Below, piece by piece: positions 1 to 64,000 of a DNA stretch of 64,000 nucleotides. Each line of letters begins with the position of its first letter. The first letter of the stretch is position 1. The stretch comes from a virus. The translations under genes were made by a program, and so were the position numbers. The notes below the pieces were generated by a model, which made no database searches, was not told where the DNA came from, and saw nothing but the letters and a program-made list of their open reading frames with translations. The stretch is from the IMG/VR virus record IMGVR_UViG_3300032782_000007, positions 1 to 64,000 of that record, one strand, 5' to 3'.

Positions 1-1
1 G

Positions 2-232
2 AAGAAGGCTTTGCGGTGCGTCTATGACCGTCTGAAGAAGTACAACGGGCGGGCGAAGATGATTCACATGGTTCATGACGAGATCATGCTAGAGACCGAC
101 AACGACCCGGAACTGGTCGCAGCCTCGAAGAAGGAGCTGCAGGAAGGGATGATCGAGGCGATCCAACCGTACCTGCCGGATGTACCGGTCGAGGCCGAAC
201 CGGCCGATGGCCCGTCGTGGGCCGAAAAGTAA
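2..232 (+). CDS. DNA polymerase I-like (family A), C-terminal end, partial
   Basis: The reading frame is open to the left edge, so only the last 76 codons are present. The segment MVHDEIMLE matches motif C of family A DNA polymerases (the VHDE signature carrying a catalytic acid), and the acidic C terminus after it is usual. The protein would be the phage replicative polymerase, or a repair polymerase, acting in the cytoplasm. It is the only replication gene visible and marks the border with the packaging and head genes. A bacterial polA is possible in principle, but the phage genes directly downstream make a phage polymerase much more likely. Confidence 0.85.
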   Translation, partial: KKALRCVYDRLKKYNGRAKMIHMVHDEIMLETDNDPELVAASKKELQEGMIEAIQPYLPDVPVEAEPADGPSWAEK

Positions 233-352
233 AACGCCGCTCCCCTCGAGAGAAGTGGCGTTACCCAGCCGTCCTAACGACGACCTCCGCGGTCAGACCG
301 ATCTCTACCCTAACGGAGCTGTAGCGGGATACTCAAGAACCGGTTACGATCC

Positions 353-377
353 GTGGAAAGAGCGGAAATCTTTCCAC
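353..377 (+). promoter_or_regulatory. Hairpin directly before the small terminase start
   Basis: GTGGAAAG (353-360) and CTTTCCAC (370-377) form a perfect 8-bp inverted repeat around a 9-base loop, and the 3' arm ends one base before the ATG at 379. The only purine-rich stretches that could serve as a ribosome site lie in the 5' arm and the loop, so the hairpin could limit translation of the next gene. That role is inferred from position. Confidence 0.4.
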
Positions 378-378
378 A

Positions 379-1134
379 ATGACAGCAAGACGCAAAATCG
401 CTCCGGTGAGTCGGCAGCAGGGCCAGACGCGAGTGCGAGGCCTCCGATGTTTTCAAGAGGTCGACCAGCGCATCAAAGAGGGCTGGCCGCTCAAAGACGT
501 CGCCAAGTTCATCCAAGAGGTGAAGGAGGAGATGAACGACATCACGCGCGCCTCCGTGGTTTCCCAGCTCCTCGACTATCGCGCCTCCATCCCCCCGGCG
601 GAACTAATGAAGCCACGGATCCCGCGCGCGCACGTAAAGGCCGCGGAAAAAGTCGAAGAAGGGCTCGACGAGCTGCACGAGCTGCAACGCCTCTACACGC
701 TCCAAATGGGCCGTATCGAGATCGATCTCAAAAACGAGAAGACCATCTCGAAGCTGCTTCCGACGACGGGTCAGGAAGTGAGGATCGCAAAAGAGATCTT
801 GGTCGCCTACAAGGACCTCAAGATGGATCTCGGTCTCTCCAAGCGGCACATTGGTCAGCTCGATGTGGACGCGCGACTGATGGCGGACGTCGCGGTTCGG
901 TACAACAACAAGCCTGAAGTGCAACAGGTGATGCACAACGCAGAGTCTCGGAAGAAGATCCTCAACCTGGTTGAACGTCTACTTTCGCGACCGGCGGCGC
1001 AGCTCACTGAGGGCGCGATTGACGTGCCGGGGGAGGTCGTGGAAGCGACTCCGGCCGCGAAAAGTCCGTACGGACCTTCCGAGGATCTCTTCCCTGAAGA
1101 AGCGATCGATGTGAGTGGTACGGAGATCGACTAG
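379..1134 (+). CDS. Putative terminase small subunit
   Basis: This 251-residue, mostly helical, charged protein lies directly before the large terminase gene and overlaps it by one base (TAGTG: stop 1132-1134, GTG start 1134). Position and tight coupling suggest the small subunit, which recognises DNA and regulates packaging. The N terminus is basic, residues of about 25-60 look like a helical DNA-binding region, and the C terminus (from about 200) is acidic and probably disordered. I see no decisive family motif. One copy of the genome-wide GTCCGTACGGAC palindrome lies in its 3' end (1064-1075, read as SPYGP). Another small head or packaging protein is possible. Confidence 0.5.
   Translation: MTARRKIAPVSRQQGQTRVRGLRCFQEVDQRIKEGWPLKDVAKFIQEVKEEMNDITRASVVSQLLDYRASIPPAELMKPRIPRAHVKAAEKVEEGLDELHELQRLYTLQMGRIEIDLKNEKTISKLLPTTGQEVRIAKEILVAYKDLKMDLGLSKRHIGQLDVDARLMADVAVRYNNKPEVQQVMHNAESRKKILNLVERLLSRPAAQLTEGAIDVPGEVVEATPAAKSPYGPSEDLFPEEAIDVSGTEID
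1064..1075. repeat. GTCCGTACGGAC palindrome, copy 1
   Basis: Exact 12-bp palindrome, flanked by AAA and CTT, inside the 3' end of the putative small terminase gene (read as SPYGP). It is one of seven exact and two near copies in the window. Confidence 0.85.
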
Positions 1135-4100
1135 TGGCGATCTCGATTATCAACGGAAGAGCCGTCACGCAGCGTCTACCTGAGGAGACAGAGATGCTCC
1201 TCAAGCAGGATCTCGCGCGTCTGAGCCCGGCCGAGCGCGAAGTCGTCGATCTGATTTTGAAGGAACTCGAAGAGCGCAATGATCCTTCCGCAGTCCCCTC
1301 TGAAGAGCCTTCTTTGATCGAATTGCTCGGTCAGGCCGAGTACAAGACACCACCGGTAGACATGGAGACCTTCGTGAAGGACCCATACTACCTCGGCGAG
1401 ACCTGTTCGAATATCTACCCAAAGCTGCTCGCAGACCTCAAGGAGATGTTCGAAGGTGGCTACTCTGAGGCCATACTTTGCTTGCACCCTGATACACCGA
1501 TCCCCCTGCTGGATGGAACAACTGCGACGATAGCGAAACTGGCGGAACGGTGGCAGTCCGACCCCGAACCGTTCTGGGTATACAGCTGTCGTCCTGACGG
1601 CAGTGTGCTGCCCGCACTCGCCGAACAGCCGCGCTGTACCGGCGAGGACGACTATTATCGCGTCAGGCTCGAGGATGGGTCCCATTTTGTCGGAAATGCG
1701 CGGCATCGCATGGTTCTGAGAGACGGAACCAAACGAACAATTGAAGAGCTAAAAGCGGGCGACAGCCTGATGCCGTTTCAAACAAGGCTCTCCAAACGAA
1801 GCCAGGGGCGGCGTATCGAGGGCTACGAACTGGTCCTCGACAACAAGATCGAGCGAGAGGTCTACACACATGTATGCGTGGAGTCATTAAATGGGCCTAT
1901 CGACTCCAAGATCGAGACGATCCACCACGTCAACTTCAGAAAAACGGACAATCGCCCTTCAAACCTAACGCGAATGCCGTGGAAAGATCACAGGTTGCTA
2001 CACGCTCGGGCTAAGCGCGCCTATTTCGCAGAAAATCCCGAAGTGCGGGCCAATCTGGTGTCGCGGCAACGCCAAGCCGCATCGGATCCGTCATCGCCGC
2101 TCCGTAAGGGACATCTGGAGTATATGCGATCTGAGAAGGGTCGGCGTCATGCGCGCGCCAGTCTTGAGAAGTGGAATATCACGCCCGAGGAGAAACGCGC
2201 GGTTCTTGCAGAACGCGCCAAAACGGGTAGGGAGAGGCGTTGGCAAGGAGAAGGAGCCGACGAGCAAAAAGCAGCGGCTGCGGAGCGCATGCGAGCGCGC
2301 AATCTCGCCGGCAACGCAAAGTTTGCCGGGCGTCGAACTTGGATCGCTCGCTCAGAGGAAGCCAAAAAGGCTCACACAGCTAGACTCGTGGCTAGAAACA
2401 AGGAAGGTCGAGTAAGACGACCTGACGTAACGCTGGAGAGTATTCTGAGCGCAAGAGCTGGCGGTGCGACGACAATCAAGGCGGTTTCAGTTGCGCTGGG
2501 GTGCTCGACAACTCGCGTTAGGAGCGTGCTGCGCGAGGCCGGTATTGAGAGGGGTACCCTGTTCAGAGCGAGGAATCACTGCGTGGTGTCCGTCGAACAT
2601 ATCGGGCGGGGCCCCGTGTACTGCATGACGGTTCCGCAGACCGAGAACTTCGCGATTTGCACCCTCAACGACGAGGGTGCCTATACACGCAACGGCGTGT
2701 ACTCCTCCAATACTGGTGGGATCGGTTCGGGGAAAACCTTTACAGCATCTATCGGAATTTGTAGGGTTTTGTACGAAATATCCTGCATGCGCGATCCGCA
2801 TGCCGGCTTCGGATTGGCTAAGGATACGAACATTTCGTTCCTCGCTCTATCGGTCAATGAGAGTCTCGCGCAAAAGGTCGTGTTTGAAAATCTAGTAGTC
2901 AAGCTAAAGGCCAGCGCTTATTTCAACGAACAGTTTCCGTTTGCCACATCGAAGACGGAGCTGAGATTTCCGCACAACGTATGGGTCGCTCCGAGAGCGA
3001 CAACGGCAACTTCCGCGTTGGGGCTGAACGTGATCGGAGCGCTGATCGACGAGGCGGCCTTCCTCGGCACGTCCAAGACCGCGGCAGGCGAGATAGACAA
3101 GGCGGACACGATCTACCACGCGATCCTCCGCCGTATGAAGTCGCGTTTCGAGCGTCAAGGGAAGCTACCGGGGATGCTGTTCCTGGTGTCCTCGAAGACC
3201 TCTGACGACGACTTTACGGCACGACGCATTCAACAGTCTCTAAATGACCCATCGGTGTACGTGACCGATTACACCGTCTGGCAAACAAAGCCCGACGCCT
3301 ACTACAACCAGAAACGATTCTGGGTCCTCTGTGGCAACAGCGAGCTAGGCTCGCGGATTCTCGAGGACAACGAAGACCCCGAGAAGCTTCGACCGACACT
3401 CCCAGAGGGAGTGGTTCTTTTGGACGTACCGATCGACTTTCGAAAAGACTTCGAACGGGACCTGGAAAGCGCGATTCGAGACATTGGCGGGATCAGCTCT
3501 TCCAGTCTTCGTCCGTACATTCAAAGGCGCGAGAAGATCAAAGAAGCTATCGACCCGGGATTGTCTCACCCGTTCTCCACTGCGGTTTACGACATGTCGA
3601 AGGGCGGCACCTTCATGTGGAGCCGCATGGTTGGCGAGCGCCGCGAGCGAATCATGGGCTACGGGGACCGACCGATTCTGCGCCCGCTCCTAAACCCTGC
3701 CGCTAACCGCCATATTCACGTCGACCTCGGCCTTAAGCATGACGCGGCCGCACTGTGTATGGCGCACGTGAGCGGCCATAAAGACGTCATTCGTCGAAGC
3801 GAGGATGGTCGCGAGTACGTTGAAAAAGCCCCTGTGTACACCGTCGACTGCATGTTGCGAATCGTACCGCCCACGGGGGGCGAGATCGTTTTCGGGGACA
3901 TTCGACACCTCATCTACGATCTCATCGCGCACGGCTACACTGTTACGTGCGTCTCCTATGACTCGTGGCAATCGACGGACGGTCTGCAAATTCTCGGACA
4001 ACGAGGGATCAACGCGGAGATGATCTCCGTCGACACGAGCCCCGAGCCGTATGACACGCTGAAGACCGCGCTCTACGAGAATCGTGTCAGGCTCTACCAC

Positions 4101-4421
4101 GACGAACACCTGTTCAAGGAGCTGGTAGCACTCGAGGAACACACAAAAGGTGTAAATCGCAAGATCGATCACCCGAAAAAAGGCTCGAAAGATCAATCAG
4201 ATAGCTTGGCTGGTGTTGTTTTCACCCTATCGCAGCAGCGGTTGGTGGCTCCGCTGCCGATCATGAAAGGGCTCATGCAGGACAACGACCCGTGGATGCA
4301 CGAACAGCAGCAGTCGTATTTGGCGGGAAATCGGGGGGCCAACGAGAATACGGGGCTGCTTCCGGCGTTTCTTACAGGCGATGGCGGGGATCCTGATTGG
4401 GGAGACGGCTGGAATTTCTGA
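1134..4421 (+). CDS. terL: Terminase large subunit, interrupted by an intein
   Basis: This is the packaging motor ATPase and headful nuclease. The precursor has 1095 residues. Removing intein residues 116-526 leaves about 684, a typical TerL length. The ATPase domain shows the P-loop GGIGSGKT (528-535), Walker B LIDEA (637-641) and a coupling motif, SSKTS (about 686-690). The RNase H-like nuclease shows HVDLG (Asp864), SYDSWQS (Asp943) and KDQSDSLAG (Asp1020/1023). The GTG start at 1134 overlaps the preceding stop. The intein sits immediately before the P-loop, so no ATPase can form until splicing. The gene is followed by an intergenic copy of the GTCCGTACGGAC palindrome. Confidence 0.95.
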   Translation: MAISIINGRAVTQRLPEETEMLLKQDLARLSPAEREVVDLILKELEERNDPSAVPSEEPSLIELLGQAEYKTPPVDMETFVKDPYYLGETCSNIYPKLLADLKEMFEGGYSEAILCLHPDTPIPLLDGTTATIAKLAERWQSDPEPFWVYSCRPDGSVLPALAEQPRCTGEDDYYRVRLEDGSHFVGNARHRMVLRDGTKRTIEELKAGDSLMPFQTRLSKRSQGRRIEGYELVLDNKIEREVYTHVCVESLNGPIDSKIETIHHVNFRKTDNRPSNLTRMPWKDHRLLHARAKRAYFAENPEVRANLVSRQRQAASDPSSPLRKGHLEYMRSEKGRRHARASLEKWNITPEEKRAVLAERAKTGRERRWQGEGADEQKAAAAERMRARNLAGNAKFAGRRTWIARSEEAKKAHTARLVARNKEGRVRRPDVTLESILSARAGGATTIKAVSVALGCSTTRVRSVLREAGIERGTLFRARNHCVVSVEHIGRGPVYCMTVPQTENFAICTLNDEGAYTRNGVYSSNTGGIGSGKTFTASIGICRVLYEISCMRDPHAGFGLAKDTNISFLALSVNESLAQKVVFENLVVKLKASAYFNEQFPFATSKTELRFPHNVWVAPRATTATSALGLNVIGALIDEAAFLGTSKTAAGEIDKADTIYHAILRRMKSRFERQGKLPGMLFLVSSKTSDDDFTARRIQQSLNDPSVYVTDYTVWQTKPDAYYNQKRFWVLCGNSELGSRILEDNEDPEKLRPTLPEGVVLLDVPIDFRKDFERDLESAIRDIGGISSSSLRPYIQRREKIKEAIDPGLSHPFSTAVYDMSKGGTFMWSRMVGERRERIMGYGDRPILRPLLNPAANRHIHVDLGLKHDAAALCMAHVSGHKDVIRRSEDGREYVEKAPVYTVDCMLRIVPPTGGEIVFGDIRHLIYDLIAHGYTVTCVSYDSWQSTDGLQILGQRGINAEMISVDTSPEPYDTLKTALYENRVRLYHDEHLFKELVALEEHTKGVNRKIDHPKKGSKDQSDSLAGVVFTLSQQRLVAPLPIMKGLMQDNDPWMHEQQQSYLAGNRGANENTGLLPAFLTGDGGDPDWGDGWNF
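1479..2711 (+). mobile_element. TerL intein with HNH homing endonuclease
   Basis: The intein has 411 residues (116-526 of the precursor). It starts at Cys116 (CLHPDTPIPLLDG, Hint block A). A block B-like NARH follows, with His192. It ends with a block F-like VYCMTVPQTENFAI and the terminal NGVYSSN, with Thr527 as the first extein residue. The penultimate residue is Ser instead of the usual His. The HNH core is IHHVNFRKTDNRPSNL (about 263-278). A helix-turn-helix-like segment lies near 441-481 (ALGCSTTRVRSVLREAGI) and probably helps bind target DNA. Known Hint chemistry predicts self-splicing. Activity is inferred. Confidence 0.9.
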
Positions 4422-4427
4422 CGAAAA

Positions 4428-4439
4428 GTCCGTACGGAC
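4428..4439. repeat. GTCCGTACGGAC palindrome, copy 2
   Basis: Exact copy in the 33-bp gap between terL and the next gene, six bases after the terL stop codon. The flank is GAAAA on the left. Confidence 0.85.
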
Positions 4440-4454
4440 CGATAGGATAGGCTG

Positions 4455-4799
4455 ATGGCCAATCCGCTCGTAGAAGACCTCCAGGGCCTGCTTCGCTCGC
4501 AAGACGCCCCGGCAATGCCCGTCGTGACGATCGCGACCGATCCCAACTACGTTCATCTTCGCGCACTACTTGACGCGATCATGCACAGTCCGGCAATGGG
4601 GACGCTTACCGCCGATGAGCTACGCGCGCTGAATACGTTCATCATCACGGTCACGAGATGCGCGACGCAATCCCCACCGACGGCCCGAGGCGAGATCGGC
4701 GCGGTCTGGCGGTCCGCGGAGAGTGGAATCATCAAACTGCCGATCGGTTTGGACGTGCGAAGGACGATTCACTCGTTGATGCTTGGCTCGAACGCGTAG
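4455..4799 (+). CDS. Hypothetical protein
   Basis: This 114-residue protein of unknown function lies between terminase and portal. The ATG follows a purine-rich AGGATAGG site. The N terminus (MANPLVEDLQGLL) resembles that of the 61550 gene (DPKSLLEDLQGLL), which suggests a short shared helical motif. The rest looks helical and soluble, with no signal peptide or membrane segment. The next gene begins seven bases after its stop, so the two are probably cotranslated. Confidence 0.7.
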   Translation: MANPLVEDLQGLLRSQDAPAMPVVTIATDPNYVHLRALLDAIMHSPAMGTLTADELRALNTFIITVTRCATQSPPTARGEIGAVWRSAESGIIKLPIGLDVRRTIHSLMLGSNA

Positions 4800-4806
4800 G
4801 GGCACC

Positions 4807-5172
4807 GTGAGCGTTCTCGACGAAATTCGCGCGCTAATGGGGGAAACGCCTCTTCCGGCGACGGCCCCGGCTACTGTAGAGGCTTTCGGGGTCGATACGG
4901 GAAAGGTGCTCGTCATGCCTTCCGGGGTGACGCGCGATCTTGCCGCTCAAGCGATCGCCGACATAGACACTTCCCCGATTATGCGGGATATTGGCGTAAT
5001 CGTGGCGCGTCAGATTGCAACCGAGCTTCAGCAAATGGCACTTCGTCCCGCGGACTACGCGAGTCTGCCGGACCTGCCTCAAATGGTCGCAGCGCGACTC
5101 GGGGCCGAGCTTGCGACGGCGCCAGATGTGTTCGTAGCTTCACTGCTCGAACAGCTCCGGTTGAAAGGCTAA
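4807..5172 (+). CDS. Hypothetical protein
   Basis: This 121-residue protein has no recognised family. I chose the GTG at 4807 because a TAGGGG site lies four bases upstream; an in-frame TTG at 4783 overlaps the previous gene and has no such site. The sequence begins MSVLDEIRALMGE and is largely helical. It is placed between terminase and portal with a 6-bp gap to the portal gene, so it is probably a minor head or packaging component. That role rests on context only. Confidence 0.65.
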   Translation: MSVLDEIRALMGETPLPATAPATVEAFGVDTGKVLVMPSGVTRDLAAQAIADIDTSPIMRDIGVIVARQIATELQQMALRPADYASLPDLPQMVAARLGAELATAPDVFVASLLEQLRLKG

Positions 5173-5178
5173 GACGGC

Positions 5179-8100
5179 GTGGGATTCATCGGCGACGCGG
5201 TAAATAGGGTCCGAGGCTGGATCCGCCAAGACAAAGAGCACACGGCGTTCCAGTTCGCCAAAGGCACGACCGCATCCGGCTACCCCAGCAGCGGAAGCGA
5301 CCTACTTCAAGCGTATGGGTATGACGTTCTCAGCGACTACCTCAAGCTTGAACAGGACCTTCTCTCCAGGTTCGTCGACTACGAGGAGATGGCCGATCAC
5401 CCTTTGATTGCCACCGCCCTGGAAATCTACGCGGACGATGCGACCCAGCACGACTACCACGTAGGTCGCCCCCTGTGGCTGAGTAGCCCCGACAAGACCA
5501 TCGAGGAGATCGGCGAAGACCTCTTCCATCGAACCCTCCGAATCGAAGAAGAGATCTGGAGTATCGCGCGGACGCTAGCCCTATACGGGCAAAATTACGA
5601 AGAGCTGCTTGTTACCGATCAAGGAGTGCGTGGACTCAACTACCTCGCGCCGCCGACGGTTCGCCGAATCGAGGGTACTCGCGGCGAACTATATGGATTT
5701 GTTCAAGATTTCAAAGGTCGGTTTGGGCACTGTTTGGCCTCCGGCTCCCGTGTTTGGGGCGTAAGCGGTCTAACGGAAATTCAGCAGTTCGACGAAGGCA
5801 AAGTCCTCGGGTACAAACCGGTAAAGGGGGTGCGTCCTGCCCTCGAATCGCCAGTCCGATCTCCGACCGCGGTTCTAGGAGGGGCGATCAAGACGCTGCC
5901 AGTGGTACGAAGGCACAGTAACGGTACACAACGCGTACTTCGAATTCGGACTCGTCACCGGGAAATCGTGGTAACAGCCGATCACCCCTTATTGGCCGTG
6001 CAGCCTTCCGAGGCCGGTCGTACGGGTGAGCCTACCTGGGTAAAAGCAAAAGACCTGCGACTAGTAAGACAGTCTGGTGGTAAGAAGAACATCGACTACG
6101 CGAAGTCGGCGAAACTTGTCATCTGCACACGAATGCCGGCGGGCCGTGTGCCGGAATGGTCAGAGATTTGGTCTGAGGACCCTGACGACTACACGACCTC
6201 TTGGGGTAGCCAACCCAAGAAGCTCACACTACCGGATCGTCCTACCCCTGAATTCTGCCGGCTTTTCGGATTTCTCCTGGGAGACGGTTGGCTCGACGAA
6301 GGTAACGTTTGCTACGCCCGCGGCGAGTATCCGGAGCTGAATGACTACTATGACGGACTGTTGAACTCGTATGGGCTTACACCTAGAATCAAAAACGACG
6401 GCGAACAGACCTGCGCGGGCGGTGTCTACCTGGCAAGACTGTTGGTCTCGCTCGGTTGGATCCAGGGTTCCCACAATAAACGGGTTCCGAGGTGGGTCTA
6501 CGGCCTCCCCGAGGAACACCGAGAGGCCTTTCTCAGGGGGTTCATCGATGCCGACGGGTGGGATCTACGGAGCAAAGCCGGACTGGTCATGCATCAGTTT
6601 GAGCTGGCAAATTACGATCTTGTCCGAGATCTGAAAAATCTTATTGACGGACTCGGCTACCACTGCGGGAATATCGGAAAACAGGTCAATAAGGTAGGCG
6701 ACACAATTCACAACCGTCGAACAGGCAAAGACGTTGTGGTCCAGACACGCGCCGACTCTTTTACGTGCTGCTATAGTGAGCTAAAGTTCGAAGCGCCGCT
6801 TGTAGCGGAGAACGTGATAAGCATCGTCGATCACGGCGAAGCAGAGGTTTTCGATCTCGAGGTCGACGATGAGGCCCATAACTTCATCGCAGACGGCGTT
6901 GTTGTTCACAATTCTCCGGCGGAATTCCAGCAGATTCTGGCTATGCGATCGGCGATGCTCCAGGGGCGATCTAACGGTCAAGGGACGATCGCCGGCATGG
7001 AACGTCTATCTGCGTTCGAGGATTGGGAGGTCGTTCACTTCCGAATCCACACCAAACAACGACGTGCCATATACGGGAGTTGCCTTGTCGGCTCAAGCCG
7101 CGTTTGGACGCCGGACGGAGTTAAAGCGATCGCGGACATCCGATCTGGAGATCGTGTGTTTACGCGCAAAGCGGGTCGTCTGCAGACTACGAAAGTTCTG
7201 GATCAGGTCTGCAACGGAGTGAAGCCTGTTTTCCGGGTGAGGACCACGCACAGAGAGATCACGCTAACAGCGAATCACCCGCTTCTGGTCGATCTCGGCG
7301 GTCACGGAAAGAACCGCTGGCGCCCAGTCGAAGAACTTAGAATCGGCGACAAGCTTGTGTTTGCGGCACGAATGCCGGAGACTCGGCCGCCGCCTCCTCT
7401 CGGGCTCAGATTACTGCGCGTCGACGACGACACGGAAGTGCGTCTTACCGCGCGCGGGGCCGCAGCTCTTCGCCAACAAACGCGAGAGAGCCACTACTCG
7501 CCGAGAGATAGCGGACTGCGACCGTTAGCCGCAAAACTGGGAATCACGCGAGCAGTTTTGGAACTTCTCTTGGAAGGGGGGTCAGCTGTTCCGCTGAAGA
7601 CGCTTAGAGCCCTGTTCGACGAAGCGGGTCTGCCGCTATTTGAGGGGAGTTGGACAAAAAAGCTTCAGGACGAGCGACTCCGGCTACCAGATTTCGTAGA
7701 ACCTTGGTTTGCGCGCCTGTACGGATTTCTTCTCGGCGACGGCTGGCTGACGGACGGCCAGGTATTGTTCGCGCTCGGCGTGGACGAAGAACGCAACAAG
7801 TTCTATGAAGGTTTGCTGGAAAAGTGTGGACTGCCGACAGCCCGTAGCGGTCGATATGACGAGCCGGGCGTAGAAACGCAATCGTACGTTAGCAGTCAAG
7901 CACTAGTCGGCGTCCTTAGGGAACTTGGGTGGATCGATGGTGCGCACTTCAAGCGTGTTCCGGCATGGGTTTACACGCTTCCGTTTGAGCACCGCAAGGA
8001 ATTCCTAGAGGGATTCATTGACGCCGATGGTTGGGAAACATACGAAGGGAAGTACCTGCACACCGAACTCTGCAACGATCCCCTCGTGCGAGACATCAAA

Positions 8101-9609
8101 GCTCTGATCGACGGCCTAGGGTGGACGAGCGGTAATGTGCGGACTCGCGGCCCTCGTACAGGCGTGATAAAGCGTTCTAACGGCAAAGAAAAACTGATTG
8201 TAGGTACCGGCGGCGCCTTGGTGACCTACCACGAGACAGTCCTCGAATCGCAGGAGTTCGGCAGCGAGGAGATCATCTCGATCGACCCGGCGGGCGAAGA
8301 GGCGGTCTACGATATTGAGGTCGCAAACAACGAGCACAACTTCATTGCCGACGGGCTTGTAGTCCACAATTCGATCCTAGACAGCGCCCGCTGGATCTTC
8401 AAACGGCTTGTGTTGCTTGAAGACACGGCGATGATTTACCGCCTTACCAGGGGCGCAGAGAGGTTCGCCTATTACGTAGACACAGGCAACCTTCCTCCGG
8501 CGGAAGCGCTCGCCTACTTGAATCGCGTACGACAGCAGAACAAGAAGAAGAAGTACGTCAACAACCTCACGGGAAAGATGGATCTCAAGCACTCCATCTT
8601 GAACCAACAGGACGATGTTTTCGTGCCGACCCGGCAAGGAGTAGATGGGACTCGAATTGAAGTCCTAGGTGCGCCTAGCTGGCAAAGCATGGAAGATATT
8701 CAGTATTTTTTGGATCAGCTGTTTGCAGCAATCAAGGTTCCGAAGAGTTACTTGGCACAGGATCAGTCGGACACTCACAGCTCGCTCAGCTCGCGTGACG
8801 TACGGTTCGCGCGGACGATTCTCAGGGTGCAGCGTGAGCTTCGAAATGGGTTTGCCAAGATCATGCGGGTCCATTTGGCGGCGCTTGGGATCGATCCAAA
8901 CCGCGTCGACTACTCGATGCACATGACGGTTCCAAGTGCGATCTTCGAGTTGGCGCAGATGGAAGTCTTGAATGCGCGCGCGGACCTTTGCGGGCGTCTC
9001 CGTGAGATGGTTTCCCTGCACTACCTGCTCTCGACGGTCCTCAAACTGAGTGACGAGGAGATCGCGCTCGTGATGCGTCAGCGCGAGGAAGAAGCCGACG
9101 AAGAGGCGACGATTCAGGCGCGCACGCAGAGCATGATCCAGAAAGCGGTGGCTGCGGCGGGAATGGAAGGCCAAGCGCAGGGTCAGATCGACACGACGCA
9201 GGCGATGAACGCGGCTGGAATGCAGACCCCGCAGCAGCAACAGCAGCAGGCGCAGGCTGCCCAGATGGCGCAACAGCAACAGGCTCAGGCGCAGCAAGCT
9301 CAGGCGGCGCAACAGGCCGCGCGAAAAGAGAGTCGAATTGGGGGCCCGCTGATCCGGATCCGGGACGGCGTTCGACCGGTGGAGTATTACGGGCTCGAGC
9401 GGAGACTGTTTGAGGGGGAAGCAAAGTCTCGTGCGGACCGATCGCGGCTCGAGTCGAAGCTGGATAGGCTTGGATTTACGAGTCAGCAGATGCAGGAGAA
9501 ACTACGCGCGCGGTCCCATGAGGATCGAATGATCCACTCGCGGCTGCGGGAGCTGGGGGGACTGGTGCGGGATCTCAACATCGAGGTTCGAGGTCTCCGC
9601 CGCTACTAA
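5179..9609 (+). CDS. Portal protein (T4 gp20-like), interrupted by two inteins
   Basis: The portal ring forms the DNA entry vertex and nucleates prohead assembly. The 1476-residue precursor contains inteins at residues 185-578 and 635-1064, leaving about 652 residues, close to gp20-type portals. Family features include the HPLIATALEIYADDAT segment near 74-89, the conserved YGS-SILDSARWIF region rejoined by splicing, and NQQDDVFVPTRQGVDGT with PKSYLAQDQ in the C-terminal extein. A Gln-rich stretch (about 1350-1382) precedes a coiled-coil-like C terminus. The start is GTG at 5179. The two inteins are only 56 codons apart, so both must splice to give a working portal. Confidence 0.92.
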   Translation: MGFIGDAVNRVRGWIRQDKEHTAFQFAKGTTASGYPSSGSDLLQAYGYDVLSDYLKLEQDLLSRFVDYEEMADHPLIATALEIYADDATQHDYHVGRPLWLSSPDKTIEEIGEDLFHRTLRIEEEIWSIARTLALYGQNYEELLVTDQGVRGLNYLAPPTVRRIEGTRGELYGFVQDFKGRFGHCLASGSRVWGVSGLTEIQQFDEGKVLGYKPVKGVRPALESPVRSPTAVLGGAIKTLPVVRRHSNGTQRVLRIRTRHREIVVTADHPLLAVQPSEAGRTGEPTWVKAKDLRLVRQSGGKKNIDYAKSAKLVICTRMPAGRVPEWSEIWSEDPDDYTTSWGSQPKKLTLPDRPTPEFCRLFGFLLGDGWLDEGNVCYARGEYPELNDYYDGLLNSYGLTPRIKNDGEQTCAGGVYLARLLVSLGWIQGSHNKRVPRWVYGLPEEHREAFLRGFIDADGWDLRSKAGLVMHQFELANYDLVRDLKNLIDGLGYHCGNIGKQVNKVGDTIHNRRTGKDVVVQTRADSFTCCYSELKFEAPLVAENVISIVDHGEAEVFDLEVDDEAHNFIADGVVVHNSPAEFQQILAMRSAMLQGRSNGQGTIAGMERLSAFEDWEVVHFRIHTKQRRAIYGSCLVGSSRVWTPDGVKAIADIRSGDRVFTRKAGRLQTTKVLDQVCNGVKPVFRVRTTHREITLTANHPLLVDLGGHGKNRWRPVEELRIGDKLVFAARMPETRPPPPLGLRLLRVDDDTEVRLTARGAAALRQQTRESHYSPRDSGLRPLAAKLGITRAVLELLLEGGSAVPLKTLRALFDEAGLPLFEGSWTKKLQDERLRLPDFVEPWFARLYGFLLGDGWLTDGQVLFALGVDEERNKFYEGLLEKCGLPTARSGRYDEPGVETQSYVSSQALVGVLRELGWIDGAHFKRVPAWVYTLPFEHRKEFLEGFIDADGWETYEGKYLHTELCNDPLVRDIKALIDGLGWTSGNVRTRGPRTGVIKRSNGKEKLIVGTGGALVTYHETVLESQEFGSEEIISIDPAGEEAVYDIEVANNEHNFIADGLVVHNSILDSARWIFKRLVLLEDTAMIYRLTRGAERFAYYVDTGNLPPAEALAYLNRVRQQNKKKKYVNNLTGKMDLKHSILNQQDDVFVPTRQGVDGTRIEVLGAPSWQSMEDIQYFLDQLFAAIKVPKSYLAQDQSDTHSSLSSRDVRFARTILRVQRELRNGFAKIMRVHLAALGIDPNRVDYSMHMTVPSAIFELAQMEVLNARADLCGRLREMVSLHYLLSTVLKLSDEEIALVMRQREEEADEEATIQARTQSMIQKAVAAAGMEGQAQGQIDTTQAMNAAGMQTPQQQQQQAQAAQMAQQQQAQAQQAQAAQQAARKESRIGGPLIRIRDGVRPVEYYGLERRLFEGEAKSRADRSRLESKLDRLGFTSQQMQEKLRARSHEDRMIHSRLRELGGLVRDLNIEVRGLRRY
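5731..6912 (+). mobile_element. Portal intein 1 (LAGLIDADG)
   Basis: The intein has 394 residues. It starts with Cys185 (CLASGSRVWG). Block B is TADHPLLA and the end is HNFIADGVVVHN, followed by Ser. The endonuclease has two LAGLIDADG-type helices, LFGFLLGDGW and FLRGFIDADGW. All splicing residues (Cys1, TxxH, terminal His-Asn, Ser+1) are present, so it looks active. It is clearly homologous to intein 2 of the same gene along the endonuclease core and the C-terminal splicing block. Confidence 0.93.
7081..8370 (+). mobile_element. Portal intein 2 (LAGLIDADG)
   Basis: The intein has 430 residues (635-1064). It starts CLVGSSRVWTPDG. Block B is TANHPLLV and the end is HNFIADGLVVHN, followed by Ser. 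The LAGLIDADG helices are LYGFLLGDGW and FLEGFIDADGW. Compared with intein 1 it has an extra segment before the endonuclease (about residues 770-840 of the precursor). It interrupts the conserved portal motif YGS-SILDSAR. It appears able to splice. Confidence 0.93.
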
Positions 9610-9627
9610 CGGCGGTGGGGAAAGAAT

Positions 9628-9648
9628 AGTCAACGAATATCGTTGACT
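9628..9648. promoter_or_regulatory. Inverted repeat after the portal gene
   Basis: AGTCAACGA (9628-9636) and TCGTTGACT (9640-9648) are perfect complements around ATA. The repeat lies in the 71-bp gap between portal and the next gene and is followed by GTTTC. It could be a weak terminator, an RNA processing hairpin or an operator. The low GC content of the stem and the missing T-run argue against a strong terminator. Confidence 0.45.
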
Positions 9649-9680
9649 GTTTCGGGAAACCACCTTTAGCGTCAAATGTG

Positions 9681-10907
9681 ATGACGCGGCCGTTTTTCGG
9701 TGAAGAGATTGAATCGATCCTAGAAGGCTCGTACGAGCGACTTCGCGGTCGGGTCGAGAAGGCAATTTCGGAATCGGCAGCGCGGCTCTTCGGGAAAGAC
9801 GTTTCGGTGACTGTCGAGGGAACGTTTAACGGCTACGCAGTGGTCGTAACGGCGAAGCCGCTCTCTGAGGGGATGTGGCAGAACTTCAAGGACAACGTCT
9901 CCGATACTGTTGACAACGCGAAGAAGCTTGCGACGGGTTTCGCGACGGGCGGCATGGCGGGGGTGGGCAAAGCGGCGTTGGATGCGAAGCCCGTAGGCAG
10001 CAAGATCGGCCCGCTGACGAATCCGTTTGGTCGTTCCGACGGCAAGACGCTTGGGCAGACTTTGGGCGGCGACAAGGAGGGCGACGATTCGGAGCCCCCG
10101 ATGAAGCCGAAAATGCCGAAAGTGCCGGCACTTCCTGCGGAGAGCGTCGAGTACAACGCGTGGCGCGTCAAATACGAGATCGCAGAGAACAAGGAAGTCA
10201 TGATCGTGGGCTGCGAGCCCATCATGGCGGCGGTGTTCAACGAGGCGCAATTCGCGGAGCAGTCGGCGAGAGCGTTCGTAGAGGCGTTCATGCGGGGAAC
10301 GGCGAGCCGCGCCGATCTCCATTTTGGGCACGTGGTCAAACACGCGCTCGAGGCTGCGCCTCCGGTGGAGCCGACGAAGCTCGTCGAGTCGTTTGAAACG
10401 CTCGTGAAGAGCGATCGTCCGTGGAAGAAGGTCTATCAGGAGCAGCGCGCGGCGATCCAGGGGGCGGTCCGTACGGACCTTCCAGCGCTAGAAGCGTCTC
10501 GTCTTCAGCCCAAGTTCCGCAAACTCTACGACGGAACTCTTATCGAGGGAGATCTCTCGGGCTACCAGAGCCTGGTTACGTCAGACCTGACGTATCTCGC
10601 CGAACGTGTTGCCGGCCTCTCGAATCGAGTTGAGGCTGCGCGCGAGAAGCTCAACGGAGTGGTCCCGGCGCTGAAAAAGCCGAGCGATCCGACCCTAAAA
10701 GGGTTTGAAGTGTTCGTCGAAGATCTTGCAGCGGATCTTCGTGGAATCAGAAATGCGCTCACTGAAGGCGCGAAACACACAATTAGTCTTGACGGCCAAG
10801 CCAAGCTCTACGACGCTTTAGTAGTCGAGCTACATCAGTACGATGTTGCTGGTTTGTTCGTGGAAGCAATGACAACTCGCCTTTCTGCAACAGCAGAGGA
10901 GAAGTAG
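9681..10907 (+). CDS. Hypothetical head-region protein
   Basis: The protein has 408 residues from ATG 9681; a GTG at 9678 is an equally possible start. I do not recognise the family. Residues of about 85-165 are rich in Gly, Pro and Lys and probably disordered, while the N- and C-terminal parts are helical. In T4-like gene order, prohead core and accessory head genes lie between portal and protease, so this is probably a head or core protein. An exact copy of the GTCCGTACGGAC palindrome lies inside it (10467-10478, read VRTD). Confidence 0.65.
   Translation: MTRPFFGEEIESILEGSYERLRGRVEKAISESAARLFGKDVSVTVEGTFNGYAVVVTAKPLSEGMWQNFKDNVSDTVDNAKKLATGFATGGMAGVGKAALDAKPVGSKIGPLTNPFGRSDGKTLGQTLGGDKEGDDSEPPMKPKMPKVPALPAESVEYNAWRVKYEIAENKEVMIVGCEPIMAAVFNEAQFAEQSARAFVEAFMRGTASRADLHFGHVVKHALEAAPPVEPTKLVESFETLVKSDRPWKKVYQEQRAAIQGAVRTDLPALEASRLQPKFRKLYDGTLIEGDLSGYQSLVTSDLTYLAERVAGLSNRVEAAREKLNGVVPALKKPSDPTLKGFEVFVEDLAADLRGIRNALTEGAKHTISLDGQAKLYDALVVELHQYDVAGLFVEAMTTRLSATAEEK
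10467..10478. repeat. GTCCGTACGGAC palindrome, copy 3
   Basis: Exact copy within a head-region gene, extended to GGTCCGTACGGACCT and read as VRTDL. The same 15 bases and the same peptide recur in two other unrelated genes. Confidence 0.85.
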
Positions 10908-10912
10908 AAGAC

Positions 10913-11914
10913 ATGTTTGGTCGTCACGCCCCGCTCAGCCCACTCAACGAGGATCTCCGAAAGCTTGGGATCCTTCCCGAGGAGGGACCGGAGACTCCGG
11001 GTCCGTCCGGCGAACCCACCACGAGCGCAGCCGCGCCGGGTCGAAACGTGGGCGCGCTTACCGACAAGCCGAAGGAGAAGGGCGCAGATCCGACGGACGA
11101 AGTTCCGGGTCACGAAGGTGCGAAGCCGCCCGAGGCGAATCTGCCTGTAACGCCTGGCGCGCAGTCAGAGGCGATCAAGGGTGAGCCCGACAAGGTTCGC
11201 GCTGCGCAGCCTCCGGCGAGCGCGGTCGACGGAAAGGTCGCTGCCACCAAGGGTCCGAACGAGTCGCTTCCCGGCCCGCTGTCGGTGCGCGAGGCGGTCC
11301 AGAAGATCCGCACCTCGACGGGTGTTGTCGAGGGCTCGACCCCGCTCGATCGAATCGCGGATGTTCTGACGGACGTCTCGGCGATTATCGAGAACGTCGA
11401 TGCCAAGCATCGCACGGAGACGGTGAAGGCTTTCGCGAACAGCGCGATCATCGCCGAGATGCTCGGTCGCGGTTACGCCGGGTACGCGTACAAGCACCAG
11501 GACGGCGATCTTGCCGAGGCGGCAGAGACGCTTGCGACGATGGCAGGGGAGGCGCGTGACATCGCGCTTGCGCTGGAGTCGGGCGAGGAGCTGGACGCGG
11601 AGGGGGTTGCTGCGGAGTTCCGTCAGCAGATGGACGCTCTCGTCACGGCGATGGATCTCTACGCCGACATCGTCGAGGCAGACGATGATGAAGAGGATGA
11701 TGAGGATCCTGAGGACAAGAAGGGCGACAAGCCGGGCGGCGACAGGGACCCCGCGGAAAAGGACGAAGGGGTCCGTTTCGCGACTCCTCTGATCAAGAAC
11801 AAGGGCCAGGGAGCGACGCCGCGTCCGACTACGGGTGCGGGGGCCGCGCTGAGCCGCCTCAACATGAGTCGAACCGAGGGTACGGGTTTTTTTCCGAAGA
11901 GGGTGACGCGCTAG
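10913..11914 (+). CDS. Hypothetical acidic head-region protein (zero-frame product)
   Basis: The zero-frame product has 333 residues. The N-terminal 130 are Pro/Gly/Glu-rich and probably disordered, 130-250 are helical, and a very acidic Asp/Glu run lies near 256-268. An AGGAG-AGAAG site precedes ATG 10913. Location suggests a prohead core or other head component. Near the 3' end a seven-T run (11887-11893) lies in the canonical phase for a -1 ribosomal frameshift. The alternative frame is then open for 66 more codons, to two bases before the protease ATG. The zero-frame product may therefore be one of two proteins. Confidence 0.7.
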   Translation: MFGRHAPLSPLNEDLRKLGILPEEGPETPGPSGEPTTSAAAPGRNVGALTDKPKEKGADPTDEVPGHEGAKPPEANLPVTPGAQSEAIKGEPDKVRAAQPPASAVDGKVAATKGPNESLPGPLSVREAVQKIRTSTGVVEGSTPLDRIADVLTDVSAIIENVDAKHRTETVKAFANSAIIAEMLGRGYAGYAYKHQDGDLAEAAETLATMAGEARDIALALESGEELDAEGVAAEFRQQMDALVTAMDLYADIVEADDDEEDDEDPEDKKGDKPGGDRDPAEKDEGVRFATPLIKNKGQGATPRPTTGAGAALSRLNMSRTEGTGFFPKRVTR

Positions 11915-12093
11915 GTTGGGAAGATCTCGACGAGTGGCAGCGAAAGAGGCGAACAGCCTACTCGAGCGGTCGACGCGAGATCATCGGGGCCCCTAAAAGC
12001 CCCTTTCGACTGAAACGACGCACTACCAATCCAGGCAACTCACAGATACAGCGAACGAAATTCCGAAGCAACTTCCGTTGGCGCATTCACTGA
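11887..12093 (+). other. Candidate programmed -1 frameshift and basic C-terminal extension
   Basis: The slippery heptamer T TTT TTT (11887-11893) is read GGT TTT TTT in frame zero. After a -1 slip, translation resumes at 11893 (TCC GAA GAG) and continues to TGA at 12091-12093. That gives a fusion of about 393 residues whose 66-residue tail is rich in Arg and Lys. The extension fills a gap that otherwise lacks any gene and ends one base before the protease ATG (TGACATG). The protease start has no Shine-Dalgarno site, which would fit coupling to this frame. A one-base homopolymer error in the assembly would look the same. Confidence 0.6.
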
Positions 12094-12094
12094 C

Positions 12095-13696
12095 ATGACC
12101 ACCACTGAAACGACCGTAAAGACCGCGAAAGCCCCGAAGCAGCCCAAACAGCTGCTGGTGGACTCATGCTGGGTCCAGCTCCAGTTGGTGGAGGGGCAGC
12201 ACGAGGGGAAGACCATCGTGCGCGGCGAGTTCGCCAAGTGCGGGATTGCAACGGAGAACAAGCGCGTTTATCCGGGGAAGCTCTGGGAGCGGGAGTTCAA
12301 TCGTCTGCGAAAGACGATGAGCGCGGGCTCCTTGTTTGGAGAGAGCGATCACCCGAGCGATGGTCGGACGCAGCTTTCGCGTGTCTCGCACAAGATCACC
12401 AATCTTGAAATCAAAGATGGCGTGGTTGTCGGCGAGGCCGAGATCATGGATACCGCACGCGGTCGAGATCTCAAAGCGATTTTGGCGAGTGGGGGGAAAA
12501 TCGGAATCAGCTCTCGCGGTCTTGGTTCGGTTCGTACGAACGAGCGCGGCGAGGACATCGTTCAGGACGACTACCGGCTTGTGACGTTCGACTTCGTTGC
12601 AGATCCGGCCGACCAGGACGCGTTTCCGGGAGTTTTCTACGAGCATCGAGAGGAACGGATGGAGCAGGACCAAGAGGCGAAGCAGGCGCAGGAATTCGCG
12701 GCGGCCGTTGAGCAGGCCAGGAAAGAGAGCCGCGAGGGAGCCGAGGCGGCGCTTCGTGAGGAGTTCGCCAAAGAGATGGTCACGCGCCTCTCGGCGTTTC
12801 GAGCGGAGATCGCGGAACAGATCCGGGGCGAGCTGCTTTCGGATCCCTCGGTAGCGGGGGCGAAGGTCGCCCTCGAGCGAGTCAAGGACGCTCTTCGACC
12901 GTTCGTGCTTCCTGAGGACGCGAAAATCGTTGGCGAGCAGAAGGACAGCGAGATCGGTCAGCTGAAGAAGATGCTCGCGGAGCAGTCGCTGAGGCTGAAG
13001 ACACTCGAGGAGGAGAAGTCCAACCTCGAGAAGGTGGCCAAAGAGGCCGGCTACAAGTTCTACCTCGAGCGCCAAATCGGTTCGGATCCGGATGCGGAGC
13101 TTATCCGCAAGCTCCTCGGTGACGTAACGGTTTTCAAGACTGGCGCGGAGCTGCAGGAGAAGATCGAAGCGGTCCGTACGGACCTGCAAACCAAGCGGGC
13201 AGAGGCGGCGAAGCTGACCGAGGAGATCGAGGCGGAGAAGCGTGCCGAGCGGGATCGCAAGGAGAAGGAGCGTGTCCGCGCGCTCAAGCACGAGGAGTCA
13301 CTCCGCGAGGAAGTGGCCCAGCTCCGCGAGGCTCTTGCGAAGTCGTACCGCGTGAACCAGGAGTTCGAAGTTCTCTACTACGCGGAAGAGCGTCTTCGCA
13401 ATCATCCGCGTGCCGCCGAGATCCGGCCGCTCGTGGAGAACTCGACTCTCGAGTCGAAAGAGCAGATCGACAAGATTCTGGACGGATTCCGTGCAGCACC
13501 GCTGCAGTCGGAGGAAGTCGCGAATGTCAGGGCGCGCGTGCGCCAGCTTACCCAGGGGGGTCATGGACCGGACGCAATCGAGGAGGCAAAGCCTGCTCGG
13601 CCGCGGTCGGAAAATGGAGGATTTTTCGAGCGTTTGGGAACAACCAGGGAAGAGCAGCGCGGCCTGATGGGCTTCGCTCCCACCCGAACGAAGTGA
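12095..13696 (+). CDS. Prohead protease (T4 gp21-like) fused to a coiled-coil scaffold domain
   Basis: Residues 1-185 are a gp21-type serine protease that matures the prohead, with the catalytic His in GESDHP (His86) and Ser in GKIGISSRGLG (Ser139/140). The region from about 190 to 450 is a long Glu/Lys/Ala-rich coiled coil of the sort found in separate scaffold or core proteins (T4 gp22 role), and the end is Gly/Pro/Arg-containing. At 533 residues it is far longer than gp21 alone (about 210), so it probably combines protease and internal scaffold. It lies directly before the capsid gene, as in other T4-like phages. A palindrome copy lies at 13172-13183. Confidence 0.85.
   Translation: MTTTETTVKTAKAPKQPKQLLVDSCWVQLQLVEGQHEGKTIVRGEFAKCGIATENKRVYPGKLWEREFNRLRKTMSAGSLFGESDHPSDGRTQLSRVSHKITNLEIKDGVVVGEAEIMDTARGRDLKAILASGGKIGISSRGLGSVRTNERGEDIVQDDYRLVTFDFVADPADQDAFPGVFYEHREERMEQDQEAKQAQEFAAAVEQARKESREGAEAALREEFAKEMVTRLSAFRAEIAEQIRGELLSDPSVAGAKVALERVKDALRPFVLPEDAKIVGEQKDSEIGQLKKMLAEQSLRLKTLEEEKSNLEKVAKEAGYKFYLERQIGSDPDAELIRKLLGDVTVFKTGAELQEKIEAVRTDLQTKRAEAAKLTEEIEAEKRAERDRKEKERVRALKHEESLREEVAQLREALAKSYRVNQEFEVLYYAEERLRNHPRAAEIRPLVENSTLESKEQIDKILDGFRAAPLQSEEVANVRARVRQLTQGGHGPDAIEEAKPARPRSENGGFFERLGTTREEQRGLMGFAPTRTK
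13172..13183. repeat. GTCCGTACGGAC palindrome, copy 4
   Basis: Exact copy inside the scaffold part of the protease gene, extended to GGTCCGTACGGACCT and read VRTDL. Confidence 0.85.
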
Positions 13697-13704
13697 CGAA
13701 CGAG

Positions 13705-13719
13705 TCCCGCATAGCGGGA
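13705..13719. promoter_or_regulatory. Small hairpin before the capsid gene
   Basis: TCCCGC (13705-13710) and GCGGGA (13714-13719) pair around ATA in the 42-bp protease-capsid gap. No T-run follows, so it is more likely an mRNA-stability or processing element for the capsid message than a terminator. Confidence 0.35.
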
Positions 13720-13738
13720 ACCATTTGAGGCAAACAAG

Positions 13739-15247
13739 ATGTCTACAGAAGCACGTGAAATATTGGCAGAGCAGCAGGCGCGGACGATCGCCGACAAGAG
13801 CTACGTCCGAAGCCTTGTTCAGAAGTGGGGCGAGTTTCTCGAGGGGATTCCGGACAAGACGGAACAGCAGCGCTACACGCTCGGCGTGGCGGCGATCCTC
13901 ATGGAGAACCAGTGCCAGCACCTCTTGACGATGAACGAGGACACGCGAACGGCCAACGTTGGTTCGTTCACGAAGTTCATCTTCCCGATCCTGCGCCGGG
14001 TCTTCCCGAACCTGATCGCGAACGAGATCGTCTCGGTACAGCCGATGACGGCTCCGACGGCGGCGGTCTTCTACCTCGACTACGTCTACGGCACGACCAA
14101 GGGCCAGACGCAGGCGGGAAACGTCTTCCCGCGTGACTTCGACCGCAACTACTCCTCGGAGTACGTGCAGGGCGAAATCCTTTGGACGGGTGACGGTACC
14201 CACGGTGGTGGTGCGGGCACGGCGATCTCGCTGAGCCTCGCGTTCAACCCAGTTCGTCCGCTCAACACGACGCTCGGCTTCTCCTGCGTGGTTCAGGAAG
14301 AGGACTCGACGGGCACGGCGGTCCAGGTGGCGACCGACAACGGAACGGGTGGATTCACCTTCGTTCCGGCTGGCGGATCCACCGCGGGCACGATCAACTA
14401 CTCGAACGGCGCGATCTCTGGATTCAAGTTCCAGAACGCTCCGGCGAGCGGAAACAAGGTCCGAGCCTACTACTACTACGACGGGGAGCTGAACCAGAAG
14501 GTTCCGCAGATCAACCTCGACGTCAAGCAGGCGCCGGTTCAGGCCCAGCCGCGTCGACTGAAGGCGCTCTGGTCGGCAGAGGCCGCTGAGGACCTCCGCG
14601 CGTTCCACGGGATCGACGCTGAGACCGAAATGGTTTCGGCTGTCGCCCAGGACATCGCGCTCGAGATCGACCGTGAGATCGTCAACGATCTCTTCGCGGC
14701 CTCGACGGGAACGACCGCGTCGTTCGACCGTGTACCCCCGGCGGGTATCGCGGAGATCGACCACCTCCGCGCGATGATCACGCAGATCTCGACGGTGTCG
14801 AACCTCATCCACAAGAAAACGCTGCGTGCGCCCGCGAACTTCATCGTCACGTCCCCGGACGTGTCGGCGCTGATCGCGCAGCTCACCACGCACGGTGACT
14901 ACCGTCCGCTCTGGGTCAGCGGCGGCGAATCCCCGTACGGCCCGGCAGACATGCCGCGTCCGCTCACCCAGCACGGGCAGTTCGGTATCTACAAGACCGG
15001 AACGCTCATGAACAAGTGGATGGTCTACGAAGACCCGTTCTTCACGCGCGATCAGATGCTGATCGGGCTCAAGGGCGGAAGCTTCCTCGACGCCGGATAC
15101 GTCTGGGCGCCGTACATCCCGCTTCAGGTGACTCCGACCTTCCTCGATCCGGCAGACTTTTCCTTCAGGAAGGGCCTCCGCACGCGTTACGCTAAGAAGT
15201 TGCTTCGAAGCGAATTCTACGGCCAAATGCGAATTCTTAATCTTTGA
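13739..15247 (+). CDS. Major capsid protein (T4 gp23-like)
   Basis: This 502-residue shell protein forms the head lattice. It follows the protease, which probably removes its N-terminal segment during maturation. gp23-type features include VSVQPMTAPTAAVFYLDY (about 99-114), the segment RRLKALWSAEAAEDLRAFHGIDAE from residue 272, split by the line EIDREIVNDLF (about 309-319), and the hydrophobic C-terminal half ending RILNL. TTGAGG precedes the ATG at a good distance. A strong hairpin terminator follows. Part of the same core motif is repeated in the gene at 18176. Confidence 0.93.
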   Translation: MSTEAREILAEQQARTIADKSYVRSLVQKWGEFLEGIPDKTEQQRYTLGVAAILMENQCQHLLTMNEDTRTANVGSFTKFIFPILRRVFPNLIANEIVSVQPMTAPTAAVFYLDYVYGTTKGQTQAGNVFPRDFDRNYSSEYVQGEILWTGDGTHGGGAGTAISLSLAFNPVRPLNTTLGFSCVVQEEDSTGTAVQVATDNGTGGFTFVPAGGSTAGTINYSNGAISGFKFQNAPASGNKVRAYYYYDGELNQKVPQINLDVKQAPVQAQPRRLKALWSAEAAEDLRAFHGIDAETEMVSAVAQDIALEIDREIVNDLFAASTGTTASFDRVPPAGIAEIDHLRAMITQISTVSNLIHKKTLRAPANFIVTSPDVSALIAQLTTHGDYRPLWVSGGESPYGPADMPRPLTQHGQFGIYKTGTLMNKWMVYEDPFFTRDQMLIGLKGGSFLDAGYVWAPYIPLQVTPTFLDPADFSFRKGLRTRYAKKLLRSEFYGQMRILNL

Positions 15248-15269
15248 TCCAGTAACACTGGAATTTCCT

Positions 15270-15301
15270 CCGGAAACCTCGGCGAAAGCCGGGGTTTCCG
15301 G
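15270..15301 (+). terminator. Hairpin terminator after the capsid gene
   Basis: CCGGAAACC-T-CGGC (15270-15283), a GAAA tetraloop (15284-15287) and GCCG-G-GGTTTCCGG (15288-15301) form a 14-bp stem with one T-G wobble, followed by CATTT. The stem is very stable though the T-run is short. A smaller hairpin (TCCAGT/ACTGGA, 15248-15262) lies just upstream. Confidence 0.8.
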
Positions 15302-15314
15302 CATTTAAGGGTCC

Positions 15315-15357
15315 ACACAAAATTTGTGTTGAACGTGCACGCCTCGGAGCGTATAAC
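15315..15357 (+). promoter_or_regulatory. Promoter with operator-like palindrome for the homing endonuclease
   Basis: TTGAAC (15329-15334), a 17-bp spacer and TATAAC (15352-15357) match sigma70-type boxes. The -10 box ends seven bases before ATG 15365, so the transcript would be leaderless. ACACAAA-A-TTTGTGT (15315-15329) is an inverted repeat touching the -35 box and could be an operator. Confidence 0.65.
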
Positions 15358-15364
15358 TCTCGGC

Positions 15365-16465
15365 ATGGGTCGAGTCGCAGGGAAGAAGCACGAGAAGCCG
15401 CGGGTATACTTGGCGCCCGAGCAGAAAACAGCATTGGTCCGTCGATACAACGAGGCGTTAGCCTCGAACGAGTTCCTCACGCAGGCCCAGCTGGGGGCGG
15501 AGTTCGGAATCACGCAGGTAGCGGCAAGCAAGATTCTCCGTGCGGCGGGGGTGAGGACGCGTTCCCGTGAGGAGGCGTGCCCGACGCGGATAGATCCTCA
15601 GGAGGCAGCTAGGATCTACCTGGAGAACCCTCGAATGACGATCGAAGAGGTCGGCGAGCTGTACGACGTCGGTTACACGGCGACTCGAGACCAGCTGCTC
15701 AAAGCGGGAGTACCGTTGAGGACGTCAACGGACTACGCGCGATACGCGTGCAACAGGAATTTCTTTGCTGAGGTGAACCCTACGACCGCGTACTTTGCGG
15801 GGTTCATCGCCGCTGACGGATACATCACCAAATCGGGTTTGTCCGTGAATTTCGGGCTCCATCCGAAAGACGCGGTGATTCTGACGAATCTCAAGGCAGC
15901 CTGTGGATCGGAGCATCCAATAGTGGTCAGGCCTAACAACACAGGGAGGTTATACAGCTGGCTCTCGGTGTGCAGCATCGACTGGGTGCGGGACCTCGAG
16001 CGTCACTACAATATCGTCAACGCGAAGTCGTTGATCCTTAGGCCTCCGAATCTGACCGATGAGGGCCTGATCTGGCACTTCATCCGCGGCTACTTCGACG
16101 GCGATGGACATGCAAGTCTTGCCGGTCTGGTACATATCATCACAGGTTCCCAGGCGTTTATGGGCTGGCTGAAAGAGATTCTAGGAGAGCCCGGGCACAT
16201 CCAGGAACACGAGTGGCTCAACGAGGACAAGGAGACCTACATTTGCGGCTACGGCGCCTGGTGGTCTAAACTTGCGGACGCTAAACGGATTGCGCTGAAA
16301 ATGTACGCCGACTCCACGCCCGCCATCCGGCTGGAGCGTAAATTTCTGCGTTTGCAACGGCATTTCGGGCCTGGGCCTCAGACGGCGCCCGAAGAGTTCG
16401 AGGACGTTCTCGAGCTAGACGACGCGGACGACGCCCCCGAGTTGGAACGGATTAAAGGCGCTTGA
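15365..16465 (+). CDS. Free-standing LAGLIDADG homing endonuclease
   Basis: The protein has 366 residues. Two LAGLIDADG helices are visible, AYFAGFIAADGY (about 142-153) and HFIRGYFDGDGH (about 238-249). The N terminus carries two helix-turn-helix-like segments (about 40-62 and 93-116) that probably bind DNA. The C-terminal tail is acidic. I prefer ATG 15365 to upstream in-frame starts because a promoter -10 box ends seven bases before it. It is inserted just after the capsid terminator and has its own promoter, typical of a mobile gene independent of the late operon. Confidence 0.9.
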   Translation: MGRVAGKKHEKPRVYLAPEQKTALVRRYNEALASNEFLTQAQLGAEFGITQVAASKILRAAGVRTRSREEACPTRIDPQEAARIYLENPRMTIEEVGELYDVGYTATRDQLLKAGVPLRTSTDYARYACNRNFFAEVNPTTAYFAGFIAADGYITKSGLSVNFGLHPKDAVILTNLKAACGSEHPIVVRPNNTGRLYSWLSVCSIDWVRDLERHYNIVNAKSLILRPPNLTDEGLIWHFIRGYFDGDGHASLAGLVHIITGSQAFMGWLKEILGEPGHIQEHEWLNEDKETYICGYGAWWSKLADAKRIALKMYADSTPAIRLERKFLRLQRHFGPGPQTAPEEFEDVLELDDADDAPELERIKGA

Positions 16466-16884
16466 AATCCGTGTCGGAATTGTGTCTCCACAGCTCCAAA
16501 GGGATCCTTCGGTACGAGATCGTCCCGGGGTACGGGTACCGAGCGGTCGTGGAGATCGACGAGGAGATCTCCAATTTCGCGCGCGCCCTGATCCCCAAAT
16601 CGATTCGTTGGAACCGACCCCTGTACGCGCCGCACATCTCCGTGATTCGCAAGGAGACTCCAAGGAACTTGTACGTCTGGGGGGCCTACCAGGGGGAGGA
16701 GATCCCCTTCGAGTATGACTCGACGCTCTTTAACGATGCCACCTACTGGTGGCTGAGGTGCTGGAGTCGGCGCCTAGAGACGATCAGAGAGGAACTGGGA
16801 CTCCCCACGCACACCTCGTACACGAGGGCCCCTGACGGCGCACAGTGCTTTCACACGACGGTGGCGAATACCAAGGGAATGTAG
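16462..16884 (+). CDS. 2H phosphoesterase-family protein
   Basis: The protein has 140 residues from a TTG start overlapping the preceding stop (TTGA); GTG 16471 is an alternative start. Two H-x-S/T motifs 73 residues apart, PHISVIR (His58, Ser60) and FHTTVAN (His131, Thr133), are the signature of 2H phosphoesterases, which open 2',3'-cyclic phosphates or cleave cyclic oligonucleotides. Relatives in phages include RNA end-processing enzymes and the anti-CBASS protein Acb1. Which substrate this one uses cannot be told from sequence. It may be cotranscribed with the homing endonuclease. Confidence 0.7.
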   Translation: MKSVSELCLHSSKGILRYEIVPGYGYRAVVEIDEEISNFARALIPKSIRWNRPLYAPHISVIRKETPRNLYVWGAYQGEEIPFEYDSTLFNDATYWWLRCWSRRLETIREELGLPTHTSYTRAPDGAQCFHTTVANTKGM

Positions 16885-16900
16885 TGGACATACGACGCGC

Positions 16901-16929
16901 GTGACAATCGTCTCAGTCCGTGGTAGCTT
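16901..16929 (+). promoter_or_regulatory. Leaderless-type promoter
   Basis: GTGACA (16901-16906), a 17-bp spacer and TAGCTT (16924-16929), then seven bases to ATG 16937. The layout is the same as that before 18176 and 15365. Confidence 0.6.
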
Positions 16930-16936
16930 CTCGCGT

Positions 16937-17230
16937 ATGAAGAACGAGACGATTGAGACGACGGGGATGAAGATCGCGCAACTCATGTGGCCGCACGCGA
17001 TTCTCGTGGGGGCCCTTGTGGGTCGTTCCACGGGGTCGAAGGCTGGCGACAAGCACTCCGCGATGTTGTACGGAAGCCTCGACGGGAGCAACTGCTCCTT
17101 CGAGGTCATGGACGAGGGCGCGACGAAGCTCGAGGCGTTCCGCAAGGTGGTCCGAAAGTGCCTCCGGACGACAACTGGGGCTGCGCGCGCGGAGATCGAG
17201 CAGCTCGCTGCGGCAGCCGAACGCGAGTAG
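16937..17230 (+). CDS. Hypothetical protein
   Basis: This 97-residue protein of unknown function starts MKNETIETTGMKIAQ. The start is set by the promoter box seven bases upstream. The C-terminal third is a Lys/Arg/Ala-rich helix. No signal peptide or metal motif is visible. It is the first gene of a short accessory run (16937-18144) and is followed by a 34-bp gap with a GAGGG ribosome site for the next gene. Confidence 0.65.
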   Translation: MKNETIETTGMKIAQLMWPHAILVGALVGRSTGSKAGDKHSAMLYGSLDGSNCSFEVMDEGATKLEAFRKVVRKCLRTTTGAARAEIEQLAAAAERE

Positions 17231-17264
17231 TCGTGCGCGCCTTTTGGCGGGTGTTGAGGGTGAA

Positions 17265-17792
17265 ATGCTAATTCTCGATATCGGCGCGCGTCCAATCCGC
17301 GTCACTTACACCTACGAAGTAGCCACCGAATACCCGCCGCAGCGCGGCGACTCCTACCAGGACCGTTCCACGCACGCGGAGTGGGTGGTAGCGGAGGTCG
17401 TTACGGCTCCGCCGGCGATTCGTAATCCGCCCGCGACGAAGCCCCTGTACGAGGTGACACTGCGATCTCCCTGGGGAGCGCCTGCTGTGCCGATGCGTTT
17501 GATCGCGATGTACGAGCAGGCGCTCGGCGGGTACCTCCAGAGAACCCCTACCGGCTCCGTTCTCGGGCTCGGAGAGCTTCCAGGGCTAGCCCACTCGTGG
17601 ATGTTCAGGGAGAACATCAACGCCAACGGGGAGCGCGAGTTCGCTCTGTTTGTGGGACCGCGTGTGGGATCTTTCGTCGAGTTCTGTGGCAGCCTCATCG
17701 AGTACAAAACGCCGTGGGAGGATCGGGACTCGCTTCCGTGGTGGTTCGTCGAGCAATCGCAGTCGCAGTTTCGTAAGGACTTCCATGAATAA
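17265..17792 (+). CDS. Hypothetical protein
   Basis: This 175-residue protein is not recognised. ATG 17265 follows GAGGG at five bases; the frame is open further upstream but overlaps the previous gene. The N terminus is beta-rich (MLILDIGARPIRVTYTYEVA) and the sequence has several Trp residues and a Pro-rich loop near 60-75, suggesting a compact beta fold. The stop overlaps the next start (ATGAATAA), so the two genes are translationally coupled. Confidence 0.65.
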   Translation: MLILDIGARPIRVTYTYEVATEYPPQRGDSYQDRSTHAEWVVAEVVTAPPAIRNPPATKPLYEVTLRSPWGAPAVPMRLIAMYEQALGGYLQRTPTGSVLGLGELPGLAHSWMFRENINANGEREFALFVGPRVGSFVEFCGSLIEYKTPWEDRDSLPWWFVEQSQSQFRKDFHE

Positions 17793-18144
17793 CGGTTATC
17801 CAGGCGTGGGCCAAACACCGCTGTTTGCTCCGCGACTGCGTGTAGAGCTGGAACACGTCAAGCACGGTATCCAGACGATGCTCACGGCGCATACGGAAGA
17901 ACTTCAGCAGATGGCGGAGGAAGCGCTCGCGGAGCTTCTCGTTCCAGAGAAGATCGCCGAGCGAGTACGTCAGGAGGTTGAGGCCCAGCTTCGGCGGGTC
18001 CTGGACGAGACGATTGTCACTGCGATTCGATCGTCCGTCGGCGATGTCGTATTCGAACGAGTTCGAGAGGCTACGTTGTTGGCGGCGAAAACGGAGGTAG
18101 AACGCCTCTCGAAGCGCGCCAAGCGCGGCCGCCAGCGACGTTGA
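17785..18144 (+). CDS. Hypothetical helical protein
   Basis: This 119-residue protein starts inside the end of the previous gene. Residues 22-110 are a long Glu/Ala/Arg-rich helix, probably a coiled coil, ending in a basic tail (SKRAKRGRQRR) that could bind nucleic acid. Function is unknown. Its stop codon lies within the -35 box of the next promoter. Confidence 0.65.
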   Translation: MNNGYPGVGQTPLFAPRLRVELEHVKHGIQTMLTAHTEELQQMAEEALAELLVPEKIAERVRQEVEAQLRRVLDETIVTAIRSSVGDVVFERVREATLLAAKTEVERLSKRAKRGRQRR

Positions 18145-18169
18145 CAATCCCTTCCATCTCGCGTAGTGT
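18141..18169 (+). promoter_or_regulatory. Leaderless-type promoter with consensus -35
   Basis: TTGACA (18141-18146), a 17-bp spacer and TAGTGT (18164-18169), then six bases to ATG 18176. This is the clearest member of the leaderless promoter set. Confidence 0.7.
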
Positions 18170-18175
18170 CGCTGT

Positions 18176-18904
18176 ATGAACCGACGAGATCTGCTCAAGC
18201 TAGTTGGGGCGCTTCCTGTGCTCGGAATGTCGCGGACCGCTGAAGGGGCGCCGGAGGCAGCGAAGGTCCGTACGGACCTCTCGAAAGATACGTTCGTCTT
18301 AGCAGACAACGTCGAGCCGATCGCCGCAGATCCGGCGAGGGCGGCGGACCGCCTGAATGCGAACTTTGACAGGCTCGCAGCTTCGCACCCAGCCTGGTGG
18401 TCCCCTGCGGAGGAGGATCTGCAGCTGCAACGACGGATCTGCAATCGTCTGTGCAGATTGCTGATCGATCTGCGGTGTCAGTTCCTGGACGGGCACGAGG
18501 GGGAAGATCCCGCGGCGCCTTTCTACCCTCACCAGAGCCCCACATTGATTCGCGATCACGTGGTGTTCGCAACAACGGATAGTCCCTTTGCGGTCCTCAA
18601 CGGCCAGGCCAAGCCTGCGTACGCGCGACGTTTGCGCGTGGCGTCGATCCCGCAGTTCCGAGGCATGCTCGACGACGTACGGGCGTACCACGGAATCGAC
18701 GTGGACTATGAAATCGTCAGCGGTGTGGCCTCGCAGACTGCGCTTGAGGTGTGCGCAGAGATTCGCAAAGACTGGGAGCGCGGTGTGAAGACGCGAGTCT
18801 ACGCTCTCTACATGGGTCCGTTCGTTCAAGGAGTGGACCCGGAGGTTGCAAAAGAGTTCTCCGTAGAGCGCCGATCGATGATCCGGTACGCGAAGTTCAC
18901 ATGA
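18176..18904 (+). CDS. Capsid-derived protein with Tat-like N terminus
   Basis: The protein has 242 residues. The N terminus MNRRDLLKLVGALPVLG fits the twin-arginine motif (RR-x-L-L-K plus a hydrophobic stretch), followed by a polar region from about 19. Residues of about 150-200 (RRLRVASIPQF, DDVRAYHGIDVDYEIVSGVA, ALEVCAEIRKDW) align with the capsid protein at 271-318 (RRLKALW, EDLRAFHGIDAETEMVSAVA, ALEIDREIVNDL). It thus appears to be a diverged partial paralogue of the shell protein. Function is unknown: a head accessory protein, a decoy and an exported protein are all possible. A palindrome copy lies at 18266-18277. Confidence 0.7.
   Translation: MNRRDLLKLVGALPVLGMSRTAEGAPEAAKVRTDLSKDTFVLADNVEPIAADPARAADRLNANFDRLAASHPAWWSPAEEDLQLQRRICNRLCRLLIDLRCQFLDGHEGEDPAAPFYPHQSPTLIRDHVVFATTDSPFAVLNGQAKPAYARRLRVASIPQFRGMLDDVRAYHGIDVDYEIVSGVASQTALEVCAEIRKDWERGVKTRVYALYMGPFVQGVDPEVAKEFSVERRSMIRYAKFT
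18266..18277. repeat. GTCCGTACGGAC palindrome, copy 5
   Basis: Exact copy in the 5' part of the capsid-derived gene, extended to GGTCCGTACGGACCT and read VRTDL, as in copies 3 and 4. Confidence 0.85.
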
Positions 18905-19287
18905 AGAACAAGCTGACCGGAGAGCTACAGAAGATGCGCGAGATGACCGATCTCATCGAGGAGGCACGCAAGCGTGGCCCGATGAGCGACGCAGAGCGCC
19001 GTGAGCAAGCGGCATCGTTCGCGTTCGGAAATCTCGCGCTCACCTCCCAGTGGAGGGACGCAACGCACGAGGAGTTGAAAGTACTTCGTGAGCGCTGCCG
19101 TCGGGCCGCGGGGTGCGAAGGAACCGCCTGTAAGCTGCCTCCTGCGGGTTGGCGGTGTTCGCGCGAGCCAGGCCACGAGGGTCCGTGTGCGGCCCGTCCT
19201 GGTTCTGCGTCCGAACCAAGCAGCGCGCCCACGCACCCGCCGTCGGACGGTCCGAACGGGTTTCGTGGTTGTCAGCGCTGCGAATGA
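18901..19287 (+). CDS. Cys-containing hypothetical protein
   Basis: This 128-residue protein is coupled to the previous gene by ATGA. The middle is helical (HEELKVLRERCRRA). The C-terminal half has spaced Cys and His residues, including WRCSREPGHEGPCA, a short motif often seen in small phage proteins and probably metal-binding. The last 40 residues are Ser/Pro-rich and probably disordered. Function is unknown. Confidence 0.65.
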   Translation: MKNKLTGELQKMREMTDLIEEARKRGPMSDAERREQAASFAFGNLALTSQWRDATHEELKVLRERCRRAAGCEGTACKLPPAGWRCSREPGHEGPCAARPGSASEPSSAPTHPPSDGPNGFRGCQRCE

Positions 19288-19295
19288 GGGGATCC

Positions 19296-19472
19296 ATGAC
19301 TACGCGTTGTGTCCGTAAAGGCGAAGAAGCCGCGAATATGGAGCGGGCCGCGACAGAGGCGCGCAAAGAAGAGCGACGGATGGTGGTGAACTTCCTCTAT
19401 TCGTTCAATGCGCCTGAACTGGCCGAACGGATTGCGGCGGGCGAGCATACGGACGAACTAGACCCGAGGTAG
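19296..19472 (+). CDS. Small hypothetical protein
   Basis: This 58-residue protein starts at ATG 19296 after a GAGGGG site. It is helical and charged (MERAATEARKEERRMVV). The frame is open further upstream, but that part overlaps the previous gene and has no ribosome site. Function is unknown. Confidence 0.55.
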   Translation: MTTRCVRKGEEAANMERAATEARKEERRMVVNFLYSFNAPELAERIAAGEHTDELDPR

Positions 19473-19475
19473 ATC

Positions 19476-19700
19476 ATGTGGAATCCATTTCGAGTCAACG
19501 CGCCTCCTCCGCCCGAGCCGTCTGAGCCGGCGCCCCCGCCTCCTCCTCCGCCTCCTCCGTTCAATGCAAAGAGCAAGTGTCCGAAGTGCGGTAGCGGAAG
19601 CGGTTACACACGCTTCGTTGAAAGCAAAAACTTGATGAACAGGGTGTGCATGGATTGCACCGCCCACTGGTGGGAAACGCCGCTCGATCGCGCCACCTAG
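19476..19700 (+). CDS. Pro-rich zinc-ribbon-like small protein
   Basis: The protein has 74 residues. A proline-rich N terminus (about residues 9-28) leads to a ribbon-like pair of Cys motifs, CPKCGSG and CMDCTAHW, which probably bind one zinc ion. It has a GAGGT ribosome site. The Pro-rich linker suggests a tethering or protein-interaction role. No specific function can be assigned. Confidence 0.6.
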   Translation: MWNPFRVNAPPPPEPSEPAPPPPPPPPPFNAKSKCPKCGSGSGYTRFVESKNLMNRVCMDCTAHWWETPLDRAT

Positions 19701-19711
19701 GAAGAACGCAC

Positions 19712-19873
19712 ATGGACGCAAAAACCGGACAAATCTATCTCAACGTAAGCAAAGAAGAGGCCAAGAAGAGAGGCCTGGTCCCGATTCCCGCCGATCAAGC
19801 GGAGAAGGTGATCAACATGAATCGGCGCGAGCGTCGAGCGTGGGCGGCGCAGCAGCGTCGGGCGAAGAAGTAG
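19712..19873 (+). CDS. Small basic hypothetical protein
   Basis: This 53-residue protein starts at ATG 19712 after GAAGAA. The C terminus NRRERRAWAAQQRRAKK is strongly basic and helical, which suggests nucleic-acid or membrane-surface binding. The family is not recognised. Confidence 0.55.
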   Translation: MDAKTGQIYLNVSKEEAKKRGLVPIPADQAEKVINMNRRERRAWAAQQRRAKK

Positions 19874-19879
19874 GCTCCG

Positions 19880-20164
19880 ATGGGTGCAAGTTTCTTCTCC
19901 GAAAGAGGACTGGGCAAGACGGCTGAGATCGCGTTCGAGCAGCTTGTTGAAGAGGCTCGGTTCGATTTCGGACACGCAGGGTATACAGGCACGATCGCGG
20001 AGAAAACCGAGTTCAAGATGATCGAGTGCCCCAAAGGGTGGGACCCCGAGGACTGGATCGAGGAGGACGAGGCACTGGCGCAGGTCGAGGACAAGTGGGG
20101 CCCTGCCGGTTGTATCGATCTCGGCGGCGGGGAATGGCTTTTCTTTGGGTTCGCGTCCTCGTAA
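19880..20164 (+). CDS. Hypothetical protein
   Basis: This 94-residue protein has a glycine/aromatic-rich middle (GHAGYTGTIAEKTEF) and an acidic C-terminal half with Trp and Gly (KWGPAGCIDLGG). Such sequences recur as uncharacterised phage proteins. It starts at ATG 19880, six bases after the preceding stop. Function is unknown. Confidence 0.6.
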   Translation: MGASFFSERGLGKTAEIAFEQLVEEARFDFGHAGYTGTIAEKTEFKMIECPKGWDPEDWIEEDEALAQVEDKWGPAGCIDLGGGEWLFFGFASS

Positions 20165-20177
20165 GCTTAGAAGCAGA

Positions 20178-20402
20178 ATGAATGAGGATTGCAAACACGC
20201 ACGCGTAGCGCCAGAAGTGTGCGATCAGACTCTCGGCGTGTACTGCCTGGACTGCAACGAGGGGCTTGTCGTGTGCTGGATGAAAGAGCATATTCCCGAG
20301 TCGCTGTGGAATCGTGCGTGTACGAACGACGTAGACGCGGTTCCGTGCGAGCGTGACCGGGACAATTACTGCGCTATCTGCGGGGAAGAGTTCTCCTTAT
20401 GA
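20178..20402 (+). CDS. Cys-rich small protein
   Basis: This 74-residue protein has eight or more Cys/His residues. CLDCNEG and CAICGEEF look like halves of a zinc ribbon, so a small zinc protein is likely. The stop overlaps the next start (ATGA). The gene belongs to a run of small Cys-rich genes from 18.9 to 22.1 kb. Confidence 0.6.
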   Translation: MNEDCKHARVAPEVCDQTLGVYCLDCNEGLVVCWMKEHIPESLWNRACTNDVDAVPCERDRDNYCAICGEEFSL

Positions 20403-20743
20403 GCAGGAAACCCGATCCCCAAAAGGCCCCTGCGTTCGTCTCATGCTCCTGTTACGAGGAACGAGGAGAGCGCGTTGAGTGCCAGTCCTGCTACGAGGAG
20501 CGGCAGCTCGAGGCAGAGTCATACACAGAGGAGCTGGACGAAGACCAGCGCACCCCGGAGGTTCGCATAGAGAAGGTGCTCGCCTGGGCAGGCTTTCGCA
20601 GCACCGAAACGAACCACGAAGCGATACAGAAGGTGGCGCGGGCGATCCATGACGACGCCTACCGGGCGGGCCAGCACTCGCGCCGGCGCCGAGCGACGAA
20701 CCGAAGCTCTCCGTACCAACCGAAAAAGCTGCCACGGATCTAA
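20399..20743 (+). CDS. Hypothetical protein with N-terminal Cys motifs
   Basis: This 114-residue protein is coupled to the previous gene. The first 35 residues contain CSCYEE and CQSCYEE, a near repeat that could bind metal. The middle is acidic and helical, and the end is basic (SRRRRATNR). Function is unknown. Confidence 0.6.
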   Translation: MSRKPDPQKAPAFVSCSCYEERGERVECQSCYEERQLEAESYTEELDEDQRTPEVRIEKVLAWAGFRSTETNHEAIQKVARAIHDDAYRAGQHSRRRRATNRSSPYQPKKLPRI

Positions 20744-20766
20744 AGGTCCGGAGAACCCGCCGCGCG

Positions 20767-20964
20767 ATGCATCCCTATCGAGAGCTTCCGCCGACCCACC
20801 TCTACCTGGTGAGTTACAAACGAAGTCTTTCGTTTGCAGCTCCGTACAACGTGATGCGATGCGAGAGACTTGTCTGGGCTCGAGACGACCCTGATGCTCT
20901 AACGCAAGTCATCGCAGATGGCGCGGAAGACGTCAGCTGCGTGACTGTCAGGAAAATGCGATGA
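20767..20964 (+). CDS. Small hypothetical protein
   Basis: This 65-residue protein starts with ATG 20767. A likely beta-alpha pattern (YLVSYKRSLSFAAP, then WARDDPDALTQVIADGAEDV) suggests a small mixed fold. The stop overlaps the next start. Function is unknown. Confidence 0.5.
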   Translation: MHPYRELPPTHLYLVSYKRSLSFAAPYNVMRCERLVWARDDPDALTQVIADGAEDVSCVTVRKMR

Positions 20965-21455
20965 AGTATGACGTACCGCGAGACAAAAATGGGGTCAAGC
21001 TTGAGGTGGGGGATCGCGTTGAGGACGTGAACGACGCGTGGCCGCACCGGACCAGATACGGAACGATCCTTCTCGTCTACGAGGACTGCGCCGGAGTAAT
21101 CGACTGTCGGGTTCTTTGGGACGAGGCCGCTGAGTACACGCCGATTCACGGAAGTGCTGTTAGGAGACTGCCTCCGCCAAATCGCTTGATTCGGACGCTC
21201 GCGCGGATCGGACTTGTGACGGTCCGGAGTAACCGGACGGTACGTTGGCCCTTTTACGTAGCCCCGCGCTGGATGTGGGGTCCTTTGTGGCGTCTAGAAC
21301 CGGTGTTCGGACTCTTCCGTAACAGGCCGGACGTCATGAAATGGATTCCTGGGCGTCTTCTCCCGCTCCGATGGGGATTCCGGTGCTGGATCTTCGAGGT
21401 GGGGGATCGAGGGTCGGCTCAGTGGTCGCGTCGGGATCAACGGCTCGTGATCTGA
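20961..21455 (+). CDS. Hypothetical protein with KOW-like N terminus
   Basis: This 164-residue protein begins with a segment like KOW or SH3-type beta modules (GVKLEVGDRVEDVND, YGTILLVYED). The C-terminal half is rich in Trp, Arg and Pro (WPFYVAPRWMWGPLWR) with no clear membrane helix. Function is unknown. The next gene has its own -10 box overlapping the last codons of this one. Confidence 0.6.
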   Translation: MKYDVPRDKNGVKLEVGDRVEDVNDAWPHRTRYGTILLVYEDCAGVIDCRVLWDEAAEYTPIHGSAVRRLPPPNRLIRTLARIGLVTVRSNRTVRWPFYVAPRWMWGPLWRLEPVFGLFRNRPDVMKWIPGRLLPLRWGFRCWIFEVGDRGSAQWSRRDQRLVI

Positions 21456-21461
21456 TAAAAT
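21456..21461 (+). promoter_or_regulatory. -10 box TAAAAT, leaderless layout
   Basis: TAAAAT ends seven bases before ATG 21469. No convincing -35 is present. Confidence 0.4.
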
Positions 21462-21468
21462 GTTACCG

Positions 21469-21744
21469 ATGAACGACGACTACGAGGATCCACAGGCCTG
21501 TAGTGATCCCTCGATGATCCTGACGCCCGAAGAGTGTCTGGCACTAATCGAGTCGCGCCCAGCAGCATCGCGCGCTCTAGGCCGTTACGAGGGGTTCGCG
21601 ATGGCCTCGGGGCTTATAGGGATGGCTCTGGCGATCCGGGAGCTGTACACGTGGGCCGACGATCCGAGCGCGGACGCCCCGTGTCCGGACTGTCACGCGC
21701 CCGAGGGTAAGGCCTGTCGCAATTGGTGTACGTTCACAGGGTGA
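21469..21744 (+). CDS. Hypothetical protein with C-terminal Cys motif
   Basis: The protein has 91 residues from ATG 21469, chosen because the -10 box TAAAAT lies seven bases upstream; an earlier in-frame ATG-proximal start at 21460 overlaps the box. A helical middle is followed by CPDCHAPEGKACRNWC, a compact metal-binding motif common in actinobacterial and phage small proteins. Function is unknown. Confidence 0.6.
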   Translation: MNDDYEDPQACSDPSMILTPEECLALIESRPAASRALGRYEGFAMASGLIGMALAIRELYTWADDPSADAPCPDCHAPEGKACRNWCTFTG

Positions 21745-21747
21745 CCC

Positions 21748-22128
21748 ATGCAGGTAGAGATGTCGCTGGCAGAGCTACTGATGAACGCCATTGGTGCGGG
21801 CCACGTACACGGCGTGCAGTTCAAGCGCGGGGCCAGCGACGACAGGAAGACCTTCGAGGACCTGCAGCGGGTGATCAGCAAACGTCTCGACGGGGCACGA
21901 ACGGTCGCAGTCGAGGAGGCGCTTCGCGAGCTACACGAGAAGCATCCCCCGTTTCGACTGCTCGCGGAGGTTCGCCGCCTACGTAAGGCGCTTCTCCAAA
22001 TCCCGACAGGCCTAGCGTGCCGGCTTTGCGGAAGGATGCCTACTCATGCAGTCACGCTCTGCGAGAGCCGCATGCTCTGCGAGAGCTGCATCGACGATTT
22101 GACTGAGATCGGAAGTGGCGGCAAGTGA
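21748..22128 (+). CDS. Hypothetical protein with C-terminal zinc motif
   Basis: The protein has 126 residues. The N-terminal two thirds are helical. Residues of about 93-115 contain CRLCGRMP and CESCIDD, a probable zinc-binding pair. It starts four bases after the previous stop. Function is unknown. Confidence 0.6.
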   Translation: MQVEMSLAELLMNAIGAGHVHGVQFKRGASDDRKTFEDLQRVISKRLDGARTVAVEEALRELHEKHPPFRLLAEVRRLRKALLQIPTGLACRLCGRMPTHAVTLCESRMLCESCIDDLTEIGSGGK

Positions 22129-22154
22129 CAATCGGCCGCCAACTGTGGTAACGA
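22125..22154 (+). promoter_or_regulatory. Weak leaderless-type promoter
   Basis: GTGACA (22125-22130), an 18-bp spacer and TAACGA (22149-22154), then seven bases to ATG 22162. The -10 is poor. The -35 and start of the spacer (GTGACAATCG) repeat those of the 16901 promoter. AAGAAGG before the ATG is an alternative ribosome site. Confidence 0.35.
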
Positions 22155-22161
22155 AAGAAGG

Positions 22162-22620
22162 ATGTTCGATCCGACAATCGAGGCCGCGCTGCATAAGCTC
22201 TACGAGAAGGTTGTTCTCACGGACGAAGACTGGGAACGGCTTGGAGTGGAGATGCGTACTGAGGGCGCAGGCGCAGTATCCGCGCGCATTGACCGACTTG
22301 TGACGGCGTTCACGGCTGTCAATGCGCCTCCGATTCCGGGCCTAAAGCCCTCTTTAGCCGCGGTTATCGAGTATGACCGCGTGACTCGGCTGGAAGCCCA
22401 AACGGCTGTCTATAAGAGCGAGAAACAAGCGTTCGAAGACTGGTCGAACACATTCCAGAATGAGAACGTAATCGACGCTCCCTGGGAAGCCAACCGGATG
22501 GGATTGTTGATTGCGTGGCAGCTTTCGCGTCTCAACAAGAACCTCGAAGATCTCAAGAACATACTCGATCTCCGCTGGGAAGCTAACCGGATGCTCGAGA
22601 TCATGCGAGAGCCGAAATGA
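22162..22620 (+). CDS. Hypothetical protein with repeated WEANRM motif
   Basis: This 152-residue helical protein contains two copies of the short motif WEANRM (APWEANRMGLL and LRWEANRMLEI) near residues 107-146, a small internal duplication. No metal motif or membrane segment is visible. Function is unknown. It is coupled to the ribbon-helix-helix gene by ATGA. Confidence 0.6.
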   Translation: MFDPTIEAALHKLYEKVVLTDEDWERLGVEMRTEGAGAVSARIDRLVTAFTAVNAPPIPGLKPSLAAVIEYDRVTRLEAQTAVYKSEKQAFEDWSNTFQNENVIDAPWEANRMGLLIAWQLSRLNKNLEDLKNILDLRWEANRMLEIMREPK

Positions 22621-22985
22621 GCGCCGGACGGCCTTCTATGGGCGAGCGCGCCTTTCGCGCAACTATCGTGGTTCCAGTACGATACGAACAGCGCGAACGA
22701 GCGATGGCTTTGGCGGCCACTCACGGGCTCTCTGTGGCGCAGGTAATGCGAATTGCCCTTGAGACACTGACCGAGCAGAAATTGGAACAAGCGCTGAAGA
22801 CTTTCTCCGCGGCGGAGAAACTTAGGCGATCCGATGAGCGATCGAAAACTGTATCTGTTCGAGAGCGGGAATCCCGACTGGGTCGTCGCGTACGACGTCG
22901 AAGACGCTCGCAACCTCTACTGCGCGCACCTCGGCGAGGACGTCGACGACTACGACGTTCACGAGTGGAAGCAGCTCGCGGATGA
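22617..22985 (+). CDS. Ribbon-helix-helix-like protein
   Basis: Residues of about 13-52 (RATIVVPVRYEQRERAMALA, then HGLSVAQVMRIALETL) follow the beta-helix-helix pattern of Arc/MetJ-type DNA-binding dimers, so a small transcription regulator is plausible. The frame runs 152 bases into the next gene. There it encodes an Arg-rich tail that looks like read-through of the neighbour's codons, so the true C terminus may be shorter if the sequence has an error, or the overlap is real. It is a candidate binder of the genome-wide palindrome, without direct evidence. Confidence 0.55.
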   Translation: MSAGRPSMGERAFRATIVVPVRYEQRERAMALAATHGLSVAQVMRIALETLTEQKLEQALKTFSAAEKLRRSDERSKTVSVRERESRLGRRVRRRRRSQPLLRAPRRGRRRLRRSRVEAARG

Positions 22986-23121
22986 TAAGGCCGCCCTGTA
23001 CTGGTTGGATCCGGAGACGGGAACGCTTACCGACGAGTATGACGGGGTCCTCACCACGTTGACCGCGCGCGAGGTGGTTGAACGATTCGGGCGCGGCTTC
23101 GTGGCGTCGGTAGACTTCTAA
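22834..23121 (+). CDS. Hypothetical acidic protein
   Basis: This 95-residue protein, MSDRKLYLFESGNPDWVVA, has an alternating beta-alpha pattern and many Asp/Glu residues (EDVDDYDVHEW). It overlaps the end of the previous frame by 152 bases. Composition and codon use favour this frame as coding in the overlap. Function is unknown. Confidence 0.65.
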   Translation: MSDRKLYLFESGNPDWVVAYDVEDARNLYCAHLGEDVDDYDVHEWKQLADDKAALYWLDPETGTLTDEYDGVLTTLTAREVVERFGRGFVASVDF

Positions 23122-23124
23122 GAG

Positions 23125-23153
23125 TTGACACTCCGTGCGGGCGCTGGTAGAAC
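23125..23153 (+). promoter_or_regulatory. Consensus promoter before a gene-poor leader
   Basis: TTGACA (23125-23130), a 17-bp spacer and TAGAAC (23148-23153). The first ATG, five bases on, opens only a six-codon reading frame, so the transcript probably has a long leader or a non-coding function. Confidence 0.6.
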
Positions 23154-23325
23154 CGATTATGGGATTCTTGGGTCCCTGAGAGGGTTTGGGCGCGCCATCA
23201 CCGCGTCTGAGACGCCTTCCGAAGCGGGTTGATGCTCGTGCCGGGACCAAGAAGGACCTGTTTCTTTTGGTGGCGCTGCCAGGATCGGGTGATGGCCGAG
23301 CTGGTGGTGCCCGAAAGAAGCACGA
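23154..23325 (+). other. Untranslated leader or small RNA region
   Basis: These 172 bases lie between the promoter and ATG 23326. They begin with a mini-frame (MGFLGP, ATG 23159) and contain small stems such as GCGTC/GACGC near 23203-23215 and the distant pair GGTCCC/GGGACC (23171-23176, 23243-23248). An Arg/Lys-rich frame crossing the region looks like chance. A leader RNA is the simplest reading. Confidence 0.3.
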
Positions 23326-24003
23326 ATGGTCAACAAGAAGAAAAAGAAGGCCCGCGATCTGTCTAAAAAGTCCGGGATGTCCTACCAGGCGGCGGTGAAT
23401 GCCTTGGACGCGAAGTCCCCGGCAAGGGAACCGAACCCTCCGATCTCGGCGGCCATACCCATTTTGTGGGGGCCTCCGCTTCCACACGAAGAACTGGAGA
23501 GACGAGCGCTCGATCTTCGAACGTTAGATGAGGTCTTGGCTGACGAAGATAATATCATCGAACAGCGCCGTCCAGGCGCTAGAGCCGACGTCGAGGGGGG
23601 TGCGCTGCGGTTGGCCTCAGATATTGGAAAAGCATGGGATGAGCGGCACGTCCGGAAGCTTCGCGCAGAAGTGCTCCAAGGGGAAAAGGCACTAGAGTTG
23701 GTATGCCACGGTCGGCCCACCAGCACGCTAGTCGCGACCTTTTTCCGAGGCTCGGCTCGCGATCCTCTTCTTCTCCAGGACGAAAAGCGAACCTACGTCG
23801 CCCTGGAAGTCCTTCCAGAAATGCTGAGGCGCGCTGTAGAGAGCGAGATCGGTTCGCAGAGACGTAGCCGCGAAGATCGAACACTTCAGTGGGTGGAGAA
23901 AGAACTACTAGGGCGCCAGCTCATACTTCCAGAGGTGGAAGTAGGAAATCTCGAGAAGGCCGTACCGACGTACCTTTCGGCCTGGGCGAAAGACCCGGAG
24001 TAG
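23326..24003 (+). CDS. Hypothetical protein
   Basis: This 225-residue protein starts with a Lys run and then ARDLSKKSGMSYQAAVNAL, a short helical motif seen at the N termini of many small actinobacterial proteins. The remainder is helical and charged, with no metal motif or membrane segment. GAAAGAAG precedes the ATG. It may be the gene served by the 23125 promoter. Function is unknown. Confidence 0.6.
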   Translation: MVNKKKKKARDLSKKSGMSYQAAVNALDAKSPAREPNPPISAAIPILWGPPLPHEELERRALDLRTLDEVLADEDNIIEQRRPGARADVEGGALRLASDIGKAWDERHVRKLRAEVLQGEKALELVCHGRPTSTLVATFFRGSARDPLLLQDEKRTYVALEVLPEMLRRAVESEIGSQRRSREDRTLQWVEKELLGRQLILPEVEVGNLEKAVPTYLSAWAKDPE

Positions 24004-24014
24004 GCGGCCTTGCG

Positions 24015-24044
24015 TTGCAAAGCCAGTTTCATGCGTGATACACT
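24015..24044 (+). promoter_or_regulatory. Leaderless-type promoter
   Basis: TTGCAA (24015-24020), an 18-bp spacer and TACACT (24039-24044), then six bases to ATG 24051. Confidence 0.55.
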
Positions 24045-24050
24045 CGACGC

Positions 24051-24437
24051 ATGTCTCGAGAAATCCGTTTGGAACTGGTTTTGCGCGCTCGAACCGAGGA
24101 GGGCAAGCCTCTAACGGTTGCTGAGGCCGCGCTCCCTCTGACCCTGCGCGCGCCACAAGCAGGCCCTGCGCAGACGAAGGGCGACGGTGAAGCGGATTTG
24201 GCCGGCGCGATCGAGGCTGCGCTCGCAGAGGTTTCTGCGGCGGCTCTTGCGGGACCGTTGATTCGCAGTCTCCGTGTGAATGGGGGCGCGAGCGAGATCA
24301 CGCGTAGTGGGCGAACGGTTTTCTACGTCGACGTGGGAGACATGGAGCCTGGCGAGGCGTCCCGTTACGTCGAGAGTGTCAGGGACGCGCTTGTTCTGCG
24401 CGACGGTGAGGTCATTCAAGCAACGAGGTCCAAGTGA
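24051..24437 (+). CDS. Hypothetical protein
   Basis: This 128-residue protein starts MSREIRLELVLRART. An Ala-rich middle (about 45-75) separates two beta/alpha parts. No recognised motif is visible. It begins a tightly packed run with the next two genes, overlapping the following GTG start by four bases. Function is unknown. Confidence 0.6.
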   Translation: MSREIRLELVLRARTEEGKPLTVAEAALPLTLRAPQAGPAQTKGDGEADLAGAIEAALAEVSAAALAGPLIRSLRVNGGASEITRSGRTVFYVDVGDMEPGEASRYVESVRDALVLRDGEVIQATRSK

Positions 24438-24784
24438 GCAAGATTATCCGTACGTATCGTCTTCCGCTCCCCGTGTTCAAGCAGGGCGACGATCTTGCGT
24501 ACAAGATCAAGGTCAACAATGGCAACCTGGCAGAAGCCTTTCGAGATCAGGCGGACGCTTACCAGGACGCCTCGGAGATCTGTCGTAAGCTCGCAGGGGT
24601 GTGCGCGGAGACACCGGGCATGGATGTGATCGCGGACTGCCACATGGTTCAGATCGACGGGCCTCCGGAGACGCTGGCGGTGCTCGCAAAAGACGGCTTC
24701 GTTGAGATTGAGGAGTTCGACGATGACTGGGACGAGGATTCTGAGGACGGTCTGGATCCTGATGACGACGGGCTCGACGTCTGA
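24434..24784 (+). CDS. Hypothetical protein with acidic tail
   Basis: This 116-residue protein starts at GTG 24434, overlapping the previous stop. A mixed N-terminal domain is followed by a very acidic Asp/Glu tail from about residue 95, which may mimic DNA or bind a basic partner. Function is unknown. Confidence 0.6.
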   Translation: MSKIIRTYRLPLPVFKQGDDLAYKIKVNNGNLAEAFRDQADAYQDASEICRKLAGVCAETPGMDVIADCHMVQIDGPPETLAVLAKDGFVEIEEFDDDWDEDSEDGLDPDDDGLDV

Positions 24785-25029
24785 TGAAGCAGTGCGAGTG
24801 GTTTACTAGTCCCACGGATCGCTGCCCGAATCCCGCAGTAGAACGCTGGTCGCGGAAGGGCGATCTGGACTCGGTGGTGGCCGCGGAGAAGCACTGGTGC
24901 GGCGATCACAGTCTGGACTCGAAAGCTCGTGCGGAGTGGTGGGAGCGCGTGAGTACGCTTGCGATCGGACATCTTGCGAATCGGTCGCAGGTGCTGACGA
25001 ACTTCGATGTTCAGGCCATCGACGAGTAA
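24784..25029 (+). CDS. Small Cys/His-containing protein
   Basis: This 81-residue protein has Cys4 and Cys14 followed by CGDH near 39-42, a spacing that could hold a zinc ion. It also has a Trp-rich helix (AEWWERVSTLA). It overlaps the previous stop by one base (TGATG). Function is unknown. Confidence 0.6.
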   Translation: MKQCEWFTSPTDRCPNPAVERWSRKGDLDSVVAAEKHWCGDHSLDSKARAEWWERVSTLAIGHLANRSQVLTNFDVQAIDE

Positions 25030-25047
25030 GCGGTTATCTGGTAGGTT
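25019..25047 (+). promoter_or_regulatory. Possible promoter
   Basis: TCGACG (25019-25024), a 17-bp spacer and TAGGTT (25042-25047), then eight bases to ATG 25056. The -35 matches four of six consensus bases. Confidence 0.35.
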
Positions 25048-25055
25048 AGGCGTGA

Positions 25056-25832
25056 ATGTCTGAGGGAATTCTCGATGTTTTGCAGGAGCTGAAACAGCTC
25101 GGGGCGATTGGCCCTGCGCCCGCGCCCTCGCCTGCGCCGATCCCGCCTTCGCCGCCTTCGCCGCCAGAGCCGCCGAAAGAAGATACACGCGGTCCGCACA
25201 TGATCGAGCTGTGCGAACGGGCGATGGCGACCCTTCAGAAAATGGGGCGCGCGCAGGAAGAGGGTCAACGAGATCTCTTTGCGGTATTCGAGGAGATGCG
25301 CGATCTCTGGGCGGACATCGCAACGGCCGCGCCGACTGAAACGGTTACCGTGGACGTCGAGGAGTCGAAGGCGAAAGGTCCGCACGGACTTTCACCGCCA
25401 GTTGAAACCTCGGCGACGGAGATCGCGATCCCGGTTGTAGAGGGACCGATCGAGGTTCCCCAGCAAATCGAGCAGGTCATGCGCGGGCTCGCGCCCGAGG
25501 TGTCTGCGATCGACGAGCTTCTGGTGAAGATGCAGCAAGAGGGGCACAAGTTCCCTCGTTTGGAGACAATCGAAGATGACGAAGAGCTTTATCCGGAACC
25601 CGGCAGTGTCGGAGGTGGTACTCCCTGGCGTGGGGAAAGTCCGCAACCAGGTCCTAACGGGCCAGCAGTACGAGAAGTACGTGCCGAAGTTCCTCATCGA
25701 GGTCCCGGAGTCTCAGGCGACTCCGTTGGAGCAGACAGCGCCCTCGCACGCGCCGCAGCCGCTCACCGAGCCCGCACCGATGCCCCAGCCGCTCCCGGAG
25801 GAGCAGCGGAAGAAACCGGAACCGCTCACTGA
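25056..25832 (+). CDS. Pro-rich hypothetical protein, end uncertain
   Basis: The protein has 258 residues as read. Residues 21-43 are Pro/Ala-rich and 45-190 are helical and acidic. From about residue 178 the frame overlaps the next gene, and its composition turns into Pro/Gly/Arg/Ala typical of an out-of-frame reading. The overlap is 257 bases. Either the overlap is genuine or a base error hides an earlier stop. A near copy of the palindrome lies at 25378-25389 (read GPHGL). Function is unknown. Confidence 0.55.
   Translation: MSEGILDVLQELKQLGAIGPAPAPSPAPIPPSPPSPPEPPKEDTRGPHMIELCERAMATLQKMGRAQEEGQRDLFAVFEEMRDLWADIATAAPTETVTVDVEESKAKGPHGLSPPVETSATEIAIPVVEGPIEVPQQIEQVMRGLAPEVSAIDELLVKMQQEGHKFPRLETIEDDEELYPEPGSVGGGTPWRGESPQPGPNGPAVREVRAEVPHRGPGVSGDSVGADSALARAAAAHRARTDAPAAPGGAAEETGTAH
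25378..25389. repeat. GTCCGCACGGAC near-palindrome, copy 6
   Basis: This differs from the consensus by one central base. The flanks are AAAG on the left and TTTC on the right, extending the symmetry. It lies inside the Pro-rich gene and is read GPHGL. Confidence 0.7.
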
Positions 25833-26013
25833 GGTGATGCCGCTAGGCGACCCGCCCGGGCCAGAACCGCTCGTCGAAGGGTGGACCGATCGCGGATTCG
25901 GCGCGCTTCCCCCGGAGGCAGCGCCAGACGCTGTCAGCTTGGAAAGCAAAGCGGTATCCGAGTCGAAGGGTGCCGACAAGGCGAAGTCCAAGTCAAAGGG
26001 CAAAGGGGCCTGA
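25576..26013 (+). CDS. Hypothetical protein
   Basis: The protein has 145 residues. The N-terminal 45 (VGKVRNQVLTGQQYEKYVPKFL) form a compact conserved-looking segment. The middle is Pro/Glu-rich and the C terminus is a Lys/Ser tail (KAKSKSKGKGA). Codon use indicates this is the true frame in the overlap with 25056. The stop overlaps the next ATG (TGATG). Function is unknown. Confidence 0.65.
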   Translation: MTKSFIRNPAVSEVVLPGVGKVRNQVLTGQQYEKYVPKFLIEVPESQATPLEQTAPSHAPQPLTEPAPMPQPLPEEQRKKPEPLTEVMPLGDPPGPEPLVEGWTDRGFGALPPEAAPDAVSLESKAVSESKGADKAKSKSKGKGA

Positions 26014-26192
26014 TGTTTCGACGCGAAGACGATTTCATCTGCGGGAAGTTTACACCGGAGACTGCGGACACTCCGGACTTGGCGTTGCGGCTTGTACGGC
26101 CGATCGCGTACTTTACCGCTCTAGGCTTGACGGGGACGAGGGTGTTCGGGCTCGAGTCCATGTCTGCCGAACCTACTGACGTTGCGGAGTAA
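26013..26192 (+). CDS. Small hypothetical protein
   Basis: This 59-residue protein (MFRREDDFICGKFTP) is coupled on both sides, overlapping the previous stop and the following HigA start by one base each. It does not resemble a HigB toxin (too short, no matching motifs). Function is unknown. Confidence 0.5.
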   Translation: MFRREDDFICGKFTPETADTPDLALRLVRPIAYFTALGLTGTRVFGLESMSAEPTDVAE

Positions 26193-26515
26193 TGAGCCGT
26201 CCCAAAAATGGCATGTCCCCTATCCACCCAGGGGAACTGCTTCGAGAGGACTTCCTCGTCCCCCTCAACCTGAGCGCGAGGAGACTCGCGCTCGCGCTCG
26301 GGGTCCCACCGAACCGCGTCACCTCGATTCTAAACGAGGAGCGCGACATTACGGCCGACACGGCCCTCCGCCTCGCTCGCGTCCTCGGCACCTCGGCTGA
26401 ATTCTGGATGAACCTACAGAAGACGTTCGAGCTTCGCACCGCGGAGCGTGTCCTCGCAAGGAAGTTGACGAAACTCAAGCCATTAAGTTTGCTGTCCATG
26501 CATTCAAAGGGATAG
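26192..26515 (+). CDS. higA: HigA-family antitoxin, orphan
   Basis: This 107-residue protein matches HigA addiction-module antidotes closely: MSPIHPGELLREDFLVPL, an XRE-type helix-turn-helix near 28-55 (LALALGVPPNRVTSIL), ITADTALRLARVLGTSAEFW and NLQ. HigA binds its operator and neutralises the HigB mRNA interferase. No HigB-like gene lies next to it: the upstream gene is an unrelated 59-residue protein and the downstream one is unrelated too. A phage-carried lone antitoxin could block a host HigB or act only as a repressor. Confidence 0.88.
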   Translation: MSRPKNGMSPIHPGELLREDFLVPLNLSARRLALALGVPPNRVTSILNEERDITADTALRLARVLGTSAEFWMNLQKTFELRTAERVLARKLTKLKPLSLLSMHSKG

Positions 26516-26519
26516 AACG

Positions 26520-26855
26520 ATGCCGCACTACGCAGATGGAACTCCCGCCAAGGTTGGCGATCAGGTTTTCGGACAGTTCTTCAACACGCCTGGTGTTCGA
26601 GCGGGGACGATTATCTCGATCACGCCTGGACACGAGCAGTGCAACGCGATGATTCAGTTCACCGAAGCTGTGATGTGCCCTGAGGGCGGCAGCATCGACC
26701 ACACGATGTTTCCACGAATGGCGATTCGTGACGATCTTGGAGTGCCTCTCCAACGAGTGGTGCGAGGAGAGGCGCACGGAGCTTCAGGGCCGACGTACGC
26801 TCTATTTGCCTGCGCCGACTACTGCGACACGAACAAGCTGACTCGACTCGCCTAA
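26520..26855 (+). CDS. Hypothetical protein
   Basis: This 111-residue protein starts with a beta-rich segment (GTPAKVGDQVFGQF, RAGTIISITPG) like small SH3-type folds. It has several Cys and His residues (CNAMIQF, CPEGG, CADYC), possibly for metal binding. It starts four bases after the higA stop. Function is unknown. Confidence 0.6.
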   Translation: MPHYADGTPAKVGDQVFGQFFNTPGVRAGTIISITPGHEQCNAMIQFTEAVMCPEGGSIDHTMFPRMAIRDDLGVPLQRVVRGEAHGASGPTYALFACADYCDTNKLTRLA

Positions 26856-27040
26856 TGTGCGAGGAGGTCGGATGCGCACTTGAGGCGTATCGCACGCTGC
26901 GAACACAACTCCGGGAGTTGCTTGCGGATGGCGGAGCAGATTCCGAGGCCGAAGAAGATCTGTTGAATCAGCTGGATATCGCCTGGTGGGCGATGACTAT
27001 CCAGAACCGAGAACTGCTAGAAAAAGAGGCCCCGGTCTAA
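26855..27040 (+). CDS. Small helical protein
   Basis: This 61-residue acidic helical protein (MCEEVGCALEAYRTLRTQL) overlaps the previous stop by one base. It is the last gene of the accessory block; the neck genes start 53 bases on, after a possible -10 (TACCCT, 27074) and a clear AGGGAG ribosome site. Function is unknown. Confidence 0.55.
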   Translation: MCEEVGCALEAYRTLRTQLRELLADGGADSEAEEDLLNQLDIAWWAMTIQNRELLEKEAPV

Positions 27041-27093
27041 ACAGATCGGCCGAGGTTGGGGCGTATTTCGCGGTACCCTAAAGGGAGCCGAAT

Positions 27094-27828
27094 ATGCCCA
27101 CCTCGCAAAACAGTTTGATGACGGCGGAGCAGATCCAGCAGTGGGTGCTTCGACGCCTCGGCGGCTCGTTTCTCAAGGTAGAACTATCCCAGGACGAGCT
27201 GGACGACGCCATTGAAGGCGCCCGTAGATGGTTCAGCGCGCGAAAAGGCGTGAAGAGGCAGGCGTACGTGCCGTTTTACTCCGGCCAGACCACGTACACT
27301 CTCGACCCTCAAATAGACGTAGTGCTCGACGTGAGCTTCCCGGTTCCGTCGATGGACATCTCGCTCATCTTCTCTCCGTACATCCTGCAGGACGAGAAGA
27401 TCCCGTACGACGTCTTCGCGGCGCCGTCCTCGATGGGTCTCTACTCGACGTACACGCAGACCATGCAGTACATCGACGAGGCCAAGCGGATCCTCAACGC
27501 AGAGCCTGATTGGCGGCAGGAGGATCGCACTCTGTACATTTTCCCGATCCCCAAGACGAACGGGAACATGCTTCTCGACTACAAGAGCTTCGATTTCACG
27601 ATCGAGCAGCTAAGCGAACGCGATCACGACCTTGTAAAGCGCTACGCGCTAGCATGGGCCAAACGGGACGTGGGTCGTATCCGCAGCAGGTACGCGAGTT
27701 ATCCCGGCGCACAGGGCCAGACCGAATTGGACGGGGATAAGCTCCTCGAAGAGGCAAAAGAGGAGATGGAGCTGCTCGACAAGGAGATCGCGTGGAGCGC
27801 GATGCCGAGCGGGTTCCTCACGGGCTAA
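27094..27828 (+). CDS. Neck / head-completion protein, putative
   Basis: This 244-residue protein has the pattern of T4-like neck proteins: an N-terminal helical segment ending in LDDAIEGARRWFSARKG (about 36-52), a beta-rich middle (YVPFYSGQTTYTL), RTLYIFPIPKT, and a C-terminal helix with YALAWAKRDVGRIRSRY. T4 gp13/gp14 assemble at the filled portal to join the tail. The gene opens the neck-tail cluster and overlaps the next by one base (TAATG). The gp13 versus gp14 assignment is uncertain. Confidence 0.6.
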   Translation: MPTSQNSLMTAEQIQQWVLRRLGGSFLKVELSQDELDDAIEGARRWFSARKGVKRQAYVPFYSGQTTYTLDPQIDVVLDVSFPVPSMDISLIFSPYILQDEKIPYDVFAAPSSMGLYSTYTQTMQYIDEAKRILNAEPDWRQEDRTLYIFPIPKTNGNMLLDYKSFDFTIEQLSERDHDLVKRYALAWAKRDVGRIRSRYASYPGAQGQTELDGDKLLEEAKEEMELLDKEIAWSAMPSGFLTG

Positions 27829-28427
27829 TGCCGCGCAAGATCACCCCCATCAAGCCGCCTAGGATCCCACAACCGTCGGATCCCACGGACGGCAAACCTC
27901 TTTTCCGGCTGGATGCGTCGGAGGCCTTCATGTTCGACCTCTACGCGCAGGAGCCGATTCAGATCGCAGGAACGGATTGCACGCTGTTTCAGCGAAGCCG
28001 GACAAAGTCGACTATCGACCCCTACTACCGTGAGCCAGTCTCGCTGGTATTCGACGGGCCCTTTGCACTCCGCGCGCATGTCGAGTGGCCCGAAGAGAAT
28101 CCAGAGGCGTCCGAGGAAGGCCTTAGGCACGTCTGGCCGAGCGCGATCTGGGTACCTAGGAAGACAATCGAAGACGTCCGGGCCAACCAGCCCACCGAGG
28201 GGGACATTGTTCACTTCTGGCGGCTCCCCTTTTTCGACAAGAACGCGGTTCAGCAGCTCCAGACGAAAACCGGCGGGTTCTTCTTCGACGTGATCAAAGT
28301 CAACGATGACGGTCACATCCATGATACTGCTCACTTTGTCGGGTTTCGGTGCAGCCTGAAGCGTCGTTCGAACGCTCCGCCCGAGTTGAACTTCAACATC
28401 CCAAAGCCGGAAGACGATGCCTGCTGA
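27828..28427 (+). CDS. Neck-region structural protein, putative
   Basis: This 199-residue protein starts at the overlapping ATG 27828 with a Pro-rich N terminus. The core is beta-rich (DPYYREPVSLVFDGPFALRA) and the C-terminal part (GDIVHFWRLPFF, FFFDVIKVNDDGHIHDTAHF) resembles T4-like neck proteins. Position suggests a head-tail joining function. It overlaps the next gene by 11 bases. Confidence 0.5.
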   Translation: MPRKITPIKPPRIPQPSDPTDGKPLFRLDASEAFMFDLYAQEPIQIAGTDCTLFQRSRTKSTIDPYYREPVSLVFDGPFALRAHVEWPEENPEASEEGLRHVWPSAIWVPRKTIEDVRANQPTEGDIVHFWRLPFFDKNAVQQLQTKTGGFFFDVIKVNDDGHIHDTAHFVGFRCSLKRRSNAPPELNFNIPKPEDDAC

Positions 28428-28878
28428 GATCGACATTCGCGTCGCCATGGGGACCGGGGTCAGTGCGGTATGCGCCACGTGCAAACGGTTTTGGGAGGGA
28501 CGCGCCCAAGGTCTTGAGACGTGCACGGCGGGCGAAGACTGTGGTTCGCCGATTGTGGGCGACACGTTTCATCTCTACGAGGGCCCCATTACGGACTTCC
28601 TTCGGTTCTGCTTCGTATGCGGCGGTAAGCCGAAGAAGGCGATTCGAGTCCACGGACACGCGCGCCTCATTGGAGCCTGCGAGGAGCACGCGGGGTGGAC
28701 GGCGCAGCTCGCGCCGCGACGGAATCCGCGTCTACCGCTCGCACCCCGAACGGTTACGGACGGGCGAACGGAAGAGGACGTTTCGACGCTGATCCCGAAG
28801 CCAAAAAAGACTCTAGGGGCGGCAATGGCCCAGATGGAGGCAGGGACCTTCGTTCCCGACGAGGTCAAGTCGAAATGA
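28417..28878 (+). CDS. Cys-rich hypothetical protein
   Basis: This 153-residue protein has at least eight Cys in paired motifs (CATCKRF, CTAGEDCGS, CFVCGG, GACEEH), probably binding two zinc ions. The C-terminal 50 residues are Lys/Pro-rich. It is inserted between neck genes and coupled on both sides by overlaps, so it is probably coexpressed with virion genes. Function is unknown. Confidence 0.6.
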   Translation: MPAEIDIRVAMGTGVSAVCATCKRFWEGRAQGLETCTAGEDCGSPIVGDTFHLYEGPITDFLRFCFVCGGKPKKAIRVHGHARLIGACEEHAGWTAQLAPRRNPRLPLAPRTVTDGRTEEDVSTLIPKPKKTLGAAMAQMEAGTFVPDEVKSK

Positions 28879-29705
28879 AGGTGCAAGTAAAGCAGCTGAG
28901 CGGTTCCAGGGAGGGACTGAAGCTTATTCGACAGTGGCCGCAGCGTCTTGAGAAGATGCAGGCGCAGTACGCGTACTTGGGTGCCAAGTACATGCACGAT
29001 CAGGTCACCCAACGAATTCCCAAAGGGACGGCCTATCGCGGGTATCGCCAAGGGCTAGAGGTGGTAAAGGTCAAGGGGACCTCGAAGGGCGAGTACTCGT
29101 ACGCGGTTCAAATCGACAAGACGAACAGACATGTCAAAGAGATGTCGCCTCACAGGCAGCTGATCTGGGTAAAGCAGGGATCTCGCATGGGGCGGCGCGC
29201 GGATGCGATCGAGCTGCTGGTGAAGGGCAGCCCGTGGACGTTCGAGTCGCTGCCTTTCAAGCCCAAAAGGAGCGAGGCTCGGCTTGTCACGCACAAGGCG
29301 ACCGCGGAAGAGGTTATGCGGGTGACTCGGAAGAAACAGCGCGAGCGGCAGCGATACGCTCCCAAGTTGGCGCATCATGGTGTTCGCGTGCCGGGGCGCG
29401 CAAATTCGTTCCGAGTGCCTAACAAGATGGCGAAGCTTCCCGACGCGGCGCTAGACGCACTCAAGCTGGAATTCGGTTTGGGCGGGGTCCAGGCGAATCC
29501 GGCCTGGCGGGTGGGATTTCGCGGTCTAAAGAAGAAGGGGTTCAGTGGGTTCCTCAAGGACAAGCGTTTCTTTGGCAATCCATTGACAAAATCGTCATAC
29601 AATCAGTGGAAGAAGTGGCCGCCGCCGACCAAACACAAGATTTCGGTCGGCCAAGCCAAGGCCTTTAAGGGCTTCCAGGACAAAGTCGCCCTACGCGGCG
29701 GGTAA
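28875..29705 (+). CDS. Basic structural-region protein
   Basis: The protein has 276 residues from ATG 28875 (ATGA overlap). It is strongly Lys/Arg-rich throughout with many aromatic residues and Gly, without membrane segments. Its position among neck genes suggests a tail-completion or connector role, or DNA contact in the neck. The family is not recognised. Confidence 0.55.
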   Translation: MKVQVKQLSGSREGLKLIRQWPQRLEKMQAQYAYLGAKYMHDQVTQRIPKGTAYRGYRQGLEVVKVKGTSKGEYSYAVQIDKTNRHVKEMSPHRQLIWVKQGSRMGRRADAIELLVKGSPWTFESLPFKPKRSEARLVTHKATAEEVMRVTRKKQRERQRYAPKLAHHGVRVPGRANSFRVPNKMAKLPDAALDALKLEFGLGGVQANPAWRVGFRGLKKKGFSGFLKDKRFFGNPLTKSSYNQWKKWPPPTKHKISVGQAKAFKGFQDKVALRGG

Positions 29706-29717
29706 TTCGAGGCACGC

Positions 29718-30362
29718 ATGGATCCCAAAACCAACGCACTACTTGTCGATCTTCAAGCCCATCTTCTCTCAGAGAGCATCGGCTCAGGGTTTACTGGCGG
29801 CGTAGTCTCTCCGGGTCTGGCCGAAGACATCGACGCGGTCGACGAGTATCTCGCGGAGACCGTCCGGGTGCTCATGCAGGTACTCGAATTGGACGAAGAG
29901 ACCGCGTCGGACTACGTGCTCTGGGCGGCCCAATCGGGCGAGCTGATCGCCGAGGCCCCGACCCTGCCGGAGATGACTGCGACGGTGGAGGAGATCGAGG
30001 CGTGGCTGAAGGCGGTCGAAACTGCCGGCTTTGCGGAGCGAGTCTGTGAGAGCGCCGCGCTTGAACTCGAACAAGCTGTGATTGAGGGCGCAGACGACTA
30101 CAAGACCGCGGCAGCTCACGCTGCGGATGCCACAAAAGCGGCCGTCGATGCAAGCAGGCACGATCACACAAAAGCAAAGAACGCGCAGATGGCGCGCAAC
30201 GTGGTTTGGGACAAATACGCCAAACACACGATTGCACGTGATGCGCATGCCGCGGCAGCCGGAAAGGCGCCTAGCATTGCTGATCAGCAGGCGCATCAGC
30301 AGGCGCATCTCGGGCATCACAATGACGCTCAGGCCTACCACCAGATCCTCCAAAAAATGTAA
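29718..30362 (+). CDS. Hypothetical structural-region protein
   Basis: This 214-residue protein has an acidic N-terminal half and a C-terminal region (about 130-214) rich in Ala, His and Gln (HAADATKAAVDASRHDH, QQAHQQAHLGHHNDAQAYHQ). The His-rich helix may bind metal or form a coiled coil. Function is unknown. Confidence 0.55.
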   Translation: MDPKTNALLVDLQAHLLSESIGSGFTGGVVSPGLAEDIDAVDEYLAETVRVLMQVLELDEETASDYVLWAAQSGELIAEAPTLPEMTATVEEIEAWLKAVETAGFAERVCESAALELEQAVIEGADDYKTAAAHAADATKAAVDASRHDHTKAKNAQMARNVVWDKYAKHTIARDAHAAAAGKAPSIADQQAHQQAHLGHHNDAQAYHQILQKM

Positions 30363-30371
30363 GCGGCCAGA

Positions 30372-31106
30372 GTGGGGGACGACGCTTTCGACGCCAGGGT
30401 TGCAGGACTAGCTCGAACAGGGACGGTAGAGATCCGCGATTTTGATATCGGGATCATGACAACCCTCGGAGGGGTCGCAAACGCAGATCCACTAAAAGGG
30501 CCGATCGGGGTGTTCATTCCGCAGGTGCCCGGAGTGTGCCCGCCTGACGGCTACCAGGGAGTTCCGGTGGTGTTTGCGAACTCCGAAGACGTCAACACCG
30601 ACTTCAAGCTTCCCTACATTCTTGTGAAACGCGACGACTGGTCGCCGGCCAACGAGCGTTGGATGCCCGGGGCGGTTCAGTACCGGGCTCCTGCGGACGG
30701 TGCGCGACTGCTCCGTGCGACGGGTCCGCAAGGCCAGGTCAAAACCGGTTGGGATCGCATGGAGCAGTTGGCCCAGGCGATCCCCTACGACATCACGTAC
30801 ACAATCTCGGTTTCGGGCCGCTTTCGAGGGGCGGGCCAGCGTAACAATGCGAACGCCCTGTTCAAGCACGTTTTGAGGACTTTCCCGCCCTACGGGTGGA
30901 TGTGGCTCACCGATAGCATCGGCGACATGCGGTCGTACGAGGCCTTTAATGAGGGCATTTCCGATCTCGACAACATCGTTGATGTACAGGATCGAACACT
31001 GGGCCAGGCAATTACGCTGCGTGTAGAGGGCGAATTGGATCTTAAGGACCCTGTTTCAGTCCAAACAGTGAGAACGCCGTTGACGCGTAGAATAATGCCC
31101 CGTTAG
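30372..31106 (+). CDS. Tail completion / sheath-stabiliser-like protein, putative
   Basis: This 244-residue protein starts at GTG 30372. The central part (QAIPYDITYTISVSGRF, ALFKHVLRTFPPYGW) and the C-terminal beta-rich part (LGQAITLRVEGELDLKDP) suggest a ring-forming tail terminator such as T4 gp15. It lies two genes upstream of the sheath gene, a plausible place for that role. The assignment rests on pattern and position, not a clear family motif. Confidence 0.4.
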   Translation: MGDDAFDARVAGLARTGTVEIRDFDIGIMTTLGGVANADPLKGPIGVFIPQVPGVCPPDGYQGVPVVFANSEDVNTDFKLPYILVKRDDWSPANERWMPGAVQYRAPADGARLLRATGPQGQVKTGWDRMEQLAQAIPYDITYTISVSGRFRGAGQRNNANALFKHVLRTFPPYGWMWLTDSIGDMRSYEAFNEGISDLDNIVDVQDRTLGQAITLRVEGELDLKDPVSVQTVRTPLTRRIMPR

Positions 31107-31118
31107 GCTGATCACTGA

Positions 31119-31439
31119 ATGGCCCGCTACTACAACCGAGAAAACGGTTCTTTGTCGCTGACTTTGCGCGGTGGCAAGTCTGTCACGATCGTCGGCAAGC
31201 AGTGGGTGGAAATCCCTACGGAAAACGAGGGATCCGAGGACCTCGTAACTGCCCTTAGAAAGGGACATCTCTATCGGTTTGCGGAGCCGGTAGAGACGCC
31301 GAAGACCGCGGCTGTCAAGGCCGAGAAGAGCGCCCCGGTAGTTGCCGAGCCGGAAGCGGCAGTTGAGTCGGCGGTCAAAGAAGATCTTCCAGCGGCCGAA
31401 ATCGAGAAACCTTTCGAGCCGCGTCGGAAGAGGGCGTGA
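31119..31439 (+). CDS. Hypothetical protein
   Basis: This 106-residue protein has a small beta-rich N-terminal domain (SLSLTLRGGKSVTIVG) and an Ala/Glu/Lys-rich tail (from about 65) ending EPRRKRA. Similar small genes often precede sheath genes in phages. Function is unknown. Confidence 0.6.
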   Translation: MARYYNRENGSLSLTLRGGKSVTIVGKQWVEIPTENEGSEDLVTALRKGHLYRFAEPVETPKTAAVKAEKSAPVVAEPEAAVESAVKEDLPAAEIEKPFEPRRKRA

Positions 31440-31473
31440 GAGAATGAATAGCCTACGAGGGGGAATTTAGGTC

Positions 31474-34023
31474 ATGCCCGAACTGCAGTCCGCTGGAGTC
31501 TTCATCGAGGAGACTGCGAGCACCACGCAAGTGGTCGGTCCGGTTTCGACGTCGACGATGGGAACGGTCTTCTGGACCCCCCAAGGTCCGAGCAACGTTG
31601 CGACGCTGGTTACGAGTTTCAACCAGTTCGTGCAGACTTTCGGGACGTTCGATCGTCGCAGCTTCGGCGCCTACTCGATGGCCGCGTTTTTCGCGAACGG
31701 TGGAAACCGTGCGTACGTCGTTAGGGTGACTCCGTCGGACGCTACCAAGGCCGGCGCGCAAGTTCGCAGCCTGACCACGGACCAGCAGATCGAGGTTGGC
31801 GACGGCGCCACGACCGCCTTCACGAAGACCGCTTCGACATCGGTGCTCAAGGACAACAGCGGAGCGTCGCCGCTGGTTGCCGGCTCGTTCACGATGCGGT
31901 GGCGAGGAAAGGCGGCCGTTCAGACGGGCGTCGCGACGAAGAAACGCGACGGATCGACCACCCTGAACACCTCGACAGGCGTCCTCAAATACGAGGGTGT
32001 CCTCACGCTCGGTCTGCCAGCGGTGGATCCGCACTTGTTCGCGGTGGTTCCTGATGGGACCGCAGTCATCGGCTGGACTTCCAGCTCGGCAAGCAAGACG
32101 ATCACGATCGCGGCTCCGGTTTCCGGAACTGTCGGTGTGGGTACGAACGGCGCAGGTTCAGCGGCCACGTTGGACTACCGTACGGGTCGTTTCTCGCTGC
32201 TCATCGCGGTGAGCGAGACTCCGGATAACGCGGTCGGAGTGACGGGTACGTACTACCCGGCTACGGCAACGTACTCGGTGACGGACGACGGGGCAGGAAA
32301 TCTCCCGGCCGGATCGGTCCTCTCGGGTGCCGGCACCATCAGCTACACGACGGGCGCGTACAGCTTTACGACGCTCTCGACCACGCATATCCCGCACATT
32401 CACGGTCCGATCTTGGCGGTCTATCAGATCGAGGACTGGATCGTATCCCCGATCTCAGCTGGTGTTTGGGGCAACGCCCTCAAGCTGCAGATCACGGGCA
32501 GCCAGAACTACTACACGGCGGCGACGCAGTCGTACTCTCGCTACAACGTCTCGGTCCTTCAAACGGATTCGAACGGCGTCGATCAGACGATGGAGACGTA
32601 CGAAGATCTCGTCTTCGACGATCCAACGGATGCAGCGTCGGCGGCAGAGACGATCAACGAGTTCTCGAGTCTCGTGTCGATCGCTACACCGAACGGTGAC
32701 GAGGCGGTAGGCCAGCTCAACGGCATTCCGTTCACGCTGGTCCTCTGCGGGGGAGACGACTCGGATACCGGACGCCTCATTCAGCAAACGCTTCCGACGG
32801 CCGGACTACCGGTGGGCAAACGCTCGGTCGTCATCACGTATACCGACTCAGCCTCGGTTGCGCGAACGATCAAGGACGACGGGAAGGGAAACCTTACCGG
32901 GGACATCGACACCTCGTACACCGGCGGCACGGCAAATACGGTCAACTACACGACCGGTGCGCTCGACTTCAAGACAATCGCAGTAGCGGGTCCGGCAGGC
33001 ATCAAGGCGGACACGCTGGTGTCGGTCAGCTGGTACAGCGCCCCCGCGGAGACCACGCACACTGAGGACTTCGCGGATACCACGAAGAGCTACGCAGTCG
33101 GCTCGGACGGAACGTTCGACACCAACCATTTCAGCAGCCTGCAGTTCACGGATATCTCGTTGGCCCCGGACTACCAGGGTCTGTACGCACTCGATCGCAT
33201 CGACGAGCTGATGCAGGTAACGGTTCCGGACTTTGCCGGGGACGTGACCGTGACGGGCGAGCTGCTCGATTACGCAGCAACGCACGCGTCCTCTTCGTCG
33301 GGCGGCGATCGCTTCATCATCCTTTCGGTTCCGAAGGGTTCTTCGGCGACAGACGCCGTGGACTGGTTCCGCAACAAGCTGCTCCGATTCTCGGACTACG
33401 CGGCCCTTTACTGGCCGTGGGTCAACGTGGCGGACCCGCTCGCAAATGGGCGCAAGCTCACGATGCCGGTCGTTGGTCACGTCGCGGGAATCTACGCACG
33501 CACTGACAATCGTCGCAACGTAGGCAAGTCGCCTGGCGGTACGGTCGACGGCGCGCTGAACTTCATTCAGTCGCTGGAGATTGTTCCGACGAAGGGCGAG
33601 CGCGACACGGTTTACCCGAACCGAATCAACCCGCTCATCAGCTCGGCCCAAACGGGTTTGGCGGTCTGGGGAGTTCGAACGATCTCGCAGACTTCGACGT
33701 GGAAGTACATCAACGCGCGTCGACTCTTCATGTTCCTCGAGAAGTCCATCTACAACAGCACGTTCTGGGTGGTGTTCGAGAACAACGGGCCGGCGCTCTG
33801 GTCGCGAATCAAGGGGCAGCTCGACGGATTCCTCCTCGGGTTGTTCAACGACGGCTACTTTGCCGGAGCGACGCCAAATCAGGCGTTTTTCACGATCTGC
33901 GACAACACCAACAACACGCCTTCTTCGATCAATCAGGGTGTTGTGAACACGACTGTCGGCGCCGCGCCGAACGTTCCGGCGGAATTCGCAGTCTTCGGAT
34001 TCCAGCAGGTCACCAATAGCTAG
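31474..34023 (+). CDS. Tail sheath protein (T4 gp18-like)
   Basis: The contractile sheath subunit has 849 residues. The N terminus AGVFIEETASTTQVVGPVS and FFANGGNRAYVVRV, and the C-terminal core GVRTISQTSTWKYINARRLF, with IKGQLDGFLLGLF, are hallmarks of phage and secretion-system sheaths. Residues of about 90-520 form a large beta-rich insertion domain facing outward. GAGGGGGA precedes the ATG. As in T4, tube genes follow. Confidence 0.93.
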   Translation: MPELQSAGVFIEETASTTQVVGPVSTSTMGTVFWTPQGPSNVATLVTSFNQFVQTFGTFDRRSFGAYSMAAFFANGGNRAYVVRVTPSDATKAGAQVRSLTTDQQIEVGDGATTAFTKTASTSVLKDNSGASPLVAGSFTMRWRGKAAVQTGVATKKRDGSTTLNTSTGVLKYEGVLTLGLPAVDPHLFAVVPDGTAVIGWTSSSASKTITIAAPVSGTVGVGTNGAGSAATLDYRTGRFSLLIAVSETPDNAVGVTGTYYPATATYSVTDDGAGNLPAGSVLSGAGTISYTTGAYSFTTLSTTHIPHIHGPILAVYQIEDWIVSPISAGVWGNALKLQITGSQNYYTAATQSYSRYNVSVLQTDSNGVDQTMETYEDLVFDDPTDAASAAETINEFSSLVSIATPNGDEAVGQLNGIPFTLVLCGGDDSDTGRLIQQTLPTAGLPVGKRSVVITYTDSASVARTIKDDGKGNLTGDIDTSYTGGTANTVNYTTGALDFKTIAVAGPAGIKADTLVSVSWYSAPAETTHTEDFADTTKSYAVGSDGTFDTNHFSSLQFTDISLAPDYQGLYALDRIDELMQVTVPDFAGDVTVTGELLDYAATHASSSSGGDRFIILSVPKGSSATDAVDWFRNKLLRFSDYAALYWPWVNVADPLANGRKLTMPVVGHVAGIYARTDNRRNVGKSPGGTVDGALNFIQSLEIVPTKGERDTVYPNRINPLISSAQTGLAVWGVRTISQTSTWKYINARRLFMFLEKSIYNSTFWVVFENNGPALWSRIKGQLDGFLLGLFNDGYFAGATPNQAFFTICDNTNNTPSSINQGVVNTTVGAAPNVPAEFAVFGFQQVTNS

Positions 34024-34086
34024 GCAATTTCACGGTTGATTTTGGTCTACTCGGTTACAGTAGAAGAAAGACTTTAGGAGCGGATA

Positions 34087-34689
34087 ATGGCGACGATCGT
34101 AGTGACAAACCTTAGCTCGACGGCGAGCGTTTACTGCTCGGACCTGTACACGTTGATCGCGCCGAGCGCGTCCGTAACGACGACGCGCGCGGTTTCCGAT
34201 CTCTCGCGTATGGCGTCCCTCCAGGCGCTTGTCGCGGCGGGGAGTGTTGGCGTAGCCATTACGTACTCCGCGGCGGAGCAAGCATCCGGCCTTGTCAACG
34301 AGGGCGAGACAGCTACTTCGCAGGGCAGCAAGTTCCAGTCGGTGCAGACGCTGCGATTTGCGTTTGCCGCCGGAGCGGGCGGATCGGCGGACGACGTCAC
34401 GATCTACGCGTTGGGCACGCTCCCCTACGCGAAGATGCGTGTCCTCAAGATGGAGTCGCTGGTCGCGACCGCAGTTGGCGCGTCGACCCTGCAGCTCCGT
34501 ACGGTGAGCGGCGGCGCAGGCACGCTTCTCGCGGCCACAGCGGGAACGCCGACTGGCTACGTCGGTCCCAACACCTCTGTCACCGCGACCTCGCAGGTTG
34601 TGAGCAGCTCGTCTGTGGGGCTCTTCCTCCGTCGCAGCGACAGCGGCATTGCCGGTGAAGTTCTCATCACCTTCGAGTGGGAGAACTAA
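34087..34689 (+). CDS. Structural-region protein between sheath and tube
   Basis: This 200-residue Ala/Ser/Thr/Gly-rich protein has an alternating beta pattern through most of its length. TTTAGGAG precedes the ATG. It lies between sheath and tube and is probably a virion decoration or tail protein. The family is not recognised. Confidence 0.6.
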   Translation: MATIVVTNLSSTASVYCSDLYTLIAPSASVTTTRAVSDLSRMASLQALVAAGSVGVAITYSAAEQASGLVNEGETATSQGSKFQSVQTLRFAFAAGAGGSADDVTIYALGTLPYAKMRVLKMESLVATAVGASTLQLRTVSGGAGTLLAATAGTPTGYVGPNTSVTATSQVVSSSSVGLFLRRSDSGIAGEVLITFEWEN

Positions 34690-34739
34690 TCGTTCGGCAA
34701 AGCGAAGAGTTCGAACTTTAGGCGTAAGGGGAAACAAAA

Positions 34740-35297
34740 GTGGCTCGTTCACAGCTCGCCGACTTCATCCACAGCATGCGGTTCCACGTGGTCGCGGGAC
34801 AGCTCGCGGACGGGTCGAACGCGCCTATTCAGGCGATCAATCCCGATGCGGGTTTCTCGGCGTGCACGACGCCGGAAGCAACTGTAGAGGTTGTCGAGTA
34901 CAAGGAAGGTCAGTTCCTGTACACGCGCAAGTACCCCGGGCACGTCACTTATAACGATGTGACGATGTCGCGGGGTGTGGCTCGAACGGACAGCTCTTTC
35001 TGGGAGTGGATCCGAATCGTCATCGAGGGTAACGGCGAGTACCGATCGGATGTGCAGATCAAGCACTTTCACCGCTCGGACGTTCTTCCTGGCGCGCTCT
35101 ATACGGGCGCTCAAACGGTTCCCACGCTGCCTCCGGCGGAGAATCTCAACCTGACCGCGCCCGCGAAGATCTACACGCTCTACCAGGCTCTCCCGGTTCG
35201 GCACAAGTTCGCAGGCGATCTCGATGCTACGGATTCCGCTATCAGCATAATGGAGCTTGACGTGAGTTACGAACATTGTTTAATGGTCGAGCCCTAA
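34740..35297 (+). CDS. Tail tube protein (T4 gp19-like)
   Basis: The inner tail tube subunit has 185 residues from GTG 34740 after AAGGGG. The pattern EGQFLYTRKYPGHVTYNDVTMSRGV is typical of gp19-type tubes, as is the following DSSFWEWI and the C-terminal YTLYQALPVRHKF with SIMELDVSYEHCLMV. The order sheath-tube matches T4. A strong intrinsic terminator follows. A second, related gene lies at 37022. Confidence 0.88.
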   Translation: MARSQLADFIHSMRFHVVAGQLADGSNAPIQAINPDAGFSACTTPEATVEVVEYKEGQFLYTRKYPGHVTYNDVTMSRGVARTDSSFWEWIRIVIEGNGEYRSDVQIKHFHRSDVLPGALYTGAQTVPTLPPAENLNLTAPAKIYTLYQALPVRHKFAGDLDATDSAISIMELDVSYEHCLMVEP

Positions 35298-35317
35298 GTA
35301 GCTGAAATTACTAAAGG

Positions 35318-35345
35318 AAAAAGACGCCGTTTTGGCGTCTTTTTT
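35318..35345 (+). terminator. Intrinsic terminator after the tail tube gene
   Basis: GACGCC (35323-35328), loop GTTTT, GGCGTC (35334-35339), then a six-T run (35340-35345); the A-run before the stem pairs with the T-run. This is the best intrinsic terminator in the window and closes the neck-sheath-tube operon. Confidence 0.93.
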
Positions 35346-35388
35346 CGTTTAAGCTGGCCTAGAGTCTCTCAAAGTAGCATGATATTAT

Positions 35389-35490
35389 ATGCAAGAAAGG
35401 CTCCTAGACTATAACTGGATCGTATCCCTCGGACGGATCGCGAACGACGCCAAGAGGGCTATGCTCAAGCTGGGGATGATCCCGTTCTGA
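35389..35490 (+). CDS. Possible 33-residue small protein
   Basis: This short frame, MQERLLDYNWIVSLGRIAND to KLGMIPF, lies in the 281-bp gap between terminator and toxin-antitoxin pair. TAGCAT (35375-35380) eight bases upstream gives the same layout as the leaderless genes. The amphipathic composition looks protein-like. It could be a small effector or an old fragment. Confidence 0.35.
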   Translation: MQERLLDYNWIVSLGRIANDAKRAMLKLGMIPF

Positions 35491-35535
35491 CGTGGCAAAG
35501 CTCAAGAGCGGGCGACGTGTTACAGCGTGGAACCC

Positions 35536-35564
35536 TTGACAAAACGTCGAAAAACGTCATTCTA
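35536..35564 (+). promoter_or_regulatory. Promoter of the VapX/VapD-type pair
   Basis: Perfect -35 TTGACA (35536-35541); the -10 is loose (ATTCTA at 35559-35564 with 17 bp, or TTCTAA one base on). A GAGGA ribosome site and ATG 35579 follow. The cassette probably has independent transcription. Confidence 0.55.
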
Positions 35565-35578
35565 AGCCGAGGACGGCC

Positions 35579-35776
35579 ATGGCGAACCTTACCCCCGCTC
35601 AAGAAGCACAGCTCGTCGGCACCTTTCGCCGCTTTGGCGAGTACGGCCCCGTCTACGAGATCCTTGCCGTCAAGGCCGAGGGGCCGAACAAGGTGGTTGA
35701 GGTCGAGGTGCCGGAGACGGGCGAGAAGACCGTCGTAGCGCTCGACGACGTGCTCGCTGATCCGCAGGCCAAGTAG
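35579..35776 (+). CDS. VapX-like antitoxin (DUF5397-type)
   Basis: This 65-residue protein has the pattern of the antitoxin partner of VapD: TFRRFGEYGPVYEILAV, a short beta meander, VPETGEKTVVALDDVLADPQ at the C terminus. It overlaps the VapD start by one base (TAGTG), the usual antitoxin-first order. It should bind and block VapD and may repress the operon. The family identity is from memory of the motif pattern and is less certain than that of VapD. Confidence 0.65.
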   Translation: MANLTPAQEAQLVGTFRRFGEYGPVYEILAVKAEGPNKVVEVEVPETGEKTVVALDDVLADPQAK

Positions 35777-36114
35777 TGTACGCGCTCGCGTTCGATCTCG
35801 ACATGGCGCAGCTTGCCGCCAATCGGCCCGGCCACGCCTCGGGTGCGTACGCCGAGATCCGCACGGTGCTCGTGAACGGTCATGGTTTTCGATGGACGCA
35901 GGGAAGCCTCTATATCCTCGATGGCGAGGACATGAGCGTGCTCTTCCGCGCGATCCAAGCTCTGATCGCCCTTCCGTGGTTTCCGGCGAGCGTGCGCGAC
36001 ATTCGAGCGTTCCGTGTCGAGCAGTGGTCTGACTTCACCGCGACGGTCCAAGCCGGGAGGGGCGGTGGAGCCGGAGCGGGTGGTGGTGCTGGGGGTGGCG
36101 GAGTCGTACGCTGA
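35776..36114 (+). CDS. vapD: VapD-family endoribonuclease toxin
   Basis: This 112-residue protein matches VapD (Cas2-like ferredoxin fold ribonuclease): YALAFDLDMAQL, GAYAEIRTVL, GFRWTQGSLYI, WFPASVRDIRAFRVEQWSDFT. Known VapD proteins of about 90-95 residues cleave RNA and are held in check by VapX. Here a Gly-rich tail (about residues 97-110) is added. The start is GTG 35776 overlapping the antitoxin stop. Placed between tail genes and just after a terminator, it looks like an inserted moron that may act in exclusion of other phages or stabilise the genome. Confidence 0.85.
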   Translation: MYALAFDLDMAQLAANRPGHASGAYAEIRTVLVNGHGFRWTQGSLYILDGEDMSVLFRAIQALIALPWFPASVRDIRAFRVEQWSDFTATVQAGRGGGAGAGGGAGGGGVVR

Positions 36115-36193
36115 CCGACGCCAAGCCTGCTAAGTCGCCGCGTCAAAGTCACTTACGGTGGACGGGATCGAGCACCACCACAAGTCACGCTAA

Positions 36194-36388
36194 AGCGTCA
36201 CTTCGGGTGCAGAGCCGCGGCTTATTGCGATGTACAGAGACGGCGCAACGGCCGCAGAAGCCGGTCGAGCAGTAGGCATCGGTACCAGAGCGGCCTCGAC
36301 AATCATCAAACGAGCAGGCGCAACGAGGACGCAGCTCGATGCTCAGCGACTACGCCGCGCCAAAGAAGCGCGCGATCTACGTGTTTAG
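36194..36388 (+). pseudogene. Helix-turn-helix fragment, probable endonuclease remnant
   Basis: A 52-codon frame from ATG 36230 (open back to 36194 without a start) encodes MYRDGATAAEAGRAVGIGTR and AASTIIKRAG, a helix-turn-helix like the DNA-binding modules of the 15365 endonuclease (GITQVAASKILRAAG) and the TerL intein. It ends at 36388 inside the 3' end of the leftward gene. It could be a tiny DNA-binding protein or what is left of a deleted homing endonuclease. Confidence 0.4.
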
Positions 36389-36970
36389 CCGCAGCGACTG
36401 CAAGTACTTGCGATCTTTCGCGTGCGCGATCTTTTGACGACGCTCTGCGGGAGCAGAGGCTTTGGCGATCTCACGGAGTGCCGTGATGAGACCGGAGCGG
36501 TGACTAGGGTAGAGGAAGAAGCAGATCGGTTGTTCTCCCGTACATTGTGGGATGTAGCAGACGGTGGTCCCCATGTAACGGTCGCGTTTCCGATGCTCGA
36601 TCAGGACCAACTGGCTGCTCGCGTGGAATGCGTCATCGCACGAGATGATCCGAACGTCTTTGGGGTATTTGGCTGCCCATTTGACGACCTTGCGGCTCAG
36701 CTCGTGGCCGGACCATTTGAAGGCGAGACCTCCAGGATCTGGAAGCATGAACCGTTTCGCGAACTCCCACCAGATCGTGTGTATATGCCGAACACCCTTT
36801 TTCGGGAAGATGTTCAAATCTGGCTTGAGCACCTTCTTCTCGGCAGCCGTCGTGGGCCGCTCACGCTGTTCGGGACACCGGGTCCGGCAGTCTCGGCCCC
36901 CTACAACACACTGAAAGGTGAGCGTGGTGCTGGAGAGGCTGCTCAGGCGGAAGCGGTGTTTGTGGGGCAT
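36377..36970 (-). CDS. Leftward orphan protein
   Basis: The protein has 197 residues from the ATG at 36970. Upstream codons are open but lie beyond a promoter whose -10 ends seven bases before this ATG. The protein is basic, with His/Arg-rich segments, a CVVGGRDCRTRC cluster near the N terminus and a central mixed domain (DVRIISCDDAFHASSQLVLIE). I do not recognise a family. It is one of the few leftward genes and is inserted in the tail operon beside the toxin-antitoxin pair, so it is probably a moron with a host-interaction role. Confidence 0.65.
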   Translation of the reverse strand: MPHKHRFRLSSLSSTTLTFQCVVGGRDCRTRCPEQRERPTTAAEKKVLKPDLNIFPKKGVRHIHTIWWEFAKRFMLPDPGGLAFKWSGHELSRKVVKWAAKYPKDVRIISCDDAFHASSQLVLIEHRKRDRYMGTTVCYIPQCTGEQPICFFLYPSHRSGLITALREIAKASAPAERRQKIAHAKDRKYLQSLRLNT

Positions 36971-36977
36971 CGAGCTT

Positions 36978-37005
36978 AAAGTAACCCCCAACCGCCCCCT
37001 GTCAA
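36978..37005 (-). promoter_or_regulatory. Leftward leaderless-type promoter
   Basis: On the minus strand TTGACA (37005-37000), a 16-bp spacer and TACTTT (36983-36978), then seven bases to the ATG at 36970. It lies face to face with the rightward -10 box at 37010-37015. Confidence 0.65.
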
Positions 37006-37009
37006 CGGT

Positions 37010-37015
37010 TACCCT
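37010..37015 (+). promoter_or_regulatory. -10 box TACCCT, leaderless layout
   Basis: TACCCT ends six bases before ATG 37022. There is no clear -35; the expected place lies within the leftward promoter spacer. Confidence 0.4.
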
Positions 37016-37021
37016 GATGGG

Positions 37022-37726
37022 ATGGCGCGTTCGACGATTACGGATCTTCTTCAAAATCACGCGTTTTTCCTGACAGAAGTCGCGCCTATTGACCCCTTGG
37101 CGCTTCCGATGTTGACACCCCTTTTCGGGTTCTCGGCGATCACTGCACCGGAGATCACCGCGCAGACCCAGGACATCACCGAGGGCAACTGGTTCTTCAA
37201 GCGGAAGGTGATTCGCGGGGGCGACGCCTCGAACATCACCCTTCAAAGGGGCATTGCGTTCTACGACAGTGACTTTTGGCGGTGGATGATGGCGTCGCTC
37301 AGCGGAAACCTCTCGAACTTTGGGTTTCCCCTCCCAGGGGGCCTAAACGTCTCCGTAGGAGGCATTACCCCAAGGAGGACTCTGATGCTAGTCCATTTCC
37401 TTCCGAGGCTTCCTGGGGCGCTTCCGGCGGGCTCAGACATCGTCATCCAGGCTGGTCTCGAGGCGGCGGGTACTGCGCTTGCGGGGGGCTCGGCATTGGA
37501 CGCGGCGGTCGGCGGGGTACGTACGGCGGCATTCGCCACGCTGGGGCATTTCGCGGGTCCGTTCGAGTTCGCGATCCGTTTGCCGGCCAAGGCGTGGCTC
37601 CTCAAGGGGTGCATTCCTGTCAGGTACAAGGCGGCCTCGGACTTTAGCGGGTCAGATCACGCGATCTCGCTCCAAGAATTGGAGCTTGCGATCGAGTCGA
37701 TCGACGAGGTCGCACTTGCAGGATAG
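37022..37726 (+). CDS. Second tail tube-like protein
   Basis: The protein has 234 residues. The segment EGNWFFKRKVIRGGDASNIT with LQRGIAFYDSDFWRWMM parallels the tube protein (EGQFLYTRKYPGHVTYNDVT, MSRGVARTDSSFWEWI), and the C-terminal part ends with a similar beta pattern (ISLQELELAIESIDEV). It is larger than the main tube and may form a specialised ring at the tube end or baseplate junction. It starts six bases after a -10 box without a clear ribosome site. Confidence 0.65.
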   Translation: MARSTITDLLQNHAFFLTEVAPIDPLALPMLTPLFGFSAITAPEITAQTQDITEGNWFFKRKVIRGGDASNITLQRGIAFYDSDFWRWMMASLSGNLSNFGFPLPGGLNVSVGGITPRRTLMLVHFLPRLPGALPAGSDIVIQAGLEAAGTALAGGSALDAAVGGVRTAAFATLGHFAGPFEFAIRLPAKAWLLKGCIPVRYKAASDFSGSDHAISLQELELAIESIDEVALAG

Positions 37727-37749
37727 AGAAGAATAGGCGAAGATAAGGG

Positions 37750-38577
37750 ATGTCGGCTGCGGACTATTGGAAGAGCAAAACACATTGTCCTTACGGACAC
37801 CCCTACGACACTGCGAATACTTACTACACGGCTCGCGGCTCGCGCATCTGTCGCGCCTGTGGCCGAGAGCGCAAGCGCCAAGAAAGCGAAGCGCAAACAG
37901 GGAGACCCGTTGTGCCTCGCGGTCAGAAAACGCACTGCGCACAGGGGCATTTGTACGACGAAGCGAATACGCGTCGAACAGCGAACGGCCGAGCGTGTCG
38001 AGCTTGTGGGAGGGAGCATGCGCGGAAGAAGGCCCAAGCCGCGGGCCGGCCAGGCGTGTACATCGAAAAAACACACTGTCCTCAAGGACATCCCTACGAC
38101 GAGGTAAACACCCGCTTCAACAAGATAGGCCGAGCATGTCGGGCGTGTGATCTGGCACGGCAAACTGCACGCAACGACGCGAATCCCCAACAAATGTTAT
38201 GGGCGAACGCGAAAAAACGTGCGCGCAGATACGGAGTCCCGTTCACGATAACGCCCGAAGATATTGTCATCCCCGAGGTCTGCCCTGTATTCGGCACACC
38301 TTTAGCGCGCAAACGGAGAGGAGGGCCAGGTCCCGATTCACCTACAGTCGATCGGGTAGTTCCCGCTCTAGGTTATATCCCGAGCAACATTGCAGTCATT
38401 TCCTGTAAGGCAAATGCGCTGAAGAACAGAGGCACTCTAGAGTGGTTCGAGCGATCCTTAAAGGAAGGCCTCGGGAGCCGAAGACGCATCACTGAGGAGG
38501 AGCTGCGTCTTTTGGTCGAATGGCTAAGGCTCCGAACAGGAAGCACGGGCAAGAAACGCCGAAGCAGTGCTCGGTGA
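37750..38577 (+). CDS. HNH-type endonuclease with three Cys-rich repeats
   Basis: The protein has 275 residues. The N-terminal half has three copies of a module of about 45 residues: KTHCPYGHPYD, then RICRACGRE; KTHCAQGHLYD, then RACRACGRE; KTHCPQGHPYD, then RACRACDLA. Each probably binds a zinc ion. The C-terminal half (CPVFGTPL, SPTVDRVVPALGYIPSNIAV, ISCKANALKNRGT) matches HNH / endonuclease VII-like phage nucleases. It is probably a homing endonuclease with zinc-finger DNA recognition. It lies in the cargo region between tail genes. Confidence 0.8.
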   Translation: MSAADYWKSKTHCPYGHPYDTANTYYTARGSRICRACGRERKRQESEAQTGRPVVPRGQKTHCAQGHLYDEANTRRTANGRACRACGREHARKKAQAAGRPGVYIEKTHCPQGHPYDEVNTRFNKIGRACRACDLARQTARNDANPQQMLWANAKKRARRYGVPFTITPEDIVIPEVCPVFGTPLARKRRGGPGPDSPTVDRVVPALGYIPSNIAVISCKANALKNRGTLEWFERSLKEGLGSRRRITEEELRLLVEWLRLRTGSTGKKRRSSAR

Positions 38578-38605
38578 TTCATCTTTCAAGTCTGGCAAGA
38601 AGCGC

Positions 38606-38611
38606 TAGACT
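38606..38611 (+). promoter_or_regulatory. -10 box TAGACT, leaderless layout
   Basis: TAGACT ends six bases before ATG 38618. TTTCAA (38584-38589) is a weak -35 at 16 bp. Confidence 0.45.
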
Positions 38612-38617
38612 TGTTAC

Positions 38618-38884
38618 ATGAGCGACTCCCTCTACGGGTACGGCGGTTTCGAATTTCTGGATTTCGAAGAGCTTATGGCGGCGCGCGACGCGGCGCGGGA
38701 GTCTCAGTGGGAGGCGATGTCGGGTGTGACGATGGCAGCCAATGCCGGCCCCTACACGGCACCGCTTGGTCCGGTCCTGACGAGGGAGATCCCCGTGGGG
38801 GAGCCGGAAGCGGTCTCGAAGTGTCAGGGGGCCCACGAGTGCCCTGTCCACCACTCGTCGTGGGAAGCGCTATTCGGTCGGTGA
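38618..38884 (+). CDS. Small hypothetical protein
   Basis: This 88-residue protein starts MSDSLYGYGGFEFLDFEEL and ends with a Cys/His cluster (CQGAHECPVHH) that may bind a metal. It is leaderless and meets the leftward gene at 38870 tail to tail with a 15-bp overlap. Function is unknown. Confidence 0.55.
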   Translation: MSDSLYGYGGFEFLDFEELMAARDAARESQWEAMSGVTMAANAGPYTAPLGPVLTREIPVGEPEAVSKCQGAHECPVHHSSWEALFGR

Positions 38885-39142
38885 CCACGCCAGGTCTGGT
38901 GTGTCCTCGGCGATGTGGAGGGACTCAAAGTCGCCGCTCCACGCGCATGTGAACTCGCACGTTGGCGCCGGGCAGGCGAAGCATTTCCAGTCGGTACTCG
39001 ATTGCCCGTAGATCGACTTGTTATCCCGATAGGGAGGCATGAGTCGTTTCGGGACCCTCCAGAGAGCGGTCCCGCAATCCGGACAAATCATTTTACGCGC
39101 CAAGGCCGCGCGTCGTCCGTGGCTGTCTTCCGTCTTAGGCAT
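38870..39142 (-). CDS. Zinc-ribbon-like leftward protein
   Basis: This 90-residue protein has CPDCGTALWRVP and CFACPAPTCEF, two Cys pairs of a zinc ribbon. It starts at the ATG ending at 39142, overlapping the end of the leftward HNH reading frames, and is probably cotranscribed with them. Function is unknown. Confidence 0.55.
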   Translation of the reverse strand: MPKTEDSHGRRAALARKMICPDCGTALWRVPKRLMPPYRDNKSIYGQSSTDWKCFACPAPTCEFTCAWSGDFESLHIAEDTPDLAWSPTE

Positions 39143-39480
39143 CAGGATCCTCCGCGTAATCCCACGCGTCTAGTGTGCCAATCGGTTCGTGTTCGAGAAA
39201 GCCGGGGTGGAGTCCGTCGTGGACTTCTCTGTGGCAATTCGCACAGAGCAGGATGGTGCGGTCGATCTCGTTCTTGATAGCGTCCCAAGAGGTGAGGCGA
39301 CTCGAGATCGAAAATTCCTTGAGCCAGCCAGACTTGCGGATGGCGCATGTCGAACGCCGCCGCACAGCGGTTGTAGCCACAGATCGTGCACTTGCCGCCG
39401 AGGTAGTCGATGGCCCGCTGACGAAGTTCTTTTCGTCGCTGCGCGCGGACTCGACGCTGTTCAGGCTTTTCGGCCACCAT
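39135..39480 (-). pseudogene. HNH endonuclease, frameshifted
   Basis: The frame from the ATG at 39480 encodes KELRQRAIDYLGGKCTICGY and CAAAFDMRH, the first half of an HNH fold. The second half, KSGWLKEFSISSRLTSWDAI and LLCANCHREVHDG, continues only in another frame, ending at 39135. The break is near 39336-39341: one base must be dropped, or two gained, to restore the gene. Either the gene is decaying, the assembly has an error, or a +1 shift occurs. The original was probably a small homing endonuclease. Confidence 0.7.
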
Positions 39481-39537
39481 TTAAGTTTACGTCGAGTTTG
39501 ACGTACGCGTACTTCGATTGTGCTGTACTCTCGAAAA

Positions 39538-40131
39538 GTGACGGCCGATTTGGAAACGCGGTTGGGGCCCGAGAGTTCTCTCGAAACCGAGAGAAAGGCC
39601 TGGGTCAAAGCGGTAACGCAGAACTATCGCGAACGTTGCGGGAATTGCGGCGGCGCGGAGAATTTGCGTGCGCGTCTGATCGTGCCTGAAGAGAATGGTG
39701 GTCGACTGGTGGAGGCCAACGGAGTTCTGCTTTGTCGGGCGTGCGATATTGCGTCGGAGCCCAGGGCAAAGAAGAGCGGCGATCAGCGACTGGTCAACTT
39801 CTGGGTGAGTCGAAAGCTCTTCGACAGCATCAAGCTAAGCGTCGACGGGAATCCGCTGTTCGCGTCGATGGGCGCGCTAGTTCGTTGCCTGATGAGCCGA
39901 TACACCGAGGATCCTTCGCGCTACGAAGATCTCGAGCTGTTTCAAGACGACGATCTCAGTATGGATCCAAAGACCAAAATCAACGTCTGGGTGGATCGTG
40001 GGGAGTATGCGGCCTTCAAAGAGGCGCTTGATACACGAGGGATGACAGTTACGGACGCGCTCAAATCGTTGATCGTGGCCTACCAGATGGAAGTTGAGCC
40101 GATGATTGCTCAGGAGAGAAGCGATGTCTGA
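39538..40131 (+). CDS. HNH-like / tandem ribbon-helix-helix protein, candidate regulator
   Basis: The protein has 197 residues from GTG 39538. Residues of about 32-70 (CGNCGGAENLRARLIVP, GVLLCRACD) resemble an HNH zinc scaffold without the catalytic His. Two following segments (LVNFWVSRKLFDSIKLSVDG, then ASMGALVRCLMSRY; TKINVWVDRGEYAAFKEALD, then MTVTDALKSLIVAYQ) each fit a ribbon-helix-helix, so one chain could act as a pseudo-dimer. It may be a former endonuclease turned regulator. TTGACG (39498) and TGTACT (39524) give a poor promoter. Confidence 0.5.
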   Translation: MTADLETRLGPESSLETERKAWVKAVTQNYRERCGNCGGAENLRARLIVPEENGGRLVEANGVLLCRACDIASEPRAKKSGDQRLVNFWVSRKLFDSIKLSVDGNPLFASMGALVRCLMSRYTEDPSRYEDLELFQDDDLSMDPKTKINVWVDRGEYAAFKEALDTRGMTVTDALKSLIVAYQMEVEPMIAQERSDV

Positions 40132-40918
40132 CGAGAAGCAGCGAGTGACCGAGCAGGCCATGTTTCAGGAGCACCAGGTACAGGATCCGCACGCACCTCT
40201 CGGGGTGTTCGATCTGCCGTGCGGGTACTTGGCCCCCAATGGCGAGCTGATCAAAGAGGTGAGGGTGAGGGAGATCACCGGCGCCGAAGAGGACATGCTT
40301 GCGGTGCGGACGATGAACGGCGGCAAGAAGATGACGCAGCTCATCGGAAACTGCCTTGAGCAGCTAGGACCTGTCGTCGATCGACCGCTTCTCCTAAAGC
40401 TGGCTCGAGACCTCACGATCGGCGATCGCGTGTTCCTTCTGTTTGCGATTCGGAGGGTCACTCTCGGGGACGTGTTCCCGGTCGAAGAGAAGTGCCCGGA
40501 ATGCCAGAAGAAGAGCAACTTCTACATCGACGTCTCGAAGCTCACCATTAAGGCAATGCCAACCCCGAGCAAACGCGTGTACGCGTACACGTCGACAAGC
40601 GGGAAGACGACCGCGCAGTGGCACGTCATGACTGGAAAGGATGAGGAGGCGCTCTCTGCGCTCGCGTCGAGCGATGCCCTCTCGGGGGCACTCCTGGCGC
40701 GGCTGGACGTGCTCAACGGAGGCCCACCGACCCTTGATACGGTCAAAAAGCTTTCGCTGCCAGAGCGAACCGCGCTGCGCGAGGAGTTCGATCGACACGA
40801 AGGTGGCGTGGACACTGAGGCGGCTGTGGAATGTGGTCACTGCGGTCACGAGTTCAAAGTCGAACTCAATCCGGGCGCGACAGGTTTTTTCTTCCCTTCT
40901 CGGGTACGGAAGGCCTAG
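40124..40918 (+). CDS. Tail assembly chaperone / gp26-like baseplate protein (zero-frame product)
   Basis: The protein has 264 residues from ATG 40124 after CAGGAGAG. It has the features of T4 gp26-type and related tail chaperones: REITGAEEDMLAV, TIGDRVFLLFAIRRVT, CPECQKK, and a C-terminal CGHCGHEFKVEL. It lies directly before the tape measure gene, where chaperones that coat the tape measure are encoded. Near the end, T TTT TTC (40885-40891) is a canonical -1 slippery site that would add a longer tail from the next frame. Confidence 0.75.
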   Translation: MSDEKQRVTEQAMFQEHQVQDPHAPLGVFDLPCGYLAPNGELIKEVRVREITGAEEDMLAVRTMNGGKKMTQLIGNCLEQLGPVVDRPLLLKLARDLTIGDRVFLLFAIRRVTLGDVFPVEEKCPECQKKSNFYIDVSKLTIKAMPTPSKRVYAYTSTSGKTTAQWHVMTGKDEEALSALASSDALSGALLARLDVLNGGPPTLDTVKKLSLPERTALREEFDRHEGGVDTEAAVECGHCGHEFKVELNPGATGFFFPSRVRKA

Positions 40919-41058
40919 AGACCGAATACCTATTCTTCCTGGAGAGTTGGCAGACGTCGTATGCAGACTTTCTAAGCATCCCGACCACACGACGAAGACG
41001 AATCATCGACATGAAGATCAAGCTCGAGGAGCGCAGAAAACGAGATCTGAAGCGGTAG
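40885..41058 (+). other. Programmed -1 frameshift extension of the tail chaperone
   Basis: Frame zero reads GGT TTT TTC. A -1 slip at T TTT TTC resumes at 40891 and reads LPFSGTEGLETEYLFFLESW onward for 55 codons to TAG at 41056-41058, giving about 311 residues. The extension is helical and protein-like and otherwise would have no start codon. Position and logic match the G/GT frameshift of lambda and the equivalents in myoviruses. Confidence 0.8.
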
Positions 41059-41085
41059 GGCCGTTAGACTAGCAAGGGGGAGAAG

Positions 41086-41097
41086 GTCCGTACGGAC
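41086..41097. repeat. GTCCGTACGGAC palindrome, copy 7
   Basis: Exact copy in the gap between chaperone and tape measure genes, 19 bases before ATG 41117. The flanks GAAG and TTTC extend the symmetry. Confidence 0.85.
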
Positions 41098-41116
41098 TTT
41101 CATGTTTAGCTGAAAG

Positions 41117-44026
41117 ATGAGTCTCAACTTCTCAGGCATAGGCGCATCGGTGTCGGTGAAAGACGATGGCGCAACTGACTTCACGAAGCACTTCTCTGAT
41201 GGGCTAGACAAGGCCGCGTCGAAGATGGACGCGCTTGGTGATCGAGGACGCGCCTCGAAAATTGAGGCCTCTCAAGAAGGCATCACCCACGGATTTACGA
41301 GCATGCTCGGATCGGTGCTCGCACTTGCTACGGGCGTTCCGGTGATCGGGAAGCTCCTCGATGCGATGGGCGCAGGCAAGATCGCAGGAGCCGTCATGCA
41401 GATCGGGCATCTCGCCAACGCTGGTCAGCAGCTGACGACGGACTTCGAGGCGACATCCCAGGCGATCTCCGCATCCACACGAAAAGTACTGGGCCAGGCA
41501 GGCCTGATGGGGAAAGAGCTAGATAAGGCGAACGGCCAAGCCGCGGGCATGGCGATGGGCATGAAGATCTCCGAAAAGACCGCCGGTGATGCTGTGGCTT
41601 CGATGGCCCAGTTCGGAGCGGAATTGAAGGCCTTCGGCATCAACTCGGCGGTGACAGGCGCAAAGCTAGAAGACGGATTGAATATCCCGATTCGCGACCT
41701 CGCCATGAATGCCAGACGCATGAAGACCGAGTTCGGCGCGAATGACAAGCAGCTGAGTGAGGTCGCGAAAACCCTTACAGGGGTGGGCGAGATCGTTCAC
41801 GACATGAAAGGCCCGTTCGAGGCGCTCCCGCAGATGATGGAACTGGCCTCGAAACGCGCAAATCTCGTTGCTCGAGGGCTCTCGGACATCGGTGGCACCG
41901 AATCGATCAAGGCGGTCTCGCGCGCTCAGGCAGCGCTCTATCAGCTCGGCTTGGATTCAAAGACCGCGCAGATGGGCGCGATCTCTCTCGAGTCGAAGAT
42001 GACCGAAGCGATGGAGGGCTTCGGCAACATGTTCGCAGGGACAGAGGCGGATCTTCATCCCTTGCTGTCTTCGTATGCGATCATCTCCGGCGATGTCGAG
42101 CAAGCGTTCAAGAACGCGAAAAAAGGGCCCGATGTGATGATCAAGTCCCTCGCCGCGGCGGTCCAGAAGCTCAAAGCGGAGCACGGGGATGTCGGTAGCT
42201 TCCTCAACATGCTTCAGGGTCAGCTCGGCAAAGTTGACGCGAACATGGCCTCGGCGCTCGTAGGGGCACTCAAAAACGTCACCAAAGAGAAGCTCGAGAC
42301 GATCAACACCACGAAGGTAGTGGGTAAGGACCTGACCAAGGTAGCCAACGACGTTTGGCGATCGACGTTGACGCTGGACGAGTCGTTCAAGATGGCAATG
42401 GGCGCGGGAATGGCGACCTTCCGCAATCTCGGCCGGAGTGCTGCGGTGGACTTTGTTCACAAGTCCGTCACCGCCTTTGGCGAGTTCAACAAGTGGGCGG
42501 CCGACACCGTAAAGACCGGCGGTCCTCTCGGGGCCGTCGTCCAGAAGATGTCCGAGATGTCTTCTCTCGGCGTGAAGGCGCTCCTGCCGAAGACATGGCA
42601 GCCTGCGGTGGCGGTGTTCGGACAGCTCTACGACAGCCTCGGACCCTCGTTGGACGCGATGGGTAAGATGCAGCAGGCGGTTTCTGGGCTGCTCAATCCG
42701 TGGACGCTTCTATCGGCGGCGGTCGGCGGGTTCATCGCCCTAATCTACTCGAACAAGGCGCCCGGAAATACATGGGCGGATGCGTTCAACGCCTCTCTCG
42801 ACACGGTCAAGAAGTACGCGACAGAGTGGACGCAGAAGATCCTGAACTGGGCAGACACATTTCCGTGGGAAACGGTATTCAAAACACTGGCGGACGGCCT
42901 CAAAGGCGCGATTCAGGGGCTGACCAGCGTGCTCAACGGGATCGGAACCGATCTCGATCTTCCTAAAGCGGTCGGCGAGGGTGTAACGGGCCAAAATGGC
43001 GAGGCGAACAAGACCTTCGCCGAAGTGGGCGCGCACATCTCCAAGGCATTTCACGATGCCTTTGACAGCATCGATTGGGGCGCCCTTCTGAACGGACTTT
43101 GGGAGGCCCTTAAGGGAGCCTACGAGCGAGAGAAGCCGAAGGTGATGGCGTTCTTCCACAACATCTTCGGGGAAGGCTCGCTCTGGGACGAAGTCACCAA
43201 GGAAGTCTCGGACAAAGCAGAGCAGATGCTCGGAGCGGTGCTCGACCGAATTGCGAAGTCCGTATCGATCGCGGACAAGTTCGGCGGCGTCATTACCTCC
43301 CTTATCGGAACCGGCTTCGCAACGGCGGTCGGAGGGGCTGCAAATCTCTTTGGAGGCAAGGACAAGGCTCCTAGCGCGCTACTCGGAATCGACATGGCTG
43401 CGACGGAGAAGGTCATCGGAGCCGCCATCGAGAACGTCAAGAGCATGCTCAAGAAGAACCTGATCGACTCGGTTACCGAGGGCGTTACGAAAGCGTTCAC
43501 GGACGCCTTCAAGACCATCATGGATAAGACAACAGTCTTCCTAGATGATCAGACGAAGGGCTTCAAGATGCTCACCGACAACATCTACAAGGCCTTCCAG
43601 AGCATGTGGGTAGCGATTCTCGAGGACATCGACGAGGCGACCAAGGCGACCAAGACGACCATCAAAGGCGCGCTCGGAGATCTGCAACAGCTGAAGATCG
43701 CGCTCGAAGAGGTGCGTTCGGCAAAGCAGGCGGTGAACAACTCAGGCCAGGATGTCAAAACAGCGGCTGAGTTCAAGCCCACGGGGGATCTCACGGAGGT
43801 CATTGCCAAGCAGTCGGCGTGGCCTGATTGGTACACAGACGCCTCCGGAGGCTTCTCCACCCAGTTCCAGCGAGGCGTCGCCGACATCGTCGCGGCCGTT
43901 GCGGCGAACAAAGTCCAGGTTGTCGCGGGTAACACGGCCGGCGCTCGAGACGACATTCGAGGGAGACTCGCTCCCTCTCTTCGCGATTCGACCGGGCCTA
44001 ACACCAACGCGCCTCCGCAGCGATGA
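41117..44026 (+). CDS. Tail tape measure protein
   Basis: The protein has 969 residues. It is long, largely helical and rich in Ala/Lys/Gly, with hydrophobic stretches such as SMLGSVLALATGVPVIGKLL (about 54-73) and LSAAVGGFIALIYS (about 532-545). This is typical of tape measures, which set tail length and may enter the host membrane during injection. It lies directly after the frameshifting chaperone and before baseplate genes, the standard place. The ribosome site is poor (GAAAG). Confidence 0.8.
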   Translation: MSLNFSGIGASVSVKDDGATDFTKHFSDGLDKAASKMDALGDRGRASKIEASQEGITHGFTSMLGSVLALATGVPVIGKLLDAMGAGKIAGAVMQIGHLANAGQQLTTDFEATSQAISASTRKVLGQAGLMGKELDKANGQAAGMAMGMKISEKTAGDAVASMAQFGAELKAFGINSAVTGAKLEDGLNIPIRDLAMNARRMKTEFGANDKQLSEVAKTLTGVGEIVHDMKGPFEALPQMMELASKRANLVARGLSDIGGTESIKAVSRAQAALYQLGLDSKTAQMGAISLESKMTEAMEGFGNMFAGTEADLHPLLSSYAIISGDVEQAFKNAKKGPDVMIKSLAAAVQKLKAEHGDVGSFLNMLQGQLGKVDANMASALVGALKNVTKEKLETINTTKVVGKDLTKVANDVWRSTLTLDESFKMAMGAGMATFRNLGRSAAVDFVHKSVTAFGEFNKWAADTVKTGGPLGAVVQKMSEMSSLGVKALLPKTWQPAVAVFGQLYDSLGPSLDAMGKMQQAVSGLLNPWTLLSAAVGGFIALIYSNKAPGNTWADAFNASLDTVKKYATEWTQKILNWADTFPWETVFKTLADGLKGAIQGLTSVLNGIGTDLDLPKAVGEGVTGQNGEANKTFAEVGAHISKAFHDAFDSIDWGALLNGLWEALKGAYEREKPKVMAFFHNIFGEGSLWDEVTKEVSDKAEQMLGAVLDRIAKSVSIADKFGGVITSLIGTGFATAVGGAANLFGGKDKAPSALLGIDMAATEKVIGAAIENVKSMLKKNLIDSVTEGVTKAFTDAFKTIMDKTTVFLDDQTKGFKMLTDNIYKAFQSMWVAILEDIDEATKATKTTIKGALGDLQQLKIALEEVRSAKQAVNNSGQDVKTAAEFKPTGDLTEVIAKQSAWPDWYTDASGGFSTQFQRGVADIVAAVAANKVQVVAGNTAGARDDIRGRLAPSLRDSTGPNTNAPPQR

Positions 44027-44337
44027 CGATCAGCGTTCGCACCCGTAGTAGACTCCGATTCGGGTCAGTCCAACTGATCGACGGCGTGGAGTTCTGGGAT
44101 CTTCTGCAGCTCCCAGATATTCCGATCCAGCAGGATGACATTCTCTATCCCGTCCAAGGGGCAGACCGGATCGACAGCATTGCCAACGCGTTCTACGGAG
44201 ATCCGATCTTGTGGTGGGTGATCGCGCTCGCCAACGACATGGACCTTCTTCCGCCCGATCTCCAGGTCGGCTCGACCATCCGAATCCCCGCACCTCGTTA
44301 CGTGCTCCAGGTGCTCTTTACGAACACGAGTAAGTGA
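44023..44337 (+). CDS. Baseplate wedge protein (T4 gp53-like, LysM-type)
   Basis: This 104-residue protein has the gp53/LysM pattern: DDILYPVQGADRIDSIANAF, then YGDPILWWVIALANDM and TIRIPAPRYV. Such proteins bind at the tube or baseplate hub, or peptidoglycan. It overlaps the tape measure stop by four bases and the next start by one. Confidence 0.8.
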   Translation: MTISVRTRSRLRFGSVQLIDGVEFWDLLQLPDIPIQQDDILYPVQGADRIDSIANAFYGDPILWWVIALANDMDLLPPDLQVGSTIRIPAPRYVLQVLFTNTSK

Positions 44338-45779
44338 TGGCCGACGTAACCTCGATTGCCGAAGAGTACAACTTCTTCAATCCGTTCATGTCGGCGCGGA
44401 TCATCACGCAGACAGATAGCTTTCCGTTGTGGACGTCCGGCGCAACCAGCTCGTCCTTCCAAAATAGCGCGAAGGCCCTAAACGGCTTGAACGCTCTGGC
44501 GTTCGTCCGAGAAATTACGGTAGAGAATCAACTGGGCGACATTCCGATCATCTCGGTCACCCTCACGCCCCCCTACGAGGATGGGATCAAGTTCATCGAC
44601 AGCGAGCTTATCGAATTCGGCCAGAAGTCGACGAACATGCGTCTGCAGGTTCAAATCGGTTATGCCAATACCGGCGGGAAAACGGCCATTCTTTCGGACA
44701 TTTTTGAAGGCGCATTGCTGAAACCGCCGGAGGTGCGTTTTGGCGCCGACATGTCCATCACCCTTCACGCGCAGGGTATTGGGGGAAGTACCGCGGCGGG
44801 CCAGGTTGCGTCAGCGCGAACGTTCAAGGGCGTCACTCTAGGCGAGGCCGTGACCCAGCTGTGTCAGGCCATCGGATGGGGAATCGATCTCTCCTTGGCG
44901 AACAAGTACGACCGCTCGCAGAAAGCGTTCGCCCAAACGATCAACGAGTGTCAGGGCTGGAATACCGACTTGTTCTTCCTGCGGCAGCTCCTGCGTAAGG
45001 CTGGCTGTTCGATGTACATGACGCAGGATTCCCAGACGGGCAAAGGGGTTTGTCAGGTTCTGCCTCATCAAGCGCTGTATTCGGACGCGCAGCCCACGCA
45101 CATCCTCTCGTTGTACGGAACGCCAGGGACGCTCGGCGGGGTTGTCTATCCAATCCTCACAGCGCAGTCCTCTTTCAGTGCGATGTGGCTGACCGGGATT
45201 CGCAAACTGATCATGAGGGATATCGATAACGAGACGAAGCAGCTCACGAAGAAGACGTTTGACGACTCGACAGAAAAAGCGCCCGTTACGTGGGGAGGCT
45301 CGGCGGATCCCGTAGGCTCGCCGGAAACGGTGCCGAAGCCGAGCGATGACGGCACTGAGAACTACATTCACGCCCCAGGAGATCCTAAAGATCAGGAGGC
45401 AATTCTAGCCACGTCGAGCGCTTACTCACAGTATCGGTTGGCATTCGCGATCGATCTCGATCTCGAGACCATAGGAGTACCCACCCTCACGCCTCGCCAG
45501 GTGGTCGCGGTCTCGGGCCTGGGAATGCGCCTGGACACTCGAGGTCCGCACGGACCGAAATACGCAGTTCAGAAGGTAGTCCATCGAATCGGGGCGGGCG
45601 GATACACCACGAGCATTCACGCGATCGCAAACACGGCCGGAGAATTGGTCGCGCAAGACGCGGCATGGGCGCCCGCTTCGGGTCCGGTCAACCAAAACGA
45701 CGTCCCCAAAGACGACAACTCCAACACCGTCGCGATGAGCAGCGACAGTAATGACACCGGGGTTCCCCCGCTTCCTTAG
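44337..45779 (+). CDS. Baseplate hub protein (gp27 / phage late control D-like)
   Basis: The protein has 480 residues from ATG 44337, overlapping the previous stop (TGATG). The beta-rich N-terminal half (REITVENQLGDIPIISVTLT, RLQVQIGYAN), a helical middle (WNTDLFFLRQLLRKAGCSMY) and its place before a spike gene fit hub proteins that join tube and spike. A near copy of the palindrome (45544-45555, read GPHGP) lies in its 3' part. The C terminus is Asn/Asp/Ser-rich. Confidence 0.7.
   Translation: MADVTSIAEEYNFFNPFMSARIITQTDSFPLWTSGATSSSFQNSAKALNGLNALAFVREITVENQLGDIPIISVTLTPPYEDGIKFIDSELIEFGQKSTNMRLQVQIGYANTGGKTAILSDIFEGALLKPPEVRFGADMSITLHAQGIGGSTAAGQVASARTFKGVTLGEAVTQLCQAIGWGIDLSLANKYDRSQKAFAQTINECQGWNTDLFFLRQLLRKAGCSMYMTQDSQTGKGVCQVLPHQALYSDAQPTHILSLYGTPGTLGGVVYPILTAQSSFSAMWLTGIRKLIMRDIDNETKQLTKKTFDDSTEKAPVTWGGSADPVGSPETVPKPSDDGTENYIHAPGDPKDQEAILATSSAYSQYRLAFAIDLDLETIGVPTLTPRQVVAVSGLGMRLDTRGPHGPKYAVQKVVHRIGAGGYTTSIHAIANTAGELVAQDAAWAPASGPVNQNDVPKDDNSNTVAMSSDSNDTGVPPLP
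45544..45555. repeat. GTCCGCACGGAC near-palindrome, copy 8
   Basis: The same central variant as copy 6, inside the hub gene, read GPHGP. Left flank AG; right flank CGAAA. Confidence 0.7.
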
Positions 45780-45788
45780 GACTTTCAG

Positions 45789-46748
45789 ATGGACTTCGAA
45801 AACTGGCTCTATAACCTCAAAGACAAGGGCCTCGGGTTTGCCACCCAGCGTTACTACGGGATCTATCGAGGCGTGGTCACATCAAACCAAGATCCGGACA
45901 AGCGCGGACGGATTCAGGTGCATTGCCCGCAGGTAGGTCAGGCGAGCGCGCCAGACAAATGGATCATGCCCGCCTTTGCCGGCAGTGGAAATCGACGCGG
46001 GATGTTCTTCGCCCCCGAGGTCGATGACACGGTTTGGGTCTCTTTCTACGAGGGCGATCCGGCGAAGCCCGAGGTGTACTGGGGAGGGTGGTTTGGAGTG
46101 CCCACTCCAGGAACCACCGACGTCCCTGACGCGCTGGCGCAGAAAACGGATTTCCCAGAGAAGAAAGGTTTTGTGACACGAGCCGGTCACATGCTCGTGT
46201 TCAACGACGAGGCTGGAAACGAATCGGTCACGATCATGTGGAACAAGCCCGCCGATGGAGATCCTGCCGTAACGGATCGAAAGCAGACGGCGAAGCAGAA
46301 TCCCAAGAAGTGTTCGGTCTTCGCGTTCGACAAGAACGGCTCGATGCTCCTGAAAACGCCGAGTTCGTACATGTTCCAAATCGATGATGACAAAAAGACC
46401 GTCACGCTCACAACGCCGAACGGCTCGCTGCTCTCGTTCGATCCGGACGATGTCGTCAGTCTCATGCACAAAAGCGGAGCCTACATGTCAATGGGCGACA
46501 ATTCGATCGACATCACGGCGAATACATCCAAAGCGCAGAATGTGAACGTCTCCGCTCAGAACGTGAACCTCAATGCGGGCGGTGTGAACATCGGGGGCAA
46601 GGCCATCGATTTCGCGGTGCTCGGAACGAAGCTGATTCTCTGGTTGGCCACCCACATCCACTCGACCGCCTTGGGGCCTAGCACGCCGCCTATCGTCCCT
46701 CCGACCCCTGCGGACTTTTTGTCCAAGACGGTAAAGGTACAGCCCTAA
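45789..46748 (+). CDS. Baseplate spike protein (gp5/gpV-like, no lysozyme)
   Basis: The protein has 319 residues. The OB-fold part (YYGIYRGVVTSNQDPDKRGR, IQVHCPQV, DDTVWVSFYEGDPAKPEVYW) matches gp5/gpV spikes. A beta-helix-like stretch follows (TPNGSLLSFDPDDVVSLM to about residue 280, with NVNVSAQNVNLNAGGVNIGG). The lysozyme domain of T4 gp5 is absent. It forms the trimeric needle that pierces the outer barrier. Confidence 0.85.
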   Translation: MDFENWLYNLKDKGLGFATQRYYGIYRGVVTSNQDPDKRGRIQVHCPQVGQASAPDKWIMPAFAGSGNRRGMFFAPEVDDTVWVSFYEGDPAKPEVYWGGWFGVPTPGTTDVPDALAQKTDFPEKKGFVTRAGHMLVFNDEAGNESVTIMWNKPADGDPAVTDRKQTAKQNPKKCSVFAFDKNGSMLLKTPSSYMFQIDDDKKTVTLTTPNGSLLSFDPDDVVSLMHKSGAYMSMGDNSIDITANTSKAQNVNVSAQNVNLNAGGVNIGGKAIDFAVLGTKLILWLATHIHSTALGPSTPPIVPPTPADFLSKTVKVQP

Positions 46749-47233
46749 TGCCTCTTATTCCGATGACACTCCAGGGTCCGCTCACGCAGTTGTTCACACA
46801 GACAGCTCCGACTCCCGAACAGTCCGCGGAGACAATGGCAAATGCGTACGCGCAGTACGCGTCTACCGCGCTTTTTGGTGCAGGGGTTCCGATCTTTACG
46901 GGCCTAGAGAAGGCCACGATGAAGGCGACCCTCCTAGCGGTGTTGAACCCGGCAATTCCGAATCCTGCGGGATTTGCAGGGGCGTGGTCCTCGGGGATCT
47001 CCGCATTCTGGCTGAGCCCGCCGATCATGGTTGGAGGCGCCCTAGCCGGCCCCGTAACATCCGTTCCCGGAGCCGCCTCGATTGTCGCAGCGATGCTCCC
47101 GCTGTTGATAATCCCCTCGAAGCCGGCGGCTCTAGCTGCAGCGGGACTGACAGCGGCGATCCACGCAGCGACGCTTACGACGATTGCGACGCTCCAGCCG
47201 CCGCCCGGTGGGGCTCCGGTCCCGATCTCTTAA
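46748..47233 (+). CDS. Hydrophobic baseplate-region protein
   Basis: This 161-residue protein overlaps the spike stop. It is rich in Ala, Pro, Ile and Leu, with hydrophobic stretches near 75-140 (SIVAAMLPLLIIPSKPAALA, then AAGLTAAIHAATL) that could cross or enter a membrane. Similar short proteins occur next to spike genes in other myoviruses. It may be a tip or membrane-contact factor. The role is inferred. Confidence 0.6.
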   Translation: MPLIPMTLQGPLTQLFTQTAPTPEQSAETMANAYAQYASTALFGAGVPIFTGLEKATMKATLLAVLNPAIPNPAGFAGAWSSGISAFWLSPPIMVGGALAGPVTSVPGAASIVAAMLPLLIIPSKPAALAAAGLTAAIHAATLTTIATLQPPPGGAPVPIS

Positions 47234-47239
47234 GGGATC

Positions 47240-47629
47240 ATGGCTGATCCGTGCGGCTTTTCGATCAAGCTTCCGTCGCTGAGTCTTCCGATTCCAGCGT
47301 TCGCACTGCCATCGCTGCCCGTTCTAAAATTACCGCAACTGCCGTCGATCTCGCTGCCCGATCTGGGGATAGACCTAGGGATCACGATCAAGCTCCCGTC
47401 GCTGAGTCTCCCGCTTCCAGCGTTCGCGCTTCCGTCACTGCCGACAATTAAGCTTCCACAACTACCGTCGATCTCTCTTCCCGACTTGGGTATCGATCTT
47501 GGGATCACGATCAAGCTTCCCTCGTTGAGTCTGCCTATCCCTGCGTTCGCGTTGCCAAGTCTTCCGACGATCAAACTGCCACAGCTTCCGTCACTCCCTG
47601 ACTGTCCGCTGGCGGCGCTATTTGGGTAA
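47240..47629 (+). CDS. 41-residue repeat protein (Leu-Pro-rich)
   Basis: This 129-residue protein is made almost only of a 41-residue unit (123 bp), repeated from 47264, 47387 and 47510 (third copy shortened). The unit runs IKLPSLSLPIPAFALPSLP, then xIKLPQLPSISLPDLGIDLG and IT. Cys residues occur only near the ends (ADPCGF, PDCPLA). Regular LP steps suggest an extended or solenoid shape. Lying between spike and gp25-like genes it may be a spike tip or fibre. I know no named family with this unit. Confidence 0.7.
   Translation: MADPCGFSIKLPSLSLPIPAFALPSLPVLKLPQLPSISLPDLGIDLGITIKLPSLSLPLPAFALPSLPTIKLPQLPSISLPDLGIDLGITIKLPSLSLPIPAFALPSLPTIKLPQLPSLPDCPLAALFG
47264..47610 (+). repeat. Three 123-bp tandem coding repeats
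   Basis: Units start at 47264, 47387 and 47510 (the last partial). They differ by scattered third-position changes, so the protein repeat is kept by selection and is not a recent slip. Confidence 0.85.
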
Positions 47630-47660
47630 CGATTTGGACGCGGAACTCCAGCGAATCGGG

Positions 47661-47666
47661 TACTTT
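47661..47666 (+). promoter_or_regulatory. -10 box TACTTT, leaderless layout
   Basis: TACTTT ends seven bases before ATG 47674 (a GTG at 47671 is in the same frame). No good -35. Confidence 0.35.
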
Positions 47667-47673
47667 AATAGTG

Positions 47674-48081
47674 ATGGCTACGTCTTCGCCACAGTTCATC
47701 GGCTTCTCCTTCCCGTTCAGGAGTGATCCGGTCTCTGGATTTCCCGCGGCGGCGACCGATGCAGACCTGATCAAGCAGTCGCTTCTTCAGCTGGTGTTGA
47801 CGGGCTCGGGAGAACGAGTGATGCGGCCTGCCGTCGGTAGCGGCGTCTATTCGTACCTCTTCGAAGACAATAACGCGCTCCTCCAAGAACGAATTTCACT
47901 CGATCTCAGTAGCCTGATTGGTCGGTTTGAGCCGCGAGTGGCGCTGACCGGTATCACGGTCACTCCGGGCGATCCGAGCGTTGGCGGCGATCCGGCGCGC
48001 GTTGATGTAGTCATCTCGTACGTCATCTTGGCGACCGGGCAATCGGCACAAGCGACGCTTACCTTCACGAAGGCGCAGTAA
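47674..48081 (+). CDS. Baseplate wedge protein (T4 gp25-like)
   Basis: This 135-residue protein matches gp25/gpW-type wedge proteins: IGFSFPFRSD, DADLIKQSLLQLVLTGSGER, VMRPAVGSGVYSYLFE. These have a lysozyme-like name but form the inner baseplate and nucleate sheath assembly. It is adjacent to the gp6-like gene as in other contractile systems. Confidence 0.85.
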   Translation: MATSSPQFIGFSFPFRSDPVSGFPAAATDADLIKQSLLQLVLTGSGERVMRPAVGSGVYSYLFEDNNALLQERISLDLSSLIGRFEPRVALTGITVTPGDPSVGGDPARVDVVISYVILATGQSAQATLTFTKAQ

Positions 48082-50331
48082 ATGCCCGGAATATCGACCC
48101 TAAACCGAGTGCGCTACGCGGGTCTCGACTTTGACACGACGCAGGACGAGATCCGCGCGCAGCTGCAAATTGCCTTCGCCTCTGAATTCAACGACCTTTC
48201 GGTAAGCTCGCTGGGGATTGTCCTCCTCGACATGATCGCGTTCGGGCTAGACACGCTGATGTTCTATCTCGACCGTCGAGCGACCGACATGTACTTGTCG
48301 ACCGCGCGGACGCGGACCTCGGTAGCGCTTCTTACGCGGCAACTCGGCTACAAGATGGCCGGCGCGGTGGCATCGTCGGTCGATCTCTCGGTGGCGCCGA
48401 CAAAAAGCTACGCCTTCGCGATTCCGATTCCGAAAGGCTTCCAATTTCAGGGCGCGGGGGGAGCGATTTATGAAACCGCCCAGACAGTTACGTTTTCCGT
48501 CGGCAGTACGGACCCTCTCTCGATCCCCTGTTACCAAGGACAGACCCTGAGCGAGTCGTTCGTATCCGACGGCACGCCTGAACAATCGTTTCAACTGGCG
48601 CGTGTGCCAACAGGGGCCGCGATCGTTCAGGGAACGGTGCAGGTAATCGTCAACGCCGCGCAGTTCTTCGAGAGCGAGTTCCTCACCTTCGACGCCACAA
48701 ACCAGTTTGAGATCGGCTACAACGATGATCCGCCGACGCTCCGATTTGGGGACGGCACCGCAGGCAATATCCCGGTGAAGAACGGGGCAGTCAATGTCTC
48801 CTACGTCGCCACGCTGGGAACCGCAGGAGGTGCCATTTCCGGTACGATCACGAAACCCGTTGCGCCACTGTCGGTGATGGGGCAGACGATCCAACTGTCG
48901 GCGACAAACCCCCTTGCGACCGAGGGTGGAAGCGATCTCGAAGATCTCACGCACGCTCAAATTTACGCGCCGCGAGTGTTCAAGTCGCGAGGTGTCGCAG
49001 TCACGCAAGGGGACTATGAGGCGCTAGCCGGATCGTACGTGGACCCGCTCTTCGGTCGCGTTGCCGTAGCCCAGGCGATCTCCGCACGTTCTGCTGATCA
49101 GGATCTCGAGCTTACGGGGTTGCTCGACACCATCACGAACAGCCTGGCATCGACCACGGCGACCATTACAACGGCACTTAACGACCCGTCTACCGGCGCG
49201 TATGCTCTCGCAGGCCTCATAAGCGCGGCCGTCACGCAAGCGCAGATCGATCTGAGTTCGATCGTGGTCGATTTGGTGACAATCGACACGAACCTTACGT
49301 CCTCGCTCGCGAGTGCACGGTCGATTAAATCGAACACCAGTGAGATCCAAGCCGACTACGGTGACGCGCACTCTGAGGACTCCGTTGCGAAGTCGAACTT
49401 GTCTGCGTTTCGATCGCTCATCGCAGGGCTCCCAGTCGCCTCGCCCTCTCAGCTGACGTCCGGTGATCAGACCTCCTATTTGGCGACGCTGGACGGACTT
49501 GCGGCCAGCCTGAGTAAAATCGATGGTTTGCTCACGCTCATCAACGGTTTGGCGGCAAGCGCTGGGGCCAGCGCAGACTCGCTCGCAACCGTTTTGAGCG
49601 CGACAAGGGATCTTCTCGAGAACACTGTAGGTACTGACGTGACCGCGGTTGGAACCCTGGTCAAGGATCTGAGCGATCAGCTGAGCGCGATCATCTCAAA
49701 CCTCGGCTCTGCGACTGTGCCGTACACGGGAGTCTACGCAGACCTCCATACGATCGACGACAGCAAGGCGCTGAACGCGACAACGATTGGAGCGGCGACG
49801 GGCGACATTTTCGACCACGTCGATACCATTTTGGCCGCGGACTGCGAAGCCAACCTCGTGGTGGTTCCGATCCTTGCGCGCGACGCCTCGGGTTTTTACG
49901 CAGGGCCGTCGAACGGTTTGATGCGATCCCTGCAGGCGTACCTGACCGGAATCAAAGAGGTTACCCAGACAGTACGAGTGGTCTCTGGAGCTGGCTTCCT
50001 GGTTCCGGCGGCGATTACAGTGCGGATCGGGATTACGGCGGGCACTTCGGACGCGATCACGCAGGCATCGGCGACCACGATCGTCGACGGTGTGTTGCGG
50101 GATCGAGCTTTCGGCGAATCTCTCTACCTGTCCGATCTCATCACACCACTTCAAACCCTGACGGGACTGGTTTTCGTGAACGTCACCATCAACGGATACC
50201 GGCCGGTGGGCGGCCCGACAATCCTCACAGACGGCATCGATGCCACGGGGAACTTGATCATCGACGACAGTCACGTAATCACGCTCTCCCAGAGCGACTT
50301 TGTCGTCACTACCGAGGTAGCAGGATCCTAA
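48082..50331 (+). CDS. Baseplate wedge protein (gp6 / baseplate J-like)
   Basis: The protein has 749 residues. The N-terminal part (SEFNDLSVSSLGIVLLDMIA, FYLDRRATDMYLSTA, LLTRQLGY) and the central beta part (GFQFQGAGGAIYETAQTV) with the C-terminal GLVFVNVTINGY are typical of gp6/J wedge proteins. Residues of about 350-590 are a helical insertion with coiled-coil character. Two such subunits per wedge form the baseplate ring. It starts directly after the gp25-like stop. Confidence 0.8.
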   Translation: MPGISTLNRVRYAGLDFDTTQDEIRAQLQIAFASEFNDLSVSSLGIVLLDMIAFGLDTLMFYLDRRATDMYLSTARTRTSVALLTRQLGYKMAGAVASSVDLSVAPTKSYAFAIPIPKGFQFQGAGGAIYETAQTVTFSVGSTDPLSIPCYQGQTLSESFVSDGTPEQSFQLARVPTGAAIVQGTVQVIVNAAQFFESEFLTFDATNQFEIGYNDDPPTLRFGDGTAGNIPVKNGAVNVSYVATLGTAGGAISGTITKPVAPLSVMGQTIQLSATNPLATEGGSDLEDLTHAQIYAPRVFKSRGVAVTQGDYEALAGSYVDPLFGRVAVAQAISARSADQDLELTGLLDTITNSLASTTATITTALNDPSTGAYALAGLISAAVTQAQIDLSSIVVDLVTIDTNLTSSLASARSIKSNTSEIQADYGDAHSEDSVAKSNLSAFRSLIAGLPVASPSQLTSGDQTSYLATLDGLAASLSKIDGLLTLINGLAASAGASADSLATVLSATRDLLENTVGTDVTAVGTLVKDLSDQLSAIISNLGSATVPYTGVYADLHTIDDSKALNATTIGAATGDIFDHVDTILAADCEANLVVVPILARDASGFYAGPSNGLMRSLQAYLTGIKEVTQTVRVVSGAGFLVPAAITVRIGITAGTSDAITQASATTIVDGVLRDRAFGESLYLSDLITPLQTLTGLVFVNVTINGYRPVGGPTILTDGIDATGNLIIDDSHVITLSQSDFVVTTEVAGS

Positions 50332-50340
50332 GGAGAAGCC

Positions 50341-50781
50341 GTGACCCTTTTCGATACCCAGCACATCCAGGCGACGATGGTCGAACAGGGATTCGACGGA
50401 ACTGCCAGTCTGGGGAACTTACTGGCCCCGGAGAATACACTCATCTTCTATCGAAACACCACGAAGGTCTATACGATCGCGGTCACCTACGACACAGGGA
50501 AACCCGTAGATCTGACAGGCGGTTCTCTTGTATTCTCGGTCAAATCCGAAATGTCCGACGAGCGCCCGGTCCTCTACAAGAACTCTGCGAGCAGCGCCGA
50601 TCTTGTGATTGCGGCGGGTCGCGGAGGGCTTGGCACCCTTTTGATTCGGCCGAACGACACCAAGAGACTTCCTATCAAGGAGTACTGGTACGATCTTTGG
50701 GTAACGCTCGCCAGCGGGGCGCAGACACCGGTCATCGGTCCCTCGGTGTTGGATCTTCGTGGGGCGATTGGGAGTATCTAA
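50341..50781 (+). CDS. Hypothetical tail-tip protein
   Basis: This 146-residue protein starts at GTG 50341 after a strong AAGGAG site. A beta-sandwich-like pattern (TLIFYRNTTKVYTIAVTYDT, GGSLVFSVKS, EYWYDLWVTLASG) resembles small Ig-like proteins carried near baseplates. It is coupled to the next gene (TAATG). Function is unknown. Confidence 0.6.
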   Translation: MTLFDTQHIQATMVEQGFDGTASLGNLLAPENTLIFYRNTTKVYTIAVTYDTGKPVDLTGGSLVFSVKSEMSDERPVLYKNSASSADLVIAAGRGGLGTLLIRPNDTKRLPIKEYWYDLWVTLASGAQTPVIGPSVLDLRGAIGSI

Positions 50782-51986
50782 TGGCGACGACGTCACGACT
50801 TGGAATCACTTACCCGGACGAGAAGTCGCGCTCGTGGTTCGACAGCTTCACCGCGATGATGGGGCAGATCGACGAGGCGCTCTACGCGGGCCGAGAAGAT
50901 CGCAATATCGTACTGAGCGGAGGAGGGACGTTTACGTTCTCCGCCTCAACGGGCGTTTTGGCGTGGACGTCCGCAATCGCGGTGCTGGCGCCGATTACCG
51001 GTTACCAGTGGCAGATCGCTGCGGGCAACGTGACTCTCGCCGACGGTCAACTCTTCTACATCACAGTCGCACGCGGTCCTCAATCCACCTCGAGCTACTC
51101 GACTGTTGTCGGGGCAACAGTTCCGAACGAGCCTTTCGGGGATTCCCAGCTCCTCATCGGGTGGCGCTCAGGCTCGCGCGTTTATTTCCGGAACGGGCTT
51201 TCCATCTACAGCGGTGAAACGAAGAGTCTGCTCGGTCCGTCCCCCCAGGGGTGGGTTACGGTGATGGACCTCGACCTCACAACTAGCGGCACGCAGTCAA
51301 TCAACGCGGACGGCAACTACACGATCGGTGGATTTTCCTTCAAGAAGGAGAACTCCGCGCAGGATCGGATCGCCATGGCACTTACGGCGAGCACAGGCCT
51401 TGTGATTCAGCCAACGACGTCCGCGTACACAAACGCTTCGCGAACAGCGCCGCTTCTTTGGGTGGCCCTCTCCCAGTTCGGAATCGTCGATCTTGACGTG
51501 ACCACGAAATTTAGGGTCTACGTATCCGTTTCAGCCACGTCGGGAGATGGAACGTCAGGCGACTTCACTTTTGCGGGACTCGATAGCGACTCGACCGCGA
51601 TGGCCTGGTGGTTCCAAAGAGGCAACAACGGCTCGTCAGGCCAGTTGAAAGTGGGCGTACGCAACTCGGGTGGCGACACGGGGACCAACTCGACGCTTTC
51701 TGGCGGATACGGAGCGAGCAACGTGACTACGCGGCTCGATATTCCTCAACTGAACGGCGCAGTCCAGCAAGCGGCCGCATACATCGGCGTTGCGCCCTCG
51801 GGCTCGGGCTTCCCGACGACCGTTCAGGGGCAGTCGTCTCAGCAGGTGGCCCTGGGCGCGAGCACGAACATGGGATTCTCCAACCTGAGTACAGGGCTCG
51901 GGTTCGTCATCGGCGCGGCGGCTGCGAACGGCACCGATCACTACTCGACAACGATTACGCGAATTCGGCTCGATTATAGGAACTAG
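50781..51986 (+). CDS. Tail fibre / tip protein, putative
   Basis: This 401-residue protein starts at the overlapping ATG 50781. The N-terminal 100 residues (TYPDEKSRSWFDSFTAMMGQ) look like an attachment domain. The rest is Gly/Ser/Thr-rich beta sequence, as in fibre or receptor-binding proteins. Position after baseplate wedge genes supports this. Receptor specificity cannot be inferred. Confidence 0.55.
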   Translation: MATTSRLGITYPDEKSRSWFDSFTAMMGQIDEALYAGREDRNIVLSGGGTFTFSASTGVLAWTSAIAVLAPITGYQWQIAAGNVTLADGQLFYITVARGPQSTSSYSTVVGATVPNEPFGDSQLLIGWRSGSRVYFRNGLSIYSGETKSLLGPSPQGWVTVMDLDLTTSGTQSINADGNYTIGGFSFKKENSAQDRIAMALTASTGLVIQPTTSAYTNASRTAPLLWVALSQFGIVDLDVTTKFRVYVSVSATSGDGTSGDFTFAGLDSDSTAMAWWFQRGNNGSSGQLKVGVRNSGGDTGTNSTLSGGYGASNVTTRLDIPQLNGAVQQAAAYIGVAPSGSGFPTTVQGQSSQQVALGASTNMGFSNLSTGLGFVIGAAAANGTDHYSTTITRIRLDYRN

Positions 51987-51988
51987 GT

Positions 51989-54871
51989 ATGGCAGGGTTC
52001 GGGGATGATCCGTTTGGAGATGGACCGTTCGGCGAGGCCGAGTGGTCGGAGGTCGTCCTCTACAAACAGCTCCCTGGGATCTACCAAGATCAAGACGAGG
52101 CGCAAGGCTACCCACTTCAAACGTGGATGAACGCAATCGTTCCGCTGTTCGATCGCGGACTAGAAAAGGCGGAGACGTGGCGAGACCTTCGCGATCCTCT
52201 GCGTGTGACGACGCGTTACGACCAGGTCGTCACAATCACTTTGGGGCGGATCAAAGATCCTGACGCCCCAATCGAACAGCGAGGGGCGGACGGTACGATC
52301 ACCTCCGATCGGAGCTTCTCGTCGCCTACAGCTAGATTCGACTCTACCGACCTCGGCAAGACGCTGACGGTGCTTACGTCGGGGCTTCCGTCGAACAACC
52401 GCACGGTTGTGATCAGCGCCGTTACGAACACTACGACGGTGCGAACGAACCCGCCGCTCCTTACGGACCCGATCCCGTTCAAATGGTTCGTGAAGGGATT
52501 CCCTCTGATACCGCCCGGAGAGATGGCGTTCGAGGTCGTAAGCGGCGACGTCGGCGCAATCGGACCCGCCTGGATCCTCAACGACGGTGCTAGCGACTTC
52601 ACCGTACTCAGTCGCTCCAGATTTTTCCCATTTGGCTCGGAAACCAGGCTTCTCACGGAACGCGAGGGCTCTCAGGGAACGGCCTTGAGTGACGGCCGCT
52701 TTCAAGCGGAGGTGGAATTCGCCCAGACGGACGTAGGCAAACCGTTTACGGTGTCAGGGTCTTCGCTCCCAGCGAACAACGTCAAGAGTCAGATCTACGC
52801 GGTAGACGTTGCCGATCCCACGAAGATTTCTCTGACAGAGTCGATCACGCTAGGGACGGGGTTGAACCGCGGCGTCATCTATGCCCTGCAGCCCGGAGTG
52901 GCAGGTGTCAGTGTAGAGCACGTCGTGGACGGCGCGTCGCAACCGCTCTCGGTGCGCGTCAGAGAATCGAGAATCACGGTGGCCTTGGCCACGGATGGTT
53001 CGAGCCACCCAACGAGCACTGCAGGTGCGGTAGCCGCCGCCGTTACGGCCAGCCCGGAGGCGTCTCCTCTCGTAACGGCCGTCGCGGCGGGAACGGGTCT
53101 GGGAGTGGCAGAGGTCGCAGTACTCACGGAGATCCCAGGCGCAGCCCTTCTGTTGGACGGAGGCCCGCTGACCTGGGCGCTTCTACCGTACCCCGAACTC
53201 CTGTTAGCGACGGCCTCACCCCCTGCGGGCATTATCGAGCAGAGTGGGACCGATCTCGTGCTCTCCGGAGGAAGTGCGTTCTCCGCCGCGAGCGCAACGT
53301 TGATTGCGACCGACGTCGGGAATCAGCTGGTGATTCGCGGCTCGGCTCTCGGCAACGACGGCGTGTACCCGATTGCGACGGTTACTGGGCCTACTTCCGG
53401 CACTGTAACCGTCATCTCGCCGCTTAGCGCGGAATCGGGCCTCACATGGGAGATCCGGACACCGTCGCGTCAGGCAGACGCAACAACAGTGACGGTCCGG
53501 GCACCATCGCAGATCGAACTGCTCGGCGCGGACTTTGACCTAGACATCGACACCACTCAAAGCGAGGCGAGGCAGCGTAGCTGGGTCGAAAGCTCGATTC
53601 AGTGGATGGAGGTGAAAGGGGTCGCAAATAGCTACCGAATCATCGGCCTTCTCTCAGGTTACGACGTCGAAACTACGGCGCTCTATCGAGTGTCACGAGC
53701 CGTATACAGCGCGATCCCGTCGATGAACCGCGTACTGGACGCCGAAACTGGCGCGGGACGCGCAGGAACTGACGGTCAGCTCACGCAAGTCGGCTCAGAT
53801 GTGCATTTCGTATCGGCGACGGCCGCTCTCCGTGCCTCGGACATCGGCCGCGTGCTGGATCTCAGCAACTGCTCGACCGGCGGAAACGACGATCTGTTCA
53901 CGATCACGGCGTGGGTGAGCCCGACGGAGGTCGTTCTGGGATCGCCACCAACGGCTACCGCGCCGGACAACGGCACCGGAGGTACATTGACGAGCCCCAC
54001 CATCGTGTGGGCCGTCGCAAGGCTCTATACGGATCTTCCGCCAACGAGGCCCCTCTACGACGACGTAAACGTGGAGTTGATGCAGCAGATTGTAGGTCCC
54101 ACGCACTTCCTGATGGACACCTACTGCTGGGACAGCTCGCAAACCGATCAGTTTACGATCGACATCACCAACGTCACCCCCTCGACAACATTTGGAATCC
54201 CCTCGTACATCACGGTAGAGGTCACAGGGATCCTTCAGGGAACAGGGAACTACTCGACCGCCCGGGTGATGGGCGTTGCGTCGGCATGGCAGATCACCGA
54301 CTCCAACGGTACGCTCTACTACACAGAGAGCCTGCCCACGCTCACGGCGGCGGGGCCTCCTGAAGTTTGTACGTTCCTCGTATATGGGGCGAACGTGCCG
54401 GCGCTGGGAACAGCGACGATGAAGTACATCTGCGACGAGACGACGTCGTGCGACTACTGCAAAGCTGCCGCGATCAAGGTCGCCATCACGCCTACAACGA
54501 TTTTGAACGATCTGAATGTCGACCTTGATCGCGCACTTACCATGCTGGAAGCGCGGCTCGAGTCGGAGCCCAGGCCGGCACATGTCCGCCTCATCATCAG
54601 CGCCCTGAGTCCGCCGCCGATTTTCCGATCCATGTCGCCGGTGTTCGGAGTGACGGGAGGAGGAACGGCGTTCGAGATTATCGGCGAGGGCTTTGTCGAT
54701 GGAGCGACAGTAACGTTTGGAGGTACACCGGCCACTGGAATTGTCGTTGTGGACTCCGAGCACATCACCGGTCTGAGCCCGGCGGGGACAGGGCTCGTCG
54801 ACGTCGTGGTTACGAACCCCGATACTCAGACCACCGGATCTGAAGGTCATGACGCCTACCAGTACCTCTGA
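51989..54871 (+). CDS. Large tail-tip / baseplate protein with IPT/TIG-type domain, truncated by a tandem duplication
   Basis: The protein has 960 residues. The N terminus (EVVLYKQLPGIYQDQDEAQG, DRGLEKAETWRDL) resembles tail protein I or wedge-fibre adaptors. Beta-rich repeats with Ser/Thr and Gly fill the middle. Residues of about 870-945 form an IPT/TIG Ig-like domain (SPVFGVTGGGTAFEIIGEGF, DVVVTNPDTQTTG). The frame stops inside the second copy of a 28-bp tandem duplication. Without the duplication it would run on into a second IPT/TIG domain. It is probably part of the adsorption apparatus. Confidence 0.65.
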   Translation: MAGFGDDPFGDGPFGEAEWSEVVLYKQLPGIYQDQDEAQGYPLQTWMNAIVPLFDRGLEKAETWRDLRDPLRVTTRYDQVVTITLGRIKDPDAPIEQRGADGTITSDRSFSSPTARFDSTDLGKTLTVLTSGLPSNNRTVVISAVTNTTTVRTNPPLLTDPIPFKWFVKGFPLIPPGEMAFEVVSGDVGAIGPAWILNDGASDFTVLSRSRFFPFGSETRLLTEREGSQGTALSDGRFQAEVEFAQTDVGKPFTVSGSSLPANNVKSQIYAVDVADPTKISLTESITLGTGLNRGVIYALQPGVAGVSVEHVVDGASQPLSVRVRESRITVALATDGSSHPTSTAGAVAAAVTASPEASPLVTAVAAGTGLGVAEVAVLTEIPGAALLLDGGPLTWALLPYPELLLATASPPAGIIEQSGTDLVLSGGSAFSAASATLIATDVGNQLVIRGSALGNDGVYPIATVTGPTSGTVTVISPLSAESGLTWEIRTPSRQADATTVTVRAPSQIELLGADFDLDIDTTQSEARQRSWVESSIQWMEVKGVANSYRIIGLLSGYDVETTALYRVSRAVYSAIPSMNRVLDAETGAGRAGTDGQLTQVGSDVHFVSATAALRASDIGRVLDLSNCSTGGNDDLFTITAWVSPTEVVLGSPPTATAPDNGTGGTLTSPTIVWAVARLYTDLPPTRPLYDDVNVELMQQIVGPTHFLMDTYCWDSSQTDQFTIDITNVTPSTTFGIPSYITVEVTGILQGTGNYSTARVMGVASAWQITDSNGTLYYTESLPTLTAAGPPEVCTFLVYGANVPALGTATMKYICDETTSCDYCKAAAIKVAITPTTILNDLNVDLDRALTMLEARLESEPRPAHVRLIISALSPPPIFRSMSPVFGVTGGGTAFEIIGEGFVDGATVTFGGTPATGIVVVDSEHITGLSPAGTGLVDVVVTNPDTQTTGSEGHDAYQYL

Positions 54872-54896
54872 AGGTCATGACGCCTACCAGTACCTC
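54841..54896 (+). repeat. 28-bp tandem duplication that creates a stop
   Basis: Bases 54841-54868 are repeated exactly at 54869-54896. As 28 is not a multiple of three, the second copy shifts the frame and yields TGA at 54869-54871. Removing one copy joins the IPT/TIG gene to the next frame. Confidence 0.9.
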
Positions 54897-55103
54897 ACGG
54901 CGGCACCGACTTTTATCTCGATTACGCCCGACACGGGCACGGTTGGCGGTTGGCGGTGGCACCCCATTCACTATTTCGGGTACGAACTTCGTAAGTGGCG
55001 CAACAACCCGATGTACCTGATCGCCGACGGATCTGGAACCAACCAGATGCCTATCTGGTTCGCGCGAATAACCGCCCTTTCGGCAGTTGGGGTCATTCCG
55101 TGA
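54872..55103 (+). pseudogene. Disrupted second IPT/TIG domain
   Basis: If one 28-bp copy is removed, the frame continues TAAPTFISITPDTGTVGG, the start of another IPT/TIG domain. A second duplication (GTTGGCG at 54942-54948 and 54949-54955) shifts the frame again. Dropping one copy gives GGGTPFTISGTNFVSGATT, a clear domain match, and then a stop. As read, the frame goes to 55103 with an unrelated tail. It is a decayed or switchable extension of the upstream tail-tip gene. Confidence 0.7.
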
Positions 55104-55116
55104 TTGCGGACTCTGC

Positions 55117-55122
55117 TAGGAT
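55117..55122 (+). promoter_or_regulatory. -10 box TAGGAT, leaderless layout
   Basis: TAGGAT ends seven bases before ATG 55130. No good -35. Confidence 0.4.
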
Positions 55123-55129
55123 TTAGGAC

Positions 55130-57070
55130 ATGCCGACCACGGTTAGCACATTTTCCTCGAGCGAGATCGCCCTCAACTGGGAGGAGTTGTACGTCTCTGA
55201 GGGCATCAACCGCGACGTCGCGTCGTTTGTCGGTCCTGGCATTCAACGGGGATTCCGTCTCGGGACGAGCGGCACCAACCTCAACGTAGCGGTCACCGCT
55301 GACAGCCTCACTACGGACCACGCAGCGGCAATCCGTGTGGCAGACGGACACGTCCTCGGGATCAAACGTACCGGGGGAACGTTCAACCTCGACCTCACCG
55401 CGTACACAAACAAAACGGTCGTCGTCGCTATTTATGCGACGTACGCCACGTCTGCGACTACGACCGGTGTAATTCGCGCCTATCAGCTCTCACCCTCGGA
55501 CGAGTTCACGGGCGCCGCTGAACGCGCCATTCTCGTTGTTCTTGGAACCGTGGTTGTTCCGGGCTCTGGAACGATTCCCGCGGCAAACATCTCGTACGGC
55601 TATCGAAACGAGGCTTGGGACGGTCGAAACGAGCAGCAGGTCGAGCCTGCTCAGCTGATTCAAAACGGAAGCTTCGAGTACAGCACGGCGCCTGGAACGG
55701 GCGTACATTCGGCGTGGTTTTGGGAACTTGTCGCAGGAGCTGGCGGGTCTGCCTCGAACTGGCAGACAGAGAACGCAGACCCGGCAATTTCAGGTGAATC
55801 CCGGGACCTGATCCTGAAGTACGACTCGGGTGTCGGAGCCGTGGTCTCCACGTACAAACAGTACTTGGACGCGCGCGTTTCTGCGGGAAACATCCTTCGG
55901 TTGAAGCTGAAGGTGAAGGTTCTGCACGTAACGACCGGTGGATCGTTTCAAGTGGTTCTGCACTACTTGGACGCCACGCACTCGGAGACGATCTCGCCGA
56001 CAACGACTACGATCACGACGAGTAGCACGGACGCCTCCTACCGGCAGATCGACGTGCTCATAACGGTTCCGGCCTCCTCGGCCTTCCTCTACTACATCGA
56101 GCTAAAGGGTAACAACATCACCCTTGCGTCGACGAACAGCGTTCTACGCGTGGACGATGTGCAGCTCTGGGTGGACACGCGTTCGGCATCGACTCCTCGA
56201 CCGCCGCAGAATGAGCGTGCGCGGCTGCTATTGGCGGAGCTTTTCACGCTGGTGGCAAAGGACGGACTGTTCGGAGCACCCGCGGGGCAGCTCACGCTGG
56301 ATAACACGGTCAGCAGCGAACCGGCGATCATCGTCGATCGTCAGGATCAAACGGTTAACGACGACTCCAATCGGCCGCCCCTGATGAAGGTACTCGGCCG
56401 GATCGAGGCCGGCAGAGGCATCCACGGAGGCAACCGCAACGTCGAGGCGATGGCCACGCCGTGGAAGCTGTCGGCGGGCGGAAAGGTTCCGTACACGCTT
56501 TGCTGGACAAGCGCGCCCGAGTCGGGTTCTCACGTGGTGGCGCGGCTTTTCGTGGGAACCGATGGAAGTGTGATGTTCACCTCGAACGCCGGGCTGGCGA
56601 GCGATTCGACGCCGACAACCTGGAATCGCGATGTGAGCGCGGACTCCTACCGTCTGTTTGCGACGACAAGCTCTGCCACTCTCGGCGCGCATCCACGGCT
56701 CGAGTTTCGAAGCTCCGGAGCCTCGAACGGATGGCTCGAGACGGATTGGACGATCATTTGGGATCCCTACGCGGATGTTCTCCAGACGGAAGCGTTCACG
56801 ACAACAGGATCTTGCGGCGACAACGTACGACTTTTCACAGTCGACTCCACAGGCGGAGCATTCGCCCTGACGCTCCCAGATCCTAGTGCGAACGCACTAA
56901 AGGCGTTCGTGTTCAAGGACATCGGGTTCATGTGCGCGACCAACAACGTCGCGCTTACACCGTTCGGAGGAGAACGGATTGAAGGGCTTGCGACCGCGTA
57001 CTCCATGGACGCGGACGGTCTGAACCTAACACTCTGGTCGGACGGTACCGACTGGTGGATCATCGGGTGA
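55130..57070 (+). CDS. Tail fibre-like protein with carbohydrate-binding-type domain, putative
   Basis: The protein has 646 residues. The N-terminal 170 are beta-rich and may attach to the tail. Residues of about 190-350 (LIQNGSFEYSTAPGTGVHSA, WFWELVAG, AFLYYIELKGNN, LRVDDVQLWVD) look like a jelly-roll carbohydrate-binding module. The C terminus (GDNVRLFTVDSTGGAFALTL, LTLWSDGTDWWIIG) resembles fibre-tip ends. It is followed by three glycine-rich adhesin genes and so is probably the fibre that carries them. Enzymatic residues are not obvious. Confidence 0.6.
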   Translation: MPTTVSTFSSSEIALNWEELYVSEGINRDVASFVGPGIQRGFRLGTSGTNLNVAVTADSLTTDHAAAIRVADGHVLGIKRTGGTFNLDLTAYTNKTVVVAIYATYATSATTTGVIRAYQLSPSDEFTGAAERAILVVLGTVVVPGSGTIPAANISYGYRNEAWDGRNEQQVEPAQLIQNGSFEYSTAPGTGVHSAWFWELVAGAGGSASNWQTENADPAISGESRDLILKYDSGVGAVVSTYKQYLDARVSAGNILRLKLKVKVLHVTTGGSFQVVLHYLDATHSETISPTTTTITTSSTDASYRQIDVLITVPASSAFLYYIELKGNNITLASTNSVLRVDDVQLWVDTRSASTPRPPQNERARLLLAELFTLVAKDGLFGAPAGQLTLDNTVSSEPAIIVDRQDQTVNDDSNRPPLMKVLGRIEAGRGIHGGNRNVEAMATPWKLSAGGKVPYTLCWTSAPESGSHVVARLFVGTDGSVMFTSNAGLASDSTPTTWNRDVSADSYRLFATTSSATLGAHPRLEFRSSGASNGWLETDWTIIWDPYADVLQTEAFTTTGSCGDNVRLFTVDSTGGAFALTLPDPSANALKAFVFKDIGFMCATNNVALTPFGGERIEGLATAYSMDADGLNLTLWSDGTDWWIIG

Positions 57071-57074
57071 TCTT

Positions 57075-57896
57075 ATGCAGCTCCATCGAGTTTTATTCGA
57101 TGTGGCGGGAAGCTACACCTTCGACGTCCCCGGCGGAATCACCCTAATCAGGGTTCGGGGATGCGGCGGAGGCGGTGGTGGCGGTGCCGCAGGATCTTTG
57201 TCCGATACGGACGGTTCAGGGCGGGGCGCCGGAGGCGGAGGCGCCTGTATGGGCGATGTGTTTCTCACCGTTTCTCCCGGGCCGTTGGCAGTGGTTGTCG
57301 GTTCGGGGGGCGCTGGGGGCGTGGTCGGCGTGGGGCCGGTGCCGGGCGGCGATGGCGGAGATAGCTCTGTAGGGGGTATCACGTTTTTCGGTGCGATGGG
57401 AGGAGGTTCCGGGGATATCGGGTACATCCCTGGGGGTCTTCCTGTACGACAAGGAACTCCTGCGACAACTGTTAGTGGCGCCGCAATCGCCGTTGTTTTT
57501 CCGATGATGAGTTATCCCATCGCCGGTCAAGGCGGAATGGCAGGAACCACGGCGATTGACGAGGCATTCGTTTCCGCAGGCGTTTACATGGATGGTGGAA
57601 GTACGAGCGCTAGTCCAGGCGGACCTAGAGGGCACAGTGATCCTACCGCAAGTACGTATCTCGACACGGGTGGGGGTGGAGGCGGTGCGAGTGAGTGGCC
57701 GGGAAATGTCCCGGGTGGCGGAGCGGATGCATTTTTGGCTACAGACCCGTTAGGTCAGAATGGCGCATCTGGCGGAGCGGGAACCCTTGGGGCGGGCGGC
57801 GGCGGGGGTGCCGGGGGTAGTGGTGGAGGTTCCGGTCAAGGGGGCAACGGTGGTAACGGCGGCGACGGCGTTATCGAGATCACGTGGTGGACCTAA
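57075..57896 (+). CDS. Glycine-rich adhesin-type protein 1
   Basis: The protein has 273 residues. An N-terminal beta segment (SYTFDVPGGITLIRVRGCGG) is followed by long glycine runs, in the style of phage fibre-tip adhesins whose poly-glycine helices display variable loops. It shares the layout and the motif ASEWPGNVPG with the next two genes. It overlaps none but is followed directly by the next ATG. Predicted role: receptor recognition at the fibre tip. Confidence 0.7.
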   Translation: MQLHRVLFDVAGSYTFDVPGGITLIRVRGCGGGGGGGAAGSLSDTDGSGRGAGGGGACMGDVFLTVSPGPLAVVVGSGGAGGVVGVGPVPGGDGGDSSVGGITFFGAMGGGSGDIGYIPGGLPVRQGTPATTVSGAAIAVVFPMMSYPIAGQGGMAGTTAIDEAFVSAGVYMDGGSTSASPGGPRGHSDPTASTYLDTGGGGGGASEWPGNVPGGGADAFLATDPLGQNGASGGAGTLGAGGGGGAGGSGGGSGQGGNGGNGGDGVIEITWWT

Positions 57897-58748
57897 ATGG
57901 GGCGCGCGCATAGACAGACATTTACCTCGCCCGGAGGGGGCACTTTTACGGTCCCTGCAGGGGTGTTTTGGTTGCTTGTTCGGGGGATCGGCGCAGGTGG
58001 TGGAGGCGGCGGTGCGGGCGGTCCAATCGTAGCCTCCACGCCAGGATCTGGCGGAGGCGGAGGAGGTGGGGCCAAGCTAGGTCAATTTGTGGTAGCAGTT
58101 GTTCCCGGGACCACCTACACCTACACGGTGGCCGCGGGAGGCGCCGGCGGTGCCGGAGGCGCTACTGGCGTTCACGACGGAAACCCAGGATCAGACGGCG
58201 GGGATTCCGATTTCAACGGCACGCTGTTCTTCTTTGGCGCAATGGGCGGCGCGGCCGGTGTCTACTCGGCAGGGACGACAGCAGCTGTTTACCCGATCAC
58301 GGTTGGGGGCTTCTCTGGGCGGACCGGGGTGGCTCCGAAGGTGATCAAACAGACGATCGCTGGAGCAGGCTTCTCTATCTTCTCCGCACTTCCAGCGCCC
58401 GGGCAGGGAGGACTAGCCTCCTTGACTGCGCCGTCGACGGTCATTCAAGCGTTCTACAACACATTACGTGGTGGGGGGACGGCAGTCGCGTTGGGAGGTC
58501 TTGGTGGGGCGCTTACAAATGGTACCAACGCAGGCGGTGGCGGCGGCGCATCAGAATGGCCCGGGAACGTTCCAGGAGTCGGAGGGGACGCTCAGAGCAC
58601 GCTGGGATCGGGCCATCCGGGGCTAGCGGGTGGAAACGGAACACTGGGCGCAGGCGGCGGCGGAGGCGGAGGCGGAGGCACCGGGGGCGTGGGCGGTACG
58701 GGCGGGAACGGCGGCGATGGTGCGATCGAATTGATTTGGTGGACCTAA
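57897..58748 (+). CDS. Glycine-rich adhesin-type protein 2
   Basis: This 283-residue paralogue of the flanking genes has TFTVPAGVFWLLVRGIGAGG at the N terminus, glycine-rich blocks separated by variable stretches, and ASEWPGNVPG near the C terminus. It starts immediately after the preceding stop. The variable loops between glycine blocks differ most among the three copies, as expected for receptor-binding surfaces. Confidence 0.7.
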   Translation: MGRAHRQTFTSPGGGTFTVPAGVFWLLVRGIGAGGGGGGAGGPIVASTPGSGGGGGGGAKLGQFVVAVVPGTTYTYTVAAGGAGGAGGATGVHDGNPGSDGGDSDFNGTLFFFGAMGGAAGVYSAGTTAAVYPITVGGFSGRTGVAPKVIKQTIAGAGFSIFSALPAPGQGGLASLTAPSTVIQAFYNTLRGGGTAVALGGLGGALTNGTNAGGGGGASEWPGNVPGVGGDAQSTLGSGHPGLAGGNGTLGAGGGGGGGGGTGGVGGTGGNGGDGAIELIWWT

Positions 58749-58749
58749 C

Positions 58750-59655
58750 ATGTCTCGTCCAGTCATAGCTTCCTACCTTGCGGCCGGAACGTACACTTTT
58801 ACGCCACCTGCCGGTGTGTTCCTGGTCCTCGTACAAGGAATGGGGGCTGGCGGCGGCGGCGGCGGCGCGAGCGGTTCTTACGACACGGCCTCGCAGGGCG
58901 CCAATGGAGGCGCCGGAGGTGGTGGAGCGCGCGTTAGCTGGCAGTGGGTGCCGGTTGTTCCGGGAACGCCTATCACGATCGTTGTCGGAGCGGGCGGAGC
59001 CGGAGGGGGCGGAGGTGCAGTGGGTGTTAGCGGCGCGAATGGAACCGACGGAGCAGATACCACATTCGGCTCGCACACCTTTTACGGAGCCCAAGGTGGA
59101 ACCGGCGGGGACTTCGACGGTCAGGACGAGAAGTACAGCGTTGGCGGGATGCCCTCCCGGCTGAGTGGAAACCTTGCCCTTACGTCCATCGACATCAACC
59201 TCGCAAACCCTCAGCGGGTAGATGTTTCATCACCGGTCCCTGGTCAGGGAGGGATGGCGGTTATTACGTGCATCCCCGCGACCTCGAATAACGGGCACAT
59301 CGCCCTATCGAGGATGCTCCAACCGTTTGTGTTCATGGCAGGAGGCGCAACCGGTGCGGCCCAAGGAGGCGCGCAGGGACACGACTACGGGGGCGGTGGA
59401 GGCGCGGCTCCGCTACTTGTCGGCGACTTCTCTCCTGGCGGCGGAGGGGGCGCGTCGGAGTGGCCCGGTAACGTCGCAGGAACGGGTGGAGACGGTCCCT
59501 CATCGCGGTCAAGCCTTCAAGTGGGTACTGCGGGAACCGCGGGAACACTCGGGGCGGGCGGTGGCGGCGGCGGGGCTGGCACCCAGAATACGGCGGGACA
59601 GAATGGTGGCGCCGGCGGCGATGGGGCCCTCCAGCTCTTTTACTGGATCCCTTGA
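58750..59655 (+). CDS. Glycine-rich adhesin-type protein 3
   Basis: This 301-residue third copy has TYTFTPPAGVFLVLVQGMGA at the N terminus, glycine-rich blocks, ASEWPGNVAG, and FYWIP at the C terminus. It starts one base after the previous stop. Three tandem versions suggest duplication and divergence, perhaps to widen host range or to build a heteromeric tip. Confidence 0.7.
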   Translation: MSRPVIASYLAAGTYTFTPPAGVFLVLVQGMGAGGGGGGASGSYDTASQGANGGAGGGGARVSWQWVPVVPGTPITIVVGAGGAGGGGGAVGVSGANGTDGADTTFGSHTFYGAQGGTGGDFDGQDEKYSVGGMPSRLSGNLALTSIDINLANPQRVDVSSPVPGQGGMAVITCIPATSNNGHIALSRMLQPFVFMAGGATGAAQGGAQGHDYGGGGGAAPLLVGDFSPGGGGGASEWPGNVAGTGGDGPSSRSSLQVGTAGTAGTLGAGGGGGGAGTQNTAGQNGGAGGDGALQLFYWIP

Positions 59656-59689
59656 GGCGTGAAAACCCCCGCATCGACTCAAGCCGCGA

Positions 59690-59695
59690 TACTCT
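59690..59695 (+). promoter_or_regulatory. -10 box TACTCT, leaderless layout
   Basis: TACTCT ends six bases before ATG 59702. No good -35. Confidence 0.4.
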
Positions 59696-59701
59696 AAAGG
59701 C

Positions 59702-60118
59702 ATGACGGTTCGGCTTCGATACACAATTCAGGTGGGCGTTTCTTCGACAACGGCCGAGGAAAACGACCTTGGTAACCCAAAGTACGAAGTCGTGACCGAC
59801 ATCGAAGGCAAGGGTGGGACCTGGAAGACGACCGTTCCTACGATGACCACGGACGTGCTCCTCGCGATGGGAAACATCACGACAGCCCAGTTCGTGGTGA
59901 TTCGGACTTCTCCGAACGATCCAAACGATCCCGCCATCACCGTCTCGATCAAGAAGAACTCGACAGGCGGCGAGGCAACGCCCATCGTGCCCGTTGGAGA
60001 CTCCGTCGAAGGGATCTACGTGATCAGCACCGACTCGCTCACCGCGCTCTACGCGACCAACGCGTCCGCGTACGACGTCGATTTGACGGTCACCGTTGTT
60101 GGCGATTCGACGGCCTAA
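59702..60118 (+). CDS. Hypothetical beta-rich protein
   Basis: This 138-residue protein consists of regular beta strands rich in Thr and Val (TVRLRYTIQVGVSSTTAEEN, QFVVIRTSPNDPNDPAITVS), suggesting an Ig- or jelly-roll-like virion protein, perhaps a decoration or fibre accessory. It has its own -10 box. A 13-bp tandem duplication spans its stop codon. Confidence 0.6.
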   Translation: MTVRLRYTIQVGVSSTTAEENDLGNPKYEVVTDIEGKGGTWKTTVPTMTTDVLLAMGNITTAQFVVIRTSPNDPNDPAITVSIKKNSTGGEATPIVPVGDSVEGIYVISTDSLTALYATNASAYDVDLTVTVVGDSTA

Positions 60119-60136
60119 GGGGCCGGCCTAAGGGGC
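60111..60136 (+). repeat. 13-bp tandem duplication at a stop codon
   Basis: CGGCCTAAGGGGC occurs at 60111-60123 and again at 60124-60136, over and after the stop of the preceding gene. It is another recent-looking tandem duplication. Confidence 0.85.
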
Positions 60137-60146
60137 CGGGCGAAAA

Positions 60147-60158
60147 GTCCGTACGGAC
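60147..60158. repeat. GTCCGTACGGAC palindrome, copy 9
   Basis: Exact intergenic copy with GAAAA on the left and CTTTC on the right, after the 59702 gene. As RNA it would form a short stem with a GUAC loop. Confidence 0.85.
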
Positions 60159-60183
60159 CTTTCTGCGTCCAGGAAATCATGTC

Positions 60184-60200
60184 GTCCATTACTAATGGAC
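60184..60200. promoter_or_regulatory. 17-bp inverted repeat
   Basis: GTCCATTA (60184-60191), C, TAATGGAC (60193-60200): a perfect operator-like palindrome between the end of the leftward HNH gene and the rightward gene 59702. Its arms begin with GTCC like the main palindrome, but the centre differs. Confidence 0.45.
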
Positions 60201-60222
60201 ACCCAGGAAAACGAGACAGCGT

Positions 60223-60543
60223 TCAGACCACGCCGTCGCGATGAAGGCAGTAGCCCAGCTTGAACACCGAATGGGCGCAACTCCTGCAGTAGACGAGATA
60301 ACCAGGTGGATATCCGAGCCGCTTCACCCAGACGCCGATAGTTGTGTTGGGAGCAGGTTTTTCGGTACCCGGCCCCTGGAGGACCGTCAGAAGCTCGATG
60401 AGCCTCTCGCCGCAGCAAACACATCGACCCCCGTAACGGTTGACGGCCTCTTCTCGTAGTCGTCGCTGATAGGCGCGCGAGTACCCTCGCTGGCGCTCTC
60501 GACGCTTTTCTAGCGTAATTGCAGATGTTCGCGAAGATCTCAC
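60223..60543 (-). CDS. HNH-type endonuclease, degenerate, leftward
   Basis: The protein has 106 residues from a GTG start. The -10 box TAAAGT (minus strand, 60555-60550) lies six bases before it. Features include a basic N terminus (LEKRRERQRGYSRAYQRRL), YGGRCVCCGE and YLVYCRSCAHSVFKLGYCLH, the zinc-holding parts of small phage HNH nucleases. The central His of the HNH motif is not seen in LIELLTVLQGPG, so it may be inactive. It is an isolated mobile gene between structural genes. Confidence 0.65.
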   Translation of the reverse strand: MRSSRTSAITLEKRRERQRGYSRAYQRRLREEAVNRYGGRCVCCGERLIELLTVLQGPGTEKPAPNTTIGVWVKRLGYPPGYLVYCRSCAHSVFKLGYCLHRDGVV

Positions 60544-60667
60544 AATCCCACTTTAGCTGCAAACGGTCTATTTGGGCCCCGAATGAAGACTGACTCGCGT
60601 AGTGTTAGATGAATCGAACGCGCCCAAATCGGCGGCGGACAGAAATCATCAGCAACATCGAGGACCT

Positions 60668-61006
60668 ATGATCGTAACGCTCACAAACATCTCTGGAGTA
60701 ACCCTCAACGATCTCGACATCGTCGGACCGTCGCCGCTCGTGACGGCCAAGGGTGGACAGCGGAAGTACCCGCTTCCGTACCCGTTCGGTCACATCGGCG
60801 CGCTCGCCAACAGTGCCACCTCGGTTCTGCCGGTGAAGCTCCGCGATCTCCGCAAGGGCGGACCGGTCTCGTACGCGGCCACGCTCTCGCCGGACGAGGA
60901 ATGGAACCAGATGATCCAGGCCGGCCAGGTCACCTGGGGCATCGCCACCGAGACGACCGTCTCCGGCGTCAACGACACTGAGGAGATCTTCGTTCACGAC
61001 ATCTAG
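60668..61006 (+). CDS. Hypothetical virion-type protein
   Basis: The protein has 112 residues from ATG 60668, chosen because AGGA lies before it; the frame is open further upstream without a site. It has beta-rich segments (IVTLTNISGVTLNDLDIVGP) and ends FVHDI. Codon use is strongly biased toward C-ending codons, like the capsid gene, which suggests high expression. It may be a head decoration or tail accessory protein. A terminator follows. Confidence 0.6.
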   Translation: MIVTLTNISGVTLNDLDIVGPSPLVTAKGGQRKYPLPYPFGHIGALANSATSVLPVKLRDLRKGGPVSYAATLSPDEEWNQMIQAGQVTWGIATETTVSGVNDTEEIFVHDI

Positions 61007-61059
61007 TCGTACACTCTCCTACATCTACTACTCGGTCGAAAGGCTCGGAGTGGGGGGAC

Positions 61060-61085
61060 CGAAAAGCGCTGCGAGGCGCTTTTCG
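61060..61085 (+). terminator. Hairpin terminator
   Basis: CGAAAAGCGC (61060-61069), loop TGCGAG, GCGCTTTTCG (61076-61085), then TGTTT. The perfect 10-bp stem includes the A/T tract, typical of an intrinsic (possibly bidirectional) terminator. Confidence 0.8.
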
Positions 61086-61128
61086 TGTTTAAGCGCCAAA
61101 CATTGTGCGGCGTCCATCAAAGTTGAAG

Positions 61129-61134
61129 TAGACT
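61129..61134 (+). promoter_or_regulatory. -10 box TAGACT, leaderless layout
   Basis: TAGACT ends seven bases before ATG 61142; TTGTGC (61103-61108) is a poor and distant -35. Confidence 0.4.
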
Positions 61135-61141
61135 CTTCCGA

Positions 61142-61525
61142 ATGGGTACATTCACGCTTCAACCGGCCAAACTGTTTCAGACGCGGCTCATAGTGGACAA
61201 GTCCAAACCGATTGAGACGTACACGTTTCGTGAATTGGTCGCGCTCCTAGCGCCGCAGAACGAGCCGACGCAGCGCGCGCGTCTCGGATCGCTCAAGCCG
61301 GGCTACTTCGTAGGGACCTCTCACAGCGCGCGCAACCCGAAAAAGATCAACACGTTCTTTTTGGCGACATTCGGTCCGGGCGATCTCGCGCACGCGCTTC
61401 AAAAGGACCCCTCGTTCGTTGATCGCATGATCTCCGTGTACCGAGTGGAGACGACGGGCTACGACGCGAAGGTCGACGAACCCAAGAAGCTCCCGCGTGA
61501 TCCCGAAATCCCGCCAGAACCCTAA
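61142..61525 (+). CDS. Hypothetical protein
   Basis: This 127-residue mixed alpha/beta protein (MGTFTLQPAKLFQTRLIVDK, GYFVGTSHSARNPKKINTFF) has a Pro/Glu-rich tail ending PEIPPEP. It has its own -10 box after a terminator, so it probably starts a new transcription unit. Function is unknown. Confidence 0.6.
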   Translation: MGTFTLQPAKLFQTRLIVDKSKPIETYTFRELVALLAPQNEPTQRARLGSLKPGYFVGTSHSARNPKKINTFFLATFGPGDLAHALQKDPSFVDRMISVYRVETTGYDAKVDEPKKLPRDPEIPPEP

Positions 61526-61549
61526 CAAACGCGATACCCTAAAAAGACG

Positions 61550-62074
61550 ATGGATCCGAAAAGCCTCCTCGAAGACCTTCAGGGCCTTCTCTCTGCATCG
61601 ACCGCTGCCCCCGCTACGCCCCATCAGTCGCCGCCTGAAGCGGTTTCGACCGCGGCCCGCCTCTCTGGCCTGCTCGAGGCGAAAAAGAGCGCTGGAGGCA
61701 TCCTGAGCAAGCACATGACGGGTAAACCGCCCAAGACTGCCGGCGACACTCTCAGCGGAGGGATGAAAGGCAAAGCCCCCACCCCTCACGAGGCGGGCAA
61801 AGCCAAGTCGGGTAAAGATCTCGAGCGAAAGATCCGCGCAAAACGAAAGTCCAAAGAAGGCGGCGGTCACAACCCGTTTAAAACCAAGACTAAGCTCGGA
61901 CCGGGCCCAAGAAAGGGGCGCAATTCGCAGACCTCGAAGTGGCACTGCAAGTGTTCCAACTACAAGTGCTCCTGTGTGGCGGGTAAACGACATAAGACCA
62001 TAAAAATCCAGCGTGCCTGGAAAAAAAATTACAATGCCGAATTCAAGGCATGGCGAAAACATCAACGATCCTAA
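61550..62074 (+). CDS. Basic protein with Cys-rich C terminus
   Basis: The protein has 174 residues. The N terminus DPKSLLEDLQGLLS resembles that of the 4455 gene. The middle is very Lys/Gly-rich and probably disordered. Near 140-155, WHCKCSNYKCSCVAGKRH gives four closely spaced Cys that may bind metal. Similar proteins in phages can be virion- or DNA-associated. The end overlaps the GIY-YIG gene by about 40 bases. TACCCT (61535) lies nine bases before the ATG. Confidence 0.55.
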   Translation: MDPKSLLEDLQGLLSASTAAPATPHQSPPEAVSTAARLSGLLEAKKSAGGILSKHMTGKPPKTAGDTLSGGMKGKAPTPHEAGKAKSGKDLERKIRAKRKSKEGGGHNPFKTKTKLGPGPRKGRNSQTSKWHCKCSNYKCSCVAGKRHKTIKIQRAWKKNYNAEFKAWRKHQRS

Positions 62075-62939
62075 GCAGTTAGGCGTAGTCTTGGACCTCA
62101 GAGGGCAATTCCCGGTTTCCTCCTCGAACGCTTTCCTCGTGTACGGGCTTCTGGATCCGTGGACAGGGGAGTTGCGGTACATCGGGCAAACGACGATGGG
62201 GATGAAACGTCCGCATCAGCACGCCACCCCCTACTACTTGCGTATCGAGGGAAATTCGTGGAAAGCGAATTGGATTCGGAAATTACTCCGCGACGGAGAG
62301 AAACCAATAGTCGTCATTCTGGACGAATCTTGCACGTCTGCAGAGATGGTTGCAGCCAGAGAGGTCGCGTTGATCGCGGAGTACCGCGCCAAGGGAGCGA
62401 GGCTTACCAACCAGAGCGAAGGCGGAATCGGGCCTGTAGGACTCAAGCGATCACGAGAGAGCGTTGAGCGAGGTGCTGCGAAACGGCGAGGGGCAAAGCG
62501 TACGCTGGAACAGCGTTTGCGCATGATGGAAGGTCAGGCCGCTAGAGGGAAGACAGCGGCGGATATCGAGCACGCCCGCGCAATGGGTTCCGCCTGGAAA
62601 GGCAAAAAACGCGATCCTGAAAGTGTTGCGAGGAGCGCGGCGGCACGCCGCGGTGTTAAGCGCACACCTGAGCAAATCGCGCGAATAAAGGCAGGGGCGG
62701 CGGCAGGACGAGCCGCGGCCGGACCGACCTCGGAGGAGACGCGCGCCAAAATGAGCGCCGCGCACGTGGGTAAGCCGAAGCCGGCCGGCTTTGCAGAGCT
62801 ACAGTCGCAGCTCCGCAAGGGGGAATGGGCCAAGCGAACACCCGAGGAGCGCCAGGCCATCGCTGCCAAAGCACAAGAGACGAGACGACGCAACAAAGCC
62901 GAGGCCGCAAGCGGGCCTGACAACCCGAAAGAAGGCTAA
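62034..62939 (+). CDS. GIY-YIG homing endonuclease with NUMOD-like repeats
   Basis: The protein has about 301 residues from ATG 62034 (a GTG at 62013 is an alternative). Residues of about 27-50 (FLVYGLLDPWTGELRYIGQT) are the GIY-YIG motif with VYG and YIG. EYRAKGARLTNQSEGGIGP is the usual end of the nuclease. The rest holds repeated DNA-binding NUMOD3-like units (GLKRSRESVERGAAKRRGAK, SEETRAKMSAAHVGKPKPAG). It is a free-standing mobile gene overlapping the preceding gene. Confidence 0.85.
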   Translation: MPNSRHGENINDPKQLGVVLDLRGQFPVSSSNAFLVYGLLDPWTGELRYIGQTTMGMKRPHQHATPYYLRIEGNSWKANWIRKLLRDGEKPIVVILDESCTSAEMVAAREVALIAEYRAKGARLTNQSEGGIGPVGLKRSRESVERGAAKRRGAKRTLEQRLRMMEGQAARGKTAADIEHARAMGSAWKGKKRDPESVARSAAARRGVKRTPEQIARIKAGAAAGRAAAGPTSEETRAKMSAAHVGKPKPAGFAELQSQLRKGEWAKRTPEERQAIAAKAQETRRRNKAEAASGPDNPKEG

Positions 62940-62941
62940 TC

Positions 62942-63736
62942 GTGACCGGTCTTTTGTCGTTGTCCAAGGCGCTCACGTCGGGCATAGGGGAGCGCAAGGC
63001 GGAGTGTGCGATCCTCGAGTTGGACGATCAGGACAAGCCGACAGGGAACGACTACCTCGCCTTTCAGTACTTTCCTGAGACGATCCAGGATACGAAGGCG
63101 GTCAACTACGCGCACAAGGAGATCCCCGGAGGGTCGCTGCCGCTCTACCAGTGGGTGAGTGGAGGGGAGCGCGTCATTTCCTTTCAGGCGGTGTTCTCGG
63201 CAGACGTTGATATCCTTTCCGACCCCAAAGCGTTTCAGACGCTAGTGACCAAGGGGTACGTGAGACGGAACGTCGACATCCGCACCGCGCTCCTTTGGTT
63301 GAGGCGGTTTCAGATGCCTCGGTACGGTACGGTCCAGCAGTTGGGGGTACCGCTCACGCAGGCCCCGCGCAAACTAGTTCTGAGGATCCAGAACTCGGGC
63401 ATTGGTTTGACTGGCGGCGAGGTAAGTACGGCGGTTACGTCGAACAGCGCGCAAGCCGTCATATCAAAAGCAGGCGATTCCGGCAGCGAACTAGGTCTTC
63501 TCACCGACAGCCTCATAGCGATCATGATGCAGTGTCAGGTGCAGTACGAGTCGTTCTTCCCCAGCGGACTGCCGAGGCTTGCGGTGGTCCAGCTTTCGTT
63601 CGCGCAAACCGCACAAGTTGCAGGCGCGGTCTCTTTTCCCGCAGCTACAGAGAACCTCGACTTCATCGTTAACAATGGCCGAGGCTCGCCCAACGGAGAT
63701 TACGCGCCCTACCCGATCAAGGTACACTTCGAGTAG
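62942..63736 (+). CDS. Baseplate / tail-tube-junction protein, putative
   Basis: This 264-residue protein starts at GTG 62942. The pattern FQYFPETIQDTKAVNYAHKE, LPLYQWVSGGERVISFQAVF, and a C-terminal RLAVVQLSFAQTAQVAGAVS resembles phage tail proteins that cap the tube or join it to the baseplate (T4 gp48/gp54 role) and related LysM-containing proteins. It is separated from the main baseplate cluster by fibre and mobile genes. Confidence 0.5.
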   Translation: MTGLLSLSKALTSGIGERKAECAILELDDQDKPTGNDYLAFQYFPETIQDTKAVNYAHKEIPGGSLPLYQWVSGGERVISFQAVFSADVDILSDPKAFQTLVTKGYVRRNVDIRTALLWLRRFQMPRYGTVQQLGVPLTQAPRKLVLRIQNSGIGLTGGEVSTAVTSNSAQAVISKAGDSGSELGLLTDSLIAIMMQCQVQYESFFPSGLPRLAVVQLSFAQTAQVAGAVSFPAATENLDFIVNNGRGSPNGDYAPYPIKVHFE

Positions 63737-63739
63737 CCG

Positions 63740-64000
63740 ATGCCGCTTCGTAAGGGGAAATCGCGAGCCGCGTTCTCATACAACGTGGGGGAGCTTATTC
63801 GGGCCGGCCATCCAAAGGCCCAAGCGCTCGCGATCGCCTACAAGACAGCCGATGAGGGGATGGCGTCCTATCCATTTCCTGGTGGACCCGCACAAGGCTC
63901 CCTCAGTACGGGACTCCCTGCGAAGCCTGATGCGAACAAGATCTTCGATACGTGGCTTGCCAATCTGGGCCGCGCCCCAACTGCGAAAGATCGTGAGGCA
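63740..64000 (+). CDS. Small hypothetical phage protein, partial
   Basis: The frame is open to the right edge (87 codons). It starts [20 protein letters not shown], then [18 protein letters not shown], a short helical pattern common to uncharacterised small phage proteins. It starts four bases after the previous stop. Function is unknown. Confidence 0.65.

Follow-up and report, generated by a model that had tools for sequence, protein, structure and literature searches.

Is the gene between the portal and the prohead protease of a T4-like virus decoded in two reading frames? The question is raised by a window of 64,000 nucleotides (positions 1 to 64,000 of IMG/VR virus record IMGVR_UViG_3300032782_000007), in which the end of an acidic open reading frame (ORF) is overlapped by an open -1 frame that runs up to the start codon of the protease. 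With a probability of about 0.88, the acidic ORF forms one recoded gene of the head module together with the basic tail encoded in the -1 frame, expressed by programmed -1 ribosomal frameshifting. The module comprises the following features:

5179..9609, + strand: gp20-like portal with two inteins (Pfam Portal_T4, E 4.8e-59; Intein_splicing)
9678-10907: unassigned 409-aa ORF between the portal and the acidic ORF
10913..11914, + strand: zero-frame acidic ORF, 333 aa (ORF list, family alignment, AlphaFold model, strong Shine-Dalgarno sequence upstream)
11887..11893, + strand: slippery heptamer T TTT TTT in phase with the zero frame, whose stop ends 21 nt further on
11890..12093, + strand: basic tail in the -1 frame, with 66 codons following the slip and then TGA (WQRKRRTAYSSGRREIIG...SNFRWRIH)
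11905..11964, + strand: stretch past the slip site with modest RNA structure, candidate stimulator (60-nt z -2.0; 92-nt fold z -0.45)
11912..11914, + strand: zero-frame stop TAG
12095..13696, + strand: gp21-like prohead protease (Peptidase_S77), 533 aa (Pfam E 8.6e-14; phrog_207 E 2.7e-46)
13739..15247, + strand: gp23-like major capsid protein (Pfam Gp23, E 1.7e-70)

The putative recoded gene is positioned between a gp20-type portal and a gp21-type protease, in a T4-like head module. At least one of the two portal inteins carries a LAGLIDADG domain. The C-terminus of the protease is a long coiled coil, and the capsid gene is not preceded by a gp22 gene of its own; the protease gene is an apparent protease-scaffold fusion. 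Directly 3' of the major capsid gene, an ORF (15326-16465) combines a LAGLIDADG homing-endonuclease-like region with a sigma-70 region 4-like HTH.

The zero-frame protein has a net charge of -23, and the Shine-Dalgarno pairing at its start is strong (-9.1 kcal/mol). In the family alignment, it displays the N-terminal motif SLxEDLrklGI and a short zero-frame C-terminus beyond the slip site; across the family, the motif SLEEDFxxIGL is conserved and an acidic tract is also present. A three-helix domain is predicted at approximately residues 164-261, the AlphaFold pLDDT exceeding 90 for residues 164-250. The protein matches nothing in the phages collection and no PHROG or Pfam family, and a Foldseek search with the model returned nothing at E <0.001; the PDB profile matches were designed coiled coils only and were rejected. 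In one relative (L003), the acidic gene is duplicated in tandem (3544-4002 and 3824-4801), each copy encoding MRKPVVITSLEEDLQxIGL.

Near the end of the window's acidic ORF, the codons read GGT TTT TTT CCG, which places T TTT TTT in the X XXY YYZ phase, exactly as the earlier note had claimed. A second in-phase heptamer, G GGT TTT (11884-11890), overlaps it one codon earlier. The run of seven T is the only one on the + strand of the window; when the codons of the ORF were shuffled, 0.07% of the versions had an in-phase run of seven T within the last 202 nt, and 5.3% had any strict slippery heptamer there. After the slip, the -1 frame reads TCC GAA GAG ... CAC TGA, its stop occupying 12091-12093. 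It is indeed open for 66 codons, with a single base between its end and the protease ATG (12095), and the proposed charge contrast also held, the tail carrying +8 over 67 residues as opposed to the acidic zero-frame protein. The tail is predicted to be mostly unstructured. Its family is defined by the core [EW]xWRxRRTAYSSGRxELIG and the C-terminus TPFRSNFRWRRY; R6, S12 and R14 are invariant in an alignment of 50 sequences. Two consensus queries of the tail against the phages collection gave no match, searches of PHROGs, Pfam and PDB profiles gave nothing, and neither did Rfam over 11500-12500.

Whether this arrangement is more than a peculiarity of one contig can be judged from the relatives. 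The window protease matched five, and then 80 further, IMG/VR contigs, and the tail query gave a set of its own; clustering of the tails at 90% identity resulted in 75 non-redundant tails, for each of which the upstream ORF was picked by homology to the acidic family. Both frames are conserved, the check that the earlier note had proposed: relative to the upstream ORF, the tail is in the -1 frame in 68 of the 75 loci, and in 66 of these 68 clusters that ORF is recognised by homology as the acidic one. In four of the 75 the tail follows a stop in the same frame and has its own start codon, and three are +1 or undecided. The tail appears to be in the +1 frame in L038 (~4777-4995) and L146 (~4018-4251), possibly due to an indel or another mode of expression. 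The only cellular record found is a 4-kb contig binned in a Bacteroidales MAG (L164, 1639-1974), which has GGGAAAA and a tail in the -1 frame; it is a weak host hint, too little to name a host.

The best surviving alternative, which is nevertheless improbable, is that no frameshift is involved and that the tail has a small gene to itself, expressed by termination-reinitiation or from a start codon other than AUG. In a minority of the relatives, the tail does have a coupled gene of its own, with an ATG or GTG after or overlapping the stop (eight loci: L010, L012, L133, L147, L068, L156, L076 and L081), and the T4 gene order 20-67-68-21, with its one-base overlaps, is in line with such an arrangement. 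In the window, however, the tail frame contains no ATG, GTG, TTG, CTG, ATT, ATC or ATA from 11713 to the conserved motif (11947), and ATG, GTG and TTG are likewise absent from the reachable stretch in 50 of the 68 loci with a -1-frame tail; in 31 of these 50, a heptamer stands in phase at the expected place.

Slip sites were scored as XXXAAAN or XXXTTTN in the final 33 nt of the zero frame. Under this criterion, a heptamer in the slipping phase is present in 37 of the 68 loci, as opposed to four and two in the other phases, and control upstream windows contain one in 20 of 680 cases (binomial p about 2e-38 for 37/68). The signal is also focused in position: 31 heptamers in the slipping phase fall into the last 0-14 nt, compared with two and none in the other phases. 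The commonest slip site is G GGA AAC, typically GGGAAACGACTGA; GGGAAAA, AAAAAAC, AAAAAAA and CCCTTTC occur as well, in addition to the TTTTTTT of the window. On the protease tree, the identity of the slip site varies between subclades, and its position, its phase and the arrangement are kept; at least 11 changes are needed among the slip, start and CCCT[AC] states.

This diversity of slip sites also bears on a second alternative, according to which the RNA polymerase, and not the ribosome, slips: a T added to some of the mRNA would yield the long product by ordinary translation. The window run is a homopolymer and the product would be almost identical. A run of seven T is short for transcriptional slippage, and relatives have G GGA AAC or C CCT TTC, on which polymerase slippage is unexpected, at the same place and in the same phase, which makes this explanation very unlikely. 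That eight T are really present, the site being an assembly or sequencing error in one long gene, is scarcely plausible: the window is a single metagenomic contig, for whose T-run site no second copy was found in a search, but 68 clusters have the -1 arrangement, most of them with no homopolymer, which excludes the artefact at the level of the family, not for this contig by itself. An in-frame fusion of the acidic ORF and the tail occurs in none of the relatives, which likewise speaks against such an error and suggests that the unshifted product is probably also needed.

The closest relative of the window (L007, 58% protease identity) has its tail in the -1 frame, no canonical heptamer near the zero-frame stop and a TTG at +15; therefore, slippage in the window branch rests on the T run and the absent starts of the window. 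Among the 68 clusters with a -1-frame tail, approximately 13 lack both a canonical heptamer nearby and a start, and seven of these have CCCT[AC] (mostly CCCTACC) immediately ahead of the zero-frame stop, followed directly by a stem (L001, L019, L020, L040, L042, L125 and L157). This motif may be an unusual slip site, involving slippage of the Pro-CCU alone, or it may reflect something else.

Purifying selection acts on the tail frame: for tail pairs that are 70-98% identical, the median dN/dS is 0.11, and the differences at codon positions 1, 2 and 3 number 847, 500 and 2114. Across 45 loci, the folding z of 60-nt windows is lowest for those that begin 5 nt past the heptamer, with a mean of -1.78 and 42% of the values below -2, and is near 0 elsewhere. 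In the L085 subfamily, the stem behind GGGAAAC keeps its pairing by compensatory changes, with a covariation score of 0.225; slid versions of the stem reach at most 0.079, and three of 500 shuffles score as high. Where the tail has a gene of its own, the corresponding coding stretch folds somewhat as well (mean z -1.21 +/- 0.71), so that part of the structure signal may stem from the coding sequence. The structure downstream of the window's own slip site is modest to weak, a stimulator role being possible. The inverted repeat that had been put forward as a stimulator, GATCTCG (11923-11929) and CGAGATC (11976-11982), exists, and was rejected in this role: its first arm begins 29 nt past the heptamer, the wrong spacing, and the repeat is absent from the predicted 92-nt fold.

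The prevalence of -1 tails among the relatives, the in-phase heptamers before the stop, the purifying selection and the RNA structure together support the frameshift that the earlier note had suspected. The heptamer and its phase, the conserved and selected -1 frame, the absent starts and the abutting protease start can be read from the DNA directly; the ribosomal nature of the slippage, its efficiency, the role in the core, the coupling to the protease and the task of the tail we infer, in the following manner. Most ribosomes would terminate at the TAG and release the 333-aa acidic, partly helical protein, which is prohead-core-like. Some would slip by -1 on T TTT TTT, the two Phe tRNAs shifting simultaneously, and synthesise a minor, C-terminally extended form with the conserved basic tail RRTAYSSGR...FRWR; the peptide across the shift junction of the window would be GTGFFSEEGDALGWEDLDEWQR. 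The tail would likely act by charge-based contact with acidic core proteins, the capsid interior, the portal or DNA.

The shifted ribosomes may have a second task. The tail stop lies one base before the protease ATG, where Shine-Dalgarno pairing is almost nil (-1.5 kcal/mol, compared with -9.1 for the acidic ORF); the protease thus lacks a ribosome site, as had been stated before. In 53 of 73 loci, the distance between the tail stop and the protease start is 0-3 nt. Since the tail stop is this close and the window start has no Shine-Dalgarno sequence, shifted ribosomes would reach the protease start and could re-initiate there, perhaps setting protease output, and unshifted ribosomes stop ~180 nt short of it. 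The shift may hence set protease dosage, which would be a tailed-phage counterpart of the retroviral gag-pro logic, here achieved by coupling and not by fusion. The joint reading, that the shift sets the ratio of core protein to protease and that a subset of lineages uses an undescribed slip site of the C CCU ACC type, is tentative, and we would give it less than even odds.

Frameshifting in phage morphogenesis is itself well known. The main review of recoding lists lambda G/GT, gene 10 of T3/T7 and the capsid gene of PSA (PMC5009743), and the major head protein of Lactobacillus phage A2 is cited in the PRFect paper (PMC10885494). The expectation that a head position is unusual for a frameshift consequently stood in part: head genes with frameshifts exist (T7/T3 gene 10, A2, PSA), and this particular gene and position appear to be new. 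The review yielded no passage under 'scaffold' or 'phage head', and a literature search, subscription papers and preprints aside, found no earlier report of frameshifting in this head-core gene; as far as found, canonical -1 frameshifting occurs here in a gene family and at a place with no earlier report.

The closest mechanistic likeness is to the lambda G and G-T chaperones, in which, according to the review, a -1 slip late in a short morphogenetic gene, on a heptamer of the G GGA AAR type, adds a C-terminal extension and yields two assembly products from one start (PMC5009743). The lambda gene sits between the major tail protein and the tape measure, whereas the neighbours of the window gene are the portal, the protease and the major capsid protein; neither the tail nor the acidic protein matches tail chaperone families in PHROG or Pfam. 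Gene 10A/10B of T7/T3 and the A2 head protein likewise use a -1 shift in a head gene to make a minor extended protein (PMC5009743, PMC10885494). In those phages, the major capsid protein is extended, in contrast to the window, where the gene is an acidic non-capsid gene and the gp23-like capsid protein is encoded separately.

In position and charge, the likeness is to T4 genes 67 and 68, which also lie between gp20 and gp21, encode an acidic gp67 and, next to it, a gp68 whose C-terminus is basic, and adjoin their neighbours by abutting or by one-base overlaps. In T4, gp67 and gp68 are present in ~340 and 240 copies and are degraded by gp21 (PMC9958956). The T4 genes have separate start codons and no frameshift, unlike the window and most relatives, where the tail has no start. 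No match of the acidic protein or the tail to gp67 or gp68 rose above noise in PHROGs, Pfam, the PDB or BFVD; the agreement is limited to charge pattern and place. By this analogy, the window gene would work like a fused, recoded counterpart of the 67/68 pair.

On the evidence of these genomes, the arrangement appears to extend across a large group of uncultured T4-like phages, and a head-core gene would join the small number of phage gene types in which programmed frameshifting is conserved. The conserved basic tail that comes to light in this way lacks a start codon, for which reason gene callers would be expected to overlook it. With approximately 75 lineages, a comparative set is at hand in which the sequence of the slip site turns over while its place and phase are kept, and in which gain and loss of recoding can be traced, as the tail has its own coupled gene in some lineages. 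If the proposed coupling is true, only shifted ribosomes reach the stop adjoining the protease start, and protease dosage would be set by the efficiency of slippage; the family thereby offers a test of how the ratio of core protein to protease is controlled in the T4-like prohead.
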